A DNA stretch of 64,000 nt. It comes from Armatimonadota bacterium. Its GTDB lineage: Bacteria > Armatimonadota > UBA5829 > DSUL01. A program made the position numbers and the translations under genes. Shown in pieces: positions 1 to 64,000 of the stretch; position 1 is the stretch's first letter; every line of letters begins with the position of its first letter. The notes under the pieces were generated by a model. It was not told where the DNA came from, did not search any database, and saw only the letters and a list, made by a program, of their open reading frames with translations. The stretch spans positions 62,001 through 126,000 of the forward strand of contig AP024674.1 of the NCBI GenBank assembly GCA_025998755.1, in the 5' to 3' direction.

Positions 1-630
1 TTTTGGATGCCAGAATACCAGTCCTGGCCCGGCGTCCTCCTGGATGGAGAAAAGATCCAGCTCGCGCCCCAGCTTCCGGTGATCCCGCTTACGGGCCTCC
101 TCCAGACGGCGCAGATGCTCCTCCAGCTCTTCTTCTGAATGGAACGCTGTGCCGTAGATGCGCTGCAGCATGGGGTTGCGGGAGTCGCCCTTCCAGTAGG
201 CCCCCGCAATGGAGAGAAGTTTGAACGCTTTAACCTGCCCGGCGTGCTCCACGTGAGGTCCCCGGCACAGGTCCACGAAATCGCCCTCGCGATACGTGGT
301 GACCTTCTCTCCGTCGGATATCCCCTCCAGGATCTCCAGCTTGTAGGGCTGATCCGCGAACAGCTCGCGGGCCTTATCCCGCGAGATCTCCTCATATTCG
401 AAAGGGCGCGCCTCACGGATGATCTCCCGCATGCGCGCCTCGATCTTCTCCAGATCCTCGGGCGTGAACGGCTCCGGCTTGTCGAAATCGTAATAGAAGC
501 CGTCCTCAATGGCTGGCCCGATGGCGATCTTTACCTCTGGCCAGAGGTCTTTGACAGCGTGCGCCATCACGTGCGCGGCAGAATGCCGCAACGTGCTGAC
601 GGGATAGTCGGAATCGTTGGATCGGGACAT
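1..630 (-). CDS. thrS: Threonyl-tRNA synthetase, N-terminal part (cut by window edge)
   Basis: The enzyme charges tRNA-Thr in the cytoplasm. The visible 210 residues contain the editing-domain zinc/hydrolysis motifs HSAAH near residue 15 and CRGPH further on, plus the segment [16 protein letters not shown] typical of ThrRS. The ATG at 630 is preceded by GAAGAAGAGGAAACC, and an in-frame TAG lies nine codons upstream, so the protein cannot extend further. The usual N-terminal TGS domain of about 60 residues is therefore absent. The catalytic and anticodon domains lie outside the window. The identification is firm; only the N-terminal truncation is odd, and TGS-less ThrRS forms are known. Confidence 0.93.
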
Positions 631-742
631 GGTTTCCTCTTCTTCTGCTACGCTCTACAAACGCGTCGCCGGGAATTCCCTGTGGCGATCGTGCCGGAGA
701 GTGCGCCGCTGCGGGCGCGGCTCCGCACGTAGAGGTCTCATC

Positions 743-1726
743 TCAACTGTTATACCCCCGGGGATGGTCGCGGTGCCACCGCCACGCTGTCTCCACAATG
801 GTCTCCAGCGTGTTCAGCTGCGGTCTCCAGCCCAGCTCACGGATGGCTTTCTCGCTGCTGCCCACCAGACGGGCCGGGTCTCCCGGGCGTCGCGGTCCCA
901 TCTTCCAGGGCACCTTCAGCCCGGTGACGGACTCCACCGTCCGGATGACCTCTAGCACCGAATAACCGTTGCCGTTGCCCAGGTTGTAGGCTTCGGAGGA
1001 GCCGCCCGCTTCCAGCCGCTCGATGGCCAGCAGATGAGCGTCGGCCAGGTCCGACACGTGGATGTAGTCGCGGATGCAGGTGCCGTCCGGGGTGTCGTAG
1101 TCGTCGCCGAAGACTGTCAGCCCCGGCCGGTGGCCCGCCGCCGCTCCGATGGCCAGCGGGATGAGATGGTGCTCCGGGTCATGGTCTTCCCCGATATCCC
1201 CGGAAGGATGCGCTCCCGCGGCGTTGAAGTAGCGCAGGCTTACCGACTTCAGGCCGTATGCCTTGTCATACCACTTCAACACTTTCTCGAAAAACAGTTT
1301 GCTTTCGCCGTAAGGGTTGGTGGGGTTTTTGGGATGCTCTTCGTCCAGGGGGAGCCGCTCCGGCTCACCGAAGATGGCGCAGGTGGATGAGAAGACCAGG
1401 CGCTTCACTCCGGCTTCCAGCATACAGTCCAGCAAATTCAGGCCGGCCCGCACATTGTTGTCGAAATACTTCTGCGGATTGGCCACGGACTCACCCACTG
1501 CGGCGAATGCGGCAAAGTGCATCACGCCGTCAATGGGGTAGTCGCGAAACACTCCCCGCAGGGCCTCCCGGTCCATCAGATCGGCAATGACGCAGGGCAC
1601 GCCCGGGGCGGCCGCGCGGTGTCCGTAAACCAGATTGTCCAGCAGCACCACGTCGCGCCCGGCTTCCTGCAGGCGACGCACGGCGTGGCTTCCAACGTAT
1701 CCCAGTCCGCCCGTGATCAGCAGCAA
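743..1726 (-). CDS. galE: UDP-glucose 4-epimerase
   Basis: NAD-dependent extended short-chain dehydrogenase that interconverts UDP-glucose and UDP-galactose for surface polysaccharide or the Leloir pathway. The N-terminal Rossmann motif is TGGLGYVGSH, the catalytic pair is YGESK, and the family segment SLRYFNAAGA is present. I chose a TTG start at 1726, because it puts the first residue directly before LLITGG as in most GalE proteins and it follows GGAAGGTGAG. An ATG at 1771 would add 15 residues that look unrelated to the family. The gene lies downstream of no obvious partner and is co-oriented with thrS. Function is firm; the start is less so. Confidence 0.93.
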   Translation of the reverse strand: MLLITGGLGYVGSHAVRRLQEAGRDVVLLDNLVYGHRAAAPGVPCVIADLMDREALRGVFRDYPIDGVMHFAAFAAVGESVANPQKYFDNNVRAGLNLLDCMLEAGVKRLVFSSTCAIFGEPERLPLDEEHPKNPTNPYGESKLFFEKVLKWYDKAYGLKSVSLRYFNAAGAHPSGDIGEDHDPEHHLIPLAIGAAAGHRPGLTVFGDDYDTPDGTCIRDYIHVSDLADAHLLAIERLEAGGSSEAYNLGNGNGYSVLEVIRTVESVTGLKVPWKMGPRRPGDPARLVGSSEKAIRELGWRPQLNTLETIVETAWRWHRDHPRGYNS

Positions 1727-1809
1727 TGGTCTCTCACCTTCCACGGTTTTGCCACGCATTATCCGCCGCATCGGGAACAGCCCGCGCGTGCGTGGCCGTC
1801 ATAATAATG

Positions 1810-1829
1810 GGCATCCCATGGGGGATGCC
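1810..1829. repeat. Perfect hairpin upstream of galE
   Basis: GGCATCCC and GGGATGCC form a perfect 8-bp inverted repeat around a 4-base loop. It lies in the roughly 330-bp gap between divergent galE and the GH130 gene. It has no T-run on either side, so it is more likely a 5' leader structure or protein site than a terminator. No other feature is clear in this gap apart from an AT-richer patch around 1840-1915. Confidence 0.35.
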
Positions 1830-2053
1830 TTCACTTGTCCACGCCAAATTATCACGGATTTGCTGTCAACGCTTTGGCTGAATGCCCGGAGACGTGGAAA
1901 AGATAGTGTAGAATAGGTGGTCCAGGCGCCTGCGTTGCGGTGATTCCCGCCTGACGCTCCTTCCGGGTCCGGGACGTCGCAGCGCCGGGAGGCGAGGGAT
2001 CCGCCTGCAGCACTAATAACCCATATAGAAGAAAGAGGACCCCGGCCGAGCCA

Positions 2054-3013
2054 ATGGAGCCCGCTGAACTCTTCCGAAGATACGATCACAATCCGCTCTT
2101 CACGTTCCGTCAGATGCCCTACCCGTGTCACTCCGTTTTCAATACGGGGGCGACACTGCTGCCGAACGGTGAGACGTTGCTGCTCCTTCGTGTGGAAGAC
2201 CTGGAGGGGCGCTCGCACCTGACCGTCGCACGCAGCGAGGATGGAGTCACGGACTGGCGCATCGAAGACAGGCCTCTTCTGCATCCGGATGACGGAGATC
2301 CCTATGAGGCGTACGGTTGCGAGGATGCCCGGATCACCCGTCTGGAGGAGGAGGATGCCTGGGTCATCGCTTACACGGCCTACTCGCCCTACGGCGCGGG
2401 TGTGGCGCTCGCCAAGACGCGCGACTGGAAGAGCGTCGAGCGCCTGGGGCTGATGCTTGCGCCCAACAACAAGGACGCGGCTGTCTTCCCGCGCAAGATC
2501 CGCGGCAAGTATTGGATGCTTCACCGCCCTGTGGCCGGCTCTCTGGAGCACATCTGGCTGACGGATTCTCCCGACCTGCGGCACTGGGGTTCGCCGTACT
2601 GCATCATCAAGGAGCGGGGCGGTCCTTTCTGGGATGGACGTAAGGTGGGGGCCAATACTCCGCCCATCGAGACGCCCGAGGGATGGCTCATCCTCTACCA
2701 CGGGGTGAAGCAGATGCCCGGTGGCCCCACATACCGGATGGGCGCCGCCCTGCTGGATCTGGAGGATCCGCGGCGGCTCATCTCGCGCCTGCCGCACTGG
2801 ATTCTGGCTCCGCACGAGTGGTATGAGGTAACGGGGGACGTTCCGAATGTCGTCTTCGCCTGCGGGGCCGTGGAGCGGGGCGACGAGATCCATCTGTATT
2901 ACGGCGCGGCGGATACCTACATCTGCCTGGCCTACGCCAAGACGGCGGATCTGCTGGATGCGCTGCTCGCGCACAAGGTCAACTCGCGCATTCCTGCCGG
3001 AGTCAGCTATTGA
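2054..3013 (+). CDS. GH130-family glycoside phosphorylase/hydrolase
   Basis: A 319-residue five-bladed beta-propeller enzyme of the type acting on beta-mannosides, usually by phosphorolysis, occasionally by hydrolysis. Seen in the sequence: YDHNPLF at the N-terminus, FNTGATLLPNGETLLLLRVED, the acidic stretch YGCEDARIT, FPRKIRGKYWMLHRP, and the C-terminal propeller strand LYYGAADTYICLAYA. These match the GH130 (former DUF377) family in order and length. No signal peptide is present, so it acts in the cytoplasm. The ATG follows GAAAGAGGA with long spacing. Nearby galE suggests a general sugar-use context, but the specific substrate cannot be read from the sequence. Confidence 0.88.
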   Translation: MEPAELFRRYDHNPLFTFRQMPYPCHSVFNTGATLLPNGETLLLLRVEDLEGRSHLTVARSEDGVTDWRIEDRPLLHPDDGDPYEAYGCEDARITRLEEEDAWVIAYTAYSPYGAGVALAKTRDWKSVERLGLMLAPNNKDAAVFPRKIRGKYWMLHRPVAGSLEHIWLTDSPDLRHWGSPYCIIKERGGPFWDGRKVGANTPPIETPEGWLILYHGVKQMPGGPTYRMGAALLDLEDPRRLISRLPHWILAPHEWYEVTGDVPNVVFACGAVERGDEIHLYYGAADTYICLAYAKTADLLDALLAHKVNSRIPAGVSY

Positions 3014-3144
3014 AACTGCGGCGCAGCCCGGCGCAGTACGTAAGTCCTATGGTTGCGCCCGGTTGCGATCCGTATAATGCGCTGTGAGGGACGGGGCGCG
3101 ATGCGCCCTCCGCCCCTGCTGAATGCTGATCAGGAGAAGCGCTG

Positions 3145-3333
3145 ATGAAGATTTCCGTCGTTGCAGAGCTGTGCGCCGGGGAGGGCATTTGCGAGCAGGA
3201 CGCCCCGGAGCTTTTTGAGATCGTGGACGGCGTGGCTGTCGCCAAGATGGAAGAGGTGCCGGAGCACCTGCAGGAGGCTGCGCGCAACGCGTGCGCCAAC
3301 TGCCCGACCGAAGCGATCAAGATCGAAGAGTAA
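3145..3333 (+). CDS. Small ferredoxin with one iron-sulfur cluster
   Basis: A 62-residue cytoplasmic electron carrier. The cluster ligands are Cys10 and Cys16 (CAGEGIC) and Cys53 in NCPTEAI; Cys50 is an extra cysteine nearby. The second ligand position is Glu13 rather than Cys, so the protein probably carries a 3Fe-4S cluster, or a 4Fe-4S cluster with a non-Cys ligand as with Asp14 of the Pyrococcus furiosus ferredoxin. CAGGAGAAGC precedes the ATG, and TATAAT at 3073-3078 is a likely -10 box. It stands alone, so its redox partner (often a P450 or a reductase) is not shown. Confidence 0.85.
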   Translation: MKISVVAELCAGEGICEQDAPELFEIVDGVAVAKMEEVPEHLQEAARNACANCPTEAIKIEE

Positions 3334-3438
3334 GCTCTTCGCAAGCTTTTCTGTTCTTCTGATTCTCTCCTTTCCCGGCCCGGACCGGCCCAGCGCCGCC
3401 GGGCCTCATTCTTTGTGCCCTCAAGAGAAAGCAGGATA

Positions 3439-4182
3439 ATGGGTTCTCCGAACGAGTGGCAGCGCTTCTTTGATGTTCACGCGCCACACTATATGGACAA
3501 CGTGTTTGTGCACGGGACCGAGCGGGAAGTTTCGTTTCTTGTAGAAGAGCTAGCTCTGCAGCCAGGCCGGAGCATTCTGGATGTGGGATGCGGGACCGGC
3601 CGCCACTGTGTGGCTCTGGCCAGGCGAGGTTTCCGCGTGACAGGTGTTGATCTTTCTGCGGGAATGCTGCAGCAGGCTCGTGCTGCCGCTCTGGCGGCCG
3701 GAGTCAGTGTGGAGTTGCTGCAGGCCGACGCGTGCACTCTGCCCTTTGAGAACGAGTTCGACGCGGCTATGTGTGTCTGCGAGGGCTCCCTTTGCCTCCT
3801 GGGGAGCCGGGATGATCCGGATGAGCACGACATCCGTATCTTCCGCGGGGTCCACCGTGCGCTCAGAGATGGAGGCCTGTTCCTGATGACAGTGCTGAAC
3901 GGGCTTCGGCTGGCTCGCAAGTGCGCCCCGGAGGATATTGAGAGGGGGCGCATTGACCTTTGGCACATGACTGAGCGAATCGAGGTGGAGGCTGCTTCTG
4001 GCAGTGAAGTGCGCATCAACGAGAGGCAGCGCTACTACGTTCCTCCTGAGTTGCGGCTGCTTCTTCGCTGCTGTGGTTTCGACGTTATCTCCGTGTACGG
4101 GGGAACGGCCGGCAACTGGGGCCGGAGACCCGTAGACCCCGACGAGTTCGAGATAATGGCTGTTGCCCGCAAGTGTGCCTGA
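3439..4182 (+). CDS. Class I SAM-dependent methyltransferase
   Basis: A 247-residue Rossmann-fold methyltransferase. Motif I is LDVGCGTGRH, followed by the acidic motif II GVDLSAGML and the motif III region LQADACTLPF. The C-terminal half has the usual LRDGGLFLMTVLN strand and a substrate domain I cannot assign. I prefer ATG 3439 over a GTG at 3415, because GAGAAAGCAGGA lies just before it and the extra residues add nothing to the fold. Its target (small molecule, protein or RNA) is unknown. A second, unrelated methyltransferase follows at 4297 but has its own promoter. Confidence 0.8.
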   Translation: MGSPNEWQRFFDVHAPHYMDNVFVHGTEREVSFLVEELALQPGRSILDVGCGTGRHCVALARRGFRVTGVDLSAGMLQQARAAALAAGVSVELLQADACTLPFENEFDAAMCVCEGSLCLLGSRDDPDEHDIRIFRGVHRALRDGGLFLMTVLNGLRLARKCAPEDIERGRIDLWHMTERIEVEAASGSEVRINERQRYYVPPELRLLLRCCGFDVISVYGGTAGNWGRRPVDPDEFEIMAVARKCA

Positions 4183-4223
4183 AGGGACTCGATAGCGACT
4201 CGGCCCGGCGCTGTCACGATTGC

Positions 4224-4232
4224 TGATATAAT
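4224..4232 (+). promoter_or_regulatory. Extended -10 promoter for the 4297 gene
   Basis: TGATATAAT is an exact extended -10 element (TGnTATAAT). It lies about 65 bases upstream of the GTG start at 4297. No good -35 box is seen, which fits extended -10 promoters. Confidence 0.5.
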
Positions 4233-4296
4233 CCCGTTGTATCCGGCCGCCGGGGGAGGTCCGGCGCGCCTGGAGTAAGACTGGAGGGCGGCAGGC

Positions 4297-4992
4297 GTGG
4301 CCGAAGAGCGCACGGACGGGATGCAGGCGCACTGGGAGCGGTTCGCGGACGATGACCCGATGTGGTACATCGCCACGTGGAACCGCGACTGGACGGTGGA
4401 GGACTTCTTCGCCTCGGGGAAGGCTATGGTGGACCGCATGATGGCCTGGGCGGAGCCGCTGCTTCCCGGCCGGGACCGGATGCTGGAGATCGGGTGCGGG
4501 CTGGGTCGCACCAGCGTGCACTTTGCGGCCCGTTTCGCCCGTGTGGACGCCATAGACATCTCCGAGAAGATGATTCGCCAGGCCCGCAGCCTGAACACGC
4601 GTGATAACCTCCATTTTGCCCCCGCCAGCGGCAGAGACCTCTCGGAGTTCGAAGACTCTGTGTTTGATATGGTCTACTCCTTCATGGTCTTCCAGCACAT
4701 TCCCGACGCCGCGGTTATCGAGACCTACCTTTCGCAGGTATGCCGCATTCTGAAACCGGGTGGAGTCGCCACCCTGCAGTTTGACACCCGCCCGCAAAAC
4801 CCGCTGATTGAGCTCTACAAGCGTCTCCCCGATCCGCTGTTGCCGCGAAACCACAGACGATTCATCCGCCGGTACCGCAGACGTCCGGAGTGGGTGAGGG
4901 CTGCCTTCGAGCGGCACGGGCTCAACGTGCGGGACGAAGCCGGAGCGGGCACGGAGGAGCATTTCATCCTGGCTCAGAAGCCGGCCGTCTGA
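4297..4992 (+). CDS. Class I SAM-dependent methyltransferase
   Basis: A 231-residue methyltransferase with motif I LEIGCGLGRTSVHFAA, acidic motif II AIDISEKMI, motif III region YSFMVFQHIPD, and the post-motif strand ILKPGGVATLQF. This order matches the UbiE/Methyltransf_11-type fold. The GTG start follows CTGGAGGGCGGCAGGC. The C-terminal VRDEAGAGTEEHFILAQKP forms the last two strands of the sheet. The substrate is not identifiable. It ends 141 bases before the TPP riboswitch and probably forms its own transcript. Confidence 0.8.
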   Translation: MAEERTDGMQAHWERFADDDPMWYIATWNRDWTVEDFFASGKAMVDRMMAWAEPLLPGRDRMLEIGCGLGRTSVHFAARFARVDAIDISEKMIRQARSLNTRDNLHFAPASGRDLSEFEDSVFDMVYSFMVFQHIPDAAVIETYLSQVCRILKPGGVATLQFDTRPQNPLIELYKRLPDPLLPRNHRRFIRRYRRRPEWVRAAFERHGLNVRDEAGAGTEEHFILAQKPAV

Positions 4993-5133
4993 CTTTCGCC
5001 GCCCATCTGCACCTGCCCTGTTGCGAAGAGTGCGCAGCGAGGGTAAATATTGCTATGACAACGACACGGCAGGCCCGCGCCGCCGGTCGTTTGCTCCGCA
5101 GGGGTGAGTCGAGAACCCCACGGAGCTCTCTTC

Positions 5134-5226
5134 GTTCCCGCGGGGGGAGCCGGCGAAGGCCGGCTGAGAGGCCCGGAATATCGGGCGACCCCAGGAACCT
5201 GATCCGGGTAATGCCGGCGTAGGAAC
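5134..5226 (+). promoter_or_regulatory. TPP (thiamine pyrophosphate) riboswitch
   Basis: The THI-element core is clear: GGGGGGAGCC opens the domain, GGCTGAGAGG (CTGAGA at 5164-5169) forms the pyrimidine-sensing arm, and GAACCTGATC (5195-5204) with GGTAATGCCGGCG forms the pyrophosphate-sensing arm. The closing stem P1 is GTTCC (5134-5138) with GGAAC (5222-5226). These elements are near-invariant in the family. TPP binding normally represses thiamine genes. Here the downstream operon is a prepilin-type gene and two YkoE-like transporter genes. A hairpin that buries the first ribosome binding site lies about 125 bases further on. Confidence 0.93.
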
Positions 5227-5351
5227 AGCGGAAAAGCGCGGACTTTCCCCGAACGTCTGCTTCTGGAATCGCGTCTGTCAGCGCCGCTGTACGCAGGACC
5301 CGGCCGGCGGCGCCGTCAGCTTCCCGGCCTCATTATCGGTCGCCGGGATGG

Positions 5352-5378
5352 GGCCTTCCATTCCTTGATGGAGGCGCC
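5352..5378 (+). promoter_or_regulatory. Shine-Dalgarno-sequestering hairpin (likely riboswitch output)
   Basis: CTTCCAT (5355-5361) pairs with ATGGAGG (5368-5374) around a six-base loop, and GGC/GCC extends the stem across one bulged C. The 3' arm holds GGAGG, the ribosome binding site of the ATG at 5384. This fits a translational expression platform for the TPP riboswitch, as is usual in GC-rich bacteria. How the aptamer and this hairpin communicate over about 125 bases is inferred only. Confidence 0.6.
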
Positions 5379-5383
5379 TGACA

Positions 5384-6109
5384 ATGGCAACAGACAGACG
5401 GATGAGAGGCTTCACGCTCATCGAACTCCTGGTGGTGATCGCTATCATTGCGATCCTAGCCGCCATTCTTTTCCCCGTGTTCACCCAAGCCAGGCAGAAG
5501 GCCCTGGAGACCCAGTGCCTCTCCTCAGCCAAGCAGATCGGGACGGCCATCCGCATGTATGTGGACGATCATCATGGAGCCTGGCCGCCGTTGACCGGTT
5601 TCAACGAGAACCCACCGGCCGGTAGGCCGGGGCACATCGGCCCGGAGGTGACCCTGGCTCCTTATGCGAAAAGCAAGGAGCTCTTCCGGTGCCCGGCCGA
5701 CGCCGGGGGGCCGTTCAGTGCTCCGCTCACCTACTGGGAGAAGTATGGCCAGAGCTTCAGCCTGAGCTCCAACTGCTTCTCCTGGCTCCCGGGGCTTTCC
5801 ATCGTCAACGATCAGGATGTCACGGACCCGAGTGGCTGGTTCCGTTTCCCGGTGCGTGTGGTGCGGGACTCGATGTACGAGTACCCCAGCCAGACGCGAA
5901 TCATCCGCGAGATCATGCTGCCGTGGTTCGGACGCGCGGATGATCTGTATGGTCAGAAGCAGTTCTTCCGACGGTGGCATGCCCGCGGGGGGACCATCGT
6001 CTTCGCCGATGGCCACGCCCGGTTTCTGACCAGTGAGCAGGACTACCTTGAGACGTATTATTCGCCGGACGGCAAGAAGACGCGCGACAACCCGGCGGGA
6101 AGCTGGTAG
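5384..6109 (+). CDS. Prepilin-type protein with H-X9-DG motif
   Basis: A 241-residue type IV pilin-like protein. Residues 8-30 carry the prepilin peptidase site and hydrophobic helix ([13 protein letters not shown], then [11 protein letters not shown]), with Glu5 of the mature protein present. The body matches the DUF1559-like secreted family, and near the C-terminus His-9 residues-AspGly ([13 protein letters not shown]) is the H-X9-DG signature. Such proteins are abundant in Armatimonadota and planctomycetes; their role is largely unknown. The gene is first in the TPP riboswitch operon, 13 bases ahead of a YkoE-like gene, which is an unexpected setting. Confidence 0.88.
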
Positions 6110-6122
6110 GGAGGGGATTTCC

Positions 6123-6785
6123 GTGGAAAACGCTGCAACAAACAAATCTGGCCGGCAGTCGTCCCTGTGGTTCGGCTGGACTGCCCGGGACTGGGCGGTG
6201 GTCCTGGTATGCGGTGTGGTCTTCGGGTTGATCTACCGCGTTTGGGACGACCTCTACACGGTGATGCTGGTGGAGTGGGGGTGGAATCTCGCCCCCACCA
6301 GCCTGATCAATGGCATGTGGTTTATGGGCGGTTTCGTGCCGGCGGCCATCACCCGCAAGCCGGGCACCTGTCTGTTAGGCGAGTCGCTGGCAGCTCTGGT
6401 TGAGGTGACTGTCGGCCCTTACACGATTGACGTGGGGGACTTCGGGCCGGAGATCTACCGGACGGTATACATCGCCGGCCAGGGCTACCCGGTCTTCAAT
6501 ATGGTGCTGTATGTCGGGATCCTGGAGGGGTTGGCTCCTGAGTATGTCCTGGGCTGGTTCGGCTACCGCCGCTGGGACTGGACGGCGTGGGTGCTGGCGG
6601 GTGCGGCCGGCGGCCTGATCGAGTTCTGCACCGGCATCTGGATGACGCACTACTACGTCTTCGAGAGCACCTGGACGTTCTGGGGGCTGCTGCTCACCTC
6701 GTTGATCGGTGTCGGGGTGATCGGTGGTACCGTGGCATGGGCGGTCGGCCGCATCGTCTGGCGTGGGAAGGAGGAGCGGATATGA
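6123..6785 (+). CDS. YkoE-like ECF transporter S component (HMP/thiamine)
   Basis: A 220-residue membrane protein with about five to six hydrophobic helices. The signature runs VVFGLIYRVW, GMWFMGGFVPAAITRKPG, ESLAALVEV, then ILEGLAPEYVL and GYRRWDWTAW, in the same order as YkoE, the putative hydroxymethylpyrimidine/thiamine-precursor binding subunit of ECF transporters. The GTG start follows GGGAGGGGATTTCC. The upstream TPP riboswitch independently supports a thiamine role. No ATPase or T component gene is nearby, so it may share an energizing module encoded elsewhere. It overlaps the next, paralogous gene by 4 bases (ATGA). Confidence 0.83.
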   Translation: MENAATNKSGRQSSLWFGWTARDWAVVLVCGVVFGLIYRVWDDLYTVMLVEWGWNLAPTSLINGMWFMGGFVPAAITRKPGTCLLGESLAALVEVTVGPYTIDVGDFGPEIYRTVYIAGQGYPVFNMVLYVGILEGLAPEYVLGWFGYRRWDWTAWVLAGAAGGLIEFCTGIWMTHYYVFESTWTFWGLLLTSLIGVGVIGGTVAWAVGRIVWRGKEERI

Positions 6786-7402
6786 TCGGGCAGGCGCAGA
6801 ATAGTGAACTCACGCGGTATGGTCTGCCCCGCTGGCGGGTCGCTGATGTAGTATGGGTGGCTGCAATCGGGATCATCGGAGGGCTGCTCTACCGATTCGT
6901 GTTTCCCGCGGTCAGCGCAGCTTGCGGGTCAGGGGAGATGCAGCCCTGGTCCAGCCTGACAAACGGTGTCTGGATGCTCGCGGGCTTCATTGCTTTGGGA
7001 ATCACCCGCCGGCCCGGATCCATGATCGTCGCGGAGACGCTAGCCGCTCTCCTCTCTGTGCTGCTGTCCGGTCAGACCCACGCGGAGATCGAACTGGCCG
7101 GCAAGACCCGGATGGTGCTGCATCCGCTCGTCTTCACGGGGCTGCTGCAGGGGATGGGTGGCGAGACCATCTTCTGTCTTCTCCGCTATGCGGACTGGCG
7201 TTTTGGAGTATGGCTGATATCCGCCGCAGGATGCGCCTGGTTCAGCTACATCAGCGGGATCTATGTGACCAAGTGCTACGTGCTGTTTCCGGCGACGGTG
7301 CAGGCGGGAATCTTTCTTGGCACGTTCCTGAGCACGGTGATCCTGTGCGCTCTTCCCGCGTGGTGGCTGGGACGCCGCCTGTTTGAGGAGAGCAAGCGTT
7401 AA
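6782..7402 (+). CDS. Second YkoE-like ECF transporter S component
   Basis: A 206-residue membrane protein paralogous to its upstream neighbour. It keeps the family order: GIIGGLLYRFVFP, TNGVWMLAGFIALGITRRPG, ETLAALLSVLLSG, GLLQGMGGETIFCLLRYADW. It differs strongly in the loop between the central helices, so its substrate specificity may differ, for example HMP versus thiamine or thiazole. Translation is coupled to the first copy through the ATGA overlap. Two adjacent S components without ATPase genes suggest either a heterodimer or two specificities using a common ECF module. The family call rests on motif order, not a search. Confidence 0.8.
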   Translation: MIGQAQNSELTRYGLPRWRVADVVWVAAIGIIGGLLYRFVFPAVSAACGSGEMQPWSSLTNGVWMLAGFIALGITRRPGSMIVAETLAALLSVLLSGQTHAEIELAGKTRMVLHPLVFTGLLQGMGGETIFCLLRYADWRFGVWLISAAGCAWFSYISGIYVTKCYVLFPATVQAGIFLGTFLSTVILCALPAWWLGRRLFEESKR

Positions 7403-7413
7403 TTGCAGATTCC

Positions 7414-7442
7414 AGGAGAAGTCTTCGATGAAAGCTTCTCCT
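7414..7442 (+). terminator. Hairpin ending the TPP-riboswitch operon
   Basis: AGGAGAAG (7414-7421) and CTTCTCCT (7435-7442) form a perfect 8-bp stem, extended by CTT/AAG across a bulge. It lies 12 bases after the stop of the second YkoE-like gene. There is no T-run, so it could be a weak terminator or an mRNA 3'-end stabiliser. Confidence 0.4.
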
Positions 7443-7544
7443 GCCTTGCAGAGGCCTGAGGAGGAGTTAGAGTCAATAGCGCCCGGTCCCGCTTCCAACG
7501 TTTCACGTCGCGGGCCGGGCGCATCCGCCTGCAAAGAAAGCTTT

Positions 7545-7760
7545 CTAGCTCGGAGCTGAGCCCTCGTACTCGGCGTCCCAGATAGTCAGGGACGCATCGA
7601 ACAGCCGCACCCGGTGCGGTTCCGACTTGAGCCGGTAGCCGCCGGGCAGGCAGTCCGGCGGTGAGCTGCCCCGGATGTCGTCCAGAATCTCATCCACCGC
7701 ACTCTTCAGTGGACCGTTGAGGTAACGGACATAGACCTTCTCAACCTGTCTGTCAACCAT
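7545..7760 (-). CDS. Small hypothetical protein
   Basis: A 71-residue soluble protein beginning MVDRQVEKVYVRYLNG. It alternates predicted strands and helices (SAVDEILDDIRG, then GGYRLKSEPHRVRLFDASL) in a way that looks coding, but I do not recognise a family. The ATG at 7760 has only a weak ribosome binding site. A possible promoter (TTTCAC, 18 bases, TATTAT) lies near 7945-7975 on this strand. It is convergent with the YkoE-like operon and shares no visible operon. A chance reading frame is possible. Confidence 0.4.
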   Translation of the reverse strand: MVDRQVEKVYVRYLNGPLKSAVDEILDDIRGSSPPDCLPGGYRLKSEPHRVRLFDASLTIWDAEYEGSAPS

Positions 7761-8040
7761 TCCCGCACTCGCTTCGACCTGCCCGCAAGCCGGAGGGCAG
7801 ACCTCAGTGGCAACCCTGCTACGGCGGACGAGCCTAACCCCCGTCCGCTCCCCGCTCATCCGGCAGAGCGGGCGCAATCTGACTGTTCTCCTCCTCCGCG
7901 CTTTCTTTTCGGAGGAAAGCGACTTATCCCCGGAAACAGATAATATCACACAACCGGCGGGCGGTGAAAGAGCCCTCAAACCCCTGTCCGGATGAGCCTG
8001 ACGCCGAGCGGAAAAGAATTTCGGCGAGAGAACACGTTTT

Positions 8041-8210
8041 TATAGATTGTGTGGGAAGTTCAGGAGGTAACGGGAATCTGATGGCGATTTGATGCATTGC
8101 AGCATCGTTACGTAATGCTCCAGGAGCACAATCGGGACAGGTAGCACTCCTGAGCGAACCTGGCACCCCGACTCCGGGGCCGCCTCCCCCGGCGGCCCCC
8201 CTTTTTCTTT
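8041..8210 (+). ncRNA. Possible small RNA in the tsaD downstream gap
   Basis: No gene is seen on the plus strand in 7761-8245. A TATAGA -10 box sits at 8041-8046 (with a poor -35, ATTTCG, 17 bases upstream) and a strong intrinsic terminator ends at 8210. Between them TCAGGAG near 8070 can pair with CTCCTGA near 8150, and GATGC/GCATC forms an inner hairpin. This suggests a transcript of about 160 bases. It does not match tmRNA, SRP RNA or RNase P motifs. A terminator facing away from every annotated gene is the main evidence. Confidence 0.35.
8176..8210 (+). terminator. Strong intrinsic terminator, plus strand
   Basis: GGGGCCGCC (8176-8184) and GGCGGCCCC (8191-8199) form a perfect 9-bp GC stem followed by CCTTTTTCTTT. 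The polarity is plus strand only; tsaD next door runs the other way, so it must serve some other plus-strand transcript. Confidence 0.75.
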
Positions 8211-8245
8211 CAGTCTAAGCGGAACTGAAGAGAGGCTTACCTCCC

Positions 8246-9259
8246 TCACACCGCCACGGGACGGACATCGGCCAGAGGCTCGGTGGCGAAAGCGTCCAGG
8301 TCCAGGCCGTCATCCATCCCGCGCTCCAGCCGCCAGTGGCCGGCTGCGGCCACCATGGCGGCGTTGTCCGTGCACAGGCGAGGAGGCGGAATGGCCAGCC
8401 GCAGTCCGCGCCGCTCGCAGGCATCGCGCATCTTCTGCTTCAACAGACTGTTCGCGGCGACCCCGCCTCCCACTGCCACCCATTCAACGCTGCAAGCCTC
8501 CGTAGCGCGGATGGTGTTGGCAACGAGAACGTCCACGATGGCCTCCTGCAGCCCTGCCGCCACGTCCGCCAGACTTACGTCTTCCGGCCGGGAATCCAGA
8601 TAGCGCAGGACAGCCGTCTTCAGACCGCTGAAGCTGAAATCCAATCCGTCGCCCACCCGTGCCCGTGGGAAACGGGCTTTGCTTGCGTCTCCTTCGCGTG
8701 CCAAACGGTCCACCGCCGGGCCGCCCGGCCAGCCCAGACCGAGCGCCCGAGCGCTCTTGTCGAAGCATTCCCCTGCCGCATCATCTGCGGTTCTGGCCAG
8801 GAGGGTATAGTCGCCCGGAGCGCTCGCAAGCGCCAGATCGGTATGCCCTCCCGACACGATCAGCGAAACGAACGGGAACTGCAGATCCGGCTCGGCCAGG
8901 AAGTTCGCCCAGATGTGGGATTCCAGATGGTGCACACCCACGATCGGCACTTCCAGAGTCAGCGCCAACGCTTTGGCCGCGCTGACCCCCGTGATCAACG
9001 CTCCGATAAGCCCGGGGCGATTGGTCACGGCGATGCCCTCGATATCTTCGAGGGAGACCTCCGCTCTTTCCAGAGCTTCACGGATGGTGGGCTGGAGCGA
9101 CTCCACATGCTTGCGGCAAGCGATTTCGGGAACCACCCCTCCGAACTTCTGATGGAGATGATCCTGCGAGGCGATGACGTTTGAGAGGATCTCCCTCCCA
9201 CCCCGCACCACTGCCGCGCACGTGTCGTCGCAGCTCGTCTCTATCCCCAGCACCAGCAT
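8246..9259 (-). CDS. tsaD: tRNA N6-threonylcarbamoyladenosine transferase TsaD
   Basis: The enzyme transfers the threonylcarbamoyl group to A37 of ANN-decoding tRNAs, working with TsaB, TsaC and TsaE in the cytoplasm. It is a 337-residue ASKHA-fold protein with LGIETSCDDTCAAV at the N-terminus, GPLIGALITGV-like GRPGLIGAL region, the metal motif HHLESH near residue 110, the SGGHTDL loop and FSFSGLKTAV. All landmarks of the Kae1/TsaD family are present and length is normal. It follows rimI with a 5-base gap. No tsaB or tsaE is adjacent, unlike in many bacteria. Confidence 0.97.
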   Translation of the reverse strand: MLVLGIETSCDDTCAAVVRGGREILSNVIASQDHLHQKFGGVVPEIACRKHVESLQPTIREALERAEVSLEDIEGIAVTNRPGLIGALITGVSAAKALALTLEVPIVGVHHLESHIWANFLAEPDLQFPFVSLIVSGGHTDLALASAPGDYTLLARTADDAAGECFDKSARALGLGWPGGPAVDRLAREGDASKARFPRARVGDGLDFSFSGLKTAVLRYLDSRPEDVSLADVAAGLQEAIVDVLVANTIRATEACSVEWVAVGGGVAANSLLKQKMRDACERRGLRLAIPPPRLCTDNAAMVAAAGHWRLERGMDDGLDLDAFATEPLADVRPVAV

Positions 9260-9264
9260 CGCTT

Positions 9265-9798
9265 CTATCCGGCCTCCAGCGCCTGAAGGCGCGCTTTGTT
9301 CGCATTGAAAAGAGACGTGAACTCAGGACTCCAGAGGTCATCCACCCACATGATCAAGGCGTCTTCGCCGTTGTCCGAGTAGTAGCCCCTGCGGATGGCG
9401 GCCTCACGGAATCCGTATTTCTTGTAAAGGGAAATGGCCACACGGTTGGATTTCCGCACCTCCAGCGTCACCCTCTGCGCCTCTCGCTCGCGGCTCGCGT
9501 CCAGCGCCCGCACCAGGAGACGCTCGCCCACGCGTTTGCCCCGCATATCCGCGGCCACGCCGATGGTTGTGATGTGGACCTCGTCCAGAATGAGCCACAT
9601 CCCCACGTAACCCACCAGCCGGCCGGACGACCACGCCACATAGTATTCCGCACAGGGATTGTTCAGCTCCGTGCGGTAGGCGTTTTCGCTCCAGGGCGCG
9701 CTGAAGCATTGCAGCTCCACCTGCATAACCGCAGGCACATCTTCCTGCCGCATTCGAGTGATGAAGATCGCGGGGATCGCCGAGACTTCCGTGGCCAA
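9265..9798 (-). CDS. rimI: Ribosomal-protein-alanine N-acetyltransferase RimI
   Basis: A 177-residue GNAT acetyltransferase that modifies the N-terminus of ribosomal protein S18. The core includes MRQEDVPAVMQVELQCF, the acetyl-CoA-binding region VAADMRGKRVGERLL (family pattern Q/R-x-x-G-x-G/A) and LEVRKSNRVAISLYKKYGF, very close to the RimI consensus. RimI next to tsaD is a common arrangement. A promoter with TTGAAC and TACACT lies about 70 bases upstream. The residues after the GNAT core (ARLQALEAG end) are slightly longer than in E. coli RimI. Confidence 0.92.
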   Translation of the reverse strand: MATEVSAIPAIFITRMRQEDVPAVMQVELQCFSAPWSENAYRTELNNPCAEYYVAWSSGRLVGYVGMWLILDEVHITTIGVAADMRGKRVGERLLVRALDASREREAQRVTLEVRKSNRVAISLYKKYGFREAAIRRGYYSDNGEDALIMWVDDLWSPEFTSLFNANKARLQALEAG

Positions 9799-9864
9799 CT
9801 TGCGCTCTGCCTTCCCGTCTGGGACGTCCCTAGCCCTTGATTCGGCGAAGCGTCCCGTAACGAA

Positions 9865-9894
9865 AGTGTATCACACAGCATTCACAGGGTTCAA
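9865..9894 (-). promoter_or_regulatory. Sigma-70-type promoter for rimI-tsaD
   Basis: On the minus strand TTGAAC (9889-9894) and TACACT (9865-9870) are separated by 18 bases. It lies 67 bases upstream of the rimI start and faces it. The rest of the gap up to 10051 holds only a hairpin at 10011-10040 (GGGGAGA/TCTCCCC, internal mismatches), which may end the large gene upstream. Confidence 0.5.
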
Positions 9895-10051
9895 CGAGCC
9901 GTCGCGCGCTGTTTCCCGTCATCTGGTAGGATGGATTTCAGGCCCGGAGTGTTCCCGGCCGGGTTCGGAGAGGCGCATCTGCCGCAAGAAGGCTCTGCGA
10001 TGGATCTTGTGGGGAGAACGGGGCGAGGTCCGCTCTCCCCGAATGCTCCTT

Positions 10052-13000
10052 TCAGGGTGCCGGCTGCAGCGACTGAATGTCCGCAGGGGAGCTGACCCGC
10101 AGCAGCCTCTGGACCATGCCTCCGATCCGGATCACCGAACTGATGCCACTCGCCCGGACGAATTCTCCGGTGGCGGGGGCGGTTCCGGACTCCAGCAGGA
10201 TCCGCACCCCGGCGTGACCCGAGCCGTCCTCAACGCCTGACCCGTCGTCAAGGTAGAACCAGCCACCGGCCGAATGGGTCACCCAGCCGGCCACCCGAAT
10301 CAGCAGGCCCGTGTTATTGACGCCCTGCACTCCGTGGATCCCCTGCTGCCCTGCGCCCGTCTCCGGATTGTACTGAAAAGCGCCGCCTCCCACTGTTTTC
10401 AGGGTCATACCAAGGGGGACTGCTGCTCCCATTCCTGCAGGCAGGGCTACGGCTGCGTCAATGTAGCGTTCGCCGTCCCCGTCTGTCCGCACCACCCCGG
10501 AGACGGAGGCGCGGTTTCCGGCTGATAGGGAATGCCCCGCACGGAGCACACGGATGCCGCAAGAACGGTCGTCCGCCTGGATATAGAACACGTCCCCGAA
10601 CACCCGGCTGACAACAGCTCCCGACAGGTCGACCGGGCCGCCATCCGGCTGCAAACGTGCTTGAAGGATGGTGGATGCTCCGACCTGGTACTCCAGAGCG
10701 CCCAAGTCCACCCCCGCGCCCTGGACTCGCGGGTTGCCGGCCAGATCCGTGTTCACGCCCGGCGGCAGGAAAGAGCCGTTGCCCCAGTCTATGCACGGCG
10801 AACCCGGCTGAAGCCGGAAATCCAGTCCAGCCGCGTTCACGAACAGCGGGTCGTCGGCGATGTTACTCTCGCCAGGGTATCCTCCCTGAACGCAACTGTT
10901 CGTCACAGTGATGGACGAGGACGGCGAGATATCAATCTGCAGCCCGCCGCCTCCGGTGTTGCCCCAGAAGATGCAGTTGCGGAAAGTGCCGTTTCCTGTA
11001 AACTCGTGCCATACGGCTGCCCCGAACACGTTGGCGTTGTTGCCCCAGAAGGTGCAGTTGATGTAGTGAGGATCCCCCGCGCTCTCGTTGTAGACACCGC
11101 CACCCCGGTTTGTGGTGTTCTGAGCGAAGACCGTGTTGACCACTATCGGGCTGGCTCCGGCGTTGTACATCCCTCCGCCCACATTTGCGCCCCCGTTAGT
11201 GTAGTTGTTCCTGACAACGCAGTTCTGAATCAGCGGGCTTGAGTTGCCGGAAACGAAGATTCCGCCGCCCGCCAGCGCCCAGTTGTTCTGGACCACACAG
11301 TTCCGGATGGTGGGACTACCGCTCAGGATCCGTATCCCTCCGCCCACGTTGTCCTGTGATAAGACGAGTCCGCCCGCGGCCCCACCAGAGATGACGAAGC
11401 CGTCCAGAAGGGCTGAGCGGTCCGTCCCACCTCCGTCCACCACGTGCCGCGTGTTGTCGCTGGGGTTGCTTGGGTCCAGGATATTCCCGCTCAGAACTGT
11501 TATATGTACCTGCGGATCCCTGAGCGCGAAGTTGCCTTCCTGTCCGGGCTGACCCGGGAATCCGCCGTAGATGGCCACCCCGGTCTTCATCTGGAAGGTG
11601 GTGACCTGAGCCTGAGGATCGTACTGCGCCGGGTCGGCGGGCTTGTAGGTGCCCGCGGCTACCCAGATCTGATCCTGCAGACCAGCCCTCTCCAGAGCGA
11701 GCTGAAGATCCCGGAATGCTGAAGCCCACGAACTCCCGTTCCCCCCTGCAGGAGCGCTCTGTTGCACGTAAATGATCTCCGGAATGGGAGTAGTGGTGGC
11801 CGCCGCCTGGTTAGATGGCTCGCTCTCTCCACCTCCCGCGTTCACAGAAGTCACAAGATAATAGTAGACTGCTCCGTCTTTCAGACCGGTGTCGCTGTAA
11901 GATGTGCCCTGCAAGCTGGAAGCAACCCGGTTCGCAAGGCCGGGAGTGAATCCCGGCACCGTGTTGCGATAGACATTGAAGCCTGCCACCACCGGGCTGC
12001 CCGGACTGCCCCAGGCAAGGTCAATCCGCTCACTGGAGACCGTCGTTGCCGAAAGGTTCAGCGGAGCCGGCGGGGCAGGGGATGGGTCGGCAACTTCGTA
12101 AGCGCCCATGTCCACCGCCACACCCAGCACTCTCGGCTCTCCCGCCAGATCCAGCGGAGCGGCTTCCGTGGTATCGCCATCGCCATCCATGTCCGTCAGG
12201 TCCGGGGCGATGTCTGCCGTATTCCCTGCCTCCGCGCAGGGCGAGACGGGATTCAGCCGGAAGTCGCCGCCGGCCTGGTCCAGGAACTGGGGATTCTTGT
12301 TGATGTTCCCCGTTCCGCCGTAGCCGCCCTCCACGCACGAATACTGCACCGTTCCGCCGAAGATCTGCGGGGCGCTGTCGGCGCTGTTGCCCCAGAATAT
12401 GCTGTTGCGGACCTGTCCGGGCCCGCCGAAGAACAGAGCGCCGCCCGTCACGGCGGAGTTGTCGGCGAACGTGCAGTTCAGGAACCGTGGGTTGCCGCCG
12501 GATGTATAGCCCGCTCCACCCGACGCGCCGCCCACCGTGGCTGTGTTCCCGGCGAAGGTGCAGTTGATGAATGTCGGCGATGAGTTGTTCTCGCACATCA
12601 TCCCACCGCCCACTAGCGCGTGATTGTCCAAGAACTCGCAGTTGGCGATGGATGGGCTTCCTGCACTGATATAGATGCCTCCTCCCACATTCTGGCGGTT
12701 GCCCGGTATTCCATAGGCCCGGCCACCTGTTACGACGAAACCGTCCAGCACGGCGGAGGCGTTAGTGTTCGGAGCCGTCACCACGTGCCAGGACGGGTTG
12801 TTGTTCGGAAGCCGTCCGAGAAGGATCGTGCGGTGGGTGTGCGGGTTGCGATCTGCAAAAACAGGGTTACCTGAAGCGGGAAATCCGCCGTAGAGGCGCA
12901 CGCCGTTCTTCAGCACAAAGCTGGCATTGCGGTCGGCCTCCGCTATGCCCTGGGAGATTCTGTAGGTGCCCTCCGCCACCCAGATGTCCCGCGAAGCGCT

Positions 13001-14089
13001 GGAGCTCAGCGCCACCTGCAAATCGGTATAGGCGTCCTGCCAGCTTGTGCCATTGTTTGCGCCGGTTGCAGCAGCGTTCACAAAGACAACCGGATAGCCG
13101 GTGATTCGCAGCTGCACGGTGCTGGCCGTCAACTCCACCACGCCGTTCAGCGGCCCCTCCACCCGGAAGTTTTGCGGAGTAACGCCCTGTAGAGATGCTC
13201 CCTGAAACTCGAAGAGCGTGTGCGTCTGGCCATAGCCCAGGTTGCCGTTATCCTTGATGCGGATGAGGACGGTGCCGGTTGTGGAAAGCGTTCCGCCTGA
13301 GACCCGGACGCGGTCGGCCGAGGGCACTCCCAGCCGTAGGTCCACGATCGAGCCGTCTGCGAGCGACAGCCCCCCTGCGAAGGTGAGTGTTCCTGCGCCA
13401 GCCTCGCTTCCCGGGGCCAGGAGGCCGTCGGATTCGATGCTCACGCTTCCACCGATGGACCCAGTGCCGCGCAGGCGGGCACCGGATTTCACGGTGACAC
13501 TGCCGCTTCCCGTGGCCGAGCCGGTGCCGTTTGCCACAAGAACTTCTCCGCCGGCCACTGTGACAGGACCGGCGTACCAGGAGGCGGCAGTGAGTGCAAG
13601 GGTGCCGTTGCCCGCTTTTATAAGAGGATGGGCTCCGGAGATTCCCTGGGAGATGATCAGATGTGACGGAAACCACACGTTGACCGTTGTCGGGCTGTTA
13701 AGGATCAGCGGGGCGGCTATCGTATTGGGGGAGATCTGGCTGCCGCCCAGGCTGGCAATGTTCCCTGCCTGGATGGCCAGACTTCCCCCGCCGATGGTCA
13801 CACCTGAGGCGTATTCCATGCGAAGGGCACCCACCGTTCTGCTGCCGTTCAGGTTCGGCTGGCCGGATGTAAGGGTTGTGGCGAACACTACGGTATCGGC
13901 AGGTCCGGGCAGGGTGGTCGCGTTGTTCCAGTTGGTGTACCGGGTCGTCCCGAAGACAGAGATGCTGGCGTTCCAGGCCGGTGATGTTCCGCCCCCGGAC
14001 CAGGTGTAAGTGGCGGCGAACGTAGCACTTGCAGCCTCCAGGAGCAAGAAAGTGGCGGCAAGCACCCCGCGGCAGGCAAAAGTATGCAT
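10052..14089 (-). CDS. Large secreted beta-helix protein with FN3 and C-terminal OB-like module
   Basis: A 1345-residue exported protein. The ATG at 14089 follows GAGAGGGGAAG and opens a signal peptide (MHTFACRGVLAATFLLL ending ATFA). Residues 160-226 resemble an autotransporter-associated repeat (GNGTLALTAASWYAGPVTV). Two homologous right-handed beta-helix domains follow at about 334-670 and 773-1130, each starting like SWQDAYTDLQVAL or SWASAFRDLQLAL and ending in a GxYE/GALEY strand. A fibronectin III domain (about 672-768) links them. The last 200 residues form a module shared with the 17627-19972 protein. No membrane anchor or PEP-CTERM tail is visible. Likely a surface or extracellular carbohydrate-related protein; no catalytic site is recognised. 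Confidence 0.85.
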   Translation of the reverse strand: MHTFACRGVLAATFLLLEAASATFAATYTWSGGGTSPAWNASISVFGTTRYTNWNNATTLPGPADTVVFATTLTSGQPNLNGSRTVGALRMEYASGVTIGGGSLAIQAGNIASLGGSQISPNTIAAPLILNSPTTVNVWFPSHLIISQGISGAHPLIKAGNGTLALTAASWYAGPVTVAGGEVLVANGTGSATGSGSVTVKSGARLRGTGSIGGSVSIESDGLLAPGSEAGAGTLTFAGGLSLADGSIVDLRLGVPSADRVRVSGGTLSTTGTVLIRIKDNGNLGYGQTHTLFEFQGASLQGVTPQNFRVEGPLNGVVELTASTVQLRITGYPVVFVNAAATGANNGTSWQDAYTDLQVALSSSASRDIWVAEGTYRISQGIAEADRNASFVLKNGVRLYGGFPASGNPVFADRNPHTHRTILLGRLPNNNPSWHVVTAPNTNASAVLDGFVVTGGRAYGIPGNRQNVGGGIYISAGSPSIANCEFLDNHALVGGGMMCENNSSPTFINCTFAGNTATVGGASGGAGYTSGGNPRFLNCTFADNSAVTGGALFFGGPGQVRNSIFWGNSADSAPQIFGGTVQYSCVEGGYGGTGNINKNPQFLDQAGGDFRLNPVSPCAEAGNTADIAPDLTDMDGDGDTTEAAPLDLAGEPRVLGVAVDMGAYEVADPSPAPPAPLNLSATTVSSERIDLAWGSPGSPVVAGFNVYRNTVPGFTPGLANRVASSLQGTSYSDTGLKDGAVYYYLVTSVNAGGGESEPSNQAAATTTPIPEIIYVQQSAPAGGNGSSWASAFRDLQLALERAGLQDQIWVAAGTYKPADPAQYDPQAQVTTFQMKTGVAIYGGFPGQPGQEGNFALRDPQVHITVLSGNILDPSNPSDNTRHVVDGGGTDRSALLDGFVISGGAAGGLVLSQDNVGGGIRILSGSPTIRNCVVQNNWALAGGGIFVSGNSSPLIQNCVVRNNYTNGGANVGGGMYNAGASPIVVNTVFAQNTTNRGGGVYNESAGDPHYINCTFWGNNANVFGAAVWHEFTGNGTFRNCIFWGNTGGGGLQIDISPSSSITVTNSCVQGGYPGESNIADDPLFVNAAGLDFRLQPGSPCIDWGNGSFLPPGVNTDLAGNPRVQGAGVDLGALEYQVGASTILQARLQPDGGPVDLSGAVVSRVFGDVFYIQADDRSCGIRVLRAGHSLSAGNRASVSGVVRTDGDGERYIDAAVALPAGMGAAVPLGMTLKTVGGGAFQYNPETGAGQQGIHGVQGVNNTGLLIRVAGWVTHSAGGWFYLDDGSGVEDGSGHAGVRILLESGTAPATGEFVRASGISSVIRIGGMVQRLLRVSSPADIQSLQPAP

Positions 14090-14273
14090 CGCTTCTTCCC
14101 CTCTCTTTCCCGCCGGGCAACCATAAACCAATGCCGTGGGGACAGGCTGATTCCGGCGTGTTGGCAGTGCGAATGAGTTGCAGTACCATACTACCTCTCT
14201 TCCTCACCCCTGTCAAGGTCTTTGTTCAGGAGACATTCACCGGGCTCAGGCACAGGACGCCAGTCTGTGCGCC

Positions 14274-14359
14274 GGTCGAGTAGCGCGGTGTCAGCCGCGC
14301 ATAGCCAGACCAGTATTTCGACTCGTCGGGCCGCGCCGGACGGCTCAACCAGCGTAGGG
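14274..14359 (+). repeat. REP/BIME-like element, copy 1
   Basis: Two imperfect palindromes: GGTCGAGTAGCGCGG...GCATAGCCAGACC, then only 4 bases later TTTCGACTCGTCGGGC...GCCGGACGGCTCAACC ending AGCGTAGGGG. It sits in the gap 14090-14411 between the beta-helix gene and the ceramidase-like gene. The shortest spacing between the two palindromes among the copies is here. Confidence 0.75.
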
Positions 14360-14411
14360 GGAAGTTCCGGAAAACAGGTTCCTAGAATACCGGAGAGAGG
14401 AGACTGAACCT

Positions 14412-15689
14412 TCAGATCGGGCTTGTGGCGTGGGCGGCGAAAGCGTCCAGGATCAGCCGCTCGGACTCGGGGCCGACCATCTGATAGCCGTAGTAGCGCC
14501 AGGCGTCCGTCACCTCGTAGCCGCCTTCCTGGAACGCCTTGCCGGTGGGGATGTAGCCGATGTTGCCGTTCGTGTAGCCCGCCACCAACAGGCACTTGCC
14601 GGGGTGCAGCCGTCGCAGCGCAAGGCCGATCTCGCAGAAAGCTTCGCCCGGAAGCCACGCAATGGCCGCCTGCCCGAGGCTGAGCTCTCCCACCTCAATG
14701 ACCATCTCGCTCTGGCGGGCTTGCTGCGGGTTGGCCAGAACATCCGCGCCCCAGTCCAGGTCCCGCGTGTCGGCGAAGTCTCGGGCCTCCGGCGGCTTTG
14801 AGCGGATCTGCAGAAGCCGAGCGATTATCTCATCATCAGGCGGATTGGGCATAAGGGGAAGCGGGACGGGTGCCAGCCACGCAGAGATTCGCGGCTCTTC
14901 CAACCTCTCCGCCCCGTCAACGGCATCCAGCACGCTCTGCCCCACCAAGGCCGCCGCCCGTTTCAGCTCGGGGATGCCGCCGCGGACGCGCGGGTTCAGG
15001 TCTCCACAGCATCCCTGAAGGAACAGCGCCACTCCTTTGGATTCCGCTTCCAGCCGGCGGCATACCTCGCCTGGCCAGTCGCCGGTCACCAACCGGTTAT
15101 CGCCCCCCAGAGTCACCGCGTGGCAGGCGTAGTTGAAGATCGTGCCGATGATCTCTCCTCCGCCGCGCTTCCTTACCTGCAGCACCGTCACCACCGGGTC
15201 TCGCGGTCCCTCCGGATTGGCTGCCAGGGCGATGCCCGATCCGTCCCGGCGTCGTCTGTTCACATTCAAGTCGCAGGATCCGGAACCCGCCAGGATCTCG
15301 CACTCCAGCGGCCCGCCGGCGGCCTCCCGCACGCAGTGCAAAGTTTCCCGGAGTACCATCTCCACATACTCCGCCGACGGGGTTCCGCAACCGCGCAGGC
15401 GCTGCACCGCGGGAGCACCGTGGGTATGGGTGCAACAGAAAAGCGTGGTCTCCGGCCGGAAGCCGTCCCGCGCCAGCTCCGCCCGGAGCTCCCGGACGTG
15501 TTGCTGCTCGAGTCCCAGGATGTCCAGGGAGCAGACAATTGCGGTCTGCTCCTCCTGCCTGAGCACCAGAGCGCGCACATAGAGATCGTCCAGCACACCT
15601 GTGCACGGCTGGGTGCGGGCCGCGTACCCGGAGAGGTCCACGGTGCCGTACGGTGTGATGGAGCGCCGCGCCGCTCCGGCGAAAAGCAT
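14412..15689 (-). CDS. Neutral/alkaline non-lysosomal ceramidase-like hydrolase
   Basis: A 425-residue protein of the neutral ceramidase N-terminal family, a zinc amidase fold. Seen: AARRSITPYGTVDLSGYAAR, CSLDILGLE, the metal-binding CCTHTHGAPAVQ, NYACHAVTLGGDN and LFLQGCCGDLNPRV, in the family order. It lacks a signal peptide and the C-terminal domain of true ceramidases, so bacterial members like this may hydrolyse other amides. The ATG at 15689 is one base after the stop of the cyclophilin-like gene (TGAGATG), so the two are translationally coupled. The substrate is unknown. Confidence 0.8.
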   Translation of the reverse strand: MLFAGAARRSITPYGTVDLSGYAARTQPCTGVLDDLYVRALVLRQEEQTAIVCSLDILGLEQQHVRELRAELARDGFRPETTLFCCTHTHGAPAVQRLRGCGTPSAEYVEMVLRETLHCVREAAGGPLECEILAGSGSCDLNVNRRRRDGSGIALAANPEGPRDPVVTVLQVRKRGGGEIIGTIFNYACHAVTLGGDNRLVTGDWPGEVCRRLEAESKGVALFLQGCCGDLNPRVRGGIPELKRAAALVGQSVLDAVDGAERLEEPRISAWLAPVPLPLMPNPPDDEIIARLLQIRSKPPEARDFADTRDLDWGADVLANPQQARQSEMVIEVGELSLGQAAIAWLPGEAFCEIGLALRRLHPGKCLLVAGYTNGNIGYIPTGKAFQEGGYEVTDAWRYYGYQMVGPESERLILDAFAAHATSPI

Positions 15690-15690
15690 C

Positions 15691-16059
15691 TCAGACCGCC
15701 GCCAGGACCACCCGGTCTCCATCGCGTGCGCCGGAAAGCGGACTCAGATCGCCCTTGATCCGGCCGATGACATTCACCGGACTTGCCGGACGGATCTCCT
15801 GTCCGTGAGAGGCCGGGGTGGGGCCCCAGAAGATGCAGATGGCCTTTCCAGGAGGCCAGTATGCAATGTCCCCGGCTTCCACCACCTCTGCCGGCTTCTC
15901 AGGTGGCAGGGAGACATCCGTGGCAAAGTAGATCTCGTCTCCCCAGCGCGAGCCCGTCCCGGAGACCGGCAGGCGGGATGCGATCTCTTGCGCCGTGCGG
16001 GTGTCGTTCAGGACTGCTTCCAGCCGCGTCTCACCCACGGTAATAACAATGTGCTTCAT
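15691..16059 (-). CDS. Cyclophilin-like fold protein
   Basis: A 122-residue all-beta protein resembling the TM1367-type cyclophilin-like family: ETRLEAVLNDTRTAQEIASRLP, then WGDEIYF and GDIAYWPPGKAICIFWGPTP, which is the conserved core. These proteins have the cyclophilin barrel but not its isomerase active site, and their ligand is not known. AGGGGAGAAGCG precedes the ATG. The gene immediately precedes the ceramidase-like gene with a one-base gap, so a shared pathway is likely. A terminator-like hairpin separates it from the corrinoid protein gene upstream. Confidence 0.75.
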   Translation of the reverse strand: MKHIVITVGETRLEAVLNDTRTAQEIASRLPVSGTGSRWGDEIYFATDVSLPPEKPAEVVEAGDIAYWPPGKAICIFWGPTPASHGQEIRPASPVNVIGRIKGDLSPLSGARDGDRVVLAAV

Positions 16060-16110
16060 CGCTTCTCCCCTCTGTATGCTCCAACCTGAAACCCTTTACC
16101 CGAAAGCAAA

Positions 16111-16139
16111 CCCGCCGGGGTGCAAACACGCCCGGCGGG
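16111..16139 (-). terminator. Terminator after the corrinoid protein gene
   Basis: CCCGCCGGG (16111-16119) and CCCGGCGGG (16131-16139) form a perfect 9-bp stem; on the minus strand it is followed by TTTGCTTTC. Flanking CCCTTTAC and GTGAAAGGG can lengthen the stem. It lies 32 bases after the stop of the gene ending at 16171. Confidence 0.65.
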
Positions 16140-16170
16140 TGAAAGGGATTTGTTTCAGTTTCCGGTCCGC

Positions 16171-16806
16171 TCAGGCCGCAATCAGCGCCTTCGCCAGATC
16201 CACCGCGCTTGCGGCATCCGGAGAGTAGCCGTCCGCTCCGATGCGGTTGGCGAACTCCTGGGTCACCGGCGCTCCGCCGATCATGATCTTGACCTTATCG
16301 CGAACGCCCTGCTCCTTGAACTGGTTGATGGTGGTCTCCATTGCAGGCATGGTGGTGGTCAGTAGCGCCGACATTCCCACAATGTGCGCGCCCGAATCCA
16401 GAGCCGCCGAAACGAAAGCCTCCGGCTTAACGTCCACTCCGAGGTCAATGATCTCGAAGCCCGCGCCCTCCAGCATCATGGCAACCAGATTCTTGCCGAT
16501 GTCGTGGAGGTCTCCCTGGACCGTGCCGATGACCACCTTCCCGATGGGTTGTGCACCGGTCTCCGCAAGCTTTGGCTTGAGCACCTGCATGGCCTGCTGC
16601 ATGGCGCGCGCCGCAATGAGAACTTCGGGAACGTAGTATTCGTTCGCCTTGAACTTCTGCCCCACCACGTTCATCCCCGCGATGAGACCCTCGTTCAGCA
16701 CCGTCTGCGGAGCCACTCCCTCCGCCAGCGCTTCCTCCGTCAACTGCCGGGCGACAGGCGCCTTGCCTTTGATGATCGCCTCCGCCAGAGCGTTCAGATC
16801 GGCCAT
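16171..16806 (-). CDS. Corrinoid (B12)-binding protein of methyltransferase systems
   Basis: A 211-residue cytoplasmic protein of the MtaC/MtbC/MttC type. Residues 1-85 form the helical cap (ADLNALAEAIIKGK, VLNEGLIAGMNVVG). The B12-binding domain follows, with the His-on motif GDLHDIGKN, then DLGVDVKPE, GMSALLTTTMP and MIGGAPVTQEFANRIGADGY. Such proteins carry a methyl group on cobalamin between a substrate-specific methyltransferase and an acceptor. AAGAGGAAGACAAG precedes the ATG at 16806. No partner methyltransferase is adjacent; a MtaA-like protein is encoded at 50704. The substrate is therefore unknown. Confidence 0.9.
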   Translation of the reverse strand: MADLNALAEAIIKGKAPVARQLTEEALAEGVAPQTVLNEGLIAGMNVVGQKFKANEYYVPEVLIAARAMQQAMQVLKPKLAETGAQPIGKVVIGTVQGDLHDIGKNLVAMMLEGAGFEIIDLGVDVKPEAFVSAALDSGAHIVGMSALLTTTMPAMETTINQFKEQGVRDKVKIMIGGAPVTQEFANRIGADGYSPDAASAVDLAKALIAA

Positions 16807-16960
16807 CTTGTCTTCCTCTTCCAGGTTGTTCGGTTTTGTTGCCGTCCGGAATATCTCGGGGCGCACCGCTCCCGGCGGGCCGCCCCGAAAACAGATTACC
16901 CCTGTCCCCTGCTTTCTCCTGCCCAATACGGGCAAAACCGTGGATTTCAGGGGCCTACCG

Positions 16961-17329
16961 CTATCCCGCAGCCGCCATATCCTCGAAGTAGACCATCTGC
17001 TCGCGGGCTTTCCGGTTCTCCGGATCCAGCTCGAGCACGCGCTCAAACCCCTGTTTCGCCTCGTCGTACATTCCCAGCATGGCGTATGTCATGGCGAGGT
17101 CAATGAGGATCTCCACACGCTCGGGCTGCAGGCCGCTGGCCGTTTCCAGCTCCTGCAGGGATTCGTCGAACAACCCTTGGAATCCGTAGATTAGCCCCAG
17201 CTGATGGTGTACTTCTGCGTTGCCGGAATCCTCCTGGAGCAGAGCCGTCAGGATCTGCACAGCTTCGTCGTAGCTGCCCTCCACCTTGAGACTGATCGCC
17301 TGTTCAAGGCGCTCTGCTGTCGTAGTCAT
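16961..17329 (-). CDS. Tetratricopeptide repeat protein
   Basis: A 122-residue soluble protein composed of about three TPR units, for example EGSYDEAVQILTALLQED, then VHHQLGLIYGFQGLFDESL and LAMTYAMLGMYDEAKQGF. TPRs mediate protein contacts. The ATG at 17329 follows GGGGGCAAGAACCT; reading upstream to 17485 would add an implausible Cys- and Arg-rich leader. It lies upstream of the corrinoid protein gene with a 154-base gap. A specific role cannot be read out. Confidence 0.75.
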   Translation of the reverse strand: MTTTAERLEQAISLKVEGSYDEAVQILTALLQEDSGNAEVHHQLGLIYGFQGLFDESLQELETASGLQPERVEILIDLAMTYAMLGMYDEAKQGFERVLELDPENRKAREQMVYFEDMAAAG

Positions 17330-17560
17330 AGGTTCTTGCCCCCGCTTGCGGATGCAACGACCCCCGTCTTGATATGCAGAATGAAACGGAATGATTGCAA
17401 CCTGAGGGATCGCCGCCGCGCCGCACTGCGGGCTCCTCATCCAGCGGATTCCATCCAACGCCTGCCGGATATAGGAGTATACCATCTACGCCGGATTTCA
17501 ATCAAGTTATCAGGCCATCCCTTGGGTCCCGTTCCCGGCCGTAGCGACGCGGAACAAAGT

Positions 17561-17591
17561 GGGGAGGAAAGGCACTTGTGCTTTCCTCCCC
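17561..17591 (-). terminator. Terminator after the 781-residue secreted protein gene
   Basis: GGGGAGGAAAG (17561-17571) pairs perfectly with CTTTCCTCCCC (17581-17591), an 11-bp stem with a 9-base loop. On the minus strand it is followed by ACTTTGTT. It lies 36 bases beyond the stop at 17627. Confidence 0.65.
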
Positions 17592-17626
17592 GCCTTCCTG
17601 TGCAGAAGGATCTGTCAGACTACGCT

Positions 17627-19972
17627 TCACTCCACCGGGATCACGTCCGTGGCCTGCCGTGACTTCAACAGCGGATGACTTATCCCGTCGCGCTGCAGAA
17701 TTCCGCAGACGCCCGTCACGTCCACCGTTGACCCCTCCACCGGCAGCGGACCTCCCGGCGGCAGGTTCACGCGGACGCCTGCCGCGTCCCACTCGTTGCC
17801 GTCGAACAGTCCGCTCCCGTCGTCGAGATAGATGAAGAACGTCCCGGCTTCATCCAGCCCGAAACGGGTAACGCGCCCGGCGCTACGCATCAGGAGGCCG
17901 GTGTTGTTGGCTCCGGCGCCTGCGGAGACCCCGGGAGTATGGCCAGATGTGCCTCCGCCCAGAGCCCGCTGAGCGGCGAACAGGGGGGAAGGCGGCTGTC
18001 CGGTCCCGGTCTTCACCACCTCCGAGGCTGCCACAGATCGCTCTCCGCCCGAGCGGGTCATCAACCCCTTCACACGCACCGTGTCTCCGATCTCCAGCCC
18101 GAATGCCGGAGCCAGCACACGAACTCCGCTGATGTTTTTCGGCCAGGAGTCTTGCACATAGAACTCGTCACGCTCAGCGAAGACTGCGGAGACGGTGGAG
18201 ATAAGCTCGCCCGGCGTCCCGTCGGGGGATGACTTCCACTCCGCCACAGAAGCCACCGGCGGATACACGATGCCCGTCACAGCGAACTCGCCGAACTGCG
18301 CGCGGGGGATGGTGTTCATATTCAACGGCGGATCGCCGAAGTTCAGGAAGCCTCCACCCAGCCCGGGCAGGAACTGGTTGGAGAAATAACCGCTGTTGCC
18401 CGTCAGCACGGCGAGGTAACGGATGACCGGCCTTCCCAGTCCGATATCGGCGTAAGGTATGCTCAGCTCAAGCCCCGTGGTGGCCGTGGCGGCATCCGTC
18501 CGGTTCTGCTCCGGCGTCCGGTTGTTGTCTGCGGTCACGCCGTCCTGGTTGCTGTTATCCAGTCCCATCAGGATCCCGTTCGGATTGTCTCCCTGCTCCA
18601 GCATCGGCGATTCGGCTCCAACCTCCACCCGGCCGATATAGCGGGAAGTGTTGGTCCTGAGGTCGACGATGTGCAGGTAGGCATAGGTGCGGTATTCGCC
18701 GGAGCCGGGGAGAGTCTCGGCGGAGTTGGCGTCCACCAAGACCACGTGAGTCGGGCTGAACCCCTCGTCGAAGATGGTGCCATTCATCCGCTGAAGCACT
18801 TGGGACTGTGGTCCCACACCCTCCGGCACGTTCAGTCCTTCGGGTCCGACTCCTCCGTCTGACGTGTCCAGGAACAACAGGATGTAGTTGCCGTTCGGCT
18901 CCAGGTTCCCCGTTATGCCGATATCCAGCCCCGTGGCGGTGCTTCGCATGAACAGGGCATTCAACTCGGAACCGTTCGACCCCGCTGTGCCCGTTCCGGA
19001 GGCGTTGCCGAAGCCGGTGTAATTGTTCTGAGTCGCCACCAGTGTGGCGCTTCCGGAGTCCTGCGGAATGTTCAGCCCGTCAATAGGCCCGGCGGGCTGT
19101 CGGATGGTGGAGACGTCCACCACGGCATATTGCAGGCCGGGTGCGATGTTTTCATCGGACAGGTCCTTCGGCGGGAATCCCAGGTTGCCTTTCTGCGTGC
19201 CTTCGCCAATTCCTGGCAGGAACTGGTTGGAAAGGTAGCCGCTTCCGCCGCACAGAAGCACCAGGATCCTGACCTCCGAGAGAGATGCATCCACTCCGAT
19301 GTCCGCCAGACTCAGCATCAGCTCCATTCCGCTCAGGGCGGTGGCTGCGTCCAACATATGCTCCGCGGCGGTCTTGTTAGGCGGCGGACTGCCGATGACC
19401 CCGGCGCTGTTGGTATTGTTGAAACCCATCTGGCTGCCGTTGGGATTGGAGGAGCCCGCGCCCCCCAGCACTCCGCCACTGTTCAGCGGTACGAATCCCA
19501 GATAACGGCTGGTCCCGGCATTCAGGTCCACCAGGTCCACGTATACGTTGCCTGCCGTGTTGACGGCGATGGCGTAGTCCGGCAGAAATCCGGGGTCCAG
19601 CTTTAGCCCGGTCAACCCACGTACGGACCCCGGTCCCACGTTGACGTTCAGGGTTTCCTGTCCCCCGGGAACCACGTCCAGCAGCACCACGAAGGCGTTG
19701 CCGTTCGTCTCCAGATTCCCGGTGACGTTGATGGCCAGGGAGTCTGCCGTTTTAAATACATACAGCTGATTCAGCTCCGAACCCGGCACGTAGCCTCCTG
19801 TGGGAGGCCGCGCGTCGCCGAAGCCTGTGTGGTTGTCCTGCAGTTCAAGGAGCGCCTGACACCCCAGCAATCCTCCGGGACAGAAATCGGCCGGGATGTT
19901 GCGTCCGTCCACCGCGGCCCAGGTGGCCGCTGGCAGAAGTGCAAGGTACAGGGCAGCGAGGATAGCCTTCAC
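17627..19972 (-). CDS. Secreted protein with internal duplication and C-terminal OB-like module
   Basis: A 781-residue exported protein. The GTG at 19972 follows AAAGGAGCGGCACC and begins a signal peptide (KAILAALYLALLPAATWA). Two homologous domains, about 22-250 and 300-560, each contain a PDGLNIP-like start, VTGNLETNGN or ITGNLEPNGNY, a SRYLGFV/SRYIGRV strand and GYLSNQFLPGIG or GYFSNQFLPGLG. The last 195 residues match the C-terminal module of the 10052-14089 protein (NNTGLLMRSAGRVT, IYLDDGSGLFDG). No catalytic residues or anchor are recognised. It is probably an extracellular or surface protein of unknown function. Confidence 0.82.
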   Translation of the reverse strand: MKAILAALYLALLPAATWAAVDGRNIPADFCPGGLLGCQALLELQDNHTGFGDARPPTGGYVPGSELNQLYVFKTADSLAINVTGNLETNGNAFVVLLDVVPGGQETLNVNVGPGSVRGLTGLKLDPGFLPDYAIAVNTAGNVYVDLVDLNAGTSRYLGFVPLNSGGVLGGAGSSNPNGSQMGFNNTNSAGVIGSPPPNKTAAEHMLDAATALSGMELMLSLADIGVDASLSEVRILVLLCGGSGYLSNQFLPGIGEGTQKGNLGFPPKDLSDENIAPGLQYAVVDVSTIRQPAGPIDGLNIPQDSGSATLVATQNNYTGFGNASGTGTAGSNGSELNALFMRSTATGLDIGITGNLEPNGNYILLFLDTSDGGVGPEGLNVPEGVGPQSQVLQRMNGTIFDEGFSPTHVVLVDANSAETLPGSGEYRTYAYLHIVDLRTNTSRYIGRVEVGAESPMLEQGDNPNGILMGLDNSNQDGVTADNNRTPEQNRTDAATATTGLELSIPYADIGLGRPVIRYLAVLTGNSGYFSNQFLPGLGGGFLNFGDPPLNMNTIPRAQFGEFAVTGIVYPPVASVAEWKSSPDGTPGELISTVSAVFAERDEFYVQDSWPKNISGVRVLAPAFGLEIGDTVRVKGLMTRSGGERSVAASEVVKTGTGQPPSPLFAAQRALGGGTSGHTPGVSAGAGANNTGLLMRSAGRVTRFGLDEAGTFFIYLDDGSGLFDGNEWDAAGVRVNLPPGGPLPVEGSTVDVTGVCGILQRDGISHPLLKSRQATDVIPVE

Positions 19973-20089
19973 GGTGCCGCTCCTTTCTTGCGCATCGAAA
20001 GGGCAACAGGCCGCCGCCCAGGGACAGATCGGCGAGGCCCCCACGCGGCGGCAGCCTCTGTCACATCTTGCGGGCTTGTCCGGTGCCTT

Positions 20090-20782
20090 TCAGCTCCGGC
20101 GGGTTCGCAAGATCACTCCAGCGAGACCAGCCAGCGCCGATGCCAGCGCCACCGCCGATCCGGGTTCCGGCACAACGTCCACCTTCGCTGTCCCGGTCAG
20201 GGCGTCCACCCAGAAGGTGACCTGCTCGTTCCCCGGTGTTGTCTCGAACCAGATGGTGTCCGCATTGACGGAGCGTGCGTCCGCACCGATGGCGTCCCAG
20301 CTCCCGGTGACCACGGCTTTATACTGATACCAGCCGGGGGCCAGGTTGGTCTGGAAGAAATAGATGCCTCCGCCGGCCGGGCTCATGGCGGTGGACGGAT
20401 TGGCGTTGTTCCAGCCCTGCCAGTCGCCCACGGCCGTCCAGGTGGTGGGCGCGGTGCTCACACCGAGGCGTCGGGTCTCGTTTCGCCACCCGTCCGCGTA
20501 GGTGTTGGTGTCGTAGGTCAGTCTGATCGTGCCGTCGGGGCCGGTCACGAACCAGGCATTGCCGGATTGGGGCCAGGCGGCCGACCAGTCCCCGGTGGTG
20601 ATCTTGTATTCGTGCCGCTCGTTGGCTCCGAGCGTCAGGTCCAGCGACCAGATCCCGCCGCCCAAGTCGGTCATCAGATTTCCGGCGGGATTCCAGCCGT
20701 TGAACGTGCCCGCCACGTAAAATGCTCCGGCCGATGGCGCCAGCAGCACAGCGGCGGCAAGCGCTAAAGCCAGTGTCTTCAT
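20090..20782 (-). CDS. PEP-CTERM secreted protein with starch-binding-like domains
   Basis: A 230-residue exported protein. GGAGGGACGAAG precedes the ATG at 20782, which opens the signal peptide MKTLALALAAAVLLAPSAGA. Two carbohydrate-binding CBM48/AMPK-like units follow (FYVAGTFNGWNPAG and WTAVGDWQGWNNAN), each with an aromatic platform. The C-terminus VPEPGSAVALASALA plus a hydrophobic stretch and RTRRS is a PEP-CTERM sorting signal, processed by an exosortase/archaeosortase-like enzyme and linked to exopolysaccharide formation. No exosortase is in the window. It precedes the 781-residue gene in the same direction. Confidence 0.87.
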   Translation of the reverse strand: MKTLALALAAAVLLAPSAGAFYVAGTFNGWNPAGNLMTDLGGGIWSLDLTLGANERHEYKITTGDWSAAWPQSGNAWFVTGPDGTIRLTYDTNTYADGWRNETRRLGVSTAPTTWTAVGDWQGWNNANPSTAMSPAGGGIYFFQTNLAPGWYQYKAVVTGSWDAIGADARSVNADTIWFETTPGNEQVTFWVDALTGTAKVDVVPEPGSAVALASALAGLAGVILRTRRS

Positions 20783-20964
20783 CTTCGTCCCTCCTGTCAC
20801 AGAATAGTCATCCCCGCACCGGGGTTTCGCCTCTCATATTCCGGGAGCGCGCCCGGCTGGGGGGGGGCGCGGATAACCCGTCGCATATCACGGAAGCCTC
20901 CCGGAAGCTGATACAATGCTAAAGGGCTGCAGGGATCCTGTCAATTGTGCGGGGATGAAACCGG

Positions 20965-20970
20965 TATAAT
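20965..20970 (+). promoter_or_regulatory. Consensus -10 box for the isochorismatase-family gene
   Basis: TATAAT is exact and 40 bases before the ATG at 21010. No convincing -35 lies 16-18 bases upstream. A second candidate, TGATACAAT near 20909-20917, is an extended -10. Confidence 0.4.
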
Positions 20971-21009
20971 TGCCAGAGGAAGCAGGCCTGGAAGCAGGAG
21001 GAAGAGCCG

Positions 21010-21729
21010 ATGACGGGAAGTGGCGCCGGTAGAAAAGAGGAACACGACTTTCTGGACTGGCTGAAGGGTTGGAAGCAGGGGCTTCCAGCACTCTCCCTGG
21101 CCGATGTGCTCCAGGAGAACGGCGGACCGGAGCAGGCAGCCGTCCTGTGTGTGGACATGGTGAATGGCTTCGCGCACGAGGGGCCGCTGGCCAGCCCGCG
21201 GGTCCGGGCCATAATCCCTGCAGTGACGGCGCTGTTCCAGCGTGCCCACCAGCACGGCATCAGGCGCTTCATCTTGCCGCAGGACAACCACCCACCTGAC
21301 TCGCCGGAGTTCGGCTGCTGGCCTGCGCACTGCTTGGCGGGCACGTCCGAGTCCGAGACCATCCCGGAGCTGACCGGCCTGTCGTTCTCCGGCCTGTACC
21401 GCGTCGTTCCCAAGCGCTCCATCAGCAGCGGAATCGGGACGGATCTTGAAGATGCCCTGGGTCCAGAACCTCTGCGGCTGGCCATCTGCGTTGGTGACTG
21501 CACTGATCTTTGCCTGTATCAGCTGGCCATGCATCTCCGGCTACGGGCCAATGCGAAGGGCGAGAGTTTACGCGTCATCGTGCCCGAGGACTGCGTGCAG
21601 ACCTACGACCTGCCCATCGCCGTGGCGACCGGCATCGGAGCGATGCCGCACCCCGGCGACTTGCTGCACGACCTGTTCCTGTATCACATGGCTCTGAACG
21701 GGGTGGAGGTCTGCCGGCGACTGGACTGA
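21010..21729 (+). CDS. Isochorismatase/nicotinamidase-family hydrolase
   Basis: A 239-residue cysteine hydrolase-fold protein. The triad candidates are Asp in LCVDMVNGF, Lys in VVPKRSIS and Cys in VGDCTDLC, in the normal order and spacing. The PQDNHPPDSPEF loop aligns with the metal/substrate loop of nicotinamidases (usually DxHxxxxxEF). The family includes nicotinamidase, N-carbamoylsarcosine amidase and isochorismatase, and I cannot pick one. The ATG follows CAGGAGGAAGAGCC. It has a ~40-residue N-terminal extension before the core. Convergent with ruvC. Confidence 0.82.
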   Translation: MTGSGAGRKEEHDFLDWLKGWKQGLPALSLADVLQENGGPEQAAVLCVDMVNGFAHEGPLASPRVRAIIPAVTALFQRAHQHGIRRFILPQDNHPPDSPEFGCWPAHCLAGTSESETIPELTGLSFSGLYRVVPKRSISSGIGTDLEDALGPEPLRLAICVGDCTDLCLYQLAMHLRLRANAKGESLRVIVPEDCVQTYDLPIAVATGIGAMPHPGDLLHDLFLYHMALNGVEVCRRLD

Positions 21730-21755
21730 ATGCACTTGCCGTCGAGCGGGGCGCT

Positions 21756-22280
21756 TTACCGGCTCAGGGCCTGCAGACGACGCGAGTGGGCGTGGCAGAT
21801 GGCGATGGCCACCGCATCCGCCACATCGTCAGGGCGGGGGGGAGTGGAGAGCCCCAGCAGGCGTGCAACCATGAATTGCACCTGGCGCTTGTCGGCGTTG
21901 CCTTCGCCCGTCACCGCCAGCTTAACCTGCGGTGGAGTATATTCCACCACCTCCAGCCCGCTTGAGGCTGCGGCCAGCAGAATGACTCCCGAAGCCTGCC
22001 CCACCTGGATGGCGGTCGTCTGATTGCGGGCGAAGAATAGGCGTTCCACTGCCACCACGTGGGGCTTCCAATGCCGGATCAGTTCGAGCGCGCCTTCGTA
22101 GATCTGTCTGAGCCGCACGGCTGCGGCAAGGCCGGCTGGCGTGGTGAGAGCTCCGCATCCTCCCAGCGAGAGGCAGTCCCCGGCTGCGCGAAGTACCGCC
22201 CAGCCCACGATTGCCGTTCCGGGATCGAACGCTAGAATCGTCTCTGTTCGCCGGACGTCCCCTGTGCGGATGTCGCCCAT
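21756..22280 (-). CDS. ruvC: Holliday junction resolvase RuvC
   Basis: A 174-residue endonuclease that resolves Holliday junctions with RuvAB. The four acidic catalytic residues are visible: Asp in LAFDPGTAIVG, Glu in AVERLFFARN, and the Asp pair in PDDVADAVA. The NQTTAIQVGQASGV helix is also typical. I start at ATG 22280, which follows GGCGGTGAAGTG; a longer frame to 22391 adds residues without homology. Upstream lies a REP-like element. ruvA and ruvB are not adjacent. Confidence 0.95.
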   Translation of the reverse strand: MGDIRTGDVRRTETILAFDPGTAIVGWAVLRAAGDCLSLGGCGALTTPAGLAAAVRLRQIYEGALELIRHWKPHVVAVERLFFARNQTTAIQVGQASGVILLAAASSGLEVVEYTPPQVKLAVTGEGNADKRQVQFMVARLLGLSTPPRPDDVADAVAIAICHAHSRRLQALSR

Positions 22281-22413
22281 CACTTCACCGCCCGGCAGTA
22301 TAGCATCCTTGCCGTCCACGTGCCCGGAGTTGTCGGCTGCCACAGTTCGATCTGCGCGCTTCGCGGCAAGACACCTAGTCCGCCGGGGCACGGCCGTTGT
22401 CTCAAATAGCAGC

Positions 22414-22519
22414 CTTTTCCCCTACGGTGGTTGAGCCGTCCGGCGCAGCCGGACGAGTCGAAACTAACTCCTGTAGTAAGTGGTCTCGATACGCGCGGAT
22501 GCCGCCGCGCTACTCGACC
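22414..22519 (-). repeat. REP/BIME-like element, copy 2 (best consensus)
   Basis: Read on the minus strand: GGTCGAGTAGCGCGG, CGGCAT, CCGCGCGTATCGAGACC, a 17-base spacer, then GTTTCGACTCGTCCGGC, TGC, GCCGGACGGCTCAACC and ACCGTAGGGGAAAAGG. Both halves are palindromic. It lies between ruvC and the glycine-rich repeat gene and closely matches the other copies. Confidence 0.85.
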
Positions 22520-22661
22520 GGCGTAGGAAAGAGGGTTCAAATCTCTTTTGGAGAACTCCGTGCCCCTACGCTCTTCCTGATGGTGGCTGGGGAAACGGGC
22601 TGGGAGTGGGCACAACAGATCGCAAAAAACGATGGAATATTGCCGGAGCGGCGTCGTCTTC

Positions 22662-22700
22662 AAGTCGAGAAAAACGACTTCCTCCCGCATAGGGCGGGAG
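22662..22700 (+). promoter_or_regulatory. Two tandem hairpins in the leader of the Gly-rich gene
   Basis: AAGTCG/CGACTT (22662-22680) and CTCCCGC/GCGGGAG (22682-22700) are perfect and adjacent, ending 19 bases before the ATG at 22720 and just ahead of its ribosome binding site GGAAGGGAG. They suggest a structured 5' UTR. The remaining 22520-22661 holds nothing I can name. Confidence 0.45.
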
Positions 22701-22719
22701 ATGGAAGGGAGAACCGGAG

Positions 22720-23256
22720 ATGAAATCAGTTGTCGCTCTCCTGACCGCAGCTCTGATGCTGGCGGTGCTGGCGGGAGCCGCGTCCGCGGTCTCCGTGGCA
22801 GATGAGCCAAACACGGCGTTTTACGCAGCGGCGAACGGCCGTGGCGCGGGGGACTGCACCGGTCCCATCGGTGGCGGCGGCAAGAATCCGGCCCCGGGCA
22901 AGCGCTCCGTTCAGGATGACGCCTTTGCGCCGGTAGGAAAGGGAAGAGGCCCCGGCGATGGCACGGGTCCGAACAGTGACTGCATCGGCAAGAATCCTGC
23001 CCCTGGGAAGCGGTCTGTTCAGGATGGCGTGTTCGTGGCTGTGGGCAAGGGCCGTGGCGCGGGGGACTGCACCGGTCCCATCGGTGGCGGCGGCAAGAAT
23101 CCGGCCCCGGGCAAGCGCTCCGTGGAGGTCGATCGCTTTGAGATGACCGGCTACGGCAGGGGCCCGGGCGATGGTACCGGCCCGATTGGCGGCACCTGCC
23201 CGAATCCCAACCCCGGCCCTCGCGGTCCCGGTGGCGGAAAACGCCAGGGGCAGTGA
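22720..23256 (+). CDS. Secreted glycine-rich tandem-repeat protein
   Basis: A 178-residue exported protein with signal peptide MKSVVALLTAALMLAVLAGA. The mature part is four repeats of about 35 residues built on GRGxGDxTGP and GKNPAPGKRSV, at residues 40, 76, 111 and 146. Copies 1 and 3 have Cys (GAGDCTGP) and copies 2 and 4 have Gly (GPGDGTGP). At the DNA level copies 1 and 3 are identical over about 74 bases, so the array expanded recently or is homogenised. A strong terminator follows. The function is unknown; the fourth repeat ends in a Gly/Pro-rich tail. Confidence 0.75.
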   Translation: MKSVVALLTAALMLAVLAGAASAVSVADEPNTAFYAAANGRGAGDCTGPIGGGGKNPAPGKRSVQDDAFAPVGKGRGPGDGTGPNSDCIGKNPAPGKRSVQDGVFVAVGKGRGAGDCTGPIGGGGKNPAPGKRSVEVDRFEMTGYGRGPGDGTGPIGGTCPNPNPGPRGPGGGKRQGQ

Positions 23257-23286
23257 TCTGAAACAGAACTAGGGGAACAATCCCCT

Positions 23287-23317
23287 CCGGCCCGGTGCAA
23301 GCCGGGCCGGTTTTTTT
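23287..23317 (+). terminator. Intrinsic terminator of the Gly-rich gene
   Basis: CCGGCCCGG and CCGGGCCGG form a perfect 9-bp stem with loop TGCAAG, followed by seven T. It lies 30 bases after the stop codon. Confidence 0.93.
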
Positions 23318-23391
23318 GTCGCTCCGTTCCCACCAGGCATTCGAACCGGATATTGAAGACTGGTTCGGGCGACAGCGTGCGGAAAGTCCGC

Positions 23392-23432
23392 GCCGATGGT
23401 GTTGAGCCGTCCGCCGCGGGCGGACGGCTCAA
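23392..23432 (-). repeat. REP-like half element
   Basis: TTGAGCCGTCCGCC, GCG, GGCGGACGGCTCAA form a perfect 14-bp palindrome at 23402-23432, preceded by CGATGGTG. This matches the second palindrome and CTACGGTGG edge of the full elements; the first palindrome is missing. It could also serve as a terminator for the converging genes. Confidence 0.6.
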
Positions 23433-23449
23433 AAATTGAAGCGTGGTCT

Positions 23450-23947
23450 TCAGGCGGGCACGCTGCTCTTCTTGCGCTCCCAGATCAAGATGCACGGGCG
23501 CATCTTATCCACCTGATGACCTGCGCGCACCACGTATCCTGCGCGGTCTCCGTGCATCCGGTAGACCCCGATGCAGTCGATCCCCTTGTAAGGACACTTC
23601 CGGGTGTTGACCTTGGGATTGGCCAGGCAGGGCATGCGGCATCCGTGGAGGTCGAAGACGGCTTCCACATCCAGCTTCACGTCGCCCTTCCAGTTCTGAA
23701 GGGTCTCCTCCAGAACCGCCTTCATCAGGGCTTCGTGCTCGTAGCCCTCCTCCACTCCGCTGTCGTCCACCACCAGGGTCAGATCCACGTCGGAATCAGG
23801 ACGGCAGCCTCCCCGCAACCCGCGGGACCCGTGCAGGATGATCCGCTTCACCCGCGGATCTACCACCAGATGCCCTCTCCGCAGCAGCTCGCACGTCTGC
23901 GGGAGCGCGCTTGCGAAATCGCTCTCGAACTGAGTCACGTCAACCAT
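23450..23947 (-). CDS. Nucleotidyltransferase-fold protein
   Basis: A 165-residue protein with the pol-beta-type nucleotidyltransferase motif LHGSRGLRGGCRPDSDVDLTLVVDD split as GSRG...DSDVDL, giving two of the three metal-binding Asp; the third is probably in VKLDVEAVFD. The C-terminal part is Cys-rich (GCRMPC, RKCPYKGIDC) and might bind metal. The ATG at 23947 follows GGAGGACAAGGGGC. Similar small proteins occur as antitoxin-like MNT proteins or uncharacterised transferases. No HEPN partner gene is adjacent. Upstream, 23948-24225 has no gene; its AT-rich part near 24140-24175 may hold the promoter. Confidence 0.7.
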   Translation of the reverse strand: MVDVTQFESDFASALPQTCELLRRGHLVVDPRVKRIILHGSRGLRGGCRPDSDVDLTLVVDDSGVEEGYEHEALMKAVLEETLQNWKGDVKLDVEAVFDLHGCRMPCLANPKVNTRKCPYKGIDCIGVYRMHGDRAGYVVRAGHQVDKMRPCILIWERKKSSVPA

Positions 23948-24225
23948 GGCGCCCCTTGTCCTCCGCTCCGGCGGAATAACCGGATCGTGCGCCCCTCCGC
24001 CGAAGCCCATCGCATCTGCGATACCACTCAAGCGGCAGTCTCGGGACAGCCCCGAAAGCTTCCACTGCCAGCGCTCCGCCCTTCTCTCAACGAGCGGATC
24101 AACCAGTCGGGGGATGCCGGGTTCTCACGACCCGGCAGGAATGCTTCTCTCTATTAACATTTTATTGTAGCACGTTTCACAATAGCGGGGAGGAATTCCT
24201 TCTTTTTCATGCCCCCTCCTTCAGA

Positions 24226-24263
24226 AAAGTAAGGCGGACGCTTCCGGGAAGAAGCGTCCGCCT
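24226..24263 (-). terminator. Terminator of the phnD operon
   Basis: AGGCGGACGCTTC (24232-24244) pairs perfectly with GAAGCGTCCGCCT (24251-24263), a 13-bp stem; on the minus strand it is followed by TACTTTTCTG. It lies 30 bases past the stop of the last gene of the group. Confidence 0.85.
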
Positions 24264-24292
24264 CGCAACCTCTGCCGGGAAAGCCGGAATGC

Positions 24293-24967
24293 CTACTGGG
24301 CCGCCACGGCTCTTGCTACCAGTGGTTGCCCTTCCCCCAGATTCGGCCCAATGGCCCACACGGTCGAGCCGGGCTTGATGTCCGCCAGCTTCGTCCGCTG
24401 GCCTCCCTTGACGATGTCTGTGTTGTCAGCCAGCACCACCTCTTTCGGCCGCGGCGACCCGAGCGCCCGTTCCGGTTGACCGCCCAACTGAACCGCCGTA
24501 ACGCTCATCCGCAGCTTCAGCTTTGCCGCGTCCACCACTGTTACGGTCCCCTTCACAAGGATCTCGCCCGTCTCCGGGGTCAAGGACACATCTTGCGGTG
24601 CGGACGGAGCTGCCGGAGCGGGAGCGCTGGTGCCGGGTGCCGGCGTCGCGGGAGCGCCAGGTGCGGGAGGAGGTTGTCCGGTCGCGCTATCCGCTGCACC
24701 GGGACCTCCCACGGTCCCTCCAGGCGCTCCAGGGGGCGGCGGAACCTCAGGCACATCCGGAGCCCCCACGGGCATGCCCCCTGTCGGCGTCGATGCCGGA
24801 GGCGGGGGCGCTTCGCTGAACAACATAGGCCTGAGCACCATAAAAAACAGCAACACCAGCGCCACCACCAGCAAACCGATGGCCGCTGGCAGCGGAATGG
24901 AGCTTTTTTGTGTTCCGGCTCCCGCGCTTTTGGTTCCGGAATCCGCGTTCCCTTTCTTGAAAAGCAT
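24293..24967 (-). CDS. Membrane-anchored protein with Pro-rich linker
   Basis: A 224-residue protein with a short basic cytoplasmic N-terminus, one transmembrane helix at about residues 25-47 (IPLPAAIGLLVVALVLLFF), a 90-residue Pro/Ala/Gly-rich linker and a C-terminal beta domain (EILVKGTVTVVDAAKL, VVLADNTDIVKGG, LADIKPGSTVWAIGP). The last part resembles DUF5666-type small barrels but I am not sure. GAGGGAGAACC precedes the ATG. It lies 48 bases after phnE in the same direction and before the terminator, so it is probably co-transcribed. A link with the transporter is inferred from position only. Confidence 0.7.
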   Translation of the reverse strand: MLFKKGNADSGTKSAGAGTQKSSIPLPAAIGLLVVALVLLFFMVLRPMLFSEAPPPPASTPTGGMPVGAPDVPEVPPPPGAPGGTVGGPGAADSATGQPPPAPGAPATPAPGTSAPAPAAPSAPQDVSLTPETGEILVKGTVTVVDAAKLKLRMSVTAVQLGGQPERALGSPRPKEVVLADNTDIVKGGQRTKLADIKPGSTVWAIGPNLGEGQPLVARAVAAQ

Positions 24968-25015
24968 GGTTCTCCCTCTATCGGAGGCCAGCAAGCCGGC
25001 CGGCCTTGTGGACGA

Positions 25016-26071
25016 TCAGGTGTATTTCTCGCGCACCACGGCGCTCGCCCAGTCCATAAGGATGACCGCAATAGAGATGAGCCAGATGGCCGTGCCCGCC
25101 TGCCGCCACTGTAGCGTATTGATGTATTGATAAAGCGTGTATCCGATGCCGCCTCCACCCACCAGCCCGATGACCGTGGCCATCCTGACATTGATATCCC
25201 AGCGATACATGGTGAACGCAATGAACTGCGGCGTCACTTGCGGCAACACGCCGTATATCACTTTCTGCAGCCAGGTGGCGCCGGTCGCTGTGATGGCCTC
25301 CACCGGCCCCGGATCTATGTCCTCGATCGCTTCGGAGTAAAGCTTGCCCTGCGCTCCAATCCCGTGGATGGCCAGCGCCAGCACTCCTGCGAACGGCCCA
25401 ATGCCCACCGCCACCGTCATCATCACAGCGATGATGATCACCTCGATGGAGCGCAATAGGTTCATTATGGAGCGCGATACTCCATACAGAGAGCGCGTCA
25501 GCCAGTTCCCAGAGGTCAGGTTGCGCGCCCCCAGCACGGATAGCACCAACGTTACAGGAATGGGAAGGACCGTTCCGATAAGCGCCATGTAGAGCGTGTC
25601 CACAATCAGCTTCAGGCTGTGGGTGAGGGTGGGGCTGGGTCTGCCGTCCTGCCATAGATCAGGTTGCAGAAGCCCCGACACGATGTGGCCCATCTTGGGG
25701 AGACCCACGATCAGCTCGCCCACATTCACCTGCGTGATGTGCCAGCCCGCGGCGAAGTTCACAGCGGCCGTCAGGATGATGGGCCAGGCCAGAGACCGTG
25801 TCCGGCCGGCCGCATACCAGAAGGCATCCACAACGTTCCACAGCCACAGCACTCCCACCCACGGCAGAAACGACTGCGCCGAAGGCGGCTTGCTTCCGGT
25901 GGCGTAGAATACGGCCGCCTGGGCGCCCACCCACACCAACCAGGCGATGCCCCTGCCTGTCCCGCCGGCATAAATGTGCCCCGCGCCGGGTACGATGGAC
26001 AATAACGCGGCCAGCACGGGCTTGCCCCTGAGCTGCGCCGGCTCCGGAACCGGGTTGTCCTTGCCTGTCAT
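25016..26071 (-). CDS. phnE: Phosphonate-type ABC transporter permease with N-terminal extension
   Basis: The 351-residue membrane permease of the PhnCDE system. The C-terminal 250 residues form the normal PhnE domain (TLYMALIGTVLPIPVTLVLS, NLLRSIEVIIIAVMM, and the ATPase-contact EAA loop near AITATGATWLQKVIYGVLP). About 105 residues precede it, with three to four additional hydrophobic segments, starting LAALLSIVPGAGHIYAGG, which resembles a TM2-like domain. PhnE is usually 250-290 residues long. The ATG is 4 bases after the phnC stop. Substrate may be phosphonate, phosphite or phosphate. Confidence 0.88.
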   Translation of the reverse strand: MTGKDNPVPEPAQLRGKPVLAALLSIVPGAGHIYAGGTGRGIAWLVWVGAQAAVFYATGSKPPSAQSFLPWVGVLWLWNVVDAFWYAAGRTRSLAWPIILTAAVNFAAGWHITQVNVGELIVGLPKMGHIVSGLLQPDLWQDGRPSPTLTHSLKLIVDTLYMALIGTVLPIPVTLVLSVLGARNLTSGNWLTRSLYGVSRSIMNLLRSIEVIIIAVMMTVAVGIGPFAGVLALAIHGIGAQGKLYSEAIEDIDPGPVEAITATGATWLQKVIYGVLPQVTPQFIAFTMYRWDINVRMATVIGLVGGGGIGYTLYQYINTLQWRQAGTAIWLISIAVILMDWASAVVREKYT

Positions 26072-26075
26072 CGTG

Positions 26076-26834
26076 CTAATGGATCTCCAGCTCTTCCGCA
26101 TCCTGGCCGTATATGGCCTTGAAGCGGTTCTCGTCTATCTCCTCCGGCAGCCCGTCGAACACCAGTTCTCCGCCTTTCAACGCGATGACCCGTGTCGCGT
26201 AGCGCCGCGCGAGCGAAAGCACGTGGAGGTTACACAGCACGGTCAGGCCGTCCTGCCGGTTGACCTCCTCCAGGTAGCGAAGCACGGAGTGCGATGTTGC
26301 GGGGTCCAGGCTAGCCACCGGCTCATCGGCAAGGATATAGCGGGGACGTTGCATCAGAGCGCGCGCGATAGCCACCCGCTGCTGCTGGCCGCCGGACAGT
26401 TCGCCCGCCTTCTGATGCGCCTTGTCCGCAATGCCCACCCGCTCCAGGTTGGCCATGGCGTCACGGTAGTCCTCGGGCCGGAAGCGGTTTACCAGGGACC
26501 AGAGGGGAGGCGTGGTTCCCAGACGGCCGGTCAGTACGTTGGTGAGCACCGTTGCGCGCTTCACCAGATTGAACTGCTGGAAGATCATCCCGGTCATGCA
26601 GCGCACCCGCCGGAGCGTATCCGGCGGCGCACTGGTGACATCGATGCCGTCCAGTACCACGCGGCCGGATGTCGGCTCCACCAGCCGGTTGATGCACCGC
26701 AACAGCGTGCTCTTGCCCGCTCCCGATAGCCCGATGATGCTGACGAATTCGCCGTCTCTGACCTCCAGCGAGACGTTCTTCAGGGCACGGGTACCGTCCG
26801 GGAACTGCTTGGAAAGGTTCTCGATGCGGATCAT
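26076..26834 (-). CDS. phnC: Phosphonate-type ABC transporter ATP-binding protein
   Basis: A 252-residue ABC ATPase with Walker A GLSGAGKSTLL, Q-loop FQQFNLVKR, signature LSGGQQQRVAIARAL, Walker B YILADEPVASLDP and the H-loop His in NLHVLSLA. The NLVKRATVLTNVLTGRLG segment is specific for PhnC. ATG 26834 matches the family start MIRIENLSKQFPDG. It is the middle gene of phnD-phnC-phnE. No C-P lyase genes are in the window, so the system may serve only for uptake. Confidence 0.93.
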   Translation of the reverse strand: MIRIENLSKQFPDGTRALKNVSLEVRDGEFVSIIGLSGAGKSTLLRCINRLVEPTSGRVVLDGIDVTSAPPDTLRRVRCMTGMIFQQFNLVKRATVLTNVLTGRLGTTPPLWSLVNRFRPEDYRDAMANLERVGIADKAHQKAGELSGGQQQRVAIARALMQRPRYILADEPVASLDPATSHSVLRYLEEVNRQDGLTVLCNLHVLSLARRYATRVIALKGGELVFDGLPEEIDENRFKAIYGQDAEELEIH

Positions 26835-26862
26835 TCGCTTAAAGTGAGCGGCGCTCCGGTTC

Positions 26863-27828
26863 TCAGCCCTTCTTCGCGGATGCCTTCTGTTTCTGCTTCT
26901 CCTCGTCCTTGCGGAGATAATCCTGCAGGTCCAGACCCACATCCGCCACCATCTTCCGGACGGAGTCGTAAACCGAGTCGTCCACCTCGCGCAGGCCCTC
27001 GATCTCCGCTACTTCCATCAGCATCGCGCGCCCGTCGGGGCTGGCCGAGATATCCAGCAAAGCCTGTTTCAGCTTCCGGGCAACATCATCGGGCAGGTCT
27101 CCGCTGACAGCCACGTTGTCGTTCGGAATCTTGGCGGTCCGCCCGATGATGATCGTCTTCTCCTTGATGTCCGGGATGGTGCTCTTCACCCGGTCGCGCG
27201 CGTCCGAGCCGTATCCGCTGTAGCAGCTGCAGCCGTCCACCTGCCCGTTATAGAGCGCAATGATGGCCTTATCGTGCCCGCCCGCAAAGATCGGGGTGAT
27301 GTCTGTGTCCGGGTCAATTCCGTGAGCCTTCAGCAGCTGCTTGGGATACAGCGTCCCCGATGTGGAGAGGGGGTCGCCGAATGCGAAGCGGCGTCCTTTG
27401 AGATCCTCGATCCGCTTCACCGGTCCGTCCTTGCGGGCCAGTATGATGCCCGTGTAGTCCGTGTGTCCGTCGCGTTCCGTTATCAGCAGGACCTTCGCCC
27501 CGTATTTACTGCTTGCCAGAACGTAGGACAGTGGTGCGAACCAGGCCACATCCACCCTGCCGGCGCCCATCGCCTCTATGACTGCCGCGTAACTGACCGG
27601 CACGGTCACCTCGATGGTGTAGCCTGTGCGCTTCTCCAGCTCCTTGGCCAGCCTTTCGGCGCTGAGGGTGATCTTCCCCGTGTCCAGCGAGGGGACGAAG
27701 GCCATCTTGATGGGGTTCGATGGGCTCCCAATGGGAGCCTTCTCTCCCGAGGGCCGCCCGCACCCGCCGGTGATCACGGCGGCCAGTGCAAGGCAGATGA
27801 GAATGCGAGGGTAGCCAGGACTTCTCAA
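26863..27828 (-). CDS. phnD: Phosphate/phosphonate-binding lipoprotein
   Basis: The 321-residue substrate-binding protein of the transporter, tethered to the inner membrane. The TTG at 27828 follows GGGAAGGAGACACGCA and opens a lipoprotein signal with the lipobox ITGGC. Family landmarks are MAFVPSLDTGKI, VPVSYAAVIEAMGAGRVDVAWF, the ligand loop FGDPLSTSGTLYP, and GGHDKAIIALYNGQVDG. The C-terminal tail KDEEKQKQKASAKKG is unusually lysine-rich. A GTG- or ATG-initiated longer start up to 28002 would bury the signal peptide. First gene of the operon. Confidence 0.92.
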   Translation of the reverse strand: MRSPGYPRILICLALAAVITGGCGRPSGEKAPIGSPSNPIKMAFVPSLDTGKITLSAERLAKELEKRTGYTIEVTVPVSYAAVIEAMGAGRVDVAWFAPLSYVLASSKYGAKVLLITERDGHTDYTGIILARKDGPVKRIEDLKGRRFAFGDPLSTSGTLYPKQLLKAHGIDPDTDITPIFAGGHDKAIIALYNGQVDGCSCYSGYGSDARDRVKSTIPDIKEKTIIIGRTAKIPNDNVAVSGDLPDDVARKLKQALLDISASPDGRAMLMEVAEIEGLREVDDSVYDSVRKMVADVGLDLQDYLRKDEEKQKQKASAKKG

Positions 27829-27881
27829 TGCGCGTGTCTCCTTCCCGTTCTCGGGCGCGGGGGGAACGCCCTTGCCGGTGC

Positions 27882-27911
27882 ATCTTACGAGACTCTGGCC
27901 CGTAGTGTCCA
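27882..27911 (-). promoter_or_regulatory. Likely promoter of phnDCE
   Basis: On the minus strand TGGACA (27906-27911) and TAAGAT (27882-27887) are 18 bases apart, about 55 bases upstream of phnD. The rest of the 27829-28223 gap holds REP copy 3 and nothing else I can identify. No Pho box was recognised. Confidence 0.45.
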
Positions 27912-28147
27912 GAGGCTGGGCGCGATGCAGCACCGGCGGTTGGCAGTTGAGCTTTGAAAGCTGCCGGTTCAGGGAGGAAAGTCGCAGGTCGGGTGGCGGC
28001 ACTGGGGGGATGGCGGCCCTCGTTCCGGCCTTTTTTCACCGGGGCGGAAGGCCTTTCCTGGTCCTCGATCTGCCAGTCCGCTGCGTTCCTGCGGGCGACC
28101 TCGACGCTCCACTCAGAACCCTGGACTTGTCATACCCTGCCCGAGCG

Positions 28148-28244
28148 GCACGTTGCAGGCGCGCGTATCCAGATCCTGGCGTGAAGGTTTTGGGTTTCGA
28201 CCCGTTCGCCACAGCCGGGCGGCTCAACCACCGTAGAAAAGGGG
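28148..28244 (+). repeat. REP/BIME-like element, copy 3 (diverged)
   Basis: A degenerate first palindrome (GGCACGTTGCAGGCGCGCGTATC) is followed by GGGTTTCGACCCGTTCGCC and GCCGGGCGGCTCAACCACCG TAG at the second. The right edge lies inside the last codons of the chemotaxis receptor gene on the other strand and contains its stop codon at 28224-28226. Confidence 0.7.
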
Positions 28245-30314
28245 CCGCCCCCCAAGGAGCGGCCCGCACAACAGGTCAGATCGCTGCGGTGGCCTCAGGC
28301 GGCCTTCCTCGCGGAACGTCCCTCGCACAGTCCGAAGCTCCACCGTCTGACCCGGAGCGCTCTCCGTCAGACGCTCGTCCACCTTGAACTGGTTCACCAG
28401 CTCCTGAAGCTCCACCGCAGACCGCGCGAGCTCCTCCGCAGACGCACTCAGCTCCTCCACAGACGCGTTCTGCTCCTGCGTCGCCGCAGACACCTCCTGC
28501 GCCGCCGCCGCGTTCGCCTGACTGATCGCGGCAACCTCCTCCGTCGAACGCAGCACCTGAGCGCTGAACTCTCCCATCGTGTCCGCAGCCGCCGTGGACT
28601 GGCGCGTCTGCTCCGACACCGTCTCGATCGCCTGAGACACCACCGCAGAGGAGGAGTTCACCGTCTCAACAGCCCCGGAGACCTGCTGAATCTGGACCAC
28701 CACACTCTCCACCGCCGAGGTGATCCGCTCCAGCGCCTCGCCCGCCTCCGCGGAAAGCTGCGTCCCGCTCTCCACCTCCCGGCTGCCAGCCTCCATCGCC
28801 TGAACCGCCTCCTGCGTCACAGACTGAATCTGAGCGATCAGGTTGGCGATCTCCTTGGTCTCCTTGCTGGAGCGCTCCGCCAGCTTGCGCACCTCGTCGG
28901 CCACCACGGCAAACCCCTTGCCGTGCTCGCCCGCCCTGGCCGCCTCGATCGCCGCGTTCAGCGCCAGCAGGTTGGTCTGCTCCGCAATGTCGTCAATGGC
29001 CTCCACAATGGCCCCGATCTGTTGCGAGGAGTCTCCCAGCTGGCGGATCGCCTCCGCAGCAGCTGCGGTCGCCTGACGGATGCGGTCCATACCCGCCACC
29101 GTCTTCTCCACGCTCTCCTGCCCGGCTCGGGCCACCTGAGCAACCTCCGTGGAGCTCTGCGCCACCGTCTCCGCCGTCCCCGCAACCCGCGAGATGCCGT
29201 CCGTGATCTCCCGCACACTGGCCACAGCAGACTCCACCACCTCCGCCTGCTGGCGGGCGCTGGCAGAAAGCTCAGCAATGACGCGCGAGAGCTCCTGGAT
29301 ATCGGCGGAAGCCTTCTCCACCTGAGTGGACTGCTCCGTGGAGCCGCGCGCCACATCCTCGATGGTCTGCGCGATCTGCTGGGAGGCGCGGCCGGTCTCC
29401 TGAGCGGTGGCGCTCATCTCCTGAGCGGAGGCGGCCACGCGCTGCGAGGTCCTCGCCAGCTGGACGATGCTGTCGTGGATCTTGGCCACAAACGTGTTGA
29501 ACCAGGTGGCAAGCTCCGCAATCTCGTCCCGGCCCGACACCTCCAGACGCTGCGTCAGATCCCCCTCTCCCTCCGCTATGTCCTTGAGAGCGGCAGTGGC
29601 AGCCTCGATGGGCTTCACCACGCTCATCGCGATGAACACGCCAAAAGCGATGGCCACCGCCACGCCGAAAAGCATAAGAATCACGCCAGTGCGCACGGCG
29701 GAGGACATGGCGGAGTCCATTGCAGTGGTCGCAGCGGCGACGTCTTCGTTTTCAGCCTTGACGAGATCTTCCAGTTTGGCCGCCACCGCCAGCGCCGACT
29801 CGCGCGTGTCCAGGCTGGCCTTGAAGACGGTTGCATCCAGTTTCTCGACGGCCTCGCTCTTCAGCGAGTTACCAGCGGCGACCAACCGGTCCTTTTCCCG
29901 GGAGAGGGAGACAACCTGTTCGTGCTTGGACTTCCACTCGGCCCAGAGCGGCCGGAACTCATCCAGACGCTTCTTTGCCTCCTCGCTCATATTGAGCGAT
30001 TCCAGCTCCTTCCACTGCTCGTCGGCGATCCCGTGATATTTGTCGATCCAACGGTACTGGGCCTGGCGGATCTGCGGCTCCATCATCCGCCGGTTCACCA
30101 GGCCACGCTCCGCGATCCAGATAGCATACATCGCAGTCTGGAGACGGCTGAACGCCTCGACTGCCGGCAGGTGAACCTCCGCCACCACTTTATACTGCTG
30201 CGAGGCAAACGTAAGACCTGCGATGCCCCTCCATCCGATAATGCCGGCAATGATTGCCACCACCAGGAACGCCCCGATCAGCCGGGGTTTGATGCGGATC
30301 TGTTCCAGTTTCAT
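28224..30314 (-). CDS. Methyl-accepting chemotaxis protein
   Basis: A 696-residue chemoreceptor. TM1 is at about residues 13-35, a periplasmic four-helix-bundle-type sensor domain follows (about 36-205), TM2 is about 207-232, then HAMP ([20 protein letters not shown]) and the signalling hairpin whose tip reads [19 protein letters not shown] and [22 protein letters not shown]. Likely ligands are unknown. The normal end would be near [10 protein letters not shown]; instead the frame continues 45 residues through a terminator-like hairpin and ends in a REP element. No che genes are nearby. Confidence 0.92.
28242..28265 (-). terminator. Terminator-like hairpin inside the receptor's 3' end
   Basis: GGGCCGC (28242-28248) and GCGGCCC (28259-28265) form a 7-bp stem; on the minus strand it is followed by CCTTTTCT. 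It lies upstream of the stop codon of the receptor gene, inside the open frame. Confidence 0.5.
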
Positions 30315-30504
30315 ATACTCAGGACCCCTGAAAATGGTGGTTTTGTGGACCGATCCTGCCCATCTCTCCCGCTCACCCGCGCGCAGACACGCTTATCTGG
30401 AGCCCATCCGACGCTCCCGGTCCCACTGGCAATTGTCGGCTATCACACTTCGCGCAATGAGGGTGAAATTGCGACGAGTTGGACAGGAATATGCGGGGAG
30501 AGCT

Positions 30505-30522
30505 AATATCTAGCGAGATATT
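30505..30522. promoter_or_regulatory. Perfect palindrome, possible operator
   Basis: AATATCT, AGCG, AGATATT is a perfect 7-bp inverted repeat in an AT-richer patch about 190 bases upstream of the receptor gene. It has the size of a dimeric repressor site. The gap 30315-30987 otherwise contains a REP element, a terminator and no gene that I can support. Confidence 0.35.
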
Positions 30523-30617
30523 TCCAAGATGCAGCGAAAATGGATTGCAGTTTCTCGTGCTTATCCCCTGCCTATGGTGTTCCAGTAACTTGCTCCCAGG
30601 GCCTCTCCCTCTAAAGC

Positions 30618-30717
30618 GGTCGAGTAGCACGTCGGCAGGCGCGCGTATCGAGACCTAGGCCTGCCAGCTGTGGTTTCGAGTCGTCCGGCTACGCGGGACG
30701 GCGCAACCTCCGTAGGC
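30618..30717 (+). repeat. REP/BIME-like element, copy 4
   Basis: GGTCGAGTAGCACGTCGGCA with GGCGCGCGTATCGAGACC forms the first palindrome, then about 17 bases, then GGTTTCGAGTCGTCCGGC, TAC, GCGGGACGGCGCAACC and TCCGTAGG. It is very close to copy 2 in order and sequence. Confidence 0.82.
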
Positions 30718-30910
30718 TTCGAGCGGTCCTGGTCAAAGCTGCGGGCAGGGCAGACCGCGGAACCCCTCATTCCAACCGTTTCCCACAGGGGGAGAAGGCT
30801 TTCTCCGTCCAGACCGGTCGCCGTGGCCGGGCCAAGACTTCTGGACCGGCTGCCTGGGAAACTCCGCCGTCAGGCCTGCCGGATGAGCGTCCCGGTAGGT
30901 GGGACAATGC

Positions 30911-30945
30911 AAAGGAACCCCTCCCGCCAGGCGGGGAGAGGTTCC
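30911..30945 (-). terminator. Terminator of the ThuA/oxidoreductase operon
   Basis: GGAACC-CCTCCC pairs with GGGAG-A-GGTTCC around a short loop (one mismatch in the stem), followed on the minus strand by TTTGCATTG. It lies 43 bases beyond the stop of the oxidoreductase gene. Confidence 0.6.
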
Positions 30946-30987
30946 TTCCCGGTTGCTATGTCAGATCTGTCAGGCCCCGGCGCGCGG

Positions 30988-32097
30988 CTACTCGTCCAGC
31001 ACTCCGTGTCTCAGACCGAGGGGCAGAGGGGCGGGGCGCTCGCAGGTGCTCTGCAGCTCGATGTGCCGCCCCTGGTCGCTTGAGTCGTGGAAAGCATGCA
31101 TCACGTCCAGCACGTGATATGCCAGGTCTCCGTTCGCCCGGTGCGGGCGGCCGGATCGCAGGGCATAGGCCATGTCCGCCACTCCGATCCCCCGCGAGTT
31201 CTCGGCGTATCCGTGCGACAGCGGCATCAGAGACCATTCGCCCGCGCCTGCCCGACGCAGCTTCACCGGTCCGCCGAATCCGTTCGGATCAGGCACGCTC
31301 AGCGTCCCCTCCGTTCCGTACACCTCGATGCGCGGAAGCTCTGCCGCCCAGACATCGAAGCTGGTGATAATGGTCCCGATGGCGCCGCAGGCGAAGTCCA
31401 TCAGCCCGGCCACGTGGGTGGGGACCTCCACCTTCACCCGCGTGCCGTATTTCGGCTGGCTGGTGATGATGCGCTCCGGGCGCGTGATCCGTGTCGCTCC
31501 GCAGACCCGCTTCACCGGGCCCAGCAGGTTCACCAGCGCCGTCAGGTAGTAGGGTCCCATGTCGAACATCGGGCCGCCGCCCACCTGATAGTAGAAGTCC
31601 GGCGCGGGATGCCAGCTCTCGTGTCCGGGGCACATCATGAAAGCCGTGGCCCCCACGGGCTCGCCGATCCAGCCTTCATCAATCAGCTTGCGGCAGGTCT
31701 GGATGCCCGCGCCCAGGAATGTATCTGGAGCGCACCCCACCCGGACGCCCCTGGCCTTCGCCGTGTCCAGCAGCTTCCGTCCTTCTTCGCGGGTGATGGT
31801 CAGCGGCTTCTCGTTGTAGGCGCTCTTACCCGCCTCTGCCGCCTTCTGAGCGACCTCCGCGTGCGCCTTCGGGATGGTCAGGTTGACCACGATCTCAATC
31901 TCCGGGTCCGCCAGAAGCTCCTCCGGGGAGCATGCCTTCGGGATGCTGTGCTGCTCGGCGGCCGCCTTCGCCCGCTCGGGAATGATGTCCGCGCAGGCCA
32001 CGATGTCCAGCATCTCAAAGGTCTTGCCCGCCTGGAAGTAGATACCACTGATGTTGCCGCATCCGATGATGCCGATCTTCGCAGGTGTGATTGCCAT
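30988..32097 (-). CDS. Gfo/Idh/MocA-family oxidoreductase
   Basis: A 369-residue NAD(P)-dependent dehydrogenase, usually acting on sugars or inositols. The N-terminal nucleotide motif is [15 protein letters not shown], and the signature [11 protein letters not shown] holds the conserved Glu-Lys-Pro. The C-terminal alpha/beta domain ([21 protein letters not shown]) contains the catalytic Asp-x-x-x-Tyr/His-like region. CAGAAAAGAGGACAAGA precedes the ATG. It follows a ThuA-like gene by 37 bases in the same operon, a pairing common in sugar-using clusters of these bacteria. The substrate is unknown. Confidence 0.93.
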
Positions 32098-32134
32098 TCT
32101 TGTCCTCTTTTCTGACTCTTCTTGTGCGCGGCAT

Positions 32135-32785
32135 TCAGCCTTCGCGGCTGGCCCAGAGCATGCCGCGCACCATGATCTCCCTCGCCTCGGGAACTTCGAA
32201 GTCCTTCGCGACGTGCCCCAGCGAGCTGTAGAACACGCGTCCTTCGCCGTACTTGCGCTTCCAGACCACCGGCATCACGCATCCTTCGATCCAGGGCGCA
32301 TGCTCTCCGGAGAATGTGGTGGTGGCCAGGACCTCGTTGGAGGGATCCACGTGCATGTAATACTGCTCGCTGTGCATAGCGAAATCCGTGAGTCCCTGGA
32401 CGATGGGATCATCCGGGCGCACGATGTTCACGGTGTAGTCAATGATGCCGCCCGGGTGAGCCACCCACTGCCCGCCAACCATGAACTGATACTCCGTGTT
32501 GTTGCGGAAGGAGTCACCCATCCCTCCGTGCCACCCCGCAATGCCCACGCCTGAGCGGACGGCGTTCAGCAGGCCCACCTCTTGCTCGCCCTCGATGGTC
32601 CCCATCGTCCAGACGGGGACGATCAGGCTGAGCGAACCCATCAGGTCCGCATCCTTGTAGCTGTCCAGCGTGTCCGAGATGACAACCTCGAACCCCTTGT
32701 CCTGAAGGATGGGCGCAAAGATGTCCACGCACTGCTTCGGCTCGTGGCCGTCCCATCCGCCCCAGACCATCAGCGCTTTTCTCAT
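32135..32785 (-). CDS. ThuA-like domain protein
   Basis: A 216-residue protein of the trehalose-utilisation ThuA family, with a glutamine-amidotransferase-like fold. Seen: [60 protein letters not shown] and [17 protein letters not shown]. These are the family landmarks, including the nucleophile-elbow-like GWHGG region lacking Cys. The ATG at 32785 follows GGAGGATTCCAG. It is upstream of and co-directional with the Gfo/Idh/MocA gene. ThuA converts trehalose to 3-keto-trehalose-derived intermediates in rhizobia with ThuB; the exact role here is unknown. Confidence 0.9.
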
Positions 32786-32940
32786 AATTTCTGGAATCCT
32801 CCGTTTCCCCCGCAGCAGGGAATAAGGCCCCGTCTTCAAACATCCGGGACCTCACGCATGAAAGCACAAAGCGCGGCAGGTATGCGCCGCATTGGCTGGG
32901 TTTCTTGAGGTTATTTGCGGATGGGGGTCGGTCAGGCGAC

Positions 32941-34566
32941 TCAGGGCTCCGGCTGGCCGCGGCGCCGGGAATAGATCACCTGATTGTCATACGTGCGGCC
33001 GACTCCATCGTAGGGGCAGTGGAAGAATCCCTGCGACATCCAGAACGCAGGCGGTCTTCTGGACTCGTCAACACCGTTCAGGGCCGCGTGGAGGTGCAGC
33101 AGCGCCAGGGGGAGGGGGTCATCGAACTTGCAGTTTACGTGGTCCGGGCTTTGCACCACGAAGCCTTTGTGGAAGCGCGCTTTCAGCGCGTTGTCCCCCA
33201 CCTGCTCCGCCAACTCAAGATAAGCCTGCTCGCCGCTGCCCCGCCACAGCTCCAGGGCTCCCATCAGGATCAGCGGATCGCTCAGCGTGTTGGTCGTCGG
33301 CACGCCCGGTCCCGGCTTCTCGCCGATGTCGCCCACTCCCAGTCCTTTCCCGATGCTTCGCGTCATCCGCCACATTAGAGCATCTTTGCTCACACGGTAG
33401 GCCAGGGCATACGCGTAGAAGTAGCGAGAGTCCGCGACCTTCGGACTGAGCCAGCGGGCCTCCACGTATCCGTCATTGATCCGGTCGGCCGGGCTGAGCG
33501 GGGTGCCGTCTATAAGCATCGCGGTGAAGGTATTGGTGGCCTCATCGTAGCCGTGCTTCGCCCGGGCCGTCAGGTCTTCCAGCGCCCACTGCACGAAGCG
33601 TGTGCCTCTGGATCCCAGCTCCTGGCCCATCTGCAGCATACAGGCGGCGGTATGGGTGTAGCGCACGCCGTAGATGTCCGTGACGGTGGCCTCGGTGAAA
33701 CGCCCTCCGAACTGAGGGAATTGCTGAGCCATCCGGCATTCCTTCAGCGTGGTGAAGTTGGCCGCCCCCAGTCCCGTCTCAGGGTGGCGGGCCTCCATGA
33801 AACGGCCCATCAGCCGTTCTGCCCACGTAAGGGCCTCTTCTTCCCCTCCGAGATGATACAGCATCGCAGCGGCCAGGGCGAAGTCGCTGGCGCTGTGGAT
33901 GAACGTCAGCCCCTCGCCTCCGAAAGGCACCTTCCCGCCTTTGAACTCATGCGCCTTCCACGGGCTTCCCCTCCAGGGGCGGTATTTTGCGTGGCGATTG
34001 AAGTCCAGCGTCTCCCAGTCCAGGATGTGCCCGTTCCATACCGCCTCGATATAGCGCCGGGTCCGCTCCGGGTCCACCTGCCACATCAGCCCGTAATACG
34101 GGTAATTCCGCTTCAGCTCGTGGGTCTCACTTTCCCCCACCAGCTGGTCGCCCAGAGCGTCATAGCAATAGTGGCCGCCCCAGTAGAGCAGCCCTCCCGG
34201 ATGCTGAAGATTGTCGAATGCGTATCTGAGCGCCTCAACCGCCGCGTCGCGATAGCGGGAATCACCGGTCGCACGCGTCAGGCCGTCCAGAGTCCGCATT
34301 AGCGTCTGCTGAGTCGCCAGATTGCTCAGGATCCACTCTTCGCCCTCCCGTTTCCAGACAGGAGGCTTGAGGGTGTCCACGTTGAGCCCGTCCACAAAGA
34401 GGGGTGTCTTCTTCGGACCGTATGTGTCCCGTCCCCGCTCCAGCACCAGCTCCCCGAACGTCCGGACAGCCTTGAGGAAGCGGGCGGGATCTTGATTCCC
34501 GCCGCAGGCAGCAGACGCTGCTCCGAGCAGCACGCTCGCCAGACACACGATCGTCTTTACTGCCAA
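32941..34566 (-). CDS. Periplasmic pectate-lyase-like (PL2-type) protein
   Basis: A 541-residue exported protein resembling periplasmic pectate lyases with an (alpha/alpha) barrel. Seen: VLERGRDTYG, LFVDGLNVDTLKPPVW, EEWILSNLATQQTLMRTLDG, LLYWGGHYCYDA, YYGLMWQVDPE and VWNGHILDWETLDFNRH, which I recall as the conserved core of that family. The TTG at 34566 follows GGAAAGGAGATCC and gives a signal peptide (VKTIVCLASVLLGAASAAC) that may be a lipoprotein signal. Confidence in the exact family is moderate; export and enzyme-like character are clear. It follows the NlpC/P60 gene by 32 bases. Confidence 0.68.
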   Translation of the reverse strand: MAVKTIVCLASVLLGAASAACGGNQDPARFLKAVRTFGELVLERGRDTYGPKKTPLFVDGLNVDTLKPPVWKREGEEWILSNLATQQTLMRTLDGLTRATGDSRYRDAAVEALRYAFDNLQHPGGLLYWGGHYCYDALGDQLVGESETHELKRNYPYYGLMWQVDPERTRRYIEAVWNGHILDWETLDFNRHAKYRPWRGSPWKAHEFKGGKVPFGGEGLTFIHSASDFALAAAMLYHLGGEEEALTWAERLMGRFMEARHPETGLGAANFTTLKECRMAQQFPQFGGRFTEATVTDIYGVRYTHTAACMLQMGQELGSRGTRFVQWALEDLTARAKHGYDEATNTFTAMLIDGTPLSPADRINDGYVEARWLSPKVADSRYFYAYALAYRVSKDALMWRMTRSIGKGLGVGDIGEKPGPGVPTTNTLSDPLILMGALELWRGSGEQAYLELAEQVGDNALKARFHKGFVVQSPDHVNCKFDDPLPLALLHLHAALNGVDESRRPPAFWMSQGFFHCPYDGVGRTYDNQVIYSRRRGQPEP

Positions 34567-34598
34567 AGGATCTCCTTTCCGCCTCCTGCCCGGACGCA

Positions 34599-35441
34599 TC
34601 ATTGACAGGGAGGCAGCATCCGCCGCGCTCCCCAAAACACATCCCAGTAGTAGCCGCTGAACAGAGGAGATATAGTCACCCCCAGGCTCTGACCCGCGCT
34701 GTGGATGAACTCTCCCCCTCCGAGATACATCCCGACGTGCGTAATGCGCTCACGCTTCTCGTCGTCGGCGCCGCAGAAGAAGACCAGGTCGCCCGGCCGC
34801 AGCGAATCAGCTTTTACCGTCTGCGCCCGGGGATCCGTGGCCTGAATGTTGGCGTCGCGCAGCAGTCGGTAGCCGTTGATGTTATAGACAAGCTGGACGA
34901 ATCCGCTGCAGTCCAGTCCGAACGGGGTGGTCCCGCCCCACAGGTAGGGCGTCCCGATGAACCGTTTCGCTGTCCGGACCAGAGCGGCGGGCGAGGGCAG
35001 AAGGTCCCCAGAGGAGGGAGGCACGTTTTCGAGTTCCCGGCTGCGCACCCAAACACACGCGCCTCCCGGAAGGCGGACGCGTGTGTAGGCTCCGTTCTCC
35101 TCCAGCCATTCCACGCAGGTGGAGACCACCAGTTTTGTCACGATGGGAGACGTGGCCCGGGGCTCTTTCAGGGCGTCGGTGATCAATGCCCTTACCCGCG
35201 CGGATGGGCCCTCGCCGGGGTAACTCTGTCCCGGCTCGAGCGGAAGGATAAAGCGCTCCTGCAGCCAGCCCCTGTAAGTGTCCCACAGCTGGACAAAGCA
35301 CCAATGGTCCCGTACCTCCAAGACCCAGGCCGGCTGCCCCAGAATGGCCTGGGTCACCTGTTCGGAGTCGGAGGTGGGTTCCGCATGGACGTTGACGACG
35401 TTCTTCGCAATGACGGCGGGCTTCAGGCTGGCAGGTTGCAT
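34599..35441 (-). CDS. NlpC/P60 peptidase with SH3-like domains
   Basis: A 280-residue cysteine peptidase. Two SH3b-type domains (about residues 8-65 and 80-140) precede an NlpC/P60 domain with the catalytic Cys in FGLDCSGFVQLVYN, His in THVGMYLGGGEFIHS and the third polar residue just after it. This layout matches gamma-D-glutamyl-L-diamino acid endopeptidases such as YkfC, which cut murein peptides. No signal peptide is seen, so it may act on recycled muropeptides in the cytoplasm. CGAAGGAGCC lies upstream of the ATG. It sits between a prepilin gene and the pectate-lyase-like gene. Confidence 0.9.
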   Translation of the reverse strand: MQPASLKPAVIAKNVVNVHAEPTSDSEQVTQAILGQPAWVLEVRDHWCFVQLWDTYRGWLQERFILPLEPGQSYPGEGPSARVRALITDALKEPRATSPIVTKLVVSTCVEWLEENGAYTRVRLPGGACVWVRSRELENVPPSSGDLLPSPAALVRTAKRFIGTPYLWGGTTPFGLDCSGFVQLVYNINGYRLLRDANIQATDPRAQTVKADSLRPGDLVFFCGADDEKRERITHVGMYLGGGEFIHSAGQSLGVTISPLFSGYYWDVFWGARRMLPPCQ

Positions 35442-35469
35442 TTATGCTTCTGGCTCCTTCGTTATTCTC

Positions 35470-36237
35470 TTATTCGGTCAGCTTGCCGGTTACCCAGTAG
35501 ATATGGAACAGCGAGTCCACTCCTTCCGGCGCTCCCTGTGGATAGCGGATCTCGCGGAACGTCAGATTGCGGGCGTGGCCGTCAAAGAAACCGACATTCC
35601 ACGAGCACTCCGGAAACTTCCGTACGTGCCACTGCCCGTTCCAATCGGCGGCTCCGGGGCCGTTGTTCCAGTCCGCCACCTGCCACGGATCGAAGACCAC
35701 CATTGCCCGGGAGGGGTCCGGCGCCTGATCCAGCCGCACCGGTCGGGGCGCATGGGTTCGGGTGTTGAAGGAGTTGGCCCGGTTCGTGACATAACTGGAC
35801 CAGAGGCGGCTGAGCACCGCGTCGGAGGGACCCAGCTTCCACATTTCGTGGCACCGCTTGACCACCCAACCGGTCTTCGCCTGGACGGGTCCGGATTTCT
35901 GCCAGCGCATCCCCTTGTCGGACGGGCACCGCCAGATCTCCCGGCCCTTGGCGTATGGCTGCAGTACCTCCCAGAGATAGGGAGCAGACTGGATGGCCGG
36001 CACGCCCGGCCAGTTGTTGACGTCCTCGAAGTCCACCGAGAACGGCCAGCGTCCGTTGTTGTCTGCCGCATACTGCAGCACGGCCAGCGTGATCTGCTTC
36101 ACGTTATTCAGGCACCCGGCCGTGCGGGCCCGTTCCCTGGCCTGCGTGAACACGGGGAACAAAATGGCTGCCAGAATTGCGATGATGGCGATCACCACCA
36201 GCAGTTCGATGAGTGTGAAGGCGCGTCTGTCCAGCAT
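35470..36237 (-). CDS. Prepilin-type secreted protein
   Basis: A 255-residue protein with the prepilin signal [17 protein letters not shown] followed by [20 protein letters not shown], then a globular domain ([40 protein letters not shown]) and a C-terminal DGHARNLTF strand. The ATG at 36237 follows GGGAGGACTCC. It belongs to the same large family as the 5384-6109 protein. The His-to-DG distance is longer than nine, so the H-X9-DG motif is imperfect. Function is unknown; likely exported through a type II/IV pilus-like system. Confidence 0.86.
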
Positions 36238-36353
36238 GGGTGGGAGTCCTCCCTTCCGGCGGAGGCAGGCCGGATGTGTCTCCTCCTTCTCCAATTGATA
36301 CTACCGATTAGCCGCCCAGCGGGCAAGCTCCTTCCGGCACCGGACCTGGTCAG

Positions 36354-36382
36354 TTGCGGTGGCCCGGCGCGTGTGTTATGAT
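36354..36382 (+). promoter_or_regulatory. Sigma-70-type promoter of the nusA operon
   Basis: TTGCGG (36354-36359), a 17-base spacer and TATGAT (36377-36382). It lies 326 bases upstream of nusA. A start near 36389 would give a long 5' leader. Confidence 0.7.
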
Positions 36383-36414
36383 GTTTGCCGTAAGGTTTTC
36401 TCGGCCAGCCGACG

Positions 36415-36441
36415 AAGTGGGTTCCCCGACCCGCTTTTTTT
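36415..36441 (+). terminator. Early intrinsic terminator in the nusA leader
   Basis: AAGTGGGT and ACCCGCTT pair over 8 bp (one G-T wobble) around TCCCCG, followed by a T-run of seven. It lies about 30-50 bases after the predicted transcription start and before nusA, so it should act as an attenuator. Confidence 0.7.
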
Positions 36442-36487
36442 ATTTCCCGGTGGCCGGGTAGGGACGGGGAAGACGGGACCGGATGTC

Positions 36488-36610
36488 GCCCGGAGTGGCG
36501 GAATCGGGCTGGGAAGCCCGAAGTCGCACGAAGGCGCAGGTTCGGGGGTTCGGAAGAGTCGCTGCAAGGACGACCCGGGCGGACAGACCGTAACGGGTCG
36601 CTTTGTTTAT
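36488..36610 (+). promoter_or_regulatory. Structured nusA leader with alternative helices
   Basis: GCCCGG (36488-36493) can pair with CCGGGC (36575-36580), enclosing a hairpin TCGGGCT-GGGA-AGCCCGA. The same 3' region, CGACCCG (36571-36577), can instead pair with CGGGTCG (36594-36600), followed by CTTTGTTTAT. The two pairings exclude each other. A further 10-bp hairpin GGAGAACGCG/CGCGTTCTCC lies at 36650-36673. No rimP gene is present in the 36238-36707 gap. Confidence 0.45.
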
Positions 36611-36707
36611 GGGGGAGATCCGCCGGGCGCGCCAGACGCCTGGGCAAGTGGAGAACGCGCGGGCGCGTTCTCCGGGCCGTACGCGTTCTTGACGGGAGGC
36701 AGGGTAC

Positions 36708-37862
36708 GTGAACGAAGAGATCCTGGACGCGCTGCGTCAGATAGAAAAAGAGAAAGATATCCCGTTCGAGGTCCTGATGGAGGCCATCGAATCGGCGCTG
36801 GTGCACGCGTACAAGAAGCACTTCGCTGCGACGGGAGACGTGCGCGTCCGCGTGGAGTCCACGCGGGCGGGCTTCCGGGTGTTCTGTCAGAAAGACGTGG
36901 TGGAACATGCCGAGAATCCCCACCTGGAGATCAGCCTCGCCGAGGCCAAGGCCATCAACCCGGACGCCGCCATCGGGGACATCATCGAGTTTGAAGTCAC
37001 CCCGGAGAACTTCGGGCGCATCGCCGCCCAGACGGCCAAGCAGGTGGTGGTCCAGCGTCTCAGGGATGCCGAGCGGGAACAGGTCTATGAGGAGTTCGGC
37101 GACCGCGTGGGCGAGATCGTTACAGGAACGGTCCAGCGGGGCGAGGGACGCAACGTCATCGTAGCGCTCGGCAAGGTGGATGCCATCCTGCCTCCGGCGG
37201 AGCAGGTCCCTACGGAGCCGTACAATTTCAATGACCGTATCAAGGTGTATGTGCTGGAGGTGCGCCGCACCACACGTGGCCCGCAGGTCATCGTCTCCCG
37301 AACCCATCCCAATCTGATCCGCGGACTTTTTGAGCTGGAGGTTCCGGAGATCAGCGAAGGCATCGTCGAGATCAAGTCTGTGGCGCGGGAGCCCGGGCAG
37401 CGTTCCAAGATCGCCGTGCACTCCCGGGACGAGCGTGTGGACCCGGTGGGAGCCTGCGTGGGACACAGGGGCACGCGGGTGCAGTCCGTGGTCAACGAGC
37501 TGTACGACGAGAAGGTGGACATCGTCCGCTGGAGCGAGGACACGGCGCGGTTCATTGCGGAGGCGTTGAGCCCCGCAAAGCCGTCGCACGTTTCTCTGGA
37601 CGAGCCCAATAAGACGGCCACAGTGGTCATGCCGGATAGTCAGCTCTCGCTTGCCATCGGCAAAGCCGGCCAAAATGTCAGGCTGGCCGCCAAGCTCACC
37701 GGATGGCGCATTGACATACGCAGCGAGTCGCAGGCTGCCCAGCAGGATGCTCAGGACCGGAGCACTGCTTCCCGCGGTGAAGAGCAGGACGCTTCCGGGA
37801 CACTGGAGGGGCAGATCGCCGGGGAGACTTCTGAGATGGCAGCCGGGGAGGCGGGGGAGTGA
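36708..37862 (+). CDS. nusA: Transcription elongation/termination factor NusA
   Basis: A 384-residue RNA polymerase-binding factor that promotes pausing, intrinsic termination and antitermination. The N-terminal RNAP-binding domain (EEILDALRQIEKEKDIPFE), the S1 domain (GDRVGEIVTGTVQRGEGRNVIV) and two KH domains (SRTHPNLIRGLFELEVPEI, and VMPDSQLSLAIGKAGQNVRLA) appear in order. The C-terminal repeats of the proteobacterial protein are absent; the tail is acidic and polar. The GTG follows GGGAGGCAGGGTAC. It heads the translation/transcription operon, and rimP, its usual partner, is missing. Confidence 0.97.
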   Translation: MNEEILDALRQIEKEKDIPFEVLMEAIESALVHAYKKHFAATGDVRVRVESTRAGFRVFCQKDVVEHAENPHLEISLAEAKAINPDAAIGDIIEFEVTPENFGRIAAQTAKQVVVQRLRDAEREQVYEEFGDRVGEIVTGTVQRGEGRNVIVALGKVDAILPPAEQVPTEPYNFNDRIKVYVLEVRRTTRGPQVIVSRTHPNLIRGLFELEVPEISEGIVEIKSVAREPGQRSKIAVHSRDERVDPVGACVGHRGTRVQSVVNELYDEKVDIVRWSEDTARFIAEALSPAKPSHVSLDEPNKTATVVMPDSQLSLAIGKAGQNVRLAAKLTGWRIDIRSESQAAQQDAQDRSTASRGEEQDASGTLEGQIAGETSEMAAGEAGE

Positions 37863-37886
37863 GGTCTCCCGCGGAGGGATGAGGGC

Positions 37887-38174
37887 GTGCCCGGACATCT
37901 CATCCGCAGCTGTGTCGGCTGCCGGCGCAGGGCTGTGAAGGGCGAGTTCATCCGGGTGGTCCGGTCACCGGAAGGCCGTGTCTCGGTGGACGTGTCCGGC
38001 AAGGCGCCGGGTCGCGGGGCGTATGTCTGCCCTTCCGCCCGGTGTCTGAAGCAGGCTCTCAAGGGAGGGCGTCTGGCGCGGGCGCTGCGGTGCCCGCCGG
38101 GAGAGGCGGCGCTGGCCGAACTGGAGGCGGCCGTCCGGCGCGAGACGGAAAAGGCGGAAATCGGTGTAGAATAG
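37887..38174 (+). CDS. ylxR: YlxR-family RNA-binding protein
   Basis: A 95-residue protein of the YlxR (RnpM) family, a small RNA-binding protein linked to RNase P regulation in Bacillus. The motifs RSCVGCRRRAVKGEFIRVVR and GRGAYVCPSARCLKQAL match the family, including its Cys pair. The GTG start follows GGAGGGATGAGGGC. It sits between nusA and infB, its normal location. The C-terminal acidic tail is unremarkable. Confidence 0.92.
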   Translation: MPGHLIRSCVGCRRRAVKGEFIRVVRSPEGRVSVDVSGKAPGRGAYVCPSARCLKQALKGGRLARALRCPPGEAALAELEAAVRRETEKAEIGVE

Positions 38175-38287
38175 ACTGGACATACACCGGTATACCGGCG
38201 ATCCTGAAGCTCGCGGCGGGCGGGATATACTGGAGTTTACCGACAACGTTTGCGCGTCCGGGTGACGCGCGAAGGAGGTGAGCGGGT

Positions 38288-40234
38288 CTGAGCAAGACGC
38301 GTGTTTATGATTTAGCCAGAGATCTTGGCGCCCAGCCGGCGGACCTGATCAAGGCCCTGAAGGATCTGGGGGTGGAGGTCGCGAGCCATTCCAGCACCGT
38401 GGACGAGGAAACGGCGGAGCTGGTGCGCGAGCTTCTGTCGGAGCAGGCGGCTGAGGGTCAGAAAGTCGTTCAGATTCCGGCGTCGGTGACGGTGCGCGAT
38501 TTCGCCGACGCTCTGGGGCTGCCCCACGCCCAGGTGCTTTCCGCGCTGATTGAGACGGGTACCTTCGCGTCCCTGAACGAGTCCATCACGCTGGAGCAGG
38601 CCCAGAAGGCCGGCGAGAAGCTGGGATTCACCGTCCGGGAAGGCGCTGCCGCGCCCGCCCCCTCCAAACCTCGCCCCAAGCCGAAGGCTCCCACTCGCGG
38701 GAGCTGGATCCGTCCTCCGGTGGTGACGGTGTTGGGGCACGTGGATCACGGCAAGACTTCGCTGCTGGACGCCATACGTCATACCAACGTTACCGCATCG
38801 GAGTTCGGAGGCATCACTCAGCACATCGGAGCGTATCAGGTCACGCACCGGGACAACTCCTCCAAAGAGGACAAGATCATCACCTTCATCGATACTCCGG
38901 GGCACGAGGCGTTCACAGCCATGCGCGCCCGCGGGGCGCAAGTGACGGATATCGCCGTGCTTGTGGTGGCGGCGGATGACGGCGTGATGCCACAGACCCT
39001 GGAAGCTATCGACCACGCGCGCGCCGCCGGAGTGCCCATCATCGTGGCCCTGAACAAGATGGACCGTCCGGAGGCCAACCCGGACCGCGTGAAGCAGCAG
39101 CTTGCGGAGCACGGTCTTATGCCTGAAGACTGGGGCGGCGATACGATGGTCGTCCCCGTGTCCGCCATAACGGGAATGGGTCTGGAGGATCTGCTGGAGT
39201 CCATCCTGCTGCAGGCGGAGATGCTGGAGCTGACCGCGGATCCTTCGCTTCCCGCAAGGGGAGCGGTCATCGAGTCGCGAGTGGAGCGCGGACGCGGCGC
39301 TGTGGCGACCGTGTTGGTGCAGGACGGCACGCTGCGTATCGGGGATGCGGTGGTCGTCGGATCCACTTATGGCAAGATCAAGGCCATGATGGATGACCGC
39401 GGAGAGCGGCTGCAGAAGGCCGGTCCCTCTACGCCGGTCGAGGTGCTGGGTCTTGAGTCGGTCCCCGGAGCCGGGGACACCCTTGAGGTGGTTGCCGACG
39501 AGAAGACTGCCCGCCAGATCGCCGAGGAGAGGCAGGAGCAGGAGCGTGAGAAGCGGCTCCGGGAGCAGCGACCGCGCACGCTTCAGGATCTTTACAATCA
39601 GATGCAGCGCGGCGAGACCCGCGAACTGAGGGTGGTGCTTCGCTGCGACGTGGACGGGTCTGCGGAGGCCATCCGCCAAAAGCTGGAATCGCTTGGCGAA
39701 GAGTCAGAAGAGGTCACAGTGCGGGTGCTGCAGAGCAGCGTGGGCTCTGTGGGCGAAAGCGACGTCATGCTTGCGGCGGCATCGGACGCAGTGGTCATCG
39801 CATTCAACGTGAATGTGGACCGTGCGGCTCGTGAGGCGGCCGAGCGGGAGCACGTCGAGATCCGCAGGTACAACATCATCTATGAGCTGCTGGACGATGT
39901 CCGCAAGGCGCTGAGCGGTCTGCTGGAGCCCGAGATGCGCGAGGAGATCCTGGGGCACGCGGAGGTGCGTGCCCTGTTCCGGACTCCGCGCGGCATGGTG
40001 GCCGGATGCTACGTCCAGGATGGCAAGATCCAGCGCAACACCAGCGCCAGAGTGCTCCGCGACGGTCAGGAGGTCTGGAAGGGACAGATCGCTTCTCTCC
40101 GGCATTTTAAGGACGACGTCCGCGAGATGGCGGCGGGCTTCGAGTGCGGCATCCAGTTGGACGGTTTCGATGACGTGCAGGAAGGTGACGTCGTCGAGTG
40201 CTTCGTGGTGAGTGAGGTGGCCCGGACTCTGTAG
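38288..40234 (+). CDS. infB: Translation initiation factor IF-2 (probable CTG start)
   Basis: A 648-residue GTPase that positions initiator tRNA. The N-terminal IF2N domain starts immediately ([19 protein letters not shown]), a second occurs near residue 65, and the GTPase motifs are [15 protein letters not shown] and NKMD. Domains II-IV follow to VSEVARTL. An in-frame TGA precedes the SD AAGGAGGTGA, which is followed by GCGGGT and CTG at 38288. No ATG or GTG lies before the GTG at 38372, which would cut off the first IF2N helices. So CTG initiation is the best reading. The protein is shorter than E. coli IF-2 because the N-terminal linker is short. Confidence 0.95.
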
Positions 40235-40300
40235 CGTGGATGGTCTCGCCGCACCTCCCGCGGCGGGGACGCGCAGAAGGCGTCGGGCTTTGGGTCTGCT

Positions 40301-40585
40301 ATGGTCGTTGTGGGGCTGCTGACCGTCGAGATTGCGCTCGGGGAGGGCAGCAGTCTGAAGGACAAGCGGAGCGTGGTCCGGGGAATGCTGGACGGCATAC
40401 GGCATCGCTTCAACGTCACGGCGGCCGAGGTGGGCAGGCAGGACTCGCACCGGGCGGCGGAACTGGCCTTCGCGGTGGTTTCCGCGGACCGCCGCTTCGC
40501 CAACATGGTGCTGGACAAGGTCCTGCAGAGTGTGGAGTCGGACCCGCGTGTCGAGGTGGTTGAGACCTCGCTGGAGTTCCTTTGA
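40301..40585 (+). CDS. ylxP: YlxP/DUF503-family protein
   Basis: A 94-residue protein of the DUF503 family, found next to rbfA in many bacteria, with LTVEIALGEGSSLKDKRSVVRG and ELAFAVVSADRRFANMVLDKVL. The fold is ferredoxin-like and the role is unknown, probably tied to ribosome maturation by context. The ribosome binding site is weak, as the gene follows infB by 66 bases. It ends just before rbfA. Confidence 0.9.
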   Translation: MVVVGLLTVEIALGEGSSLKDKRSVVRGMLDGIRHRFNVTAAEVGRQDSHRAAELAFAVVSADRRFANMVLDKVLQSVESDPRVEVVETSLEFL

Positions 40586-40599
40586 AAGGAGAGCCGGAA

Positions 40600-40950
40600 G
40601 TGTCGCTTCGGCAGGAGCGGGTGAACAAGTTTCTGGTTCAGGAGATCAGCGCGATCGTGCGCCGTATGAAGGATCCCAGGCTCGGATTTGTCACTTTCAC
40701 GGAGGCGCACGTGTCGCCGGATCTACGGACGGCGAGGATCGGGGTGAGTTTCCTGGGGGATGAAGCCGAGCGTCAGGCCTCGTTCCAGGTGCTGCAAAGG
40801 GCGGTGGGCTACATCCGCAGGGAGCTGCTGAAGGTCTCGCATATGCGGACCACCCCGATGCTGGAACTGTACCTGGACGACGGGCCTCTGAAGAGCGCGC
40901 GGGTGCAGGAGCTGTTGCGAGAGATCGAGGATGACCAGGCTGACATCTGA
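40600..40950 (+). CDS. rbfA: Ribosome-binding factor A
   Basis: A 116-residue KH-type protein that assists late 30S maturation near helix 1 of 16S rRNA. Landmarks are QERVNKFLVQEISAIVRRMKDPRLG, TFTEAHVSPDLRTARI and LELYLDDGPLKSARV. I chose GTG 40600, with AAAGGAGAGCCGGAA upstream, over a TTG at 40582. The end overlaps nrnA by 20 bases, showing operon coupling. Confidence 0.95.
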   Translation: MSLRQERVNKFLVQEISAIVRRMKDPRLGFVTFTEAHVSPDLRTARIGVSFLGDEAERQASFQVLQRAVGYIRRELLKVSHMRTTPMLELYLDDGPLKSARVQELLREIEDDQADI

Positions 40951-41908
40951 CGTTCTGGATGCAGCCTGGAAAGTCTTTGACGGCGCCCGGAAGGTGATGG
41001 TCGCTATGCACCAGAACCCCGACGGAGATGCCCTCGGCAGCGCGATCGCCCTGACGCTGGGGTTGCGTGCGCTCGGCAAGGATGTCCATCTGGTCTGTCC
41101 GCAGCCCACACCGGAGATCTATGACTTCCTGCGGCCTCAGAAGCTTATCGAGTCCGTCGTGCCGCGAGAGGTGCCGGAAGTTGCGGTGCTGGTGGATTGC
41201 GACCGGCCGGAACGGACAGGAGCGCTCAGCGAGGCCGTTGCGCAGGCTCCTTGTTCCGTGGTGCTGGATCATCATCCTCCCACGTCCGAGTTCGGCACTG
41301 CCCGGGTGACCGATGAGGACTGCGCGGCGACGGCCGAGGTGGTCTACTGCCTTCTGCTTCACCGCGACGTGCCTGTATCGTATGAGATGGCCGAGGCCCT
41401 GTTGACCGCACTGGTCACCGATACTGGCGGGTTCCGGTATCCGAACACCCGCCCCCGGACGCTGGAGATAGCCGCCGATCTGATGAGGCAGGGTCCCTCC
41501 ACGGCCGACATTGCACAGAAGGTTTACGATACCCGTTCGCTGGCGGGTCTGAAGCTAATGTCCCGGGCGCTGGATTCCATCCAGCTCAGCCCGAACGGCC
41601 ACGTGGCGTGGGCAAGGCTCTCGCTGGGGGACTACGAAGTCACCGGTGCGAAGCCGGAGGACACGGAAGGCTTCGTGAACATGGTCCACGGGTTGAAGGG
41701 CGTGGATGTGGCCGTCATCCTGCGGGAGGAGGCCCCTGGATCCGTCCGGGTCAGCTTCCGGTCGCGGGGAGGCGCCCCTGTTGCAAGGGCGGCCGAGGCG
41801 CTGGGTGGAGGCGGGCACGAACTGGCCGCGGCATGCGTTCTGCAGGGTACACTGGACGAAGCGGAGCAACGGGTCCTGGAAGAGCTGAAGAAGTGGACGG
41901 AGTTCTGA
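40931..41908 (+). CDS. nrnA: DHH-family nano-RNase/pAp phosphatase NrnA
   Basis: A 325-residue DHH-DHHA1 phosphoesterase that degrades 2-4-nucleotide RNAs and pAp. Metal ligands are in HQNPDGDALGSA, VDCDRPERTG and LDHHPPTSEFG; the DHHA1 part ends with the glycine motif EALGGGGHELAAACVL. It begins inside rbfA and its end overlaps truB. Position after rbfA is conserved in many bacteria and matches NrnA rather than RecJ. Confidence 0.92.
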   Translation: MTRLTSDVLDAAWKVFDGARKVMVAMHQNPDGDALGSAIALTLGLRALGKDVHLVCPQPTPEIYDFLRPQKLIESVVPREVPEVAVLVDCDRPERTGALSEAVAQAPCSVVLDHHPPTSEFGTARVTDEDCAATAEVVYCLLLHRDVPVSYEMAEALLTALVTDTGGFRYPNTRPRTLEIAADLMRQGPSTADIAQKVYDTRSLAGLKLMSRALDSIQLSPNGHVAWARLSLGDYEVTGAKPEDTEGFVNMVHGLKGVDVAVILREEAPGSVRVSFRSRGGAPVARAAEALGGGGHELAAACVLQGTLDEAEQRVLEELKKWTEF

Positions 41909-42780
41909 TCATAAACAAACCGGCCGGGTTTACCAGCCACGATGTGGTCGCAATGGTGCGCCGGCGTTTCGGGCTGCGCAGGGTGGGGCATACAGGCACC
42001 CTGGATCCAATGGCAGAGGGTGTGCTGGTGCTGCTTGTGGGCCGCGCTACCCGGCTGGCCGAGTTCCTGACCGGGCACACCAAGCGCTATCGGGCGGGTC
42101 TGGTGCTGGGCCTTACCACGGATACGCAGGACCTGCAGGGCCGCATCCTCAACGACACGAGCTGCGCAGAAGTGACATTGGATCGATTGGCGGCGGTGCT
42201 GCAAGAGTTCCGCGGAGAGATCCTGCAAACCCCTCCTATGTATAGCGCAGTGAAGGTGGACGGGCAGCGCCTGTACCGGCTGGCCCGAGAGGGGCGAACA
42301 GTGGAGCGACGGCCGCGCCGGGTGCACGTCTATTCCCTGGAGGTCGAATCCTGGCACGCAGGAGAGCACGCCCGGGCCACCCTCAAAATGGAGGTTTCTT
42401 CCGGGTTCTATGTGCGCACGCTATGCGCAGATATCGGGGACCGGCTCGGTACCGGTGGAGCGATGGAGTGGCTGGTGCGGACCGGATCTGGACCGTTTGC
42501 CCTCGAAATGGCGCACAGGCTGTCGGAAGTGGAGCAATGGACCTCCAACGATTTCCGGGAGCACTTGCTTCCGCCCGAGGCGGCTGTGCAGGGCATGCCG
42601 CGTGTGGAGATCACCACGGTTGAAGGCCGCCGCTTCTGCTCCGGGCTGCCCGTTGCGGCGGGGAGAGGCTACACAGGCATCGTGCGGGTACATTCGCAGA
42701 CCGGCGAGCTTCTGGGCATTGGCCAGGCGACCCGCGGGCAGGATGGCATCCGCCCGCTGAAGGTTCTGGGAGGCCCGTGA
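41893..42780 (+). CDS. truB: tRNA pseudouridine(55) synthase
   Basis: A 295-residue enzyme making pseudouridine 55 in the T-loop of tRNA. The catalytic Asp is in HTGTLDPMAEGVL, with the N-terminal INKPAGFTSHDVV, substrate loop TPPMYSAVKVDGQRLY and SGFYVRTLCADIG following in order, and a C-terminal PUA-like region. The GTG at 41893 lies inside the end of nrnA. Reading upstream beyond this start would leave the family boundary. Confidence 0.96.
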   Translation: MDGVLIINKPAGFTSHDVVAMVRRRFGLRRVGHTGTLDPMAEGVLVLLVGRATRLAEFLTGHTKRYRAGLVLGLTTDTQDLQGRILNDTSCAEVTLDRLAAVLQEFRGEILQTPPMYSAVKVDGQRLYRLAREGRTVERRPRRVHVYSLEVESWHAGEHARATLKMEVSSGFYVRTLCADIGDRLGTGGAMEWLVRTGSGPFALEMAHRLSEVEQWTSNDFREHLLPPEAAVQGMPRVEITTVEGRRFCSGLPVAAGRGYTGIVRVHSQTGELLGIGQATRGQDGIRPLKVLGGP

Positions 42781-42823
42781 CTCGGCTGGTGTCTGAAGGA
42801 GAAAAAGGAGGGCTGCCCAAGAT

Positions 42824-43795
42824 TTGAGCATCTTCTGGGGGTTGGAGCACTACATCCCCCCTGCGGACGGGGTGGCGGTCACGATCGGCGTCTTCGACGG
42901 CTTCCACGTGGGGCATCAGGCGCTGGTGCATCGTCTGGCCGAGGCGGCCTGCGGGCACGGCCTGCCTGCGATTGCCGTTACTATGGATCGCCATCCGCTG
43001 GAAGTGGTTGCTCCCGACAGGGCTCCCCTGCTGCTAAGTGATCCCCGGGAACGGGTTGAGCGCCTTGCCCGGTCCGGCGTGGCCGGGGTGCTGGTGCTGC
43101 GCTTCGACGAGGTTTTTGCCCGCCTGGATGCCCGCCGGTTCGTCCGGGAGGTGCTGTTGGAAAAAGTGGGGGCGCATTACGTCGTGGTGGGCCAGAGTTT
43201 CCGCTTCGGCCGTGGCCGGGAGGGGACTCCCGAGCTTCTCCAGGAAATGGCGGACGAGCTGGGCTTCCACGTGGATGTCGTCTCCCCGGTCATGGTGGAC
43301 GGGGAGCCCGTGTCCAGTTCGCTGGTCCGGCAGACTCTGGAAGCCGGCGATGTGCGCCGTGCGGCCCGGCTCCTGGGTGGCTGTTACTCTGTCTCGGGGG
43401 TGACGGTTCACGGCGACGGACGGGGCCAGAAGATCGGTTTCCCCACCGCAAACCTTGAGATTTCTCCGCGGCGTCTTCTGCCGGCAAACGGTGTCTATGC
43501 GGTCAACGGACGCTTCAATGGAGTCCTCTTGAGAGGAGCCGCCAATGTCGGCGTGCGCCCCACTGTGGGGGGCGGCCCGCGCGGTCTGGAAGTCCATCTG
43601 GTGGGATTCCGTGGGGAGCTGTACGGCAACCATCTGGAAGTGCGCTTCCTGGAGCGGCTGCGCGATGAGAAGCGTTTTTCCAGCCTGGAAGAGTTGGCTG
43701 CCCAAATCCGGCAAGATGTCGCGCGCGCTCTGGAAGTGCCGGACTGCCTGGAGGCGGAGACGGCCGCCTCTGCTGCCGTTCATTCCCGGCCATGA
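42824..43795 (+). CDS. ribF: Bifunctional riboflavin kinase/FAD synthetase
   Basis: A 323-residue enzyme converting riboflavin to FMN and then FAD. The FAD synthetase part has TIGVFDGFHVGHQALV and the second nucleotide motif in VVGQSFRFGRGREG; the kinase part has GDGRGQKIGFPTANL. The TTG at 42824 follows AAAAAGGAGGGCTGCC. No FMN riboswitch precedes it, as it is embedded in the truB-holA operon. Confidence 0.95.
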   Translation: MSIFWGLEHYIPPADGVAVTIGVFDGFHVGHQALVHRLAEAACGHGLPAIAVTMDRHPLEVVAPDRAPLLLSDPRERVERLARSGVAGVLVLRFDEVFARLDARRFVREVLLEKVGAHYVVVGQSFRFGRGREGTPELLQEMADELGFHVDVVSPVMVDGEPVSSSLVRQTLEAGDVRRAARLLGGCYSVSGVTVHGDGRGQKIGFPTANLEISPRRLLPANGVYAVNGRFNGVLLRGAANVGVRPTVGGGPRGLEVHLVGFRGELYGNHLEVRFLERLRDEKRFSSLEELAAQIRQDVARALEVPDCLEAETAASAAVHSRP

Positions 43796-44901
43796 ATCTC
43801 ACGCCCGCCAGCCTCCGCAACCCTGCCTCACTGCCGGATGCCCCGGTATGGGCGGTGGTCGGCGCTGAGGATCTCGCCCGCCGGCAGGTCATGGACGCCA
43901 TCGCAGGACAATATCTGGATTCCGCTTTGGCTGAGTTCGACCACGACCGTCTTGAAGGCGAGTCTCTGGACGCGGGAAGGGTGCTTGCTGCGTGGCAGAC
44001 GGTGCCGCTTGCTTCGCGGAGAAGAGTGGTTACCGTGAGCCGGGTTGAGGAGGCACCGACCGCCGAGCTGCAGAAACTGACCGAGGCCATCTCCAAGCCC
44101 TGCGAGCGGGGCTGCCTGATTCTGGAAGTCCGCTCCGACGAGGGCAAGGACGTCAAAGCCTTGCTGAAAGCTGCCGATGCCGCCGGGGTGGTGGTGACGT
44201 GCCCGGCGGCGAAGGCCGACGACGCCCGCTCATTCCTGAAAGATGCCGCCGCGCGGGCTGGCGTCCGCCTGGAGCCGGCGGCTGCGGAGGAGATGCTGCG
44301 CAGGCTTGGAAGCGATCTCTGGCAGCTGGAGAGCGAGCTCCGCAAGCTGGCGGATTTCGTCTGGCCGGGCCAGTCCATTGGACGTCAGCATGTGGCCACG
44401 ATGATTCCGGCCCCGCCCGAAGATCGCGTCTTCGCCATGATAGACGCGGTGTGCGAAGGTTTGGCCGGTGAGGCTTTGCGGATGCTGAGAGATCTCTTTC
44501 TGCTGGCCGACGACGAGCGTTCGGCCGCGCACCGGACGCTGGCTCTGCTGGCGCGGCATTTCCGGCTGCTCTGGCAGGCCAGAAGCCTCCGCGACGCGGG
44601 GTTTTCGTTTCAAGATGCCTCGGCCTTGCCTGCTGGGGCGGAGAGGTTCCTCCTGCCATCCCCCAACCTGCAGGATGTCCTGAAACGCCAGGCGTTTCTG
44701 ATGCGCAAGTTCGCCGCTCAATCCCGGAGGTTCGGCCTGAAGCGTCTCGCTACGGTCTTCGAGATCCTTACGGAGACCGACCTTGCGCTCAAGGGATACG
44801 CTCCTTCGGCGGGCAGTCCGCAGGCGGATCTTGAGATGTGTCTCACACGGATCGCCATGGCTGCCCGGTCCCCGGCAAAAGCGGGGCCGGGGTCCGCCTG
44901 A
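43792..44901 (+). CDS. holA: DNA polymerase III subunit delta
   Basis: A 369-residue clamp-loader subunit that opens the sliding clamp. Family landmarks are the N-terminal PVWAVVGAEDLARRQ, CLILEVRSDEGKD, LRRLGSDLWQLESELRKLADF, DRVFAMIDAVCEG and the C-terminal DLALKGY. The ATG overlaps the ribF stop (ATGA). It is the last gene of the operon and converges on rpsT; the hairpin after it contains its stop codon in the loop. Confidence 0.93.
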   Translation: MNLTPASLRNPASLPDAPVWAVVGAEDLARRQVMDAIAGQYLDSALAEFDHDRLEGESLDAGRVLAAWQTVPLASRRRVVTVSRVEEAPTAELQKLTEAISKPCERGCLILEVRSDEGKDVKALLKAADAAGVVVTCPAAKADDARSFLKDAAARAGVRLEPAAAEEMLRRLGSDLWQLESELRKLADFVWPGQSIGRQHVATMIPAPPEDRVFAMIDAVCEGLAGEALRMLRDLFLLADDERSAAHRTLALLARHFRLLWQARSLRDAGFSFQDASALPAGAERFLLPSPNLQDVLKRQAFLMRKFAAQSRRFGLKRLATVFEILTETDLALKGYAPSAGSPQADLEMCLTRIAMAARSPAKAGPGSA

Positions 44902-44918
44902 CGGCCAAACCCCGGCCC
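44884..44918. terminator. Bidirectional hairpin between holA and rpsT
   Basis: GGGCCGGGGT (44884-44893) and ACCCCGGCCC (44909-44918) form a 10-bp GC stem shared by both converging transcripts. The holA stop codon (44899-44901) lies in the loop. There is no T-run, so termination may be partial. Confidence 0.55.
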
Positions 44919-44953
44919 GCACATCCTAGAAAGCCCGGAAACCGGCTCCGCTC

Positions 44954-45223
44954 TTACTGATTCTGCTGAGACGCCGCCTTGTTCGCCTGCTTCATCAGGC
45001 GCGACTTGCGCCGCGCGGCGGCATTCTTGTGAATGATGCCCTTCTGCGCCGCGCTGTCAATGACGCTGGCGGTGGCACTGATCAGCTCGGGAGCCTTCTC
45101 CGTGCCGAACGCTGCCCTCGTCTTCTTGACGAAGGTCTTGATCTTGGACTTCCAGCTGAGATTGCGCAGCCTGCGCTGTCTGGACTTCTTGACGTCTTTG
45201 ATGACTGACTTGATATTGGGCAA
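44954..45223 (-). CDS. rpsT: 30S ribosomal protein S20
   Basis: An 89-residue, Lys/Arg-rich helical protein of the small subunit. NIKSVIKDVKKSRQRRLRNL and KGIIHKNAAARRKSRLMKQ match the family. The start is TTG, which is common for S20 in other bacteria as a form of low-level or autogenous control. A promoter lies upstream at 45277-45306. Length is normal. Confidence 0.95.
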   Translation of the reverse strand: MPNIKSVIKDVKKSRQRRLRNLSWKSKIKTFVKKTRAAFGTEKAPELISATASVIDSAAQKGIIHKNAAARRKSRLMKQANKAASQQNQ

Positions 45224-45276
45224 CGGCGCTGTTCCTCGTGCTTGATTACTGGAATTCTAAAGCCTACCAGACAGGG

Positions 45277-45306
45277 ATGATACCACAGCCTGCCGCGGCG
45301 GCGCAA
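45277..45306 (-). promoter_or_regulatory. Promoter of rpsT
   Basis: On the minus strand TTGCGC (45301-45306) and TATCAT (45277-45282) are 18 bases apart. It is back to back with the tRNA promoter: their -35 boxes lie 15 bases apart. Confidence 0.55.
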
Positions 45307-45321
45307 GGTGGCGTATTTCCC

Positions 45322-45350
45322 TTGATATCGCGGGGCTCTTGGGATATAAT
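45322..45350 (+). promoter_or_regulatory. Strong promoter of the tRNA-Met gene
   Basis: TTGATA (45322-45327), a 17-base spacer and a perfect TATAAT (45345-45350), 45 bases before the tRNA. Confidence 0.8.
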
Positions 45351-45394
45351 CGGCAGTGCCCCGCGCGTTTCCTCACGCCGCGGGAATGGAGCGC

Positions 45395-45468
45395 GGCGGA
45401 GTAGCTCAGTTGGTCAGAGCACACGGCTCATACCCGTGGCGTCGCCGGTTCGAGTCCGGCCTCCGCTA
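45395..45468 (+). tRNA. tRNA-Met (CAT), elongator type
   Basis: A 74-nt cloverleaf. The acceptor GGCGGAG pairs with CTCCGCT with a G1-U72 wobble, D-arm GCTCAGTTGGTCAGAGC, anticodon stem CACGG/CCGTG with anticodon CAT at 45429-45431, and T-arm GCCGGTTCGAGTCCGGC. CCA is not encoded. The sequence resembles elongator tRNA-Met; a lysidine-modified tRNA-Ile with the same anticodon cannot be excluded. It lacks the three G-C pairs typical of initiator tRNA. Confidence 0.9.
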
Positions 45469-45496
45469 CTTTCCTCTCTCCCTTAGTTACCACACT

Positions 45497-45516
45497 AACG
45501 CGGGACAGCCCGCGTT
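45497..45516 (+). terminator. Hairpin downstream of tRNA-Met
   Basis: AACGCGGG, ACAG, CCCGCGTT is a perfect 8-bp stem 28 bases after the tRNA, without a T-run. It may define the 3' end of the tRNA precursor. Confidence 0.35.
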
Positions 45517-45614
45517 CGCGCCTTATCCGTCCTGGCCTGTTCGCAGGGAGGATTCTCCTTCTGCAGTCTCTAAGCCTGCGGGGACAGCCGTCCCGGAAAG
45601 GAGTCGAGGGCATC

Positions 45615-46943
45615 ATGCCGGAAATCCCGGAGCGCTGGCGCTGGTTCGCTGAAGGCCGCTACGGTCTGTTCATCCACTGGGGTCCATATTCCATGTGGGG
45701 AAGGGGAGAGCAGGTGCTGTTGCGCGAGCGCCTGGACCAGGCGGATTACGAGCGCCAGGCTTGTCTCTGGAACCCTGAACGCTACGATCCTCGCGAGTGG
45801 GCGCGTGTGGCGAAGCGGGCCGGAATGAGATACGCCGTCCTGACCAGCCGCCACCATGATGGCTACTGCCTATGGGATTCCAGGCTGACCGACTATACCA
45901 GCGCTGCCCAAGCTCCCGGCCGCGACTTTGTCCGGGAATATGTGGAGGCGTTCCGGGCGGAAGGGTTGCGCGTTGGACTTTACTACTCCTTCATGGACGC
46001 CCGCATCCCCGCTTTCTGGGAAGGTCCCGCAGGGCTGCCGGAGGAGTGGGAAGCGTTCCGGGAATACATCCACGGCCAGGTCCGAGAGCTGCTGACCGGA
46101 TACGGCAAAATAGACGTGTTCTGGTTCGACGGGGCCTGGCCCCGCTCGCAGTCCGAACTGAAGAGCCGGGAGCTTGTGGAGATGATGCGCGCTCTCCAGC
46201 CGGATATCCTGATCAACAACCGGCTGGGGCACGCAGAGGCCGCAGCAGCGGGTGATGAAGAAGCTATCGAGGACGCCGGTCTGGCGGCTGAACTGGGCGA
46301 CTTCGGCACGCCGGAGCACCGGATCGTGGCGGAAGACCGCCTGTGGGAATCCTGCCAGGTCAGTACACAGCGGCTCTGGGGGTACACCATCGGGGAGCGA
46401 TGGCGCAACACCGACCATCTGCTGTCCTTTCTGGTGGAGGCGGCGGTCAAGGGCGGCAACCTTCTGCTGAATGTCGGCCCGAAGCCGGACGGAACATTCC
46501 CTCCGGAGTTCGTTGAGCGGGCTACGGCCATCGGCGAGTGGCTAAAGGTGCACGGAGAAGCCATCTACGGGCGTGGATCCGGCAATGTCACAGAGTTCGT
46601 GACCTACGGCTGGCAGACCGTGCGAGGGAACAATCTGTATCTGATCATCCGCTTCTGGGACGGACGCGACACCCTCACGATGCCCGGTTTGAAATCCCGC
46701 GTTCAGCGTGCGGTGCTGCTCACTACGGGACAGGATCTGGAAGTCCATCAGAGCCGTGACTACCTGACGCTCAGGCGGCTGCCTGCCAGGCCGCCCACGG
46801 ACCTGTTCCCCGTCATCCGGCTGGAGTGCGACGGGGAGCCCGAGGCGTGGGACTGGGCGAAGGAGCGTCTCTGGAAATACGACCCGCGCATCAATACGGA
46901 GTGGGCCGCCGCCCGCGGGCGCACGGTATGGGTGGGAAAATGA
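45615..46943 (+). CDS. Alpha-L-fucosidase, GH29 family
   Basis: A 442-residue enzyme that removes alpha-L-fucose from glycans. Landmarks are FAEGRYGLFIHWGPYSMWG, YAVLTSRHHDGYCLWDS, LRVGLYYSFMD and the nucleophile Asp in DVFWFDGAWP, with NRLGH following. The C-terminal part carries a beta-sandwich. No signal peptide is seen. GGAAAGGAGTCGAGGG precedes the ATG. Many Armatimonadota encode several such enzymes. The gene stands between the tRNA and a convergent YnfA-like gene. Confidence 0.92.
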   Translation: MPEIPERWRWFAEGRYGLFIHWGPYSMWGRGEQVLLRERLDQADYERQACLWNPERYDPREWARVAKRAGMRYAVLTSRHHDGYCLWDSRLTDYTSAAQAPGRDFVREYVEAFRAEGLRVGLYYSFMDARIPAFWEGPAGLPEEWEAFREYIHGQVRELLTGYGKIDVFWFDGAWPRSQSELKSRELVEMMRALQPDILINNRLGHAEAAAAGDEEAIEDAGLAAELGDFGTPEHRIVAEDRLWESCQVSTQRLWGYTIGERWRNTDHLLSFLVEAAVKGGNLLLNVGPKPDGTFPPEFVERATAIGEWLKVHGEAIYGRGSGNVTEFVTYGWQTVRGNNLYLIIRFWDGRDTLTMPGLKSRVQRAVLLTTGQDLEVHQSRDYLTLRRLPARPPTDLFPVIRLECDGEPEAWDWAKERLWKYDPRINTEWAAARGRTVWVGK

Positions 46944-46955
46944 GCCGCAAGGCTG

Positions 46956-47282
46956 TCAGTTCCCGCGCGGCCCCAGCACGATAAGCGCTGCTCCTGCCAG
47001 ACAGACGGCTGCTCCGGACAGGTCCCAGACATCGGGCCGGGTCTTCTCCACCGTCGCCAGCCACACCAGCGACGCGGCGATGTAGATCCCTCCGTAAGCG
47101 GCGAACGTCCGCCCTGCGAAGGCCGGTTCCGTGCGGGTCAGCGCGAAGGCAAAGAACAGAAGCGCTGCGATTCCGGGAATGAGCCAGAGCGGGCTTTTCC
47201 CCAGCCTCAGCCACATCCAGAACGTGAAGCAGCCCGCGATCTCGGAGAATGCCGCCAGTGCATACCACAGAAATGAGGTCAT
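46956..47282 (-). CDS. YnfA-family small membrane protein
   Basis: A 108-residue protein with four transmembrane helices, of the UPF0060/YnfA family related to small multidrug resistance transporters. [19 protein letters not shown] and [17 protein letters not shown] match the family. GGAGGATCGGC precedes the ATG. Its start overlaps the end of a doubtful upstream frame by 4 bases. Transport function is inferred from family only. Confidence 0.88.
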
Positions 47283-47518
47283 GCCGATCCTCCGGCCAGA
47301 TACCGGTCATAGATTTCGGGACGCCGATACCCCCAGCCCATCCAGCCCAAAGGGTCGGCGTGGATCTTCTCGCGAAGACACCCCACCGGCAGATCCAGCA
47401 ATCTGACAGCCGGCCCCGCTTCCATCTGATGGAGCCACTGGCCGCCTGGCCCCTCCGCAAAACTGCCTCCGTTGAAGTGGATGCTGTGATTCTCCACGGT
47501 GTCGAACACTGTGCTCAC
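47279..47518 (-). CDS. Possible small protein or gene remnant upstream of YnfA-like gene
   Basis: An 79-residue frame beginning with GTG ([18 protein letters not shown]) whose last codons overlap the next gene as ATGA. The composition (aromatic and hydrophobic alternation, [17 protein letters not shown]) looks coding, but I recognise no family and no good ribosome binding site. It may be the 3' remnant of a larger gene whose upstream part (47519-47796) now has an odd Arg-rich composition. Confidence 0.3.
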
Positions 47519-47796
47519 TGCTACCCGGACACGGGTGACCCTCTCGTTGTCCGGCTCATTAGTCCGCCGCCACGTGCTCCGCGTCCCCGATGCAAGCAGG
47601 CACCCGCGCGACTCCGCGCCTACCGTGCGCGCGAAGCTTCCTGCTCTGACCCATCCTTGCCAGCGCGCCGGGCACGTTACCGGGCGTAATGAAGGATATC
47701 TTCTGTCAGAGATCTCGAGGGCGCGCAATAAACGAGGCTCCTGTTCTTCTTTATGTCTGGTTTTGTCAGACCGTGCTGCTGGGGATCCCGGCGGAG

Positions 47797-48801
47797 TCAG
47801 CGCGGCCTGCGGGTGTCCGAATACACGGTGCGGGCAACCACCTCTCCGACGGCTTTCAGTGACTCCGGGCTGCACTTGTCAGGAGTATCATCCAGCGTGT
47901 GCCAGTATGCGTAGTCGAAAGAGATCAGATCCACGGTGGGAACTCCGGCCCGGATGAGCGGGATGTGGTCGTCCAGGATCTGCGGCCCCGGCTCGTCCGG
48001 GAACACTTTTTCCAGTCCTGCTTCCCGCGCGTGGCGGTAGATGGTGTCCATCAGCCAGGGCGCGGCCTGCTGCGAGTTCACCTCCCGCGGGATACGCAGA
48101 TCCTTCGCGCCCACCATGTCCAGAAGGATGCCGTATTCCACGTCCTGCCCCACGTCCTTCAGCACGGCGCGCCATTGCCGCGCGAACTCCGTGGAGCCGA
48201 GAAGCATGTCCTTCACGTCTTTTCCGAAGTCCTCACCGTCGAAGAAGATCACGACCACAGTAACCGGCGGCTTTTGCGCCCGGAACAGATGTCCCAGCTC
48301 CAACAGCGCCGCCACTCCCGACGCGCCGTCGTTGGCCCCCGGGATGGGTTTGGCGGCTTTGGCCGGGTCGACTTCCTCATCGGCGAATGGACGGGTGTCC
48401 CAGTGCGCGCAGAGGATGACGATGCGATCGGAAGCTCCCGGATAGACCGCAAAGACGTTTGTAAAGGTGATATCTTTCCCGCCGTAGCGCCGGGTGAAGC
48501 TCTGGGTGAAGACCCGGTCCGCCGTCTTGGCGGCTTCCTGTTTCATCCATTCCAGGCAGCGCCGGTGGCCTTCGGAACCGGGATTGCGAGGCCCGAAGGA
48601 GACCTGCTTCTCCAGATAGGCAAAAGCGCGCTTGGCGTCGAAAGCGTAGCGGAACTCCGGAGTGCTCTTCTCTTCCCCGCTTGTTCCCGTTCCGGTGTTC
48701 GAACCGCACCCCGCCAGCGCCGCTCCCAGCAGGACAGCCAGCAGCAGAAAGAGCCGGCCTCCGGCGCGCGGAGCCCATCGGAGCTGTCCGGCCGCCCTCA
48801 C
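47797..48801 (-). CDS. M28-family metallopeptidase/glutaminyl cyclase-like lipoprotein
   Basis: A 334-residue exported lipoprotein (LFLLLAVLLGAALAGC) with a zinc aminopeptidase fold. Metal ligands are in CAHWDTRPFAD, GANDGASGVAALLEL and FFDGEDFG; QILDDHIPLIRAGVPT completes the site. The pattern matches glutaminyl-peptide cyclotransferase-like M28 proteins rather than aminopeptidase Y. It starts within the stop of the upstream gene (GTGA overlap), so the two are co-translated. Peptide substrate unknown. Confidence 0.87.
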   Translation of the reverse strand: MRAAGQLRWAPRAGGRLFLLLAVLLGAALAGCGSNTGTGTSGEEKSTPEFRYAFDAKRAFAYLEKQVSFGPRNPGSEGHRRCLEWMKQEAAKTADRVFTQSFTRRYGGKDITFTNVFAVYPGASDRIVILCAHWDTRPFADEEVDPAKAAKPIPGANDGASGVAALLELGHLFRAQKPPVTVVVIFFDGEDFGKDVKDMLLGSTEFARQWRAVLKDVGQDVEYGILLDMVGAKDLRIPREVNSQQAAPWLMDTIYRHAREAGLEKVFPDEPGPQILDDHIPLIRAGVPTVDLISFDYAYWHTLDDTPDKCSPESLKAVGEVVARTVYSDTRRPR

Positions 48802-49463
48802 GACGTCCGCCTGATGCGCCCCTCAGTGGTGTAGAGGGAGTAGTCGGGTCTGGTTCCGGCCAAGGCTTCCAGCGCGGAGCCGAGCGTCCCGAACCCGTCG
48901 CGCGCGGGTTTGGTGTCACCCCACACCCGGAAGTAGCCCAACCCTCCGGCGGCCAGCCCGGCCGGCATGGCCACCCGGTAGACCCGGGCGTCCTCAAGCG
49001 GCTTCTGCCCTACCTTGACGTCTGCCACGCGGCTCATCGGCGCACTGCTGAGGTCGTATTTCACCAGCAATCCGGATAACTGAAGGAATCCCCGGTTAGG
49101 TTTGGGCGCGAGGGAAACGCTTCTCTCCAGCGCCTCGCGGATCTGCGCTCCTGTCAAACCCAAGACGGCTATCTCCTCTTCCGGGTCCACCACAGTGGAG
49201 GAAAGCGTCTCCGGCGAGATGTCAGCCACGCGCAGTTCCACCGTGCGCAACGTGCCTGCGGGCACGAAGGCGATCTCTGCCCCAGCAGAGCGTCGGACAG
49301 CGTCCGCCACCAGATTGCCCAGACCCGTCTCGGACACGTCACTACCCTTTCCGGAGATAACCTGCCCCTCCGAGGCCGCCGCAAGCGACGCCGTCATCAG
49401 ACTGAGCGCCGCGGCCAGCCTCAGCATTGCCGAAGTGTGCCGGTATCCGTTCCGAGTCTGCAT
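48798..49463 (-). CDS. Solitary 5'-nucleotidase C-terminal domain protein
   Basis: A 221-residue exported protein with signal peptide (MLRLAAALSLMTASLAAAS after a short leader). The body is the 5'-nucleotidase C-terminal (substrate-binding) domain: ETGLGNLVADAVRRSAGAEIAFV, LTGAQIREALERSV, FLQLSGLLVKYDLS and YRVAMPAGLAAGG. The metallophosphatase domain that normally precedes it is absent. TAAGGAGACCTGCG precedes the ATG. It is 11 bases after prfB and overlaps the M28 lipoprotein gene. It may be a binding protein or pair with a separate phosphatase. Confidence 0.82.
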   Translation of the reverse strand: MQTRNGYRHTSAMLRLAAALSLMTASLAAASEGQVISGKGSDVSETGLGNLVADAVRRSAGAEIAFVPAGTLRTVELRVADISPETLSSTVVDPEEEIAVLGLTGAQIREALERSVSLAPKPNRGFLQLSGLLVKYDLSSAPMSRVADVKVGQKPLEDARVYRVAMPAGLAAGGLGYFRVWGDTKPARDGFGTLGSALEALAGTRPDYSLYTTEGRIRRTS

Positions 49464-49474
49464 CGCAGGTCTCC

Positions 49475-50576
49475 TTACTTGATGCCAGCCCGCAGGCCAG
49501 CCTCGATCAGCTCGTCTATCTCGCCGTCCATAACGGCTTCCACATTGCTGGTTTCCGCCTCCGTCCGGTGGTCCTTCACCATCTGGTAGGGCTGGAAAAC
49601 GTAGCTGCGGATCTGGTTGCCCCATTCGATCTTGCGCTGCTCGCCGCGCAGCTCCGCAAGCCGGGCTTCCTCCTCCTGTCGTTTCAACTCCCACAGTTTA
49701 GACGCCAGGATCCTCATTGCCACTTCGCGGTTCTGATGCTGGCTCCTCTCGTTCTGGCAGCTTACCACGATCCCTGTGGGAATATGCGTGATGCGCACGG
49801 CGGAGTCGGTCTTGTTGACGTGCTGTCCCCCCGCGCCGCTGGAGCGGTAGGTGTCTATGCGGAGATCGTCCGGGTTGATCTCGATCTCCGGTCCCTCGGT
49901 GATTTCGGGCACCACGTCCACGGAGGCGAACGAAGTGTGCCGCCGGGCGTTTGCGTCAAACGGCGAGATGCGCACCAGCCGATGGACGCCGCGTTCCACC
50001 TTCAGATACCCGTAGGCGAGCGGCCCTTTCACCAGGATGGTGGCGTTCCGGATACCGGCCACCTCTCCTTCGACTTCATTCAGCACCTCCACCTGATAGC
50101 CTTTGCGCTCCGCCCAGCGGGTGTACATCCTCAGCAGCATGGCTGCCCAGTCGCAGCTCTCCGTGCCACCCGCTCCTGCGTTTACCTCCAGGATGGCGTT
50201 CGCGTCATCATGCGGGCCGGAGAGGAATGTCTGCATCTCAAAGGAATCCAGCTCCGAGACTACGCGCTGAAGCTCCTGTTGGAAGTTCTCCTGCTCCGCC
50301 TCGTCACCGGACTCTCGCACCAGTTCGGCCAGAACCTCCAGATCCTCGATGCGCGATACGATATTGCGATAGGGCTCGACGACGCTCTTCAGCTTCGCCA
50401 GCTCTGTCATCGCCTTCTGTGCCGCCTCCGGGTCGTCCCAGAACCCGGGCTCGCTGCTCTGGCGCTCCAGATCTTCGATGCGTTCCGCTTTGCCGCGGAC
50501 GTCAAAGATGGTCCGCGATCTGTTCGAGCCGCTTTCGCAGCTCTTCGATCTCGCGGCCGGCTTCCTGCAACAGCAT
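49475..50576 (-). CDS. prfB: Peptide chain release factor 2, with programmed +1 frameshift
   Basis: RF2 recognises UGA and UAA stops. Frame 0 starts at ATG 50576 after CAGGAGGAAAACGGC and encodes 24 residues ending ...IADHL before TGA at 50502-50504. The +1 frame continues DVRGKAERIEDLERQ and covers the rest of RF2, with the GGQ motif in SGAGGQHVNKTDS and a full-length total of 366 residues. The slippery site is CTT TGA C, the same as in E. coli. Without slippage the protein stops, so RF2 level controls its own synthesis. Annotation as a single conceptually joined gene is required. Confidence 0.95.
50501..50507 (-). promoter_or_regulatory. prfB +1 frameshift site
   Basis: The minus strand reads CTTTGAC. 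The tRNA in CTT slips forward one base, skipping T of the TGA. The upstream SD-like stimulator of E. coli is weak here (GCGGA instead of AGGGGG). Confidence 0.9.
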
Positions 50577-50703
50577 GCCGTTTTCCTCCTGTCGTTTTGC
50601 CGGGGGATTGTACCACCGGCCAGCCACCTCAGTCGAGGACAGCCCCCCCGCAGGGCAAACGCCGCTAGCGCGCGAACTCCACCAGGAGAGGAGGTCGGCC
50701 GAT

Positions 50704-51693
50704 ATGACCAGCCGAGAGCGCGTCCTGCGGTGCCTGTCCTTTCAGGGTCCCGACCGCATCCCGATGGCGCTTCCTGAGCCGTTCCCGAACGACCTGTGCC
50801 TTGCCGGCGTAACGCCGGATCCCGACTGGAAACCCCACCGGACCTGGGAAATGGAGAACGGGGCACAGTGGGAGGACGAGTGGCACAACGTCTGGCGGCG
50901 CCTGGATACCACACGGGGCGGAGAGGTGATCGAGGGAGCCCTGAAGAACTGGGCCGACCTGGACAGCTACGTCTTTCCGCGCTTCGATTTGCCATCCCGC
51001 TATGAGCACGCCGCCCGGACCTTCGCGGAGCACCCTGACCGGTATCACCTGGGGATGCTGCCGGGCTTTCCCTTCGCCATCATGCGTTACCTCCGCAGGA
51101 TTGATATCTTTCTGACGGATCTGCTGCTGGAGCGGGAGAACGTCGAGCGCCTGAACCGCCGGGTCATCTCCATGCTGAAGCGTTGCATGGATCGATGGGC
51201 CGTAGCGGGCGCGGACGGAGTGTTCTTCGCGGAGGACTGGGGTACGCAGGAGCGGCTGCTTGTCTCACCAGCGCTCTGGCAGGATCTCTTCCGCCCCGGC
51301 TTCGAGGAGCTTACCGGGCACGCGCGGTCGCTTGGCCTGCACGTGTGGATGCACTCCTGTGGCTATATCCGCGATATCATCCCGTCGCTGCGTGATATCG
51401 GCATCTCCGTGCTTCAGCTCGATCAGCCCACTCTCAGCGGGATAGACTGGTTGCGGGAGACAGTGGGCGGCCGGGTGGTCATCTGGTCGCCCGTGGATAT
51501 TCAGAGAGTGCTTCCCACCGGCGATCGCGATCTCATCCGCGCCGCCGCGCGGGAGATGATCCGGAAGCTGGGGCAGGGCGGCGGATTCATTGCCGGTCAC
51601 TACGGCGACCTGCGAGGAATCGCTGTCGAACCGAAGTGGCAGCAATGGGCGTGCGAAGCGTTTGTGGAGTTCGCAGAGGAGGGGGCCTCCTGA
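50704..51693 (+). CDS. Uroporphyrinogen decarboxylase-family (MtaA-like) protein
   Basis: A 329-residue TIM-barrel protein of the URO-D superfamily, nearer to corrinoid/coenzyme methyltransferases than to HemE. Seen: RERVLRCLSFQGPDRIPM, GADGVFFAEDWGTQ, HVWMHSCGYIRDIIPSL with His and Cys that bind zinc in MtaA-like proteins, and GGFIAGHYGDLRGI. GGAGAGGAGGTCGGCCG precedes the ATG. The corrinoid protein at 16171-16806 could be a functional partner, but they are far apart. Divergent from prfB. Substrate unknown. Confidence 0.8.
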   Translation: MTSRERVLRCLSFQGPDRIPMALPEPFPNDLCLAGVTPDPDWKPHRTWEMENGAQWEDEWHNVWRRLDTTRGGEVIEGALKNWADLDSYVFPRFDLPSRYEHAARTFAEHPDRYHLGMLPGFPFAIMRYLRRIDIFLTDLLLERENVERLNRRVISMLKRCMDRWAVAGADGVFFAEDWGTQERLLVSPALWQDLFRPGFEELTGHARSLGLHVWMHSCGYIRDIIPSLRDIGISVLQLDQPTLSGIDWLRETVGGRVVIWSPVDIQRVLPTGDRDLIRAAAREMIRKLGQGGGFIAGHYGDLRGIAVEPKWQQWACEAFVEFAEEGAS

Positions 51694-51715
51694 AGGCGCG
51701 GCCGGGCAGACCCGT

Positions 51716-51744
51716 TTGACACACGTCGAGTGCGCGAATACAAT
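51716..51744 (+). promoter_or_regulatory. Consensus promoter of the queDEC operon
   Basis: TTGACA (51716-51721), a 17-base spacer and TACAAT (51739-51744). Five of six bases match at -10 and all six at -35. It lies 52 bases before queD. Confidence 0.85.
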
Positions 51745-51795
51745 CCCTTTGCAGCAGGGATTGGCCGAGCCAAGTCCGCCTTTGCTCTTCCGCCC

Positions 51796-52170
51796 ATGTA
51801 TAAACTCGTGGTCCAGGTCAGCTTCTGTGGAGCCCATTTCCTTCGCGATTACGAAGGGCCTTGCGCCAATCTGCACGGCCACAACTACCGCGTGGAGGCG
51901 CGCGTCAGCGGCTCGCAACTGGACAGGGCCGGCATGCTGGTGGACTTCAAACAGGTGAAGCAGTTGTTGGAGGACATCGTCCGCCCGTTCGATCACCGGG
52001 TCACCAACGAAGTTCCTCCTTTCGATGAGTTGAACCCCACGGCGGAGAATATGGCGCGCTTCGTGTACGACAGGCTGACGGAAGCGGTGCGGCCGCTCGG
52101 GTTGAATGTGGACTCGATCGGTATCTGGGAGACGGAGAAGTATGGAGCTTTCTACGCTCCCGGTGAATGA
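51796..52170 (+). CDS. queD: 6-carboxy-5,6,7,8-tetrahydropterin synthase
   Basis: A 124-residue T-fold enzyme making 6-carboxytetrahydropterin, the first dedicated step of queuosine and 7-deazaguanine synthesis. Zinc ligands are in SFCGAHFLRDYEG and LHGHNYRVEA; the catalytic Cys, Asp and His are present around CANLHGH and FDHR. ATG 51796 is chosen, because a start at 51730 would lie within the promoter. It has no clear ribosome binding site. It overlaps queE. Confidence 0.93.
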   Translation: MYKLVVQVSFCGAHFLRDYEGPCANLHGHNYRVEARVSGSQLDRAGMLVDFKQVKQLLEDIVRPFDHRVTNEVPPFDELNPTAENMARFVYDRLTEAVRPLGLNVDSIGIWETEKYGAFYAPGE

Positions 52171-52945
52171 CTCCCGGCCAGTTGCTGATACGCAGGAGCG
52201 CAAGGCTCACATTGTGGAGGTCTTCTCCAGCATCCAGGGAGAGGGCCCGCACGTTGGGCGCAGGCACATCTTCCTGCGTTTTTTCGCCTGCAACATCCGC
52301 TGCGCCTACTGCGACACTCCGGAGTCGCTCAGCGGCCGGCCTCCGGCCAGGCTGGAGCAGACGCCCGGGGAAGGCGATTTCCAGCAGCGCGGTAATCCTT
52401 TGTCCCTGGACGAAGTGGCGGCTGCGGTGCTCCGGTTGGCACGCAGTCCGCACGACGCTGTCAGCCTGACCGGCGGCGAGCCGCTTCTGCAAGATGGCTT
52501 TCTCCGTTTGCTCATTCCGCGCCTGCGCGCAGCGGGTTTGCGGATCTATCTGGAAACCAACGGATCCCTCCCCGCCAGGCTTGCGCAGGTGATCTCTCTC
52601 GTGGACACCGTGGCGATGGACCTGAAGCTGCCCCAGACGCTGCAGGACGGGAGGGACTGGTCTGCGGAACACAGGGACTTTTTGAGGATTGCCTTGGCCA
52701 AAGAAGTGTTCTGCAAAATGGTGCTGCCGCCCTCACCCGACCTGACGCAGGTACGGCGGATGGCGGAGGTGGTGGCATCGGTCTCGCGGGATGTGCCCTT
52801 CATCATCCAACCGGTCACACCCTTCGGGAGCGTCCTGGAGCCTCCGTCGGCCGGCGATATCCTCGGCGCATACGAGGCTGCCCGCGCTGTCCTGCCGGAC
52901 GTCCGGGTCATTCCTCAGACCCACAGGATGACAAACCTGCGATGA
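52142..52945 (+). CDS. queE: 7-carboxy-7-deazaguanine synthase
   Basis: A 267-residue radical SAM enzyme converting carboxytetrahydropterin to CDG. The cluster motif is [13 protein letters not shown] (C-x3-C-x2-C), preceded by [36 protein letters not shown] and [10 protein letters not shown] follow. ATG 52142 follows GGGAGACGGAGAAGT and overlaps queD by 29 bases. The last four bases overlap queC. Confidence 0.93.
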
Positions 52946-53637
52946 GCGCCGAGGGTAGCTCCCGCCCGCCGGCGGTCTGTCTTTTGTCGGGCGGTCTGGA
53001 CAGCGCCACCGCCGCCGCAATCGCCCAGAGCCGGGGATTCGAGATCTATGCGCTCTCGTTCGACTACGGTCAGCGTCATCGCAGGGAACTGGACGCCGCC
53101 AGGGCCGTCGCCGGATCCCTGGGTGCTGCGCAGCACCTGGTGCTTGGCTTTGACCTCCGCCTCTGGGGAGGCAGCGCTCTCACATCAGGCATGGACGTCC
53201 CGGCAGGACGCAGCCCGGAAGATATGGCCAGGGATATTCCCGTCACCTACGTTCCCGCGCGGAATATCATTTTCCTCAGCTTTGCTCTGGCCTGGGCCGA
53301 GACACTTGATGCCCGGCATATCTTCATCGGGGCGAACCAGCTGGATTATTCGGGTTATCCGGACTGCCGGGAGGAATTCCTGCGCGCTTTCGAGCACATG
53401 GCCGCTCTCGGAACCAGGGCGGGAGTGGACGGCAGGCCGGTGAAGATAGAAGCTCCTCTAGTGCACATGACGAAGGCGGACATCATCCGCGAGGGGACTC
53501 GCCTGGGAGTAGACTTCAGCCTGACGTGGAGCTGCTATCTCGGCGGGGCGCGTCCCTGTCAGCAGTGCGACAGTTGCATTCTGAGGGCAAAGGGCTTTCA
53601 GGAGGCCGGAATGACGGATCCGCTGCTTGCAGGCTGA
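52942..53637 (+). CDS. queC: 7-cyano-7-deazaguanine synthase
   Basis: A 231-residue ATP-dependent enzyme making preQ0 from CDG and ammonia. The PP-loop is [13 protein letters not shown], with [14 protein letters not shown] and [13 protein letters not shown] further on, and the C-terminal zinc site is in [20 protein letters not shown] overlaps the queE stop (ATGA). It completes the operon; queF or tgt are not in the window. Confidence 0.95.
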
Positions 53638-53649
53638 ACTCTGCTCCTG

Positions 53650-54840
53650 TTACAGTAGCTGGTTTCGCTTGATGATGAAGCTCTTTTCCAGCATCCGGAC
53701 ACCGTTGCGCACCACCAGATACTTCTGATCCGCAAGACCCTCGCCCTTGTTCCCGATGACATCCTGCACAAAGTCCGGGGCGGTCAGCGGATTGAAGGTG
53801 AAGGTCATCACGTATTCCTCGGACTTCAGAGGGTAGATGGTGACGTCCCGCTCAATGTCAATGGTCCGGCTGAAGCGGCCGTCCTTCACATAAAGATCAT
53901 CAATGAGGATGGTCTGATTGGTGTCTATGTCCCAGGAGAACTTCTGGAACTCCTGCTCCCTGAAATTCTTGTCCCGGAGCACCAGACGCACCCGCGCACC
54001 TGTCGGAAGGTCCAGAGTCCCGTAGACACGGAACTTTCTCGGTCCCAGAAACTGCCACCGGGCCTCGAAGTTGGCGTCTTTGGTTGGCCTCAGGCGCGAC
54101 CGTTGCTCTTTCTCACGCAGCAACTGGTTCAGGTTGTTTCGCGCTACGTCCACCATTACCTGTTCCCCTGGATCACCGGACTCCCGGACGTAACGCTCAT
54201 TGTCCTTGATGTTCTGGCGCCACTGCTCTATGGCCCGTTCTATCTGGCCGTCCTTTCGGTACGCGTGGGCCAGGGTGTGCCCGACGAACTGGGGCCGCAT
54301 CCGCTTTTTCCCTGTGGATGGATCAACCGCTGGCCGTTTGTTTGCCTCCGTGAACAGCTCGATGGCTCTCTTGAAATCCAGAACCTTGTGGAAGTTCATC
54401 CAGCCCTGAGCGAAGTACAGGTCGTAGATGTCCGGATTGTTAGCGATCCCCTCTCGGTAGAGCGCCTGGGCGGGCGGGATGTAGCGCCGGTCGGAGCGCT
54501 CCTGCGAGTCCGTGAAGTTGTAAGACAGGTGCCAGGCTCCCGTGTCGTAGACGTCAATCTGGTGCGGGTCCAGCCAGGTGACGATCCGCACGATGGGGAT
54601 GACCGCCGCATAGTTGCCGCTGTGGAAGAATTCGTCCGCCCGCACCCACAGCAGACCTGCCACCACCTCTTTCAGGCCGATCAGTGTGGCCGCCACGAAC
54701 TGCGTGCCGATCTCGATGTTGGTGACCTTGCCGGGCTGGTATCGCTTGCGCATCGGGTCCATCTGCACCTGGAGCCAGACCACCAGCGCGAACAGCGGCA
54801 CCAGCAGGGCTAGCAAGGAGCGGCGGGCTGTGGCGGACAC
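53650..54840 (-). CDS. Membrane-anchored TPR-like protein of an ABC export operon
   Basis: A 396-residue protein with one N-terminal transmembrane helix (LLALLVPLFALVVWLQV), a helical repeat region of tetratricopeptide style at about 75-235 (GNYAAVIPIVRIVTW, DLYFAQGWMNFHKVLDFKRAIELF), and a C-terminal beta-rich domain. AAGGAGGTCTGACAAACC precedes its GTG start. It follows the ABC-2 permease by 6 bases, so it probably belongs to the exporter. I do not recognise a precise family. Confidence 0.7.
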   Translation of the reverse strand: MSATARRSLLALLVPLFALVVWLQVQMDPMRKRYQPGKVTNIEIGTQFVAATLIGLKEVVAGLLWVRADEFFHSGNYAAVIPIVRIVTWLDPHQIDVYDTGAWHLSYNFTDSQERSDRRYIPPAQALYREGIANNPDIYDLYFAQGWMNFHKVLDFKRAIELFTEANKRPAVDPSTGKKRMRPQFVGHTLAHAYRKDGQIERAIEQWRQNIKDNERYVRESGDPGEQVMVDVARNNLNQLLREKEQRSRLRPTKDANFEARWQFLGPRKFRVYGTLDLPTGARVRLVLRDKNFREQEFQKFSWDIDTNQTILIDDLYVKDGRFSRTIDIERDVTIYPLKSEEYVMTFTFNPLTAPDFVQDVIGNKGEGLADQKYLVVRNGVRMLEKSFIIKRNQLL

Positions 54841-54846
54841 GGTTTG

Positions 54847-55686
54847 TCAGACCTCCTTGCGCTCGAACACCAGCACGCCCACCACGAGCAGGATGATGGT
54901 ATACGCCAGCCCGTAGAAGACCGCCTTCCACATATACAGCGGAAGGTCCGCCGCGGGCACTTCGGGATGGATGATGGGGTTCTGCACGTCGTAGTTCCCG
55001 AAGTTCGGCACCAGATAGTGGACCGCCGCATACAACCACCGCAGGACGATGGGTGTGTTCGGGCTCTTGGACATCGCCTCTGTCACGCTGGAGATACTTC
55101 CCGCGATGAACACCGCCGAACTGAGGAAGAAGTTCACCGTGACGGTGGCGAAGGTGGAGAAACAGACCGCGACGGCAAGCAGGAGCAGCAGCTTCATATA
55201 GACCATGGCGATGCCGCCGATCAGCCCTGGCACCTCGCCGGACCAGACCCAGGAGGTCCAGAATGCGCCGAAATCGAGGCTCGCAAGGCTCTCCAGCGCG
55301 CGTGTGTTGACTTTCAGCAGGAACACCAACAGGAAGGCGGCCCCCATCAAGGCGACGTTCACGGCCAGGGTGATCGCCCCGCCCAGGAAGCGCCCCAGGA
55401 CATACTCATAGCGCTTCACTGGCTTGGAAAGGATGGTGTAGATGGTGCGCTGCTCGATATCGGCCGGGATGAGCGAGATGCCCATGATGATGGCGATGAA
55501 CAACCCCCAGAATTGCACCATCCCCAGCCCGAAGCTCTTCAGGATGACCACCTGCTGGCGGAACTCCAGAAACGTGAACGTCAGAGAGATCAGAACGGAG
55601 CCCAGGGCCAGAATCAGGAAGACGTTCAGGATCTTCTTGCGGATGGCCTCTCCAAAGGTGTTCCTGGCGATTACCCACGCTGTCAA
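54847..55686 (-). CDS. ABC-2 type transporter permease
   Basis: A 279-residue permease with six hydrophobic helices, including VFLILALGSVLISLTFTFL, ILKSFGLGMVQFWGLFIAI and YTIILLVVGVLVF. The conserved IEQRTIYTILSKPVKRYEYVLGRFLG lies after the first helices, as in ABC-2 exporters. The TTG at 55686 overlaps the ATPase stop codon (TTGA). The cargo is unknown. Confidence 0.85.
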   Translation of the reverse strand: MTAWVIARNTFGEAIRKKILNVFLILALGSVLISLTFTFLEFRQQVVILKSFGLGMVQFWGLFIAIIMGISLIPADIEQRTIYTILSKPVKRYEYVLGRFLGGAITLAVNVALMGAAFLLVFLLKVNTRALESLASLDFGAFWTSWVWSGEVPGLIGGIAMVYMKLLLLLAVAVCFSTFATVTVNFFLSSAVFIAGSISSVTEAMSKSPNTPIVLRWLYAAVHYLVPNFGNYDVQNPIIHPEVPAADLPLYMWKAVFYGLAYTIILLVVGVLVFERKEV

Positions 55687-56609
55687 GAGACTGTGCCCTC
55701 CCTGACGGTTTCGATGAAGATGTCTTCCAGCGTCCTCTTCCCGGGGATGACGGCGGTTATCTCGCCCCCCGTCTGCATGATCATCTGGACGGTCTCGTTC
55801 ACGAAGCTCTGCTCCACCCGGACCCGGATGGCCCCGTCCACCGTGAATGCGTCGGAGGAGTGCGCCTTGATCTTCTCAAAAATGTCGTCCCGCACCCTCT
55901 CCGCCCGGATCTCCACGCTCTTGCCGGCGAGCATCTCCTTCAGAGAGCCCACCCGCATCAGCTTGCCTCGGTCCAGGATGGAGACCCTGTCGCAGACCAT
56001 CTCGACGTCCGAGAGCTGGTGGCTGCTGAGGAAGACGGTGCGTCCTTCGTCGCGCAGGCGAAGGATCATATCCCGGATGTCCAGATGAGCGATCGGGTCC
56101 AGGCCCGATGTCGGCTCGTCCAGGAAGAGCAGGTCGGGGTCGTTGATGAGCGCCTGCGCCAGCCCAATGCGCTGCAGCATCCCCTTGGAGTAGTGCCGGA
56201 GCCTTTTGTGCTTGTTGTCCGACAGCCCCACGAGATCCAGCAGCTCATCCACCTTTTTCTTGCGCTCCGCCGCGGGGATGCCGAACAGTGTCGCATAGAA
56301 GTCCAGCACCTCGTATCCGCTCAGATGCTCATAGAAGTAGGGGCTTTCCGGCAGATAGCTGATCTTGCGCTTGACCTCAATGTCTCCCGGAGGATACCCC
56401 AGGATGCTTGCGGTGCCCGACGTTGGGAAGATCAGGCCGAGCAGCATCTTAATGGTGGTCGTCTTGCCGGCCCCGTTGGGGCCCAGGAATCCGAAGATCT
56501 CTCCCCGGTGGATATCCAGGGTCAGATGGTCCACGGCGATGACATCCTCGCCGGTCAGGACGCTGTGGAAGGACTTCGTCAGATCACGGATCTCGATTGC
56601 GTTTTCCAT
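55683..56609 (-). CDS. ABC transporter ATP-binding protein (ABC-2 export type)
   Basis: A 308-residue ATPase with Walker A GPNGAGKTTTIKML, Q-loop YLPESPYFYE, signature RHYSKGMLQRIGLAQAL, Walker B LLFLDEPTSGLDP and H-loop SSHQLSD. The C-terminal about 80 residues (ERVRDDIFEKIKAH, VEQSFVNETVQMIMQTGG) are the regulatory domain of this subgroup. It heads the operon ATPase-permease-TPR protein. The ribosome binding site is weak. Confidence 0.93.
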   Translation of the reverse strand: MENAIEIRDLTKSFHSVLTGEDVIAVDHLTLDIHRGEIFGFLGPNGAGKTTTIKMLLGLIFPTSGTASILGYPPGDIEVKRKISYLPESPYFYEHLSGYEVLDFYATLFGIPAAERKKKVDELLDLVGLSDNKHKRLRHYSKGMLQRIGLAQALINDPDLLFLDEPTSGLDPIAHLDIRDMILRLRDEGRTVFLSSHQLSDVEMVCDRVSILDRGKLMRVGSLKEMLAGKSVEIRAERVRDDIFEKIKAHSSDAFTVDGAIRVRVEQSFVNETVQMIMQTGGEITAVIPGKRTLEDIFIETVREGTVS

Positions 56610-56804
56610 TCAGGAGATAACAGCCCTCTCTGAGGTCGTCCGCCCCGGCGCATTGCCAGGGGGCGGATCGCCGGTCTCGCCCTGTCAGTCTATACGGTCT
56701 GAAAAGGCGTTCCCGCTCCCGTTTTTTTGCCGCCTGTTCCGCCGCTCCTTGCCGGAACAGCAGTATAGAACCGTTCGAGAATGCCTGTCAAACCTGAGGG
56801 CATG

Positions 56805-57281
56805 CTACAGGGTGAACTCGCAGACGAAGGTGATCAACGCGTCCGGGTCCGCTTCCGCCTTCGAGACGTATGTGTCCGCGCACCCGTACTGCGGGCGAAT
56901 CCTTCTCGTTTTCAGGAAGTGGACAATGGCGCTCGGGAAAACCACGTCTGGAACGTCGCCCGCGCGTTCACACATCTCCGTCTGGCCATTCAAGCAGTCG
57001 CGCGTCCGCATACCCGGTCTCATCTACCTATCGGCGTCATGGAACGCCACCACTCGCCTGCTGCCGTGCGTCAGCAGACCAAACCCCACCGGATGCCCGG
57101 AGCAGACAGGCATTATATCTCCGCGCTCCTGTGCACACGCCTGGCGGCAGAGCAGGGCAAACATCGCCACCGACGCTGGCGCGAGCAGCCTGAACATCGG
57201 ATTCTCCATCTGCGGCACGCTTTCGGCCCTCTTCAGCACGGGGCGAGGAGTCGGGTCCATCGGCCCCGTGTATGCGAGCAC
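56805..57281 (-). pseudogene. Decayed secreted BNR-repeat-like gene
   Basis: One frame, broken by an in-frame TAG at 57024-57026. The 5' part has a signal-peptide-like MFRLLAPASVAMFALLCRQACA followed by DIMPVCSGHPVGFGLLTHG and VVAFHDADR, recalling the start of BNR-repeat proteins; the 3' part (MRPGMRTRDCLNGQTEM, VPDVVFPSAIVHFLKT) continues in the same frame. It is far too short for a complete propeller. The flanking 56610-56804 and 57282-57480 have no gene. Function is not recoverable. Confidence 0.4.
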
Positions 57282-57480
57282 CGGCAGCCTCCCAACCCGG
57301 CTTCCTGCCCGGACACTTAGCCAAGCTTCACTGTACTGCCTGCCCTTTCACAGAGAGACCCGGAAAAGCGAATCCTCCGGCATTGCGGGGGAGGGGGAGT
57401 TTGCTCACAGCGCCATTCTGGATCACGACGGTGTTGCGGTGTAGCGGCTAGATGTTTGCTGTTTGGTCCCAGGCTAGGCT

Positions 57481-57576
57481 GGTCGAGCAGCGCGCCGCAC
57501 GCGTGCGTATCGAGAGCGCGCGCCGTCACGGGGGCGAGTCGTCCGGCTTTGCCGGACTGCGCAACCGCCGCAGGGC
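57481..57576 (+). repeat. REP/BIME-like element, copy 5
   Basis: GGTCGAGCAGCGCGCCGC, then CGTGCGTATCGAGAGC, a spacer, and GGCGAGTCGTCCGGC, TTT, GCCGGACTGCGCAACC ending GCCGCAGGG. It is the most divergent full copy at the edges but keeps both palindromes. It sits in the large gap upstream of the transporter gene. Confidence 0.72.
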
Positions 57577-57692
57577 GAGTTTGGCAAACTGCGGTTGCTG
57601 GAACTTCTTGGCTGGTATTGCCGGGGCGCCCGCAAGCCTTGGTTCCCCTTGACAGCATTCCCTGCTCCGAGGCGGAGCAGACGCTGAGGAGA

Positions 57693-57722
57693 TTCGTGCA
57701 AAATACCACAAAGTATGATAAT
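57693..57722 (+). promoter_or_regulatory. Possible promoter of the 57812 transporter gene
   Basis: TTCGTG (57693-57698), an 18-base AT-rich spacer and GATAAT (57717-57722). It is the only AT-rich patch in this gap and lies 90 bases before the ATG. Confidence 0.4.
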
Positions 57723-57811
57723 ATCGCTGCGGGTCCCGTGCGGACAGGGTATCATTGTGCAGGGCTGAGCCGGCAGGCGGTCCATCACACGGACGGGGAA
57801 CCATCGCGTAA

Positions 57812-59482
57812 ATGGATTTCATCATACAGCTTTTCACGGAAGACACGGTCGCTCACACCGTTCTCATTCTGGGCCTGGTGGCGGCGCTGGGGTTGCTGGT
57901 GGGCAGCATCCGCGTCTTCGGGATCAATCTGGGCATCGCCGGGGTGCTGTTCGCCGGGCTGGCGTTCGGGCATTTCGGCCTGGGCATCAACGAGCACGTG
58001 CTGGAGTTCGCGAAGGAGTTCGGCCTAATCCTGTTCGTCTACACCATCGGAGTGCAGGTGGGGCCGGGGTTCACGGATTCCCTAAGGCGCCAAGGGCTTC
58101 CGTTGAACATCATGGCGGCCAGCGTGGTGCTCCTCGGTGTGGTGATGACCCTTGTGGTCAGCCATTTCGGCAGAATAGACATCAAGGCTGCCGTGGGACT
58201 GTATTCCGGTGCCGTGACCAATACGCCCAGCTTGGGCGCGGCCCAGCAGGCGCTCAAGGACATCCCCGGCCTCCCGGACGAGGCCGCCAAGCTGCCCGGT
58301 CTCGGTTATGCCATCGCGTATCCGTTCGGCATCATCGGCATCATCCTGACGATGCTGCTGGTGCGCGCGCTGTTCCGGGTCAACATCGCTCAAGAGGGCG
58401 AGCAGATTGCACGCATTCAACGCCCTGCCGTACCGCCGCCATCGAACGCCAATCTCCAGGTGACGAACCCGAACCTGGATGGGCTGCGCATTCGTGATAT
58501 CCCGGGGCTTGCGGAATCGGGTGTGGTGATCTCGCGTATCCTGCACGAAGGGAAACTGGAGGTGGCCCATCCCGAGACGGTGATGCGGCTGGGAGATGTG
58601 CTGCACGCGGTGGGTCCGGAAAAGAAGCTGAGGCAACTGCAGTTGATCGTGGGATCCGAAAGTGATGTGGACCTCAAGGAGATGCCCAGTTCCCTCATCA
58701 TCCGGCGTCTGGTGGTCACGCGTCGTGCAGTACTGGGCAAAACGCTGGAGGAGCTGGACTTGGTTGGCCGCTTCGGGGTCACGGTGACGCGGGTCAGCCG
58801 CGCCGAGATCGAGTTCACTCCCACCCGCGACTACCGGCTGCAGTTCGGAGACACATTGCTCGCCGTCGGAGAGGAAGATGGCATCAACAGGGCGGCGGCA
58901 GAGGTGGGGAACTCGGCCAGGCGGTTGAACCATCCGGAGATCGTCCCCATCTTCGTCGGAATTGTGCTGGGCGTCATCGTCGGAAGCTGGCCGGTGGAGG
59001 TTCCCGGAATGCCCGCGCCCGTCAAGCTTGGGTTGGCGGGAGGCCCGCTGGTGGTGGCCATTCTACTCAGTCGGCTGGGCAGGGTGGGACCGCTGGTGTG
59101 GTATATGCCCATCAGCGCCAACTTCATCCTCCGGGAGGTGGGGATCGTGCTGTTCCTGGCGTGCGTGGGGTTGCGGGCCGGGGATCAGTTCGTGGCCACA
59201 CTCGTCAACGGCGACGGTCTACAATGGATGGCCTGGGCCACTCTCATCACCCTAGTGCCTCTTCTGGTGGTGGCGCTGGTGGCCCGCGCCATTTATCGGG
59301 TCAATTATCTCTCGCTTTGCGGGTTGCTGGCGGGCAGCATGACCGACCCGCCAGCCCTCGCCTTCGCCACGAACATCACCGGCTCCGACGCCCCGAACGT
59401 GTCCTACGCCACGGTGTATCCTCTGGTGATGCTGCTGCGCGTCCTCAGCGCCCAGGCCATTGTTCTGCTACTGGTGCGCTGA
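57812..59482 (+). CDS. AspT/YidE-family transporter with RCK_C domains
   Basis: A 556-residue membrane protein of the duplicated AspT/YidE/YbjL type. The N-terminal membrane half has LGLLVGSIRVFGINLGIAGVLF and LFVYTIGVQVGPGF; two TrkA-C-type regulatory domains lie in the middle (about 205-370, VVISRILHEGKLEVAHPETVM and VTRRAVLGKTLEELDLVG); and the membrane half repeats (FVGIVLGVIVGSWPV, SLCGLLAGSMTDPPAL). The family includes aspartate:alanine antiporters, but the substrate here is unknown. CGGACGGGGAACC lies upstream of the ATG. Confidence 0.9.
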   Translation: MDFIIQLFTEDTVAHTVLILGLVAALGLLVGSIRVFGINLGIAGVLFAGLAFGHFGLGINEHVLEFAKEFGLILFVYTIGVQVGPGFTDSLRRQGLPLNIMAASVVLLGVVMTLVVSHFGRIDIKAAVGLYSGAVTNTPSLGAAQQALKDIPGLPDEAAKLPGLGYAIAYPFGIIGIILTMLLVRALFRVNIAQEGEQIARIQRPAVPPPSNANLQVTNPNLDGLRIRDIPGLAESGVVISRILHEGKLEVAHPETVMRLGDVLHAVGPEKKLRQLQLIVGSESDVDLKEMPSSLIIRRLVVTRRAVLGKTLEELDLVGRFGVTVTRVSRAEIEFTPTRDYRLQFGDTLLAVGEEDGINRAAAEVGNSARRLNHPEIVPIFVGIVLGVIVGSWPVEVPGMPAPVKLGLAGGPLVVAILLSRLGRVGPLVWYMPISANFILREVGIVLFLACVGLRAGDQFVATLVNGDGLQWMAWATLITLVPLLVVALVARAIYRVNYLSLCGLLAGSMTDPPALAFATNITGSDAPNVSYATVYPLVMLLRVLSAQAIVLLLVR

Positions 59483-59497
59483 AAGGTTCGCCGCCGC

Positions 59498-60664
59498 CTA
59501 GAACGCGGTCTGCAGCTGCATGAGCACGGCGTCGTTCCGTATTTCGCGTCCCTGTTCGTCGTTTTTCTCGTAGTTGATCTGGAAGCGCGTTGCCCCGTCG
59601 GAAGAGATTGCGTGCGTCCAGCCCAAAGTCCAGCACGCGGTGGCATCGGAAGGGGTGGAACGGTCCGTGTCAAGGTAGCTGTACCGCAGCGCAGCCGAGG
59701 AGCCGCGCCCGATGTCCGTCACGGCCGTGGCGTACCATCCCAGTTTCCTGCGCGCGCCGTCCCATCCCTGGATGTATTCGCCCTGCAGCTTCCAGCGGTC
59801 GGCCTGATAGATCAACTCCAGTCCCGTGCGGTCGTGTCGGTTGCGCGTGGCGCCTGCCGCGCCATCGTAAATGGCTGCTCCAAGGTGGAGGGGCTTGACG
59901 GGTTTCCACGTTAGCCTGGCCGCTATGTCCTTGCGGTCATTGTCATCGCCGGTGTTGATGCCCGCGCCGTTGAAGATGCCCAGCCAGTATTCTACTTCGG
60001 CGCCCTTCGATGCCCCGCTGACCATTACGCCGGCGTCCCTTCCCTGGGCTCCCAAATCGCGTCCCGGGACAAGCGACTCGGTGACCGGGCTGCGGTTGAT
60101 CAACTCCAACCGGGTGCTGGACTGAAGGTTCTCCACCCCGAACGGGATCTTGAACTGACCCGCCTGAAGACGAACTCCGGAGGGTAGGCGATACCCAATG
60201 ATGGCGTCCAGCAGCTGGGCCCGTCCCACATTCGCTGTGGATGTGGTGAGTGGAGGTCCCGCCGAGACTCCCGTCACGGCGCGCCGCGACCCCGCGAGAT
60301 CCCATTGAAGTTTCCAGTCTAGCGCCGGCACGGGAGTACCTTCCAGCGAGACCCGCGCCCGGCGGATGTCGCCTCCGTCGTTGAACCCGTCGGCTCCCGA
60401 ATGCTGATAGCGCGCCTGAATGTAGCCGCTGACCTTTACCGGTGTCTTCGCCGTCACCGGCGCGCCTGACTTTGCGGCGGCCGCTGTCTGTTCCTTTCGA
60501 GCCGCGGCGATCTCCGCCCGGAGTTCTTCGGCGTCCTGCGCTGTGATGATCTGCTTCTTCAGCAGATGGTCAATGACGATGTCCACCGGATCCCTGGGAG
60601 CAGCCGCCCGCGCCCCCGTAATCCCCGCCGCCAGTGCCGCGGCTATCAGTAACACTGCTCTCAA
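59498..60664 (-). CDS. Outer-membrane porin, phosphate-selective O/P type
   Basis: A 388-residue porin. The TTG at 60664 follows CCAGGAGGAGGCCAGAA and starts the signal peptide (RAVLLIAAALAAGITGARA). An SLH-like/coiled segment (PVDIVIDHLLKKQIITAQDAEELRAEI) precedes the barrel, whose strands include VSGYIQARYQHSG, RRARVSLEGTPV and LQAGQFKIPFGVENLQS, as in the OprO/OprP family. The C-terminal residue is Phe (QLQTAF), the usual Bam signal. It indicates a diderm cell. It converges on the AspT-type gene. Specificity is not readable. Confidence 0.85.
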   Translation of the reverse strand: MRAVLLIAAALAAGITGARAAAPRDPVDIVIDHLLKKQIITAQDAEELRAEIAAARKEQTAAAAKSGAPVTAKTPVKVSGYIQARYQHSGADGFNDGGDIRRARVSLEGTPVPALDWKLQWDLAGSRRAVTGVSAGPPLTTSTANVGRAQLLDAIIGYRLPSGVRLQAGQFKIPFGVENLQSSTRLELINRSPVTESLVPGRDLGAQGRDAGVMVSGASKGAEVEYWLGIFNGAGINTGDDNDRKDIAARLTWKPVKPLHLGAAIYDGAAGATRNRHDRTGLELIYQADRWKLQGEYIQGWDGARRKLGWYATAVTDIGRGSSAALRYSYLDTDRSTPSDATACWTLGWTHAISSDGATRFQINYEKNDEQGREIRNDAVLMQLQTAF

Positions 60665-60828
60665 TTCTGGCCTCCTCCTGGCCTGTGTTGGTATCCGCCG
60701 CGTGGTGCGTCCCGCCGCACGGACCGTTCTGGATATCGGATGGCAGGGATGCTGGTCTGGAGGGGCGGTCGCTGAATGTCGCAGAAATCCGGCGGCAGAT
60801 CGGAACTTGTGGAACATCTAAGTGCCCC

Positions 60829-60857
60829 TTGAATCCTGTTCTGTCGCGTGGTATACT
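60829..60857 (+). promoter_or_regulatory. Promoter of dnaN
   Basis: TTGAAT (60829-60834), a 17-base spacer and TATACT (60852-60857), 123 bases before dnaN. The gap 60665-60979 holds nothing else I can name; no clear DnaA-box cluster is seen. Confidence 0.7.
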
Positions 60858-60979
60858 GCCGCGGCGGACCGGCCGGCCGTAGCTGAAGGTCCCCTGTCCG
60901 GCCGCTTTCTGCGCTCAAATCCCTTCACCGGCGGCCGGTATAGCCGGTCATAACCAGACATCGGAGGCAGTCCCGGGCT

Positions 60980-62101
60980 ATGAAGGCCATACTTACGAAG
61001 AAGAATCTGCTCGAAGGCATCCGTACCGCTTCGCACGCAATCAGCGGGCGCACCGCTCTCCCCATATTGGGGCATGTGCTCCTTTCGAGCGAAGAAACCA
61101 CCATCCGGGTCTCGGCGACAGACCATCAGATCGGTGTCTCCACCGTCATCCCGGCTCAGATTCTGGCGCCGGGCGAGGTGACGCTGCCGGCGTCAGTGGC
61201 GGCGGAGGTCGTGGGTGCGTTTCCGGAGGCAGACGTGATTGTTGAATCCGACGATATCAGCAACCAGGTTCGCCTGTGCTGCCCGCCGGCGGAGTTCAAC
61301 CTGGTGGGACTGCCGCCGGGAGACTTCCCCGACCTGCCGGAGGTGCCGGATGATGTCTGGTTCGAGATGGACGCAAAGCAGCTCCGAGCGGGTCTCAAGC
61401 GCACGGTGTTCGCCTGCTCTACAGATGAGCTGCGCACCATCCTGCTCGGCGTGCTGTTCAACTTCCAGGGCGACTCGCTGGGACTGGTGGCCACGGACAC
61501 CCATCGGCTGGCGGTGGACACCCGGATGGTGCCCGCAGGCGAAGGTCAGGCGAGCGCGGTGGTCCCGCAGAGGGCGATCAACGAGCTCCTCAAGATTATG
61601 CCGGTCGAGGGGACGGTTCGCGTTCATATCTCGGAGCGACAGATCATGTTCCGGCTGCCCGAGGCGACCCTGGTGGCTGCGCTCATAGAGGGACAGTTCC
61701 CCAACTACGAGCGGGTCATCCCCACCGAGTTCGACAAGCGATGGGTCATCCCCACGGAGCTGCTGACGGGCGCTGTGCGACGTGCCAGCATCGTGGCCAG
61801 GCAGGACATGCAGCGGGTTGTGTTCCGCTCACGCGGAGAGAAGGTGGCGGTTTCGGCCCGCGCTGGAGCCATCGGGCAGGTTTACGAGGAGGTGGAAGCG
61901 GTTCGCGAGGGCGACGATCTGGAGATCGCCTTCAACTGCGGATACCTGATGGATGTGCTGAATGTCATCGAGACCGATGGCGTAGCGTTCGAGATGTCTC
62001 AGTCGCTTTCGCCGGCCGTGCTCAAGCCGGTGGGACTCGATGACTACAAGTGCGTCGTCATGCCCATGCAAGTGCAGGAGGCGGGTCTCTCCGATTACTG
62101 A
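60980..62101 (+). CDS. dnaN: DNA polymerase III sliding clamp (beta)
   Basis: A 373-residue processivity factor of the replicase. Three clamp domains are recognisable: KAILTKKNLLEGIRTASHAI and TALPILGHVLLS, then VATDTHRLAVDTRMV in the second, and the third ending with the conserved DDYKCVVMPMQ. CGGAGGCAGTCCCGGG precedes the ATG. It stands alone with its own promoter, not beside dnaA or recF. Convergent with plsC. Confidence 0.97.
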   Translation: MKAILTKKNLLEGIRTASHAISGRTALPILGHVLLSSEETTIRVSATDHQIGVSTVIPAQILAPGEVTLPASVAAEVVGAFPEADVIVESDDISNQVRLCCPPAEFNLVGLPPGDFPDLPEVPDDVWFEMDAKQLRAGLKRTVFACSTDELRTILLGVLFNFQGDSLGLVATDTHRLAVDTRMVPAGEGQASAVVPQRAINELLKIMPVEGTVRVHISERQIMFRLPEATLVAALIEGQFPNYERVIPTEFDKRWVIPTELLTGAVRRASIVARQDMQRVVFRSRGEKVAVSARAGAIGQVYEEVEAVREGDDLEIAFNCGYLMDVLNVIETDGVAFEMSQSLSPAVLKPVGLDDYKCVVMPMQVQEAGLSDY

Positions 62102-62116
62102 CCCTTTGCCCTTGAC

Positions 62117-62806
62117 TCAGGGCACTGTGCGGCCGCGCCGGGCATACCACTGTTCGCGCGCGGCCTTCGCTTCTTCCACCAGGCGTTTCACCTCGGCAAA
62201 GGCCCGTTCGTTGATCAGCGCCGCTGCCTGCTTTTTGTCCTCCAGCTCGTAGAGGTCGTCCAGTCCCAATGGCGGGCCGAAGTGCACCTCGATATGGCTG
62301 CGCCGCAGGCGCTTGCTGTGGGGGCGAAGCATCTCGTAGGTTCCCGCGAATCCGCACGGTACCACGGGAGCCCTGCTCCGCAGCGCAATCAGCCCCAGTC
62401 CCGGCTGGAACGGCTGCAGCTCACCAGTCTCGCTGCGGTGTCCTTCCGGGAAGATGCCCACCATCCACCCGCGCTCCAGGATCTCGAAGGTGGTTCTCAG
62501 CGCCTCACGATCAGCGGTTCCCTGCCGCACAGGATAGGACTCCAGCTTCCTGCACACCCAGGCCAGCAGCCGGTTGCCGGTGAACAGCTCCGCCTTGCCC
62601 ATATAGGCCACCGTCCGGCGGACGGCGCTGCCCATCAAAGGCGGGTCCAGGTAGCTGATATGGTTACTGATGATGATGACCGGACCTTCCGGCGGGATGT
62701 GCTCCAGCCCCACGATCCGCCAGGTTCCCATCACGCGGAAGAAGAGACGGAAGAATCCGCGGATGGTCACATAGACGATGTTCGGCTCAAAGAGTCGCGT
62801 CAACAT
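62117..62806 (-). CDS. plsC: 1-acyl-sn-glycerol-3-phosphate acyltransferase
   Basis: A 229-residue membrane-associated acyltransferase making phosphatidic acid. Motif I is NHISYLD, motif III FPEGHRSETGEL, with an N-terminal amphipathic helix (YVTIRGFFRLFFRVMG). It begins inside cmk (20-base overlap), an arrangement common in aroA-cmk-plsC clusters. Acyl specificity is unknown. Confidence 0.94.
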   Translation of the reverse strand: MLTRLFEPNIVYVTIRGFFRLFFRVMGTWRIVGLEHIPPEGPVIIISNHISYLDPPLMGSAVRRTVAYMGKAELFTGNRLLAWVCRKLESYPVRQGTADREALRTTFEILERGWMVGIFPEGHRSETGELQPFQPGLGLIALRSRAPVVPCGFAGTYEMLRPHSKRLRRSHIEVHFGPPLGLDDLYELEDKKQAAALINERAFAEVKRLVEEAKAAREQWYARRGRTVP

Positions 62807-63479
62807 ACCAGGCTACGATTCTGTCCACCACCTCGTCCGGTGTCAGTTGGTCGGTTTCGAGGATATATGCGTCGGGTGCGGGCTGAAGAGGTGATACGGC
62901 CCGCGTGGAGTCGCGGGCGTCCCGCTCCAGGATCTCTGCCAGCACCTGCTCCTCCGATACGCTCTGGTTCTGCTTCTGGAAGTCCCGCACTCGTCTGCGG
63001 GCACGCTCCTGGGGGGAGGCTGTCAGGAAGACCTTCAAAGTGGCATTAGGGAAGACCACCGTTCCCATATCCCTCCCTTCGGCCACGGTGTTCCGGCCCT
63101 CAGCAATGCTCCTCTGCAGTTCCACCAGGCGGGCTCGGACCTCAGGCACGGCCGAGACGGGAGACGACGCCCGGGATACCTCCGGGGTACGGATGAGTTC
63201 GGTCACGTCCTCTCCATCGGCCAGAACGCGGGTGGCTCCGTCCTCTTCCCGGATCTCCACCCGGATGTCGCCGGCCAGTGCCGCCAGCGCCTGCGCGTCA
63301 TCGGGAGACACTCCTCTGCGAAGCACCGCGGCGGCGAAGGCGCGGTAGGTGCTTCCCGAATCCAGATGAAACCATCCCAGCCGTTTCGCAAGCATCCCGG
63401 CCACCGTGCTCTTGCCCGCTCCTGCGGGACCATCAATGGTGATGACGTGACAGGAGTGGTCGGGGGCGGGAGGCCTCAT
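62787..63479 (-). CDS. cmk: Cytidylate kinase
   Basis: A 230-residue kinase for CMP and dCMP. The P-loop is DGPAGAGKSTVAGML, with LDSGSTYRAFA and RDMGTVVFPNATLKVFLTAS following and the lid RARRRVRDFQKQNQ. The ATG overlaps the aroA stop (ATGA). It ends within plsC. Confidence 0.95.
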   Translation of the reverse strand: MRPPAPDHSCHVITIDGPAGAGKSTVAGMLAKRLGWFHLDSGSTYRAFAAAVLRRGVSPDDAQALAALAGDIRVEIREEDGATRVLADGEDVTELIRTPEVSRASSPVSAVPEVRARLVELQRSIAEGRNTVAEGRDMGTVVFPNATLKVFLTASPQERARRRVRDFQKQNQSVSEEQVLAEILERDARDSTRAVSPLQPAPDAYILETDQLTPDEVVDRIVAWYVDATL

Positions 63480-64000
63480 CGCGTGACGCTTTCCAGCATC
63501 TCAAGGAAACCGGGGAACGACGTATTGACGCACTCCACGTCTTGCACCTCGGTCACGCCGGGAATGCAGCGGGCAGCGATGGCTGCCATCATCGCGATGC
63601 GATGGTCCCCGAATGATTGGACTGGCGCTCCTTGCAGGGCGGGCCCGCCGCGGATGATCATGCCGTCGGGAGTGCGGCGGGCCTCCGCGCCAAGCCTCGA
63701 AAGCGTCGCCGTTACAGTGGCCAGCCGGTCCGACTCCTTGACGGCCAGCTCCTGCGCGTCCCGGATCACCGTCTCGCCCTCCGCGAAGCAGGCGGCCAGG
63801 GCCAGCACCGGGACTTCGTCCACCATCCGGGGGATAAGCGACCCACCGAAGTCGCCGCCCTTCAGAGAGCTGTGCCGCACCACCAGCGTGCCTGCCGGCT
63901 CGCCCGAAACCTCGTGCTCCTCCAGGACCGAAATGTCGGCGCCCATCGCCCGGAGCGCGTGCAGCAGGCCCGTGCGGGTGGGGTTGAGGCCGACGTTGAT
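63476..64000 (-). CDS. aroA: 5-enolpyruvylshikimate-3-phosphate synthase, C-terminal part (cut by window edge)
   Basis: The shikimate-pathway enzyme that joins PEP to shikimate-3-phosphate. The visible 174 residues (starting INVGLNPTRTGLLHALRAMG at the window edge) contain the C-terminal domain motifs LIPRMVDEVPVLALAACFAEGET, VKESDRLATV, FGDHRIAMM and NTSFPGFLEML, all typical of EPSPS. The N-terminal part lies beyond 64000. It leads the operon aroA-cmk-plsC. Confidence 0.95.
   Translation of the reverse strand: MNVGLNPTRTGLLHALRAMGADISVLEEHEVSGEPAGTLVVRHSSLKGGDFGGSLIPRMVDEVPVLALAACFAEGETVIRDAQELAVKESDRLATVTATLSRLGAEARRTPDGMIIRGGPALQGAPVQSFGDHRIAMMAAIAARCIPGVTEVQDVECVNTSFPGFLEMLESVTR

Follow-up and report, generated by a model that had tools for sequence, protein, structure and literature searches.

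A predicted NusA-responsive attenuator of the rimP-leader type precedes nusA in Armatimonadota, most of which appear to lack RimP

How might transcription of nusA be controlled in a bacterium in which no rimP precedes the gene? The question is raised by a 64,000-nucleotide stretch of DNA (the window) from an Armatimonadota genome of 3.29 Mb in a single contig (G000), in which the nusA-ylxR-infB-rbfA operon is preceded by the 5' leader of interest here (Table 1). Elsewhere in the window, a TPP riboswitch was found at 5133–5243 (Rfam RF00059, 67.8 bits), and the single tRNA gene, a tRNA-Met (CAT) at 45395–45469, lies downstream of the nusA gene cluster. A first-pass annotation had described in the leader a promoter soon followed by an intrinsic terminator with seven T, and further on two competing pairings, and had considered autogenous control by NusA plausible. 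The promoter was present as described, with TTGCGG at 36354–36359, a spacer of 17 bases and TATGAT at 36377–36382, the -10 being preceded by TGT (tgtTATGAT, with TG just 5' of the -10); the RNA would start some 7–10 bases past the -10. The terminator, here named T1, was likewise found, separated from the promoter by a gap of 31 bases and consisting of a stem (36414–36437) and a run of seven T (T7). Its core, GTGGG...CCCGC with T7, has the GGG...CCC stem and U-stretch that define the rimP-leader, and its position (36414–36441) in the 5' UTR of nusA-ylxR-infB is also that of the rimP-leader.

Table 1. Features of the nusA leader and operon, with positions counted from the first base of the window.
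Feature	Sequence or comment	Position	Strand	Basis
Promoter P	TTGCGG-17-TATGAT	36354..36382	+	Read in sequence
Leader RNA, short 5' part before T1		36392..36413	+	Start site predicted from promoter position
T1, intrinsic terminator/attenuator, rimP-leader type	GAAGTGGGTT-CCCC-GACCCGCTTT then TTTT	36414..36441	+	Fold and conservation
Conserved short stretch just 5' of T2	GAAGAGTCGCT; GAAnAGYCGC in relatives	36551..36562	+	Three-member family alignment
T2, second hairpin	CGACCCG-N-GCGGA...CCGTAA-CGGGTCG then CTTTGTTTA	36571..36612 (hairpin 36571-36600)	+	Family conservation and fold
nusA	GTG start; regulated gene and proposed regulator	36708..37862	+	Pfam NusA_N, S1, KH_5
ylxR, infB, DUF503 gene, rbfA	Downstream operon genes	37887..40950	+	ORFs and Pfam

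Taken as a single sequence, the leader showed features that were only mildly unusual. T1 was the strongest + strand terminator-like site around nusA in a terminator scan and dominated the predicted fold of a 54-nt stretch (-16.7 kcal/mol), with a folding z of -1.9 against shuffles, and the 5-kb region contained 5 terminator-like sites with 3.5 expected. Because these scores improve only mildly on those of shuffled sequences, the case for T1 depends on comparison between genomes.

The nusA gene of the window was matched in 76 of 81 Armatimonadota genomes, its own included, and the DNA upstream of nusA could be read in 75 of them; no nusA match was found in the same-genus genome G001, which is 69% complete. 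The same hairpin sequence (RAGTGGG...CCCRCTY), with a U-tract, lay before the nusA operon in 66 of these 75 genomes, with a promoter in front. A strict version of the pattern was found in 56/75 genomes, whereas 100 dinucleotide-shuffle sets gave 0.04 on average and never more than 1, so that by comparative evidence T1 is conserved far beyond chance. Among the 59 leaders compared, the inner GGG-CCC pairs were invariant (59/59); the search pattern itself demanded GGG and CCC, and the independent test is the shuffle control. The outer pair, in contrast, varied in a compensatory manner, being G-C in 50 leaders and A-T in nine, including that of the window. The U-tract is T7 in the window and TCTTTT in relatives. 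Most of the 59 leaders also carried a promoter resembling TTGCAA-17-TGnTATACT 5' of T1, and the distance from promoter to hairpin was near-constant in most genomes (about 25–45 bases).

The element was also nearly unique to this locus. In whole-genome searches the signature AGTGGG...CCCRCTYTT gave one match each in G000 (the nusA site) and in its family members G002 and G003, and across the 81 genomes its matches were mostly the nusA site, with one or two others in some genomes; the reversed pattern used as a control gave zero to three matches per genome (two in G000). The same hairpin, GAGTGGG...CCCACTCTTT, was moreover found in a further set of 80 loci, almost all of them from Bacillota: of the 77 with sufficient upstream sequence, 67 carried it. 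In its Bacillota form (GAGTGGG...CCCACTC-TTT) it generally lies 520–750 bases before nusA, leaving room for a rimP between them, rimP in this set being placed by spacing.

The absence of rimP before nusA, already noted in the first-pass annotation, was confirmed and extended to the whole genome, in which neither RimP domain was found above cut-off. Two domain models were used, both of which matched 10 of the 14 control genomes. In the Armatimonadota set the two domains co-occurred in the same eight of 81 genomes, RimP being absent from the other 73, and most members of the phylum thus appear to lack this protein, common as it is in the control bacteria. In the eight rimP-bearing genomes T1 preceded both the RimP domain and nusA, the latter by 504–771 bases, and in genomes with T1 and no rimP it was situated directly before nusA. 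T1 therefore accompanies the operon with or without rimP, which speaks against a need for RimP as its regulator and fits NusA, the factor left in common where T1 persists in genomes without RimP.

On the strength of these sequence comparisons, T1 can almost certainly be identified with the rimP-leader, a known switch through which NusA would hold down its own synthesis. Naville & Gautheret (2010, PMC2965389) called the rimP-leader the most ubiquitous transcription attenuator, recognised it by a GGG...CCC signature and saw in NusA the best candidate for its regulator. As in the general form of the element known from Firmicutes and Gammaproteobacteria (PMC2965389), T1 is a GGG...CCC terminator hairpin with a U-stretch in the 5' UTR of nusA-infB, it has a conserved stem sequence and it lacks an antiterminator. 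It differs in that the window is without rimP and the element stands before nusA, some 270 bases from the start codon as compared with 4–130. T1 and nusA are exactly 269 nt apart in the window, and 185 and 290 nt apart in the other family members, so that the published terminator-gene range of 4–130 nt, which is not a strict criterion, is exceeded in the window and its family, whereas most other relatives fall inside it. Autoregulation of nusA, which the first-pass annotation had called established in other bacteria, is documented in Bacillus subtilis, where NusA-stimulated termination in the ylxS(rimP)-nusA leader limits read-through into nusA (2025 review, PMC12288461); the Bacillota loci examined here share the hairpin sequence of the window. 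In Streptococcus agalactiae, RNA-seq showed that transcription of the rimP-nusA operon terminates 31 nt past its start site, and NusA feedback was suggested. No match to Rfam was obtained in the leader region at the gathering score, relaxed thresholds yielding only chance-level matches to unrelated families, and no description of a rimP-leader in Armatimonadota was found in the literature searched.

A mechanism of this type, in which NusA stimulates termination at T1 with no antiterminator involved and in which a second hairpin (T2) probably provides a second weak stop, is considered highly probable; the occurrence of termination, its response to NusA and a role for T2 are what we infer from the sequences. 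Transcription would start about 8 bases past TATGAT, and some 25 bases further on RNA polymerase would make the T1 hairpin and its U-tract. Polymerase-bound NusA would promote formation of this hairpin and pausing. When NusA is plentiful, most transcripts would end at T1, giving RNAs of roughly 50 nucleotides, and when it is scarce, more polymerases would read into the nusA-infB-rbfA operon; an antiterminator would not be needed. In the family of the window's organism T2, about 130 bases past T1, would probably act as a second weak NusA-responsive stop. The plausibility that the first-pass annotation had granted to autogenous control is thus strongly supported, at the level of sequence, by the conservation of T1 and by its identity with the described rimP-leader.

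The T7 tract of the window is long, so that T1 might terminate well without NusA, which counts against a NusA response. T1 could then set the output of the operon as an intrinsic terminator working at a fixed efficiency with no feedback, a reading with which the strong U7 tract of this genome and the failure to detect an antiterminator both agree. It is nevertheless unlikely, given that conservation across two phyla extends beyond the stability of the stem to its primary sequence and that the signature is nearly unique to the locus, which suggests specific recognition. Nor can shielding of the operon from upstream transcription be all that T1 does, since a promoter precedes it. Alternatively, the sensor that binds T1 might be another product of the operon or a ribosome-assembly protein, namely RimP, YlxR, IF2 or RbfA. 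RimP autoregulation was indeed raised as a possibility for the rimP-leader (Naville & Gautheret 2010, PMC2965389), and YlxR, IF2 and RbfA are also encoded in the operon. Such a sensor is less likely still, as RimP is missing from 73 of the 81 genomes while T1 stays directly before nusA, and as hairpins in the transcription complex are already a site of NusA action and the autoregulation data from B. subtilis (PMC12288461) support NusA.

The proposal of a two-state leader fared differently. The first-pass annotation had suggested that GCCCGG (36488–36493) pairs with CCGGGC (36575–36580) in competition with the pairing of CGACCCG (36571–36577) with CGGGTCG (36594–36600), and the former pairing would then serve as an antiterminator against the latter, which is the base of T2. 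The complementary stretches exist, and in G000 their pairing extends to seven Watson-Crick pairs, but about 12% of shuffled spacers matched this length (P about 0.12), no counterpart was found at the corresponding place in G002 or G003, and T2 dominated the predicted ensemble with a pairing probability of about 1.0 in G000. The competing pairing was consequently not upheld, and a two-state leader of this kind is very improbable. Both arms of CGACCCG/CGGGTCG were present as annotated, with the T-rich tract CTTTGTTTA directly after them. An antiterminator for T1 was equally undetectable in the 59 leaders, in which complements to its 5' arm reached 3.15 pairs as compared with 2.98 in shuffled sequences, and the stretch before T1 (36392..36413) showed complementarity to T1 not beyond chance. 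The leader agrees in this respect with that of ylxS(rimP)-nusA in B. subtilis, for which Mondal et al. in 2016 reportedly found no antiterminator. The general rimP-leader was likewise described as having none visible (Naville & Gautheret 2010, PMC2965389).

T2 was traced in the family of the window's organism, which is represented by four genomes in the set, three of them usable (G000, G002 and G003). The pattern CGACCCGNGCGGA...CGGGTCG occurred exactly once per genome in these three, always before nusA, and was absent outside them, with 0/25 in the other genomes of the class that were searched. The seven pairs of the base stem were invariant, the inner four-pair stem was kept with different letters in the alignment and folds of the three genomes, and between T1 and nusA none of them had a terminator-like hairpin other than T2, where shuffles yield such a hairpin in 6–16% of cases. 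Between T1 and T2, a TTACAC-18-TATATT found by eye in G002 is suggestive of a second promoter, but no counterpart was seen in G000. Judged by these three sequences, T2 is probably a second, weak attenuator specific to the family. Tandem hairpins are not general in the phylum, as among the other long Armatimonadota leaders only G060 had a second terminator-like hairpin (GGCCGCC-TGTTC-GGGCGGCT). A GC-rich hairpin different from T2, GGCCGCC...GGGCGGC-TTCG, stands directly after T1 in two genera of another family (f27), in genomes G060 (L035) and G070 (L119), and is possibly an independent tandem element.

A tandem arrangement is also known for the gammaproteobacterial rimP-leader (PMC2965389), in which a hairpin with a G-rich 5' arm is combined with an inverse, C-rich one (CCCg...cGGG). 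T2 likewise has a C-rich 5' arm, with a broken U-tract. In Gammaproteobacteria, however, the inverse hairpin is located 5' of the general one and a clear antiterminator is present, whereas in the window T2 lies downstream of T1 and an antiterminator is unsupported. T2 therefore falls outside the gammaproteobacterial tandem class as defined by an inverse hairpin upstream together with an antiterminator, and given the opposite order of the hairpins no common origin is claimed. T2 is also not known to have a counterpart in the B. subtilis leader. It can be suggested tentatively, and may well not hold, that T2 arose as a second attenuator new to this lineage, downstream of an ancient NusA-responsive terminator, so that NusA would be controlled in two steps through hairpins of opposite arm composition.

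Beyond T2, a perfect 10-pair hairpin, GGAGAACGCG-CGGG-CGCGTTCTCC, was observed at 36651–36674 just 5' of the nusA ribosome-binding site, with an extra copy of CGCGTTCT on its 3' side. The other two family members compared showed no such hairpin, and an effect on translation is possible.

With T1 read as a rimP-leader, the most widespread predicted bacterial attenuator would be extended to the Armatimonadota. Whether the conserved hairpin belongs with nusA or with RimP was not settled in the original description of the element, and the natural absence of rimP here argues for nusA. If a two-step control, with T2 added downstream of an ancient terminator, is true, the loss of rimP in most of the phylum with T1 kept would amount to a natural experiment indicating that the element serves nusA and not rimP, and the family-specific T2 would allow the gain of a second stage by an autoregulatory attenuator to be put to the test.
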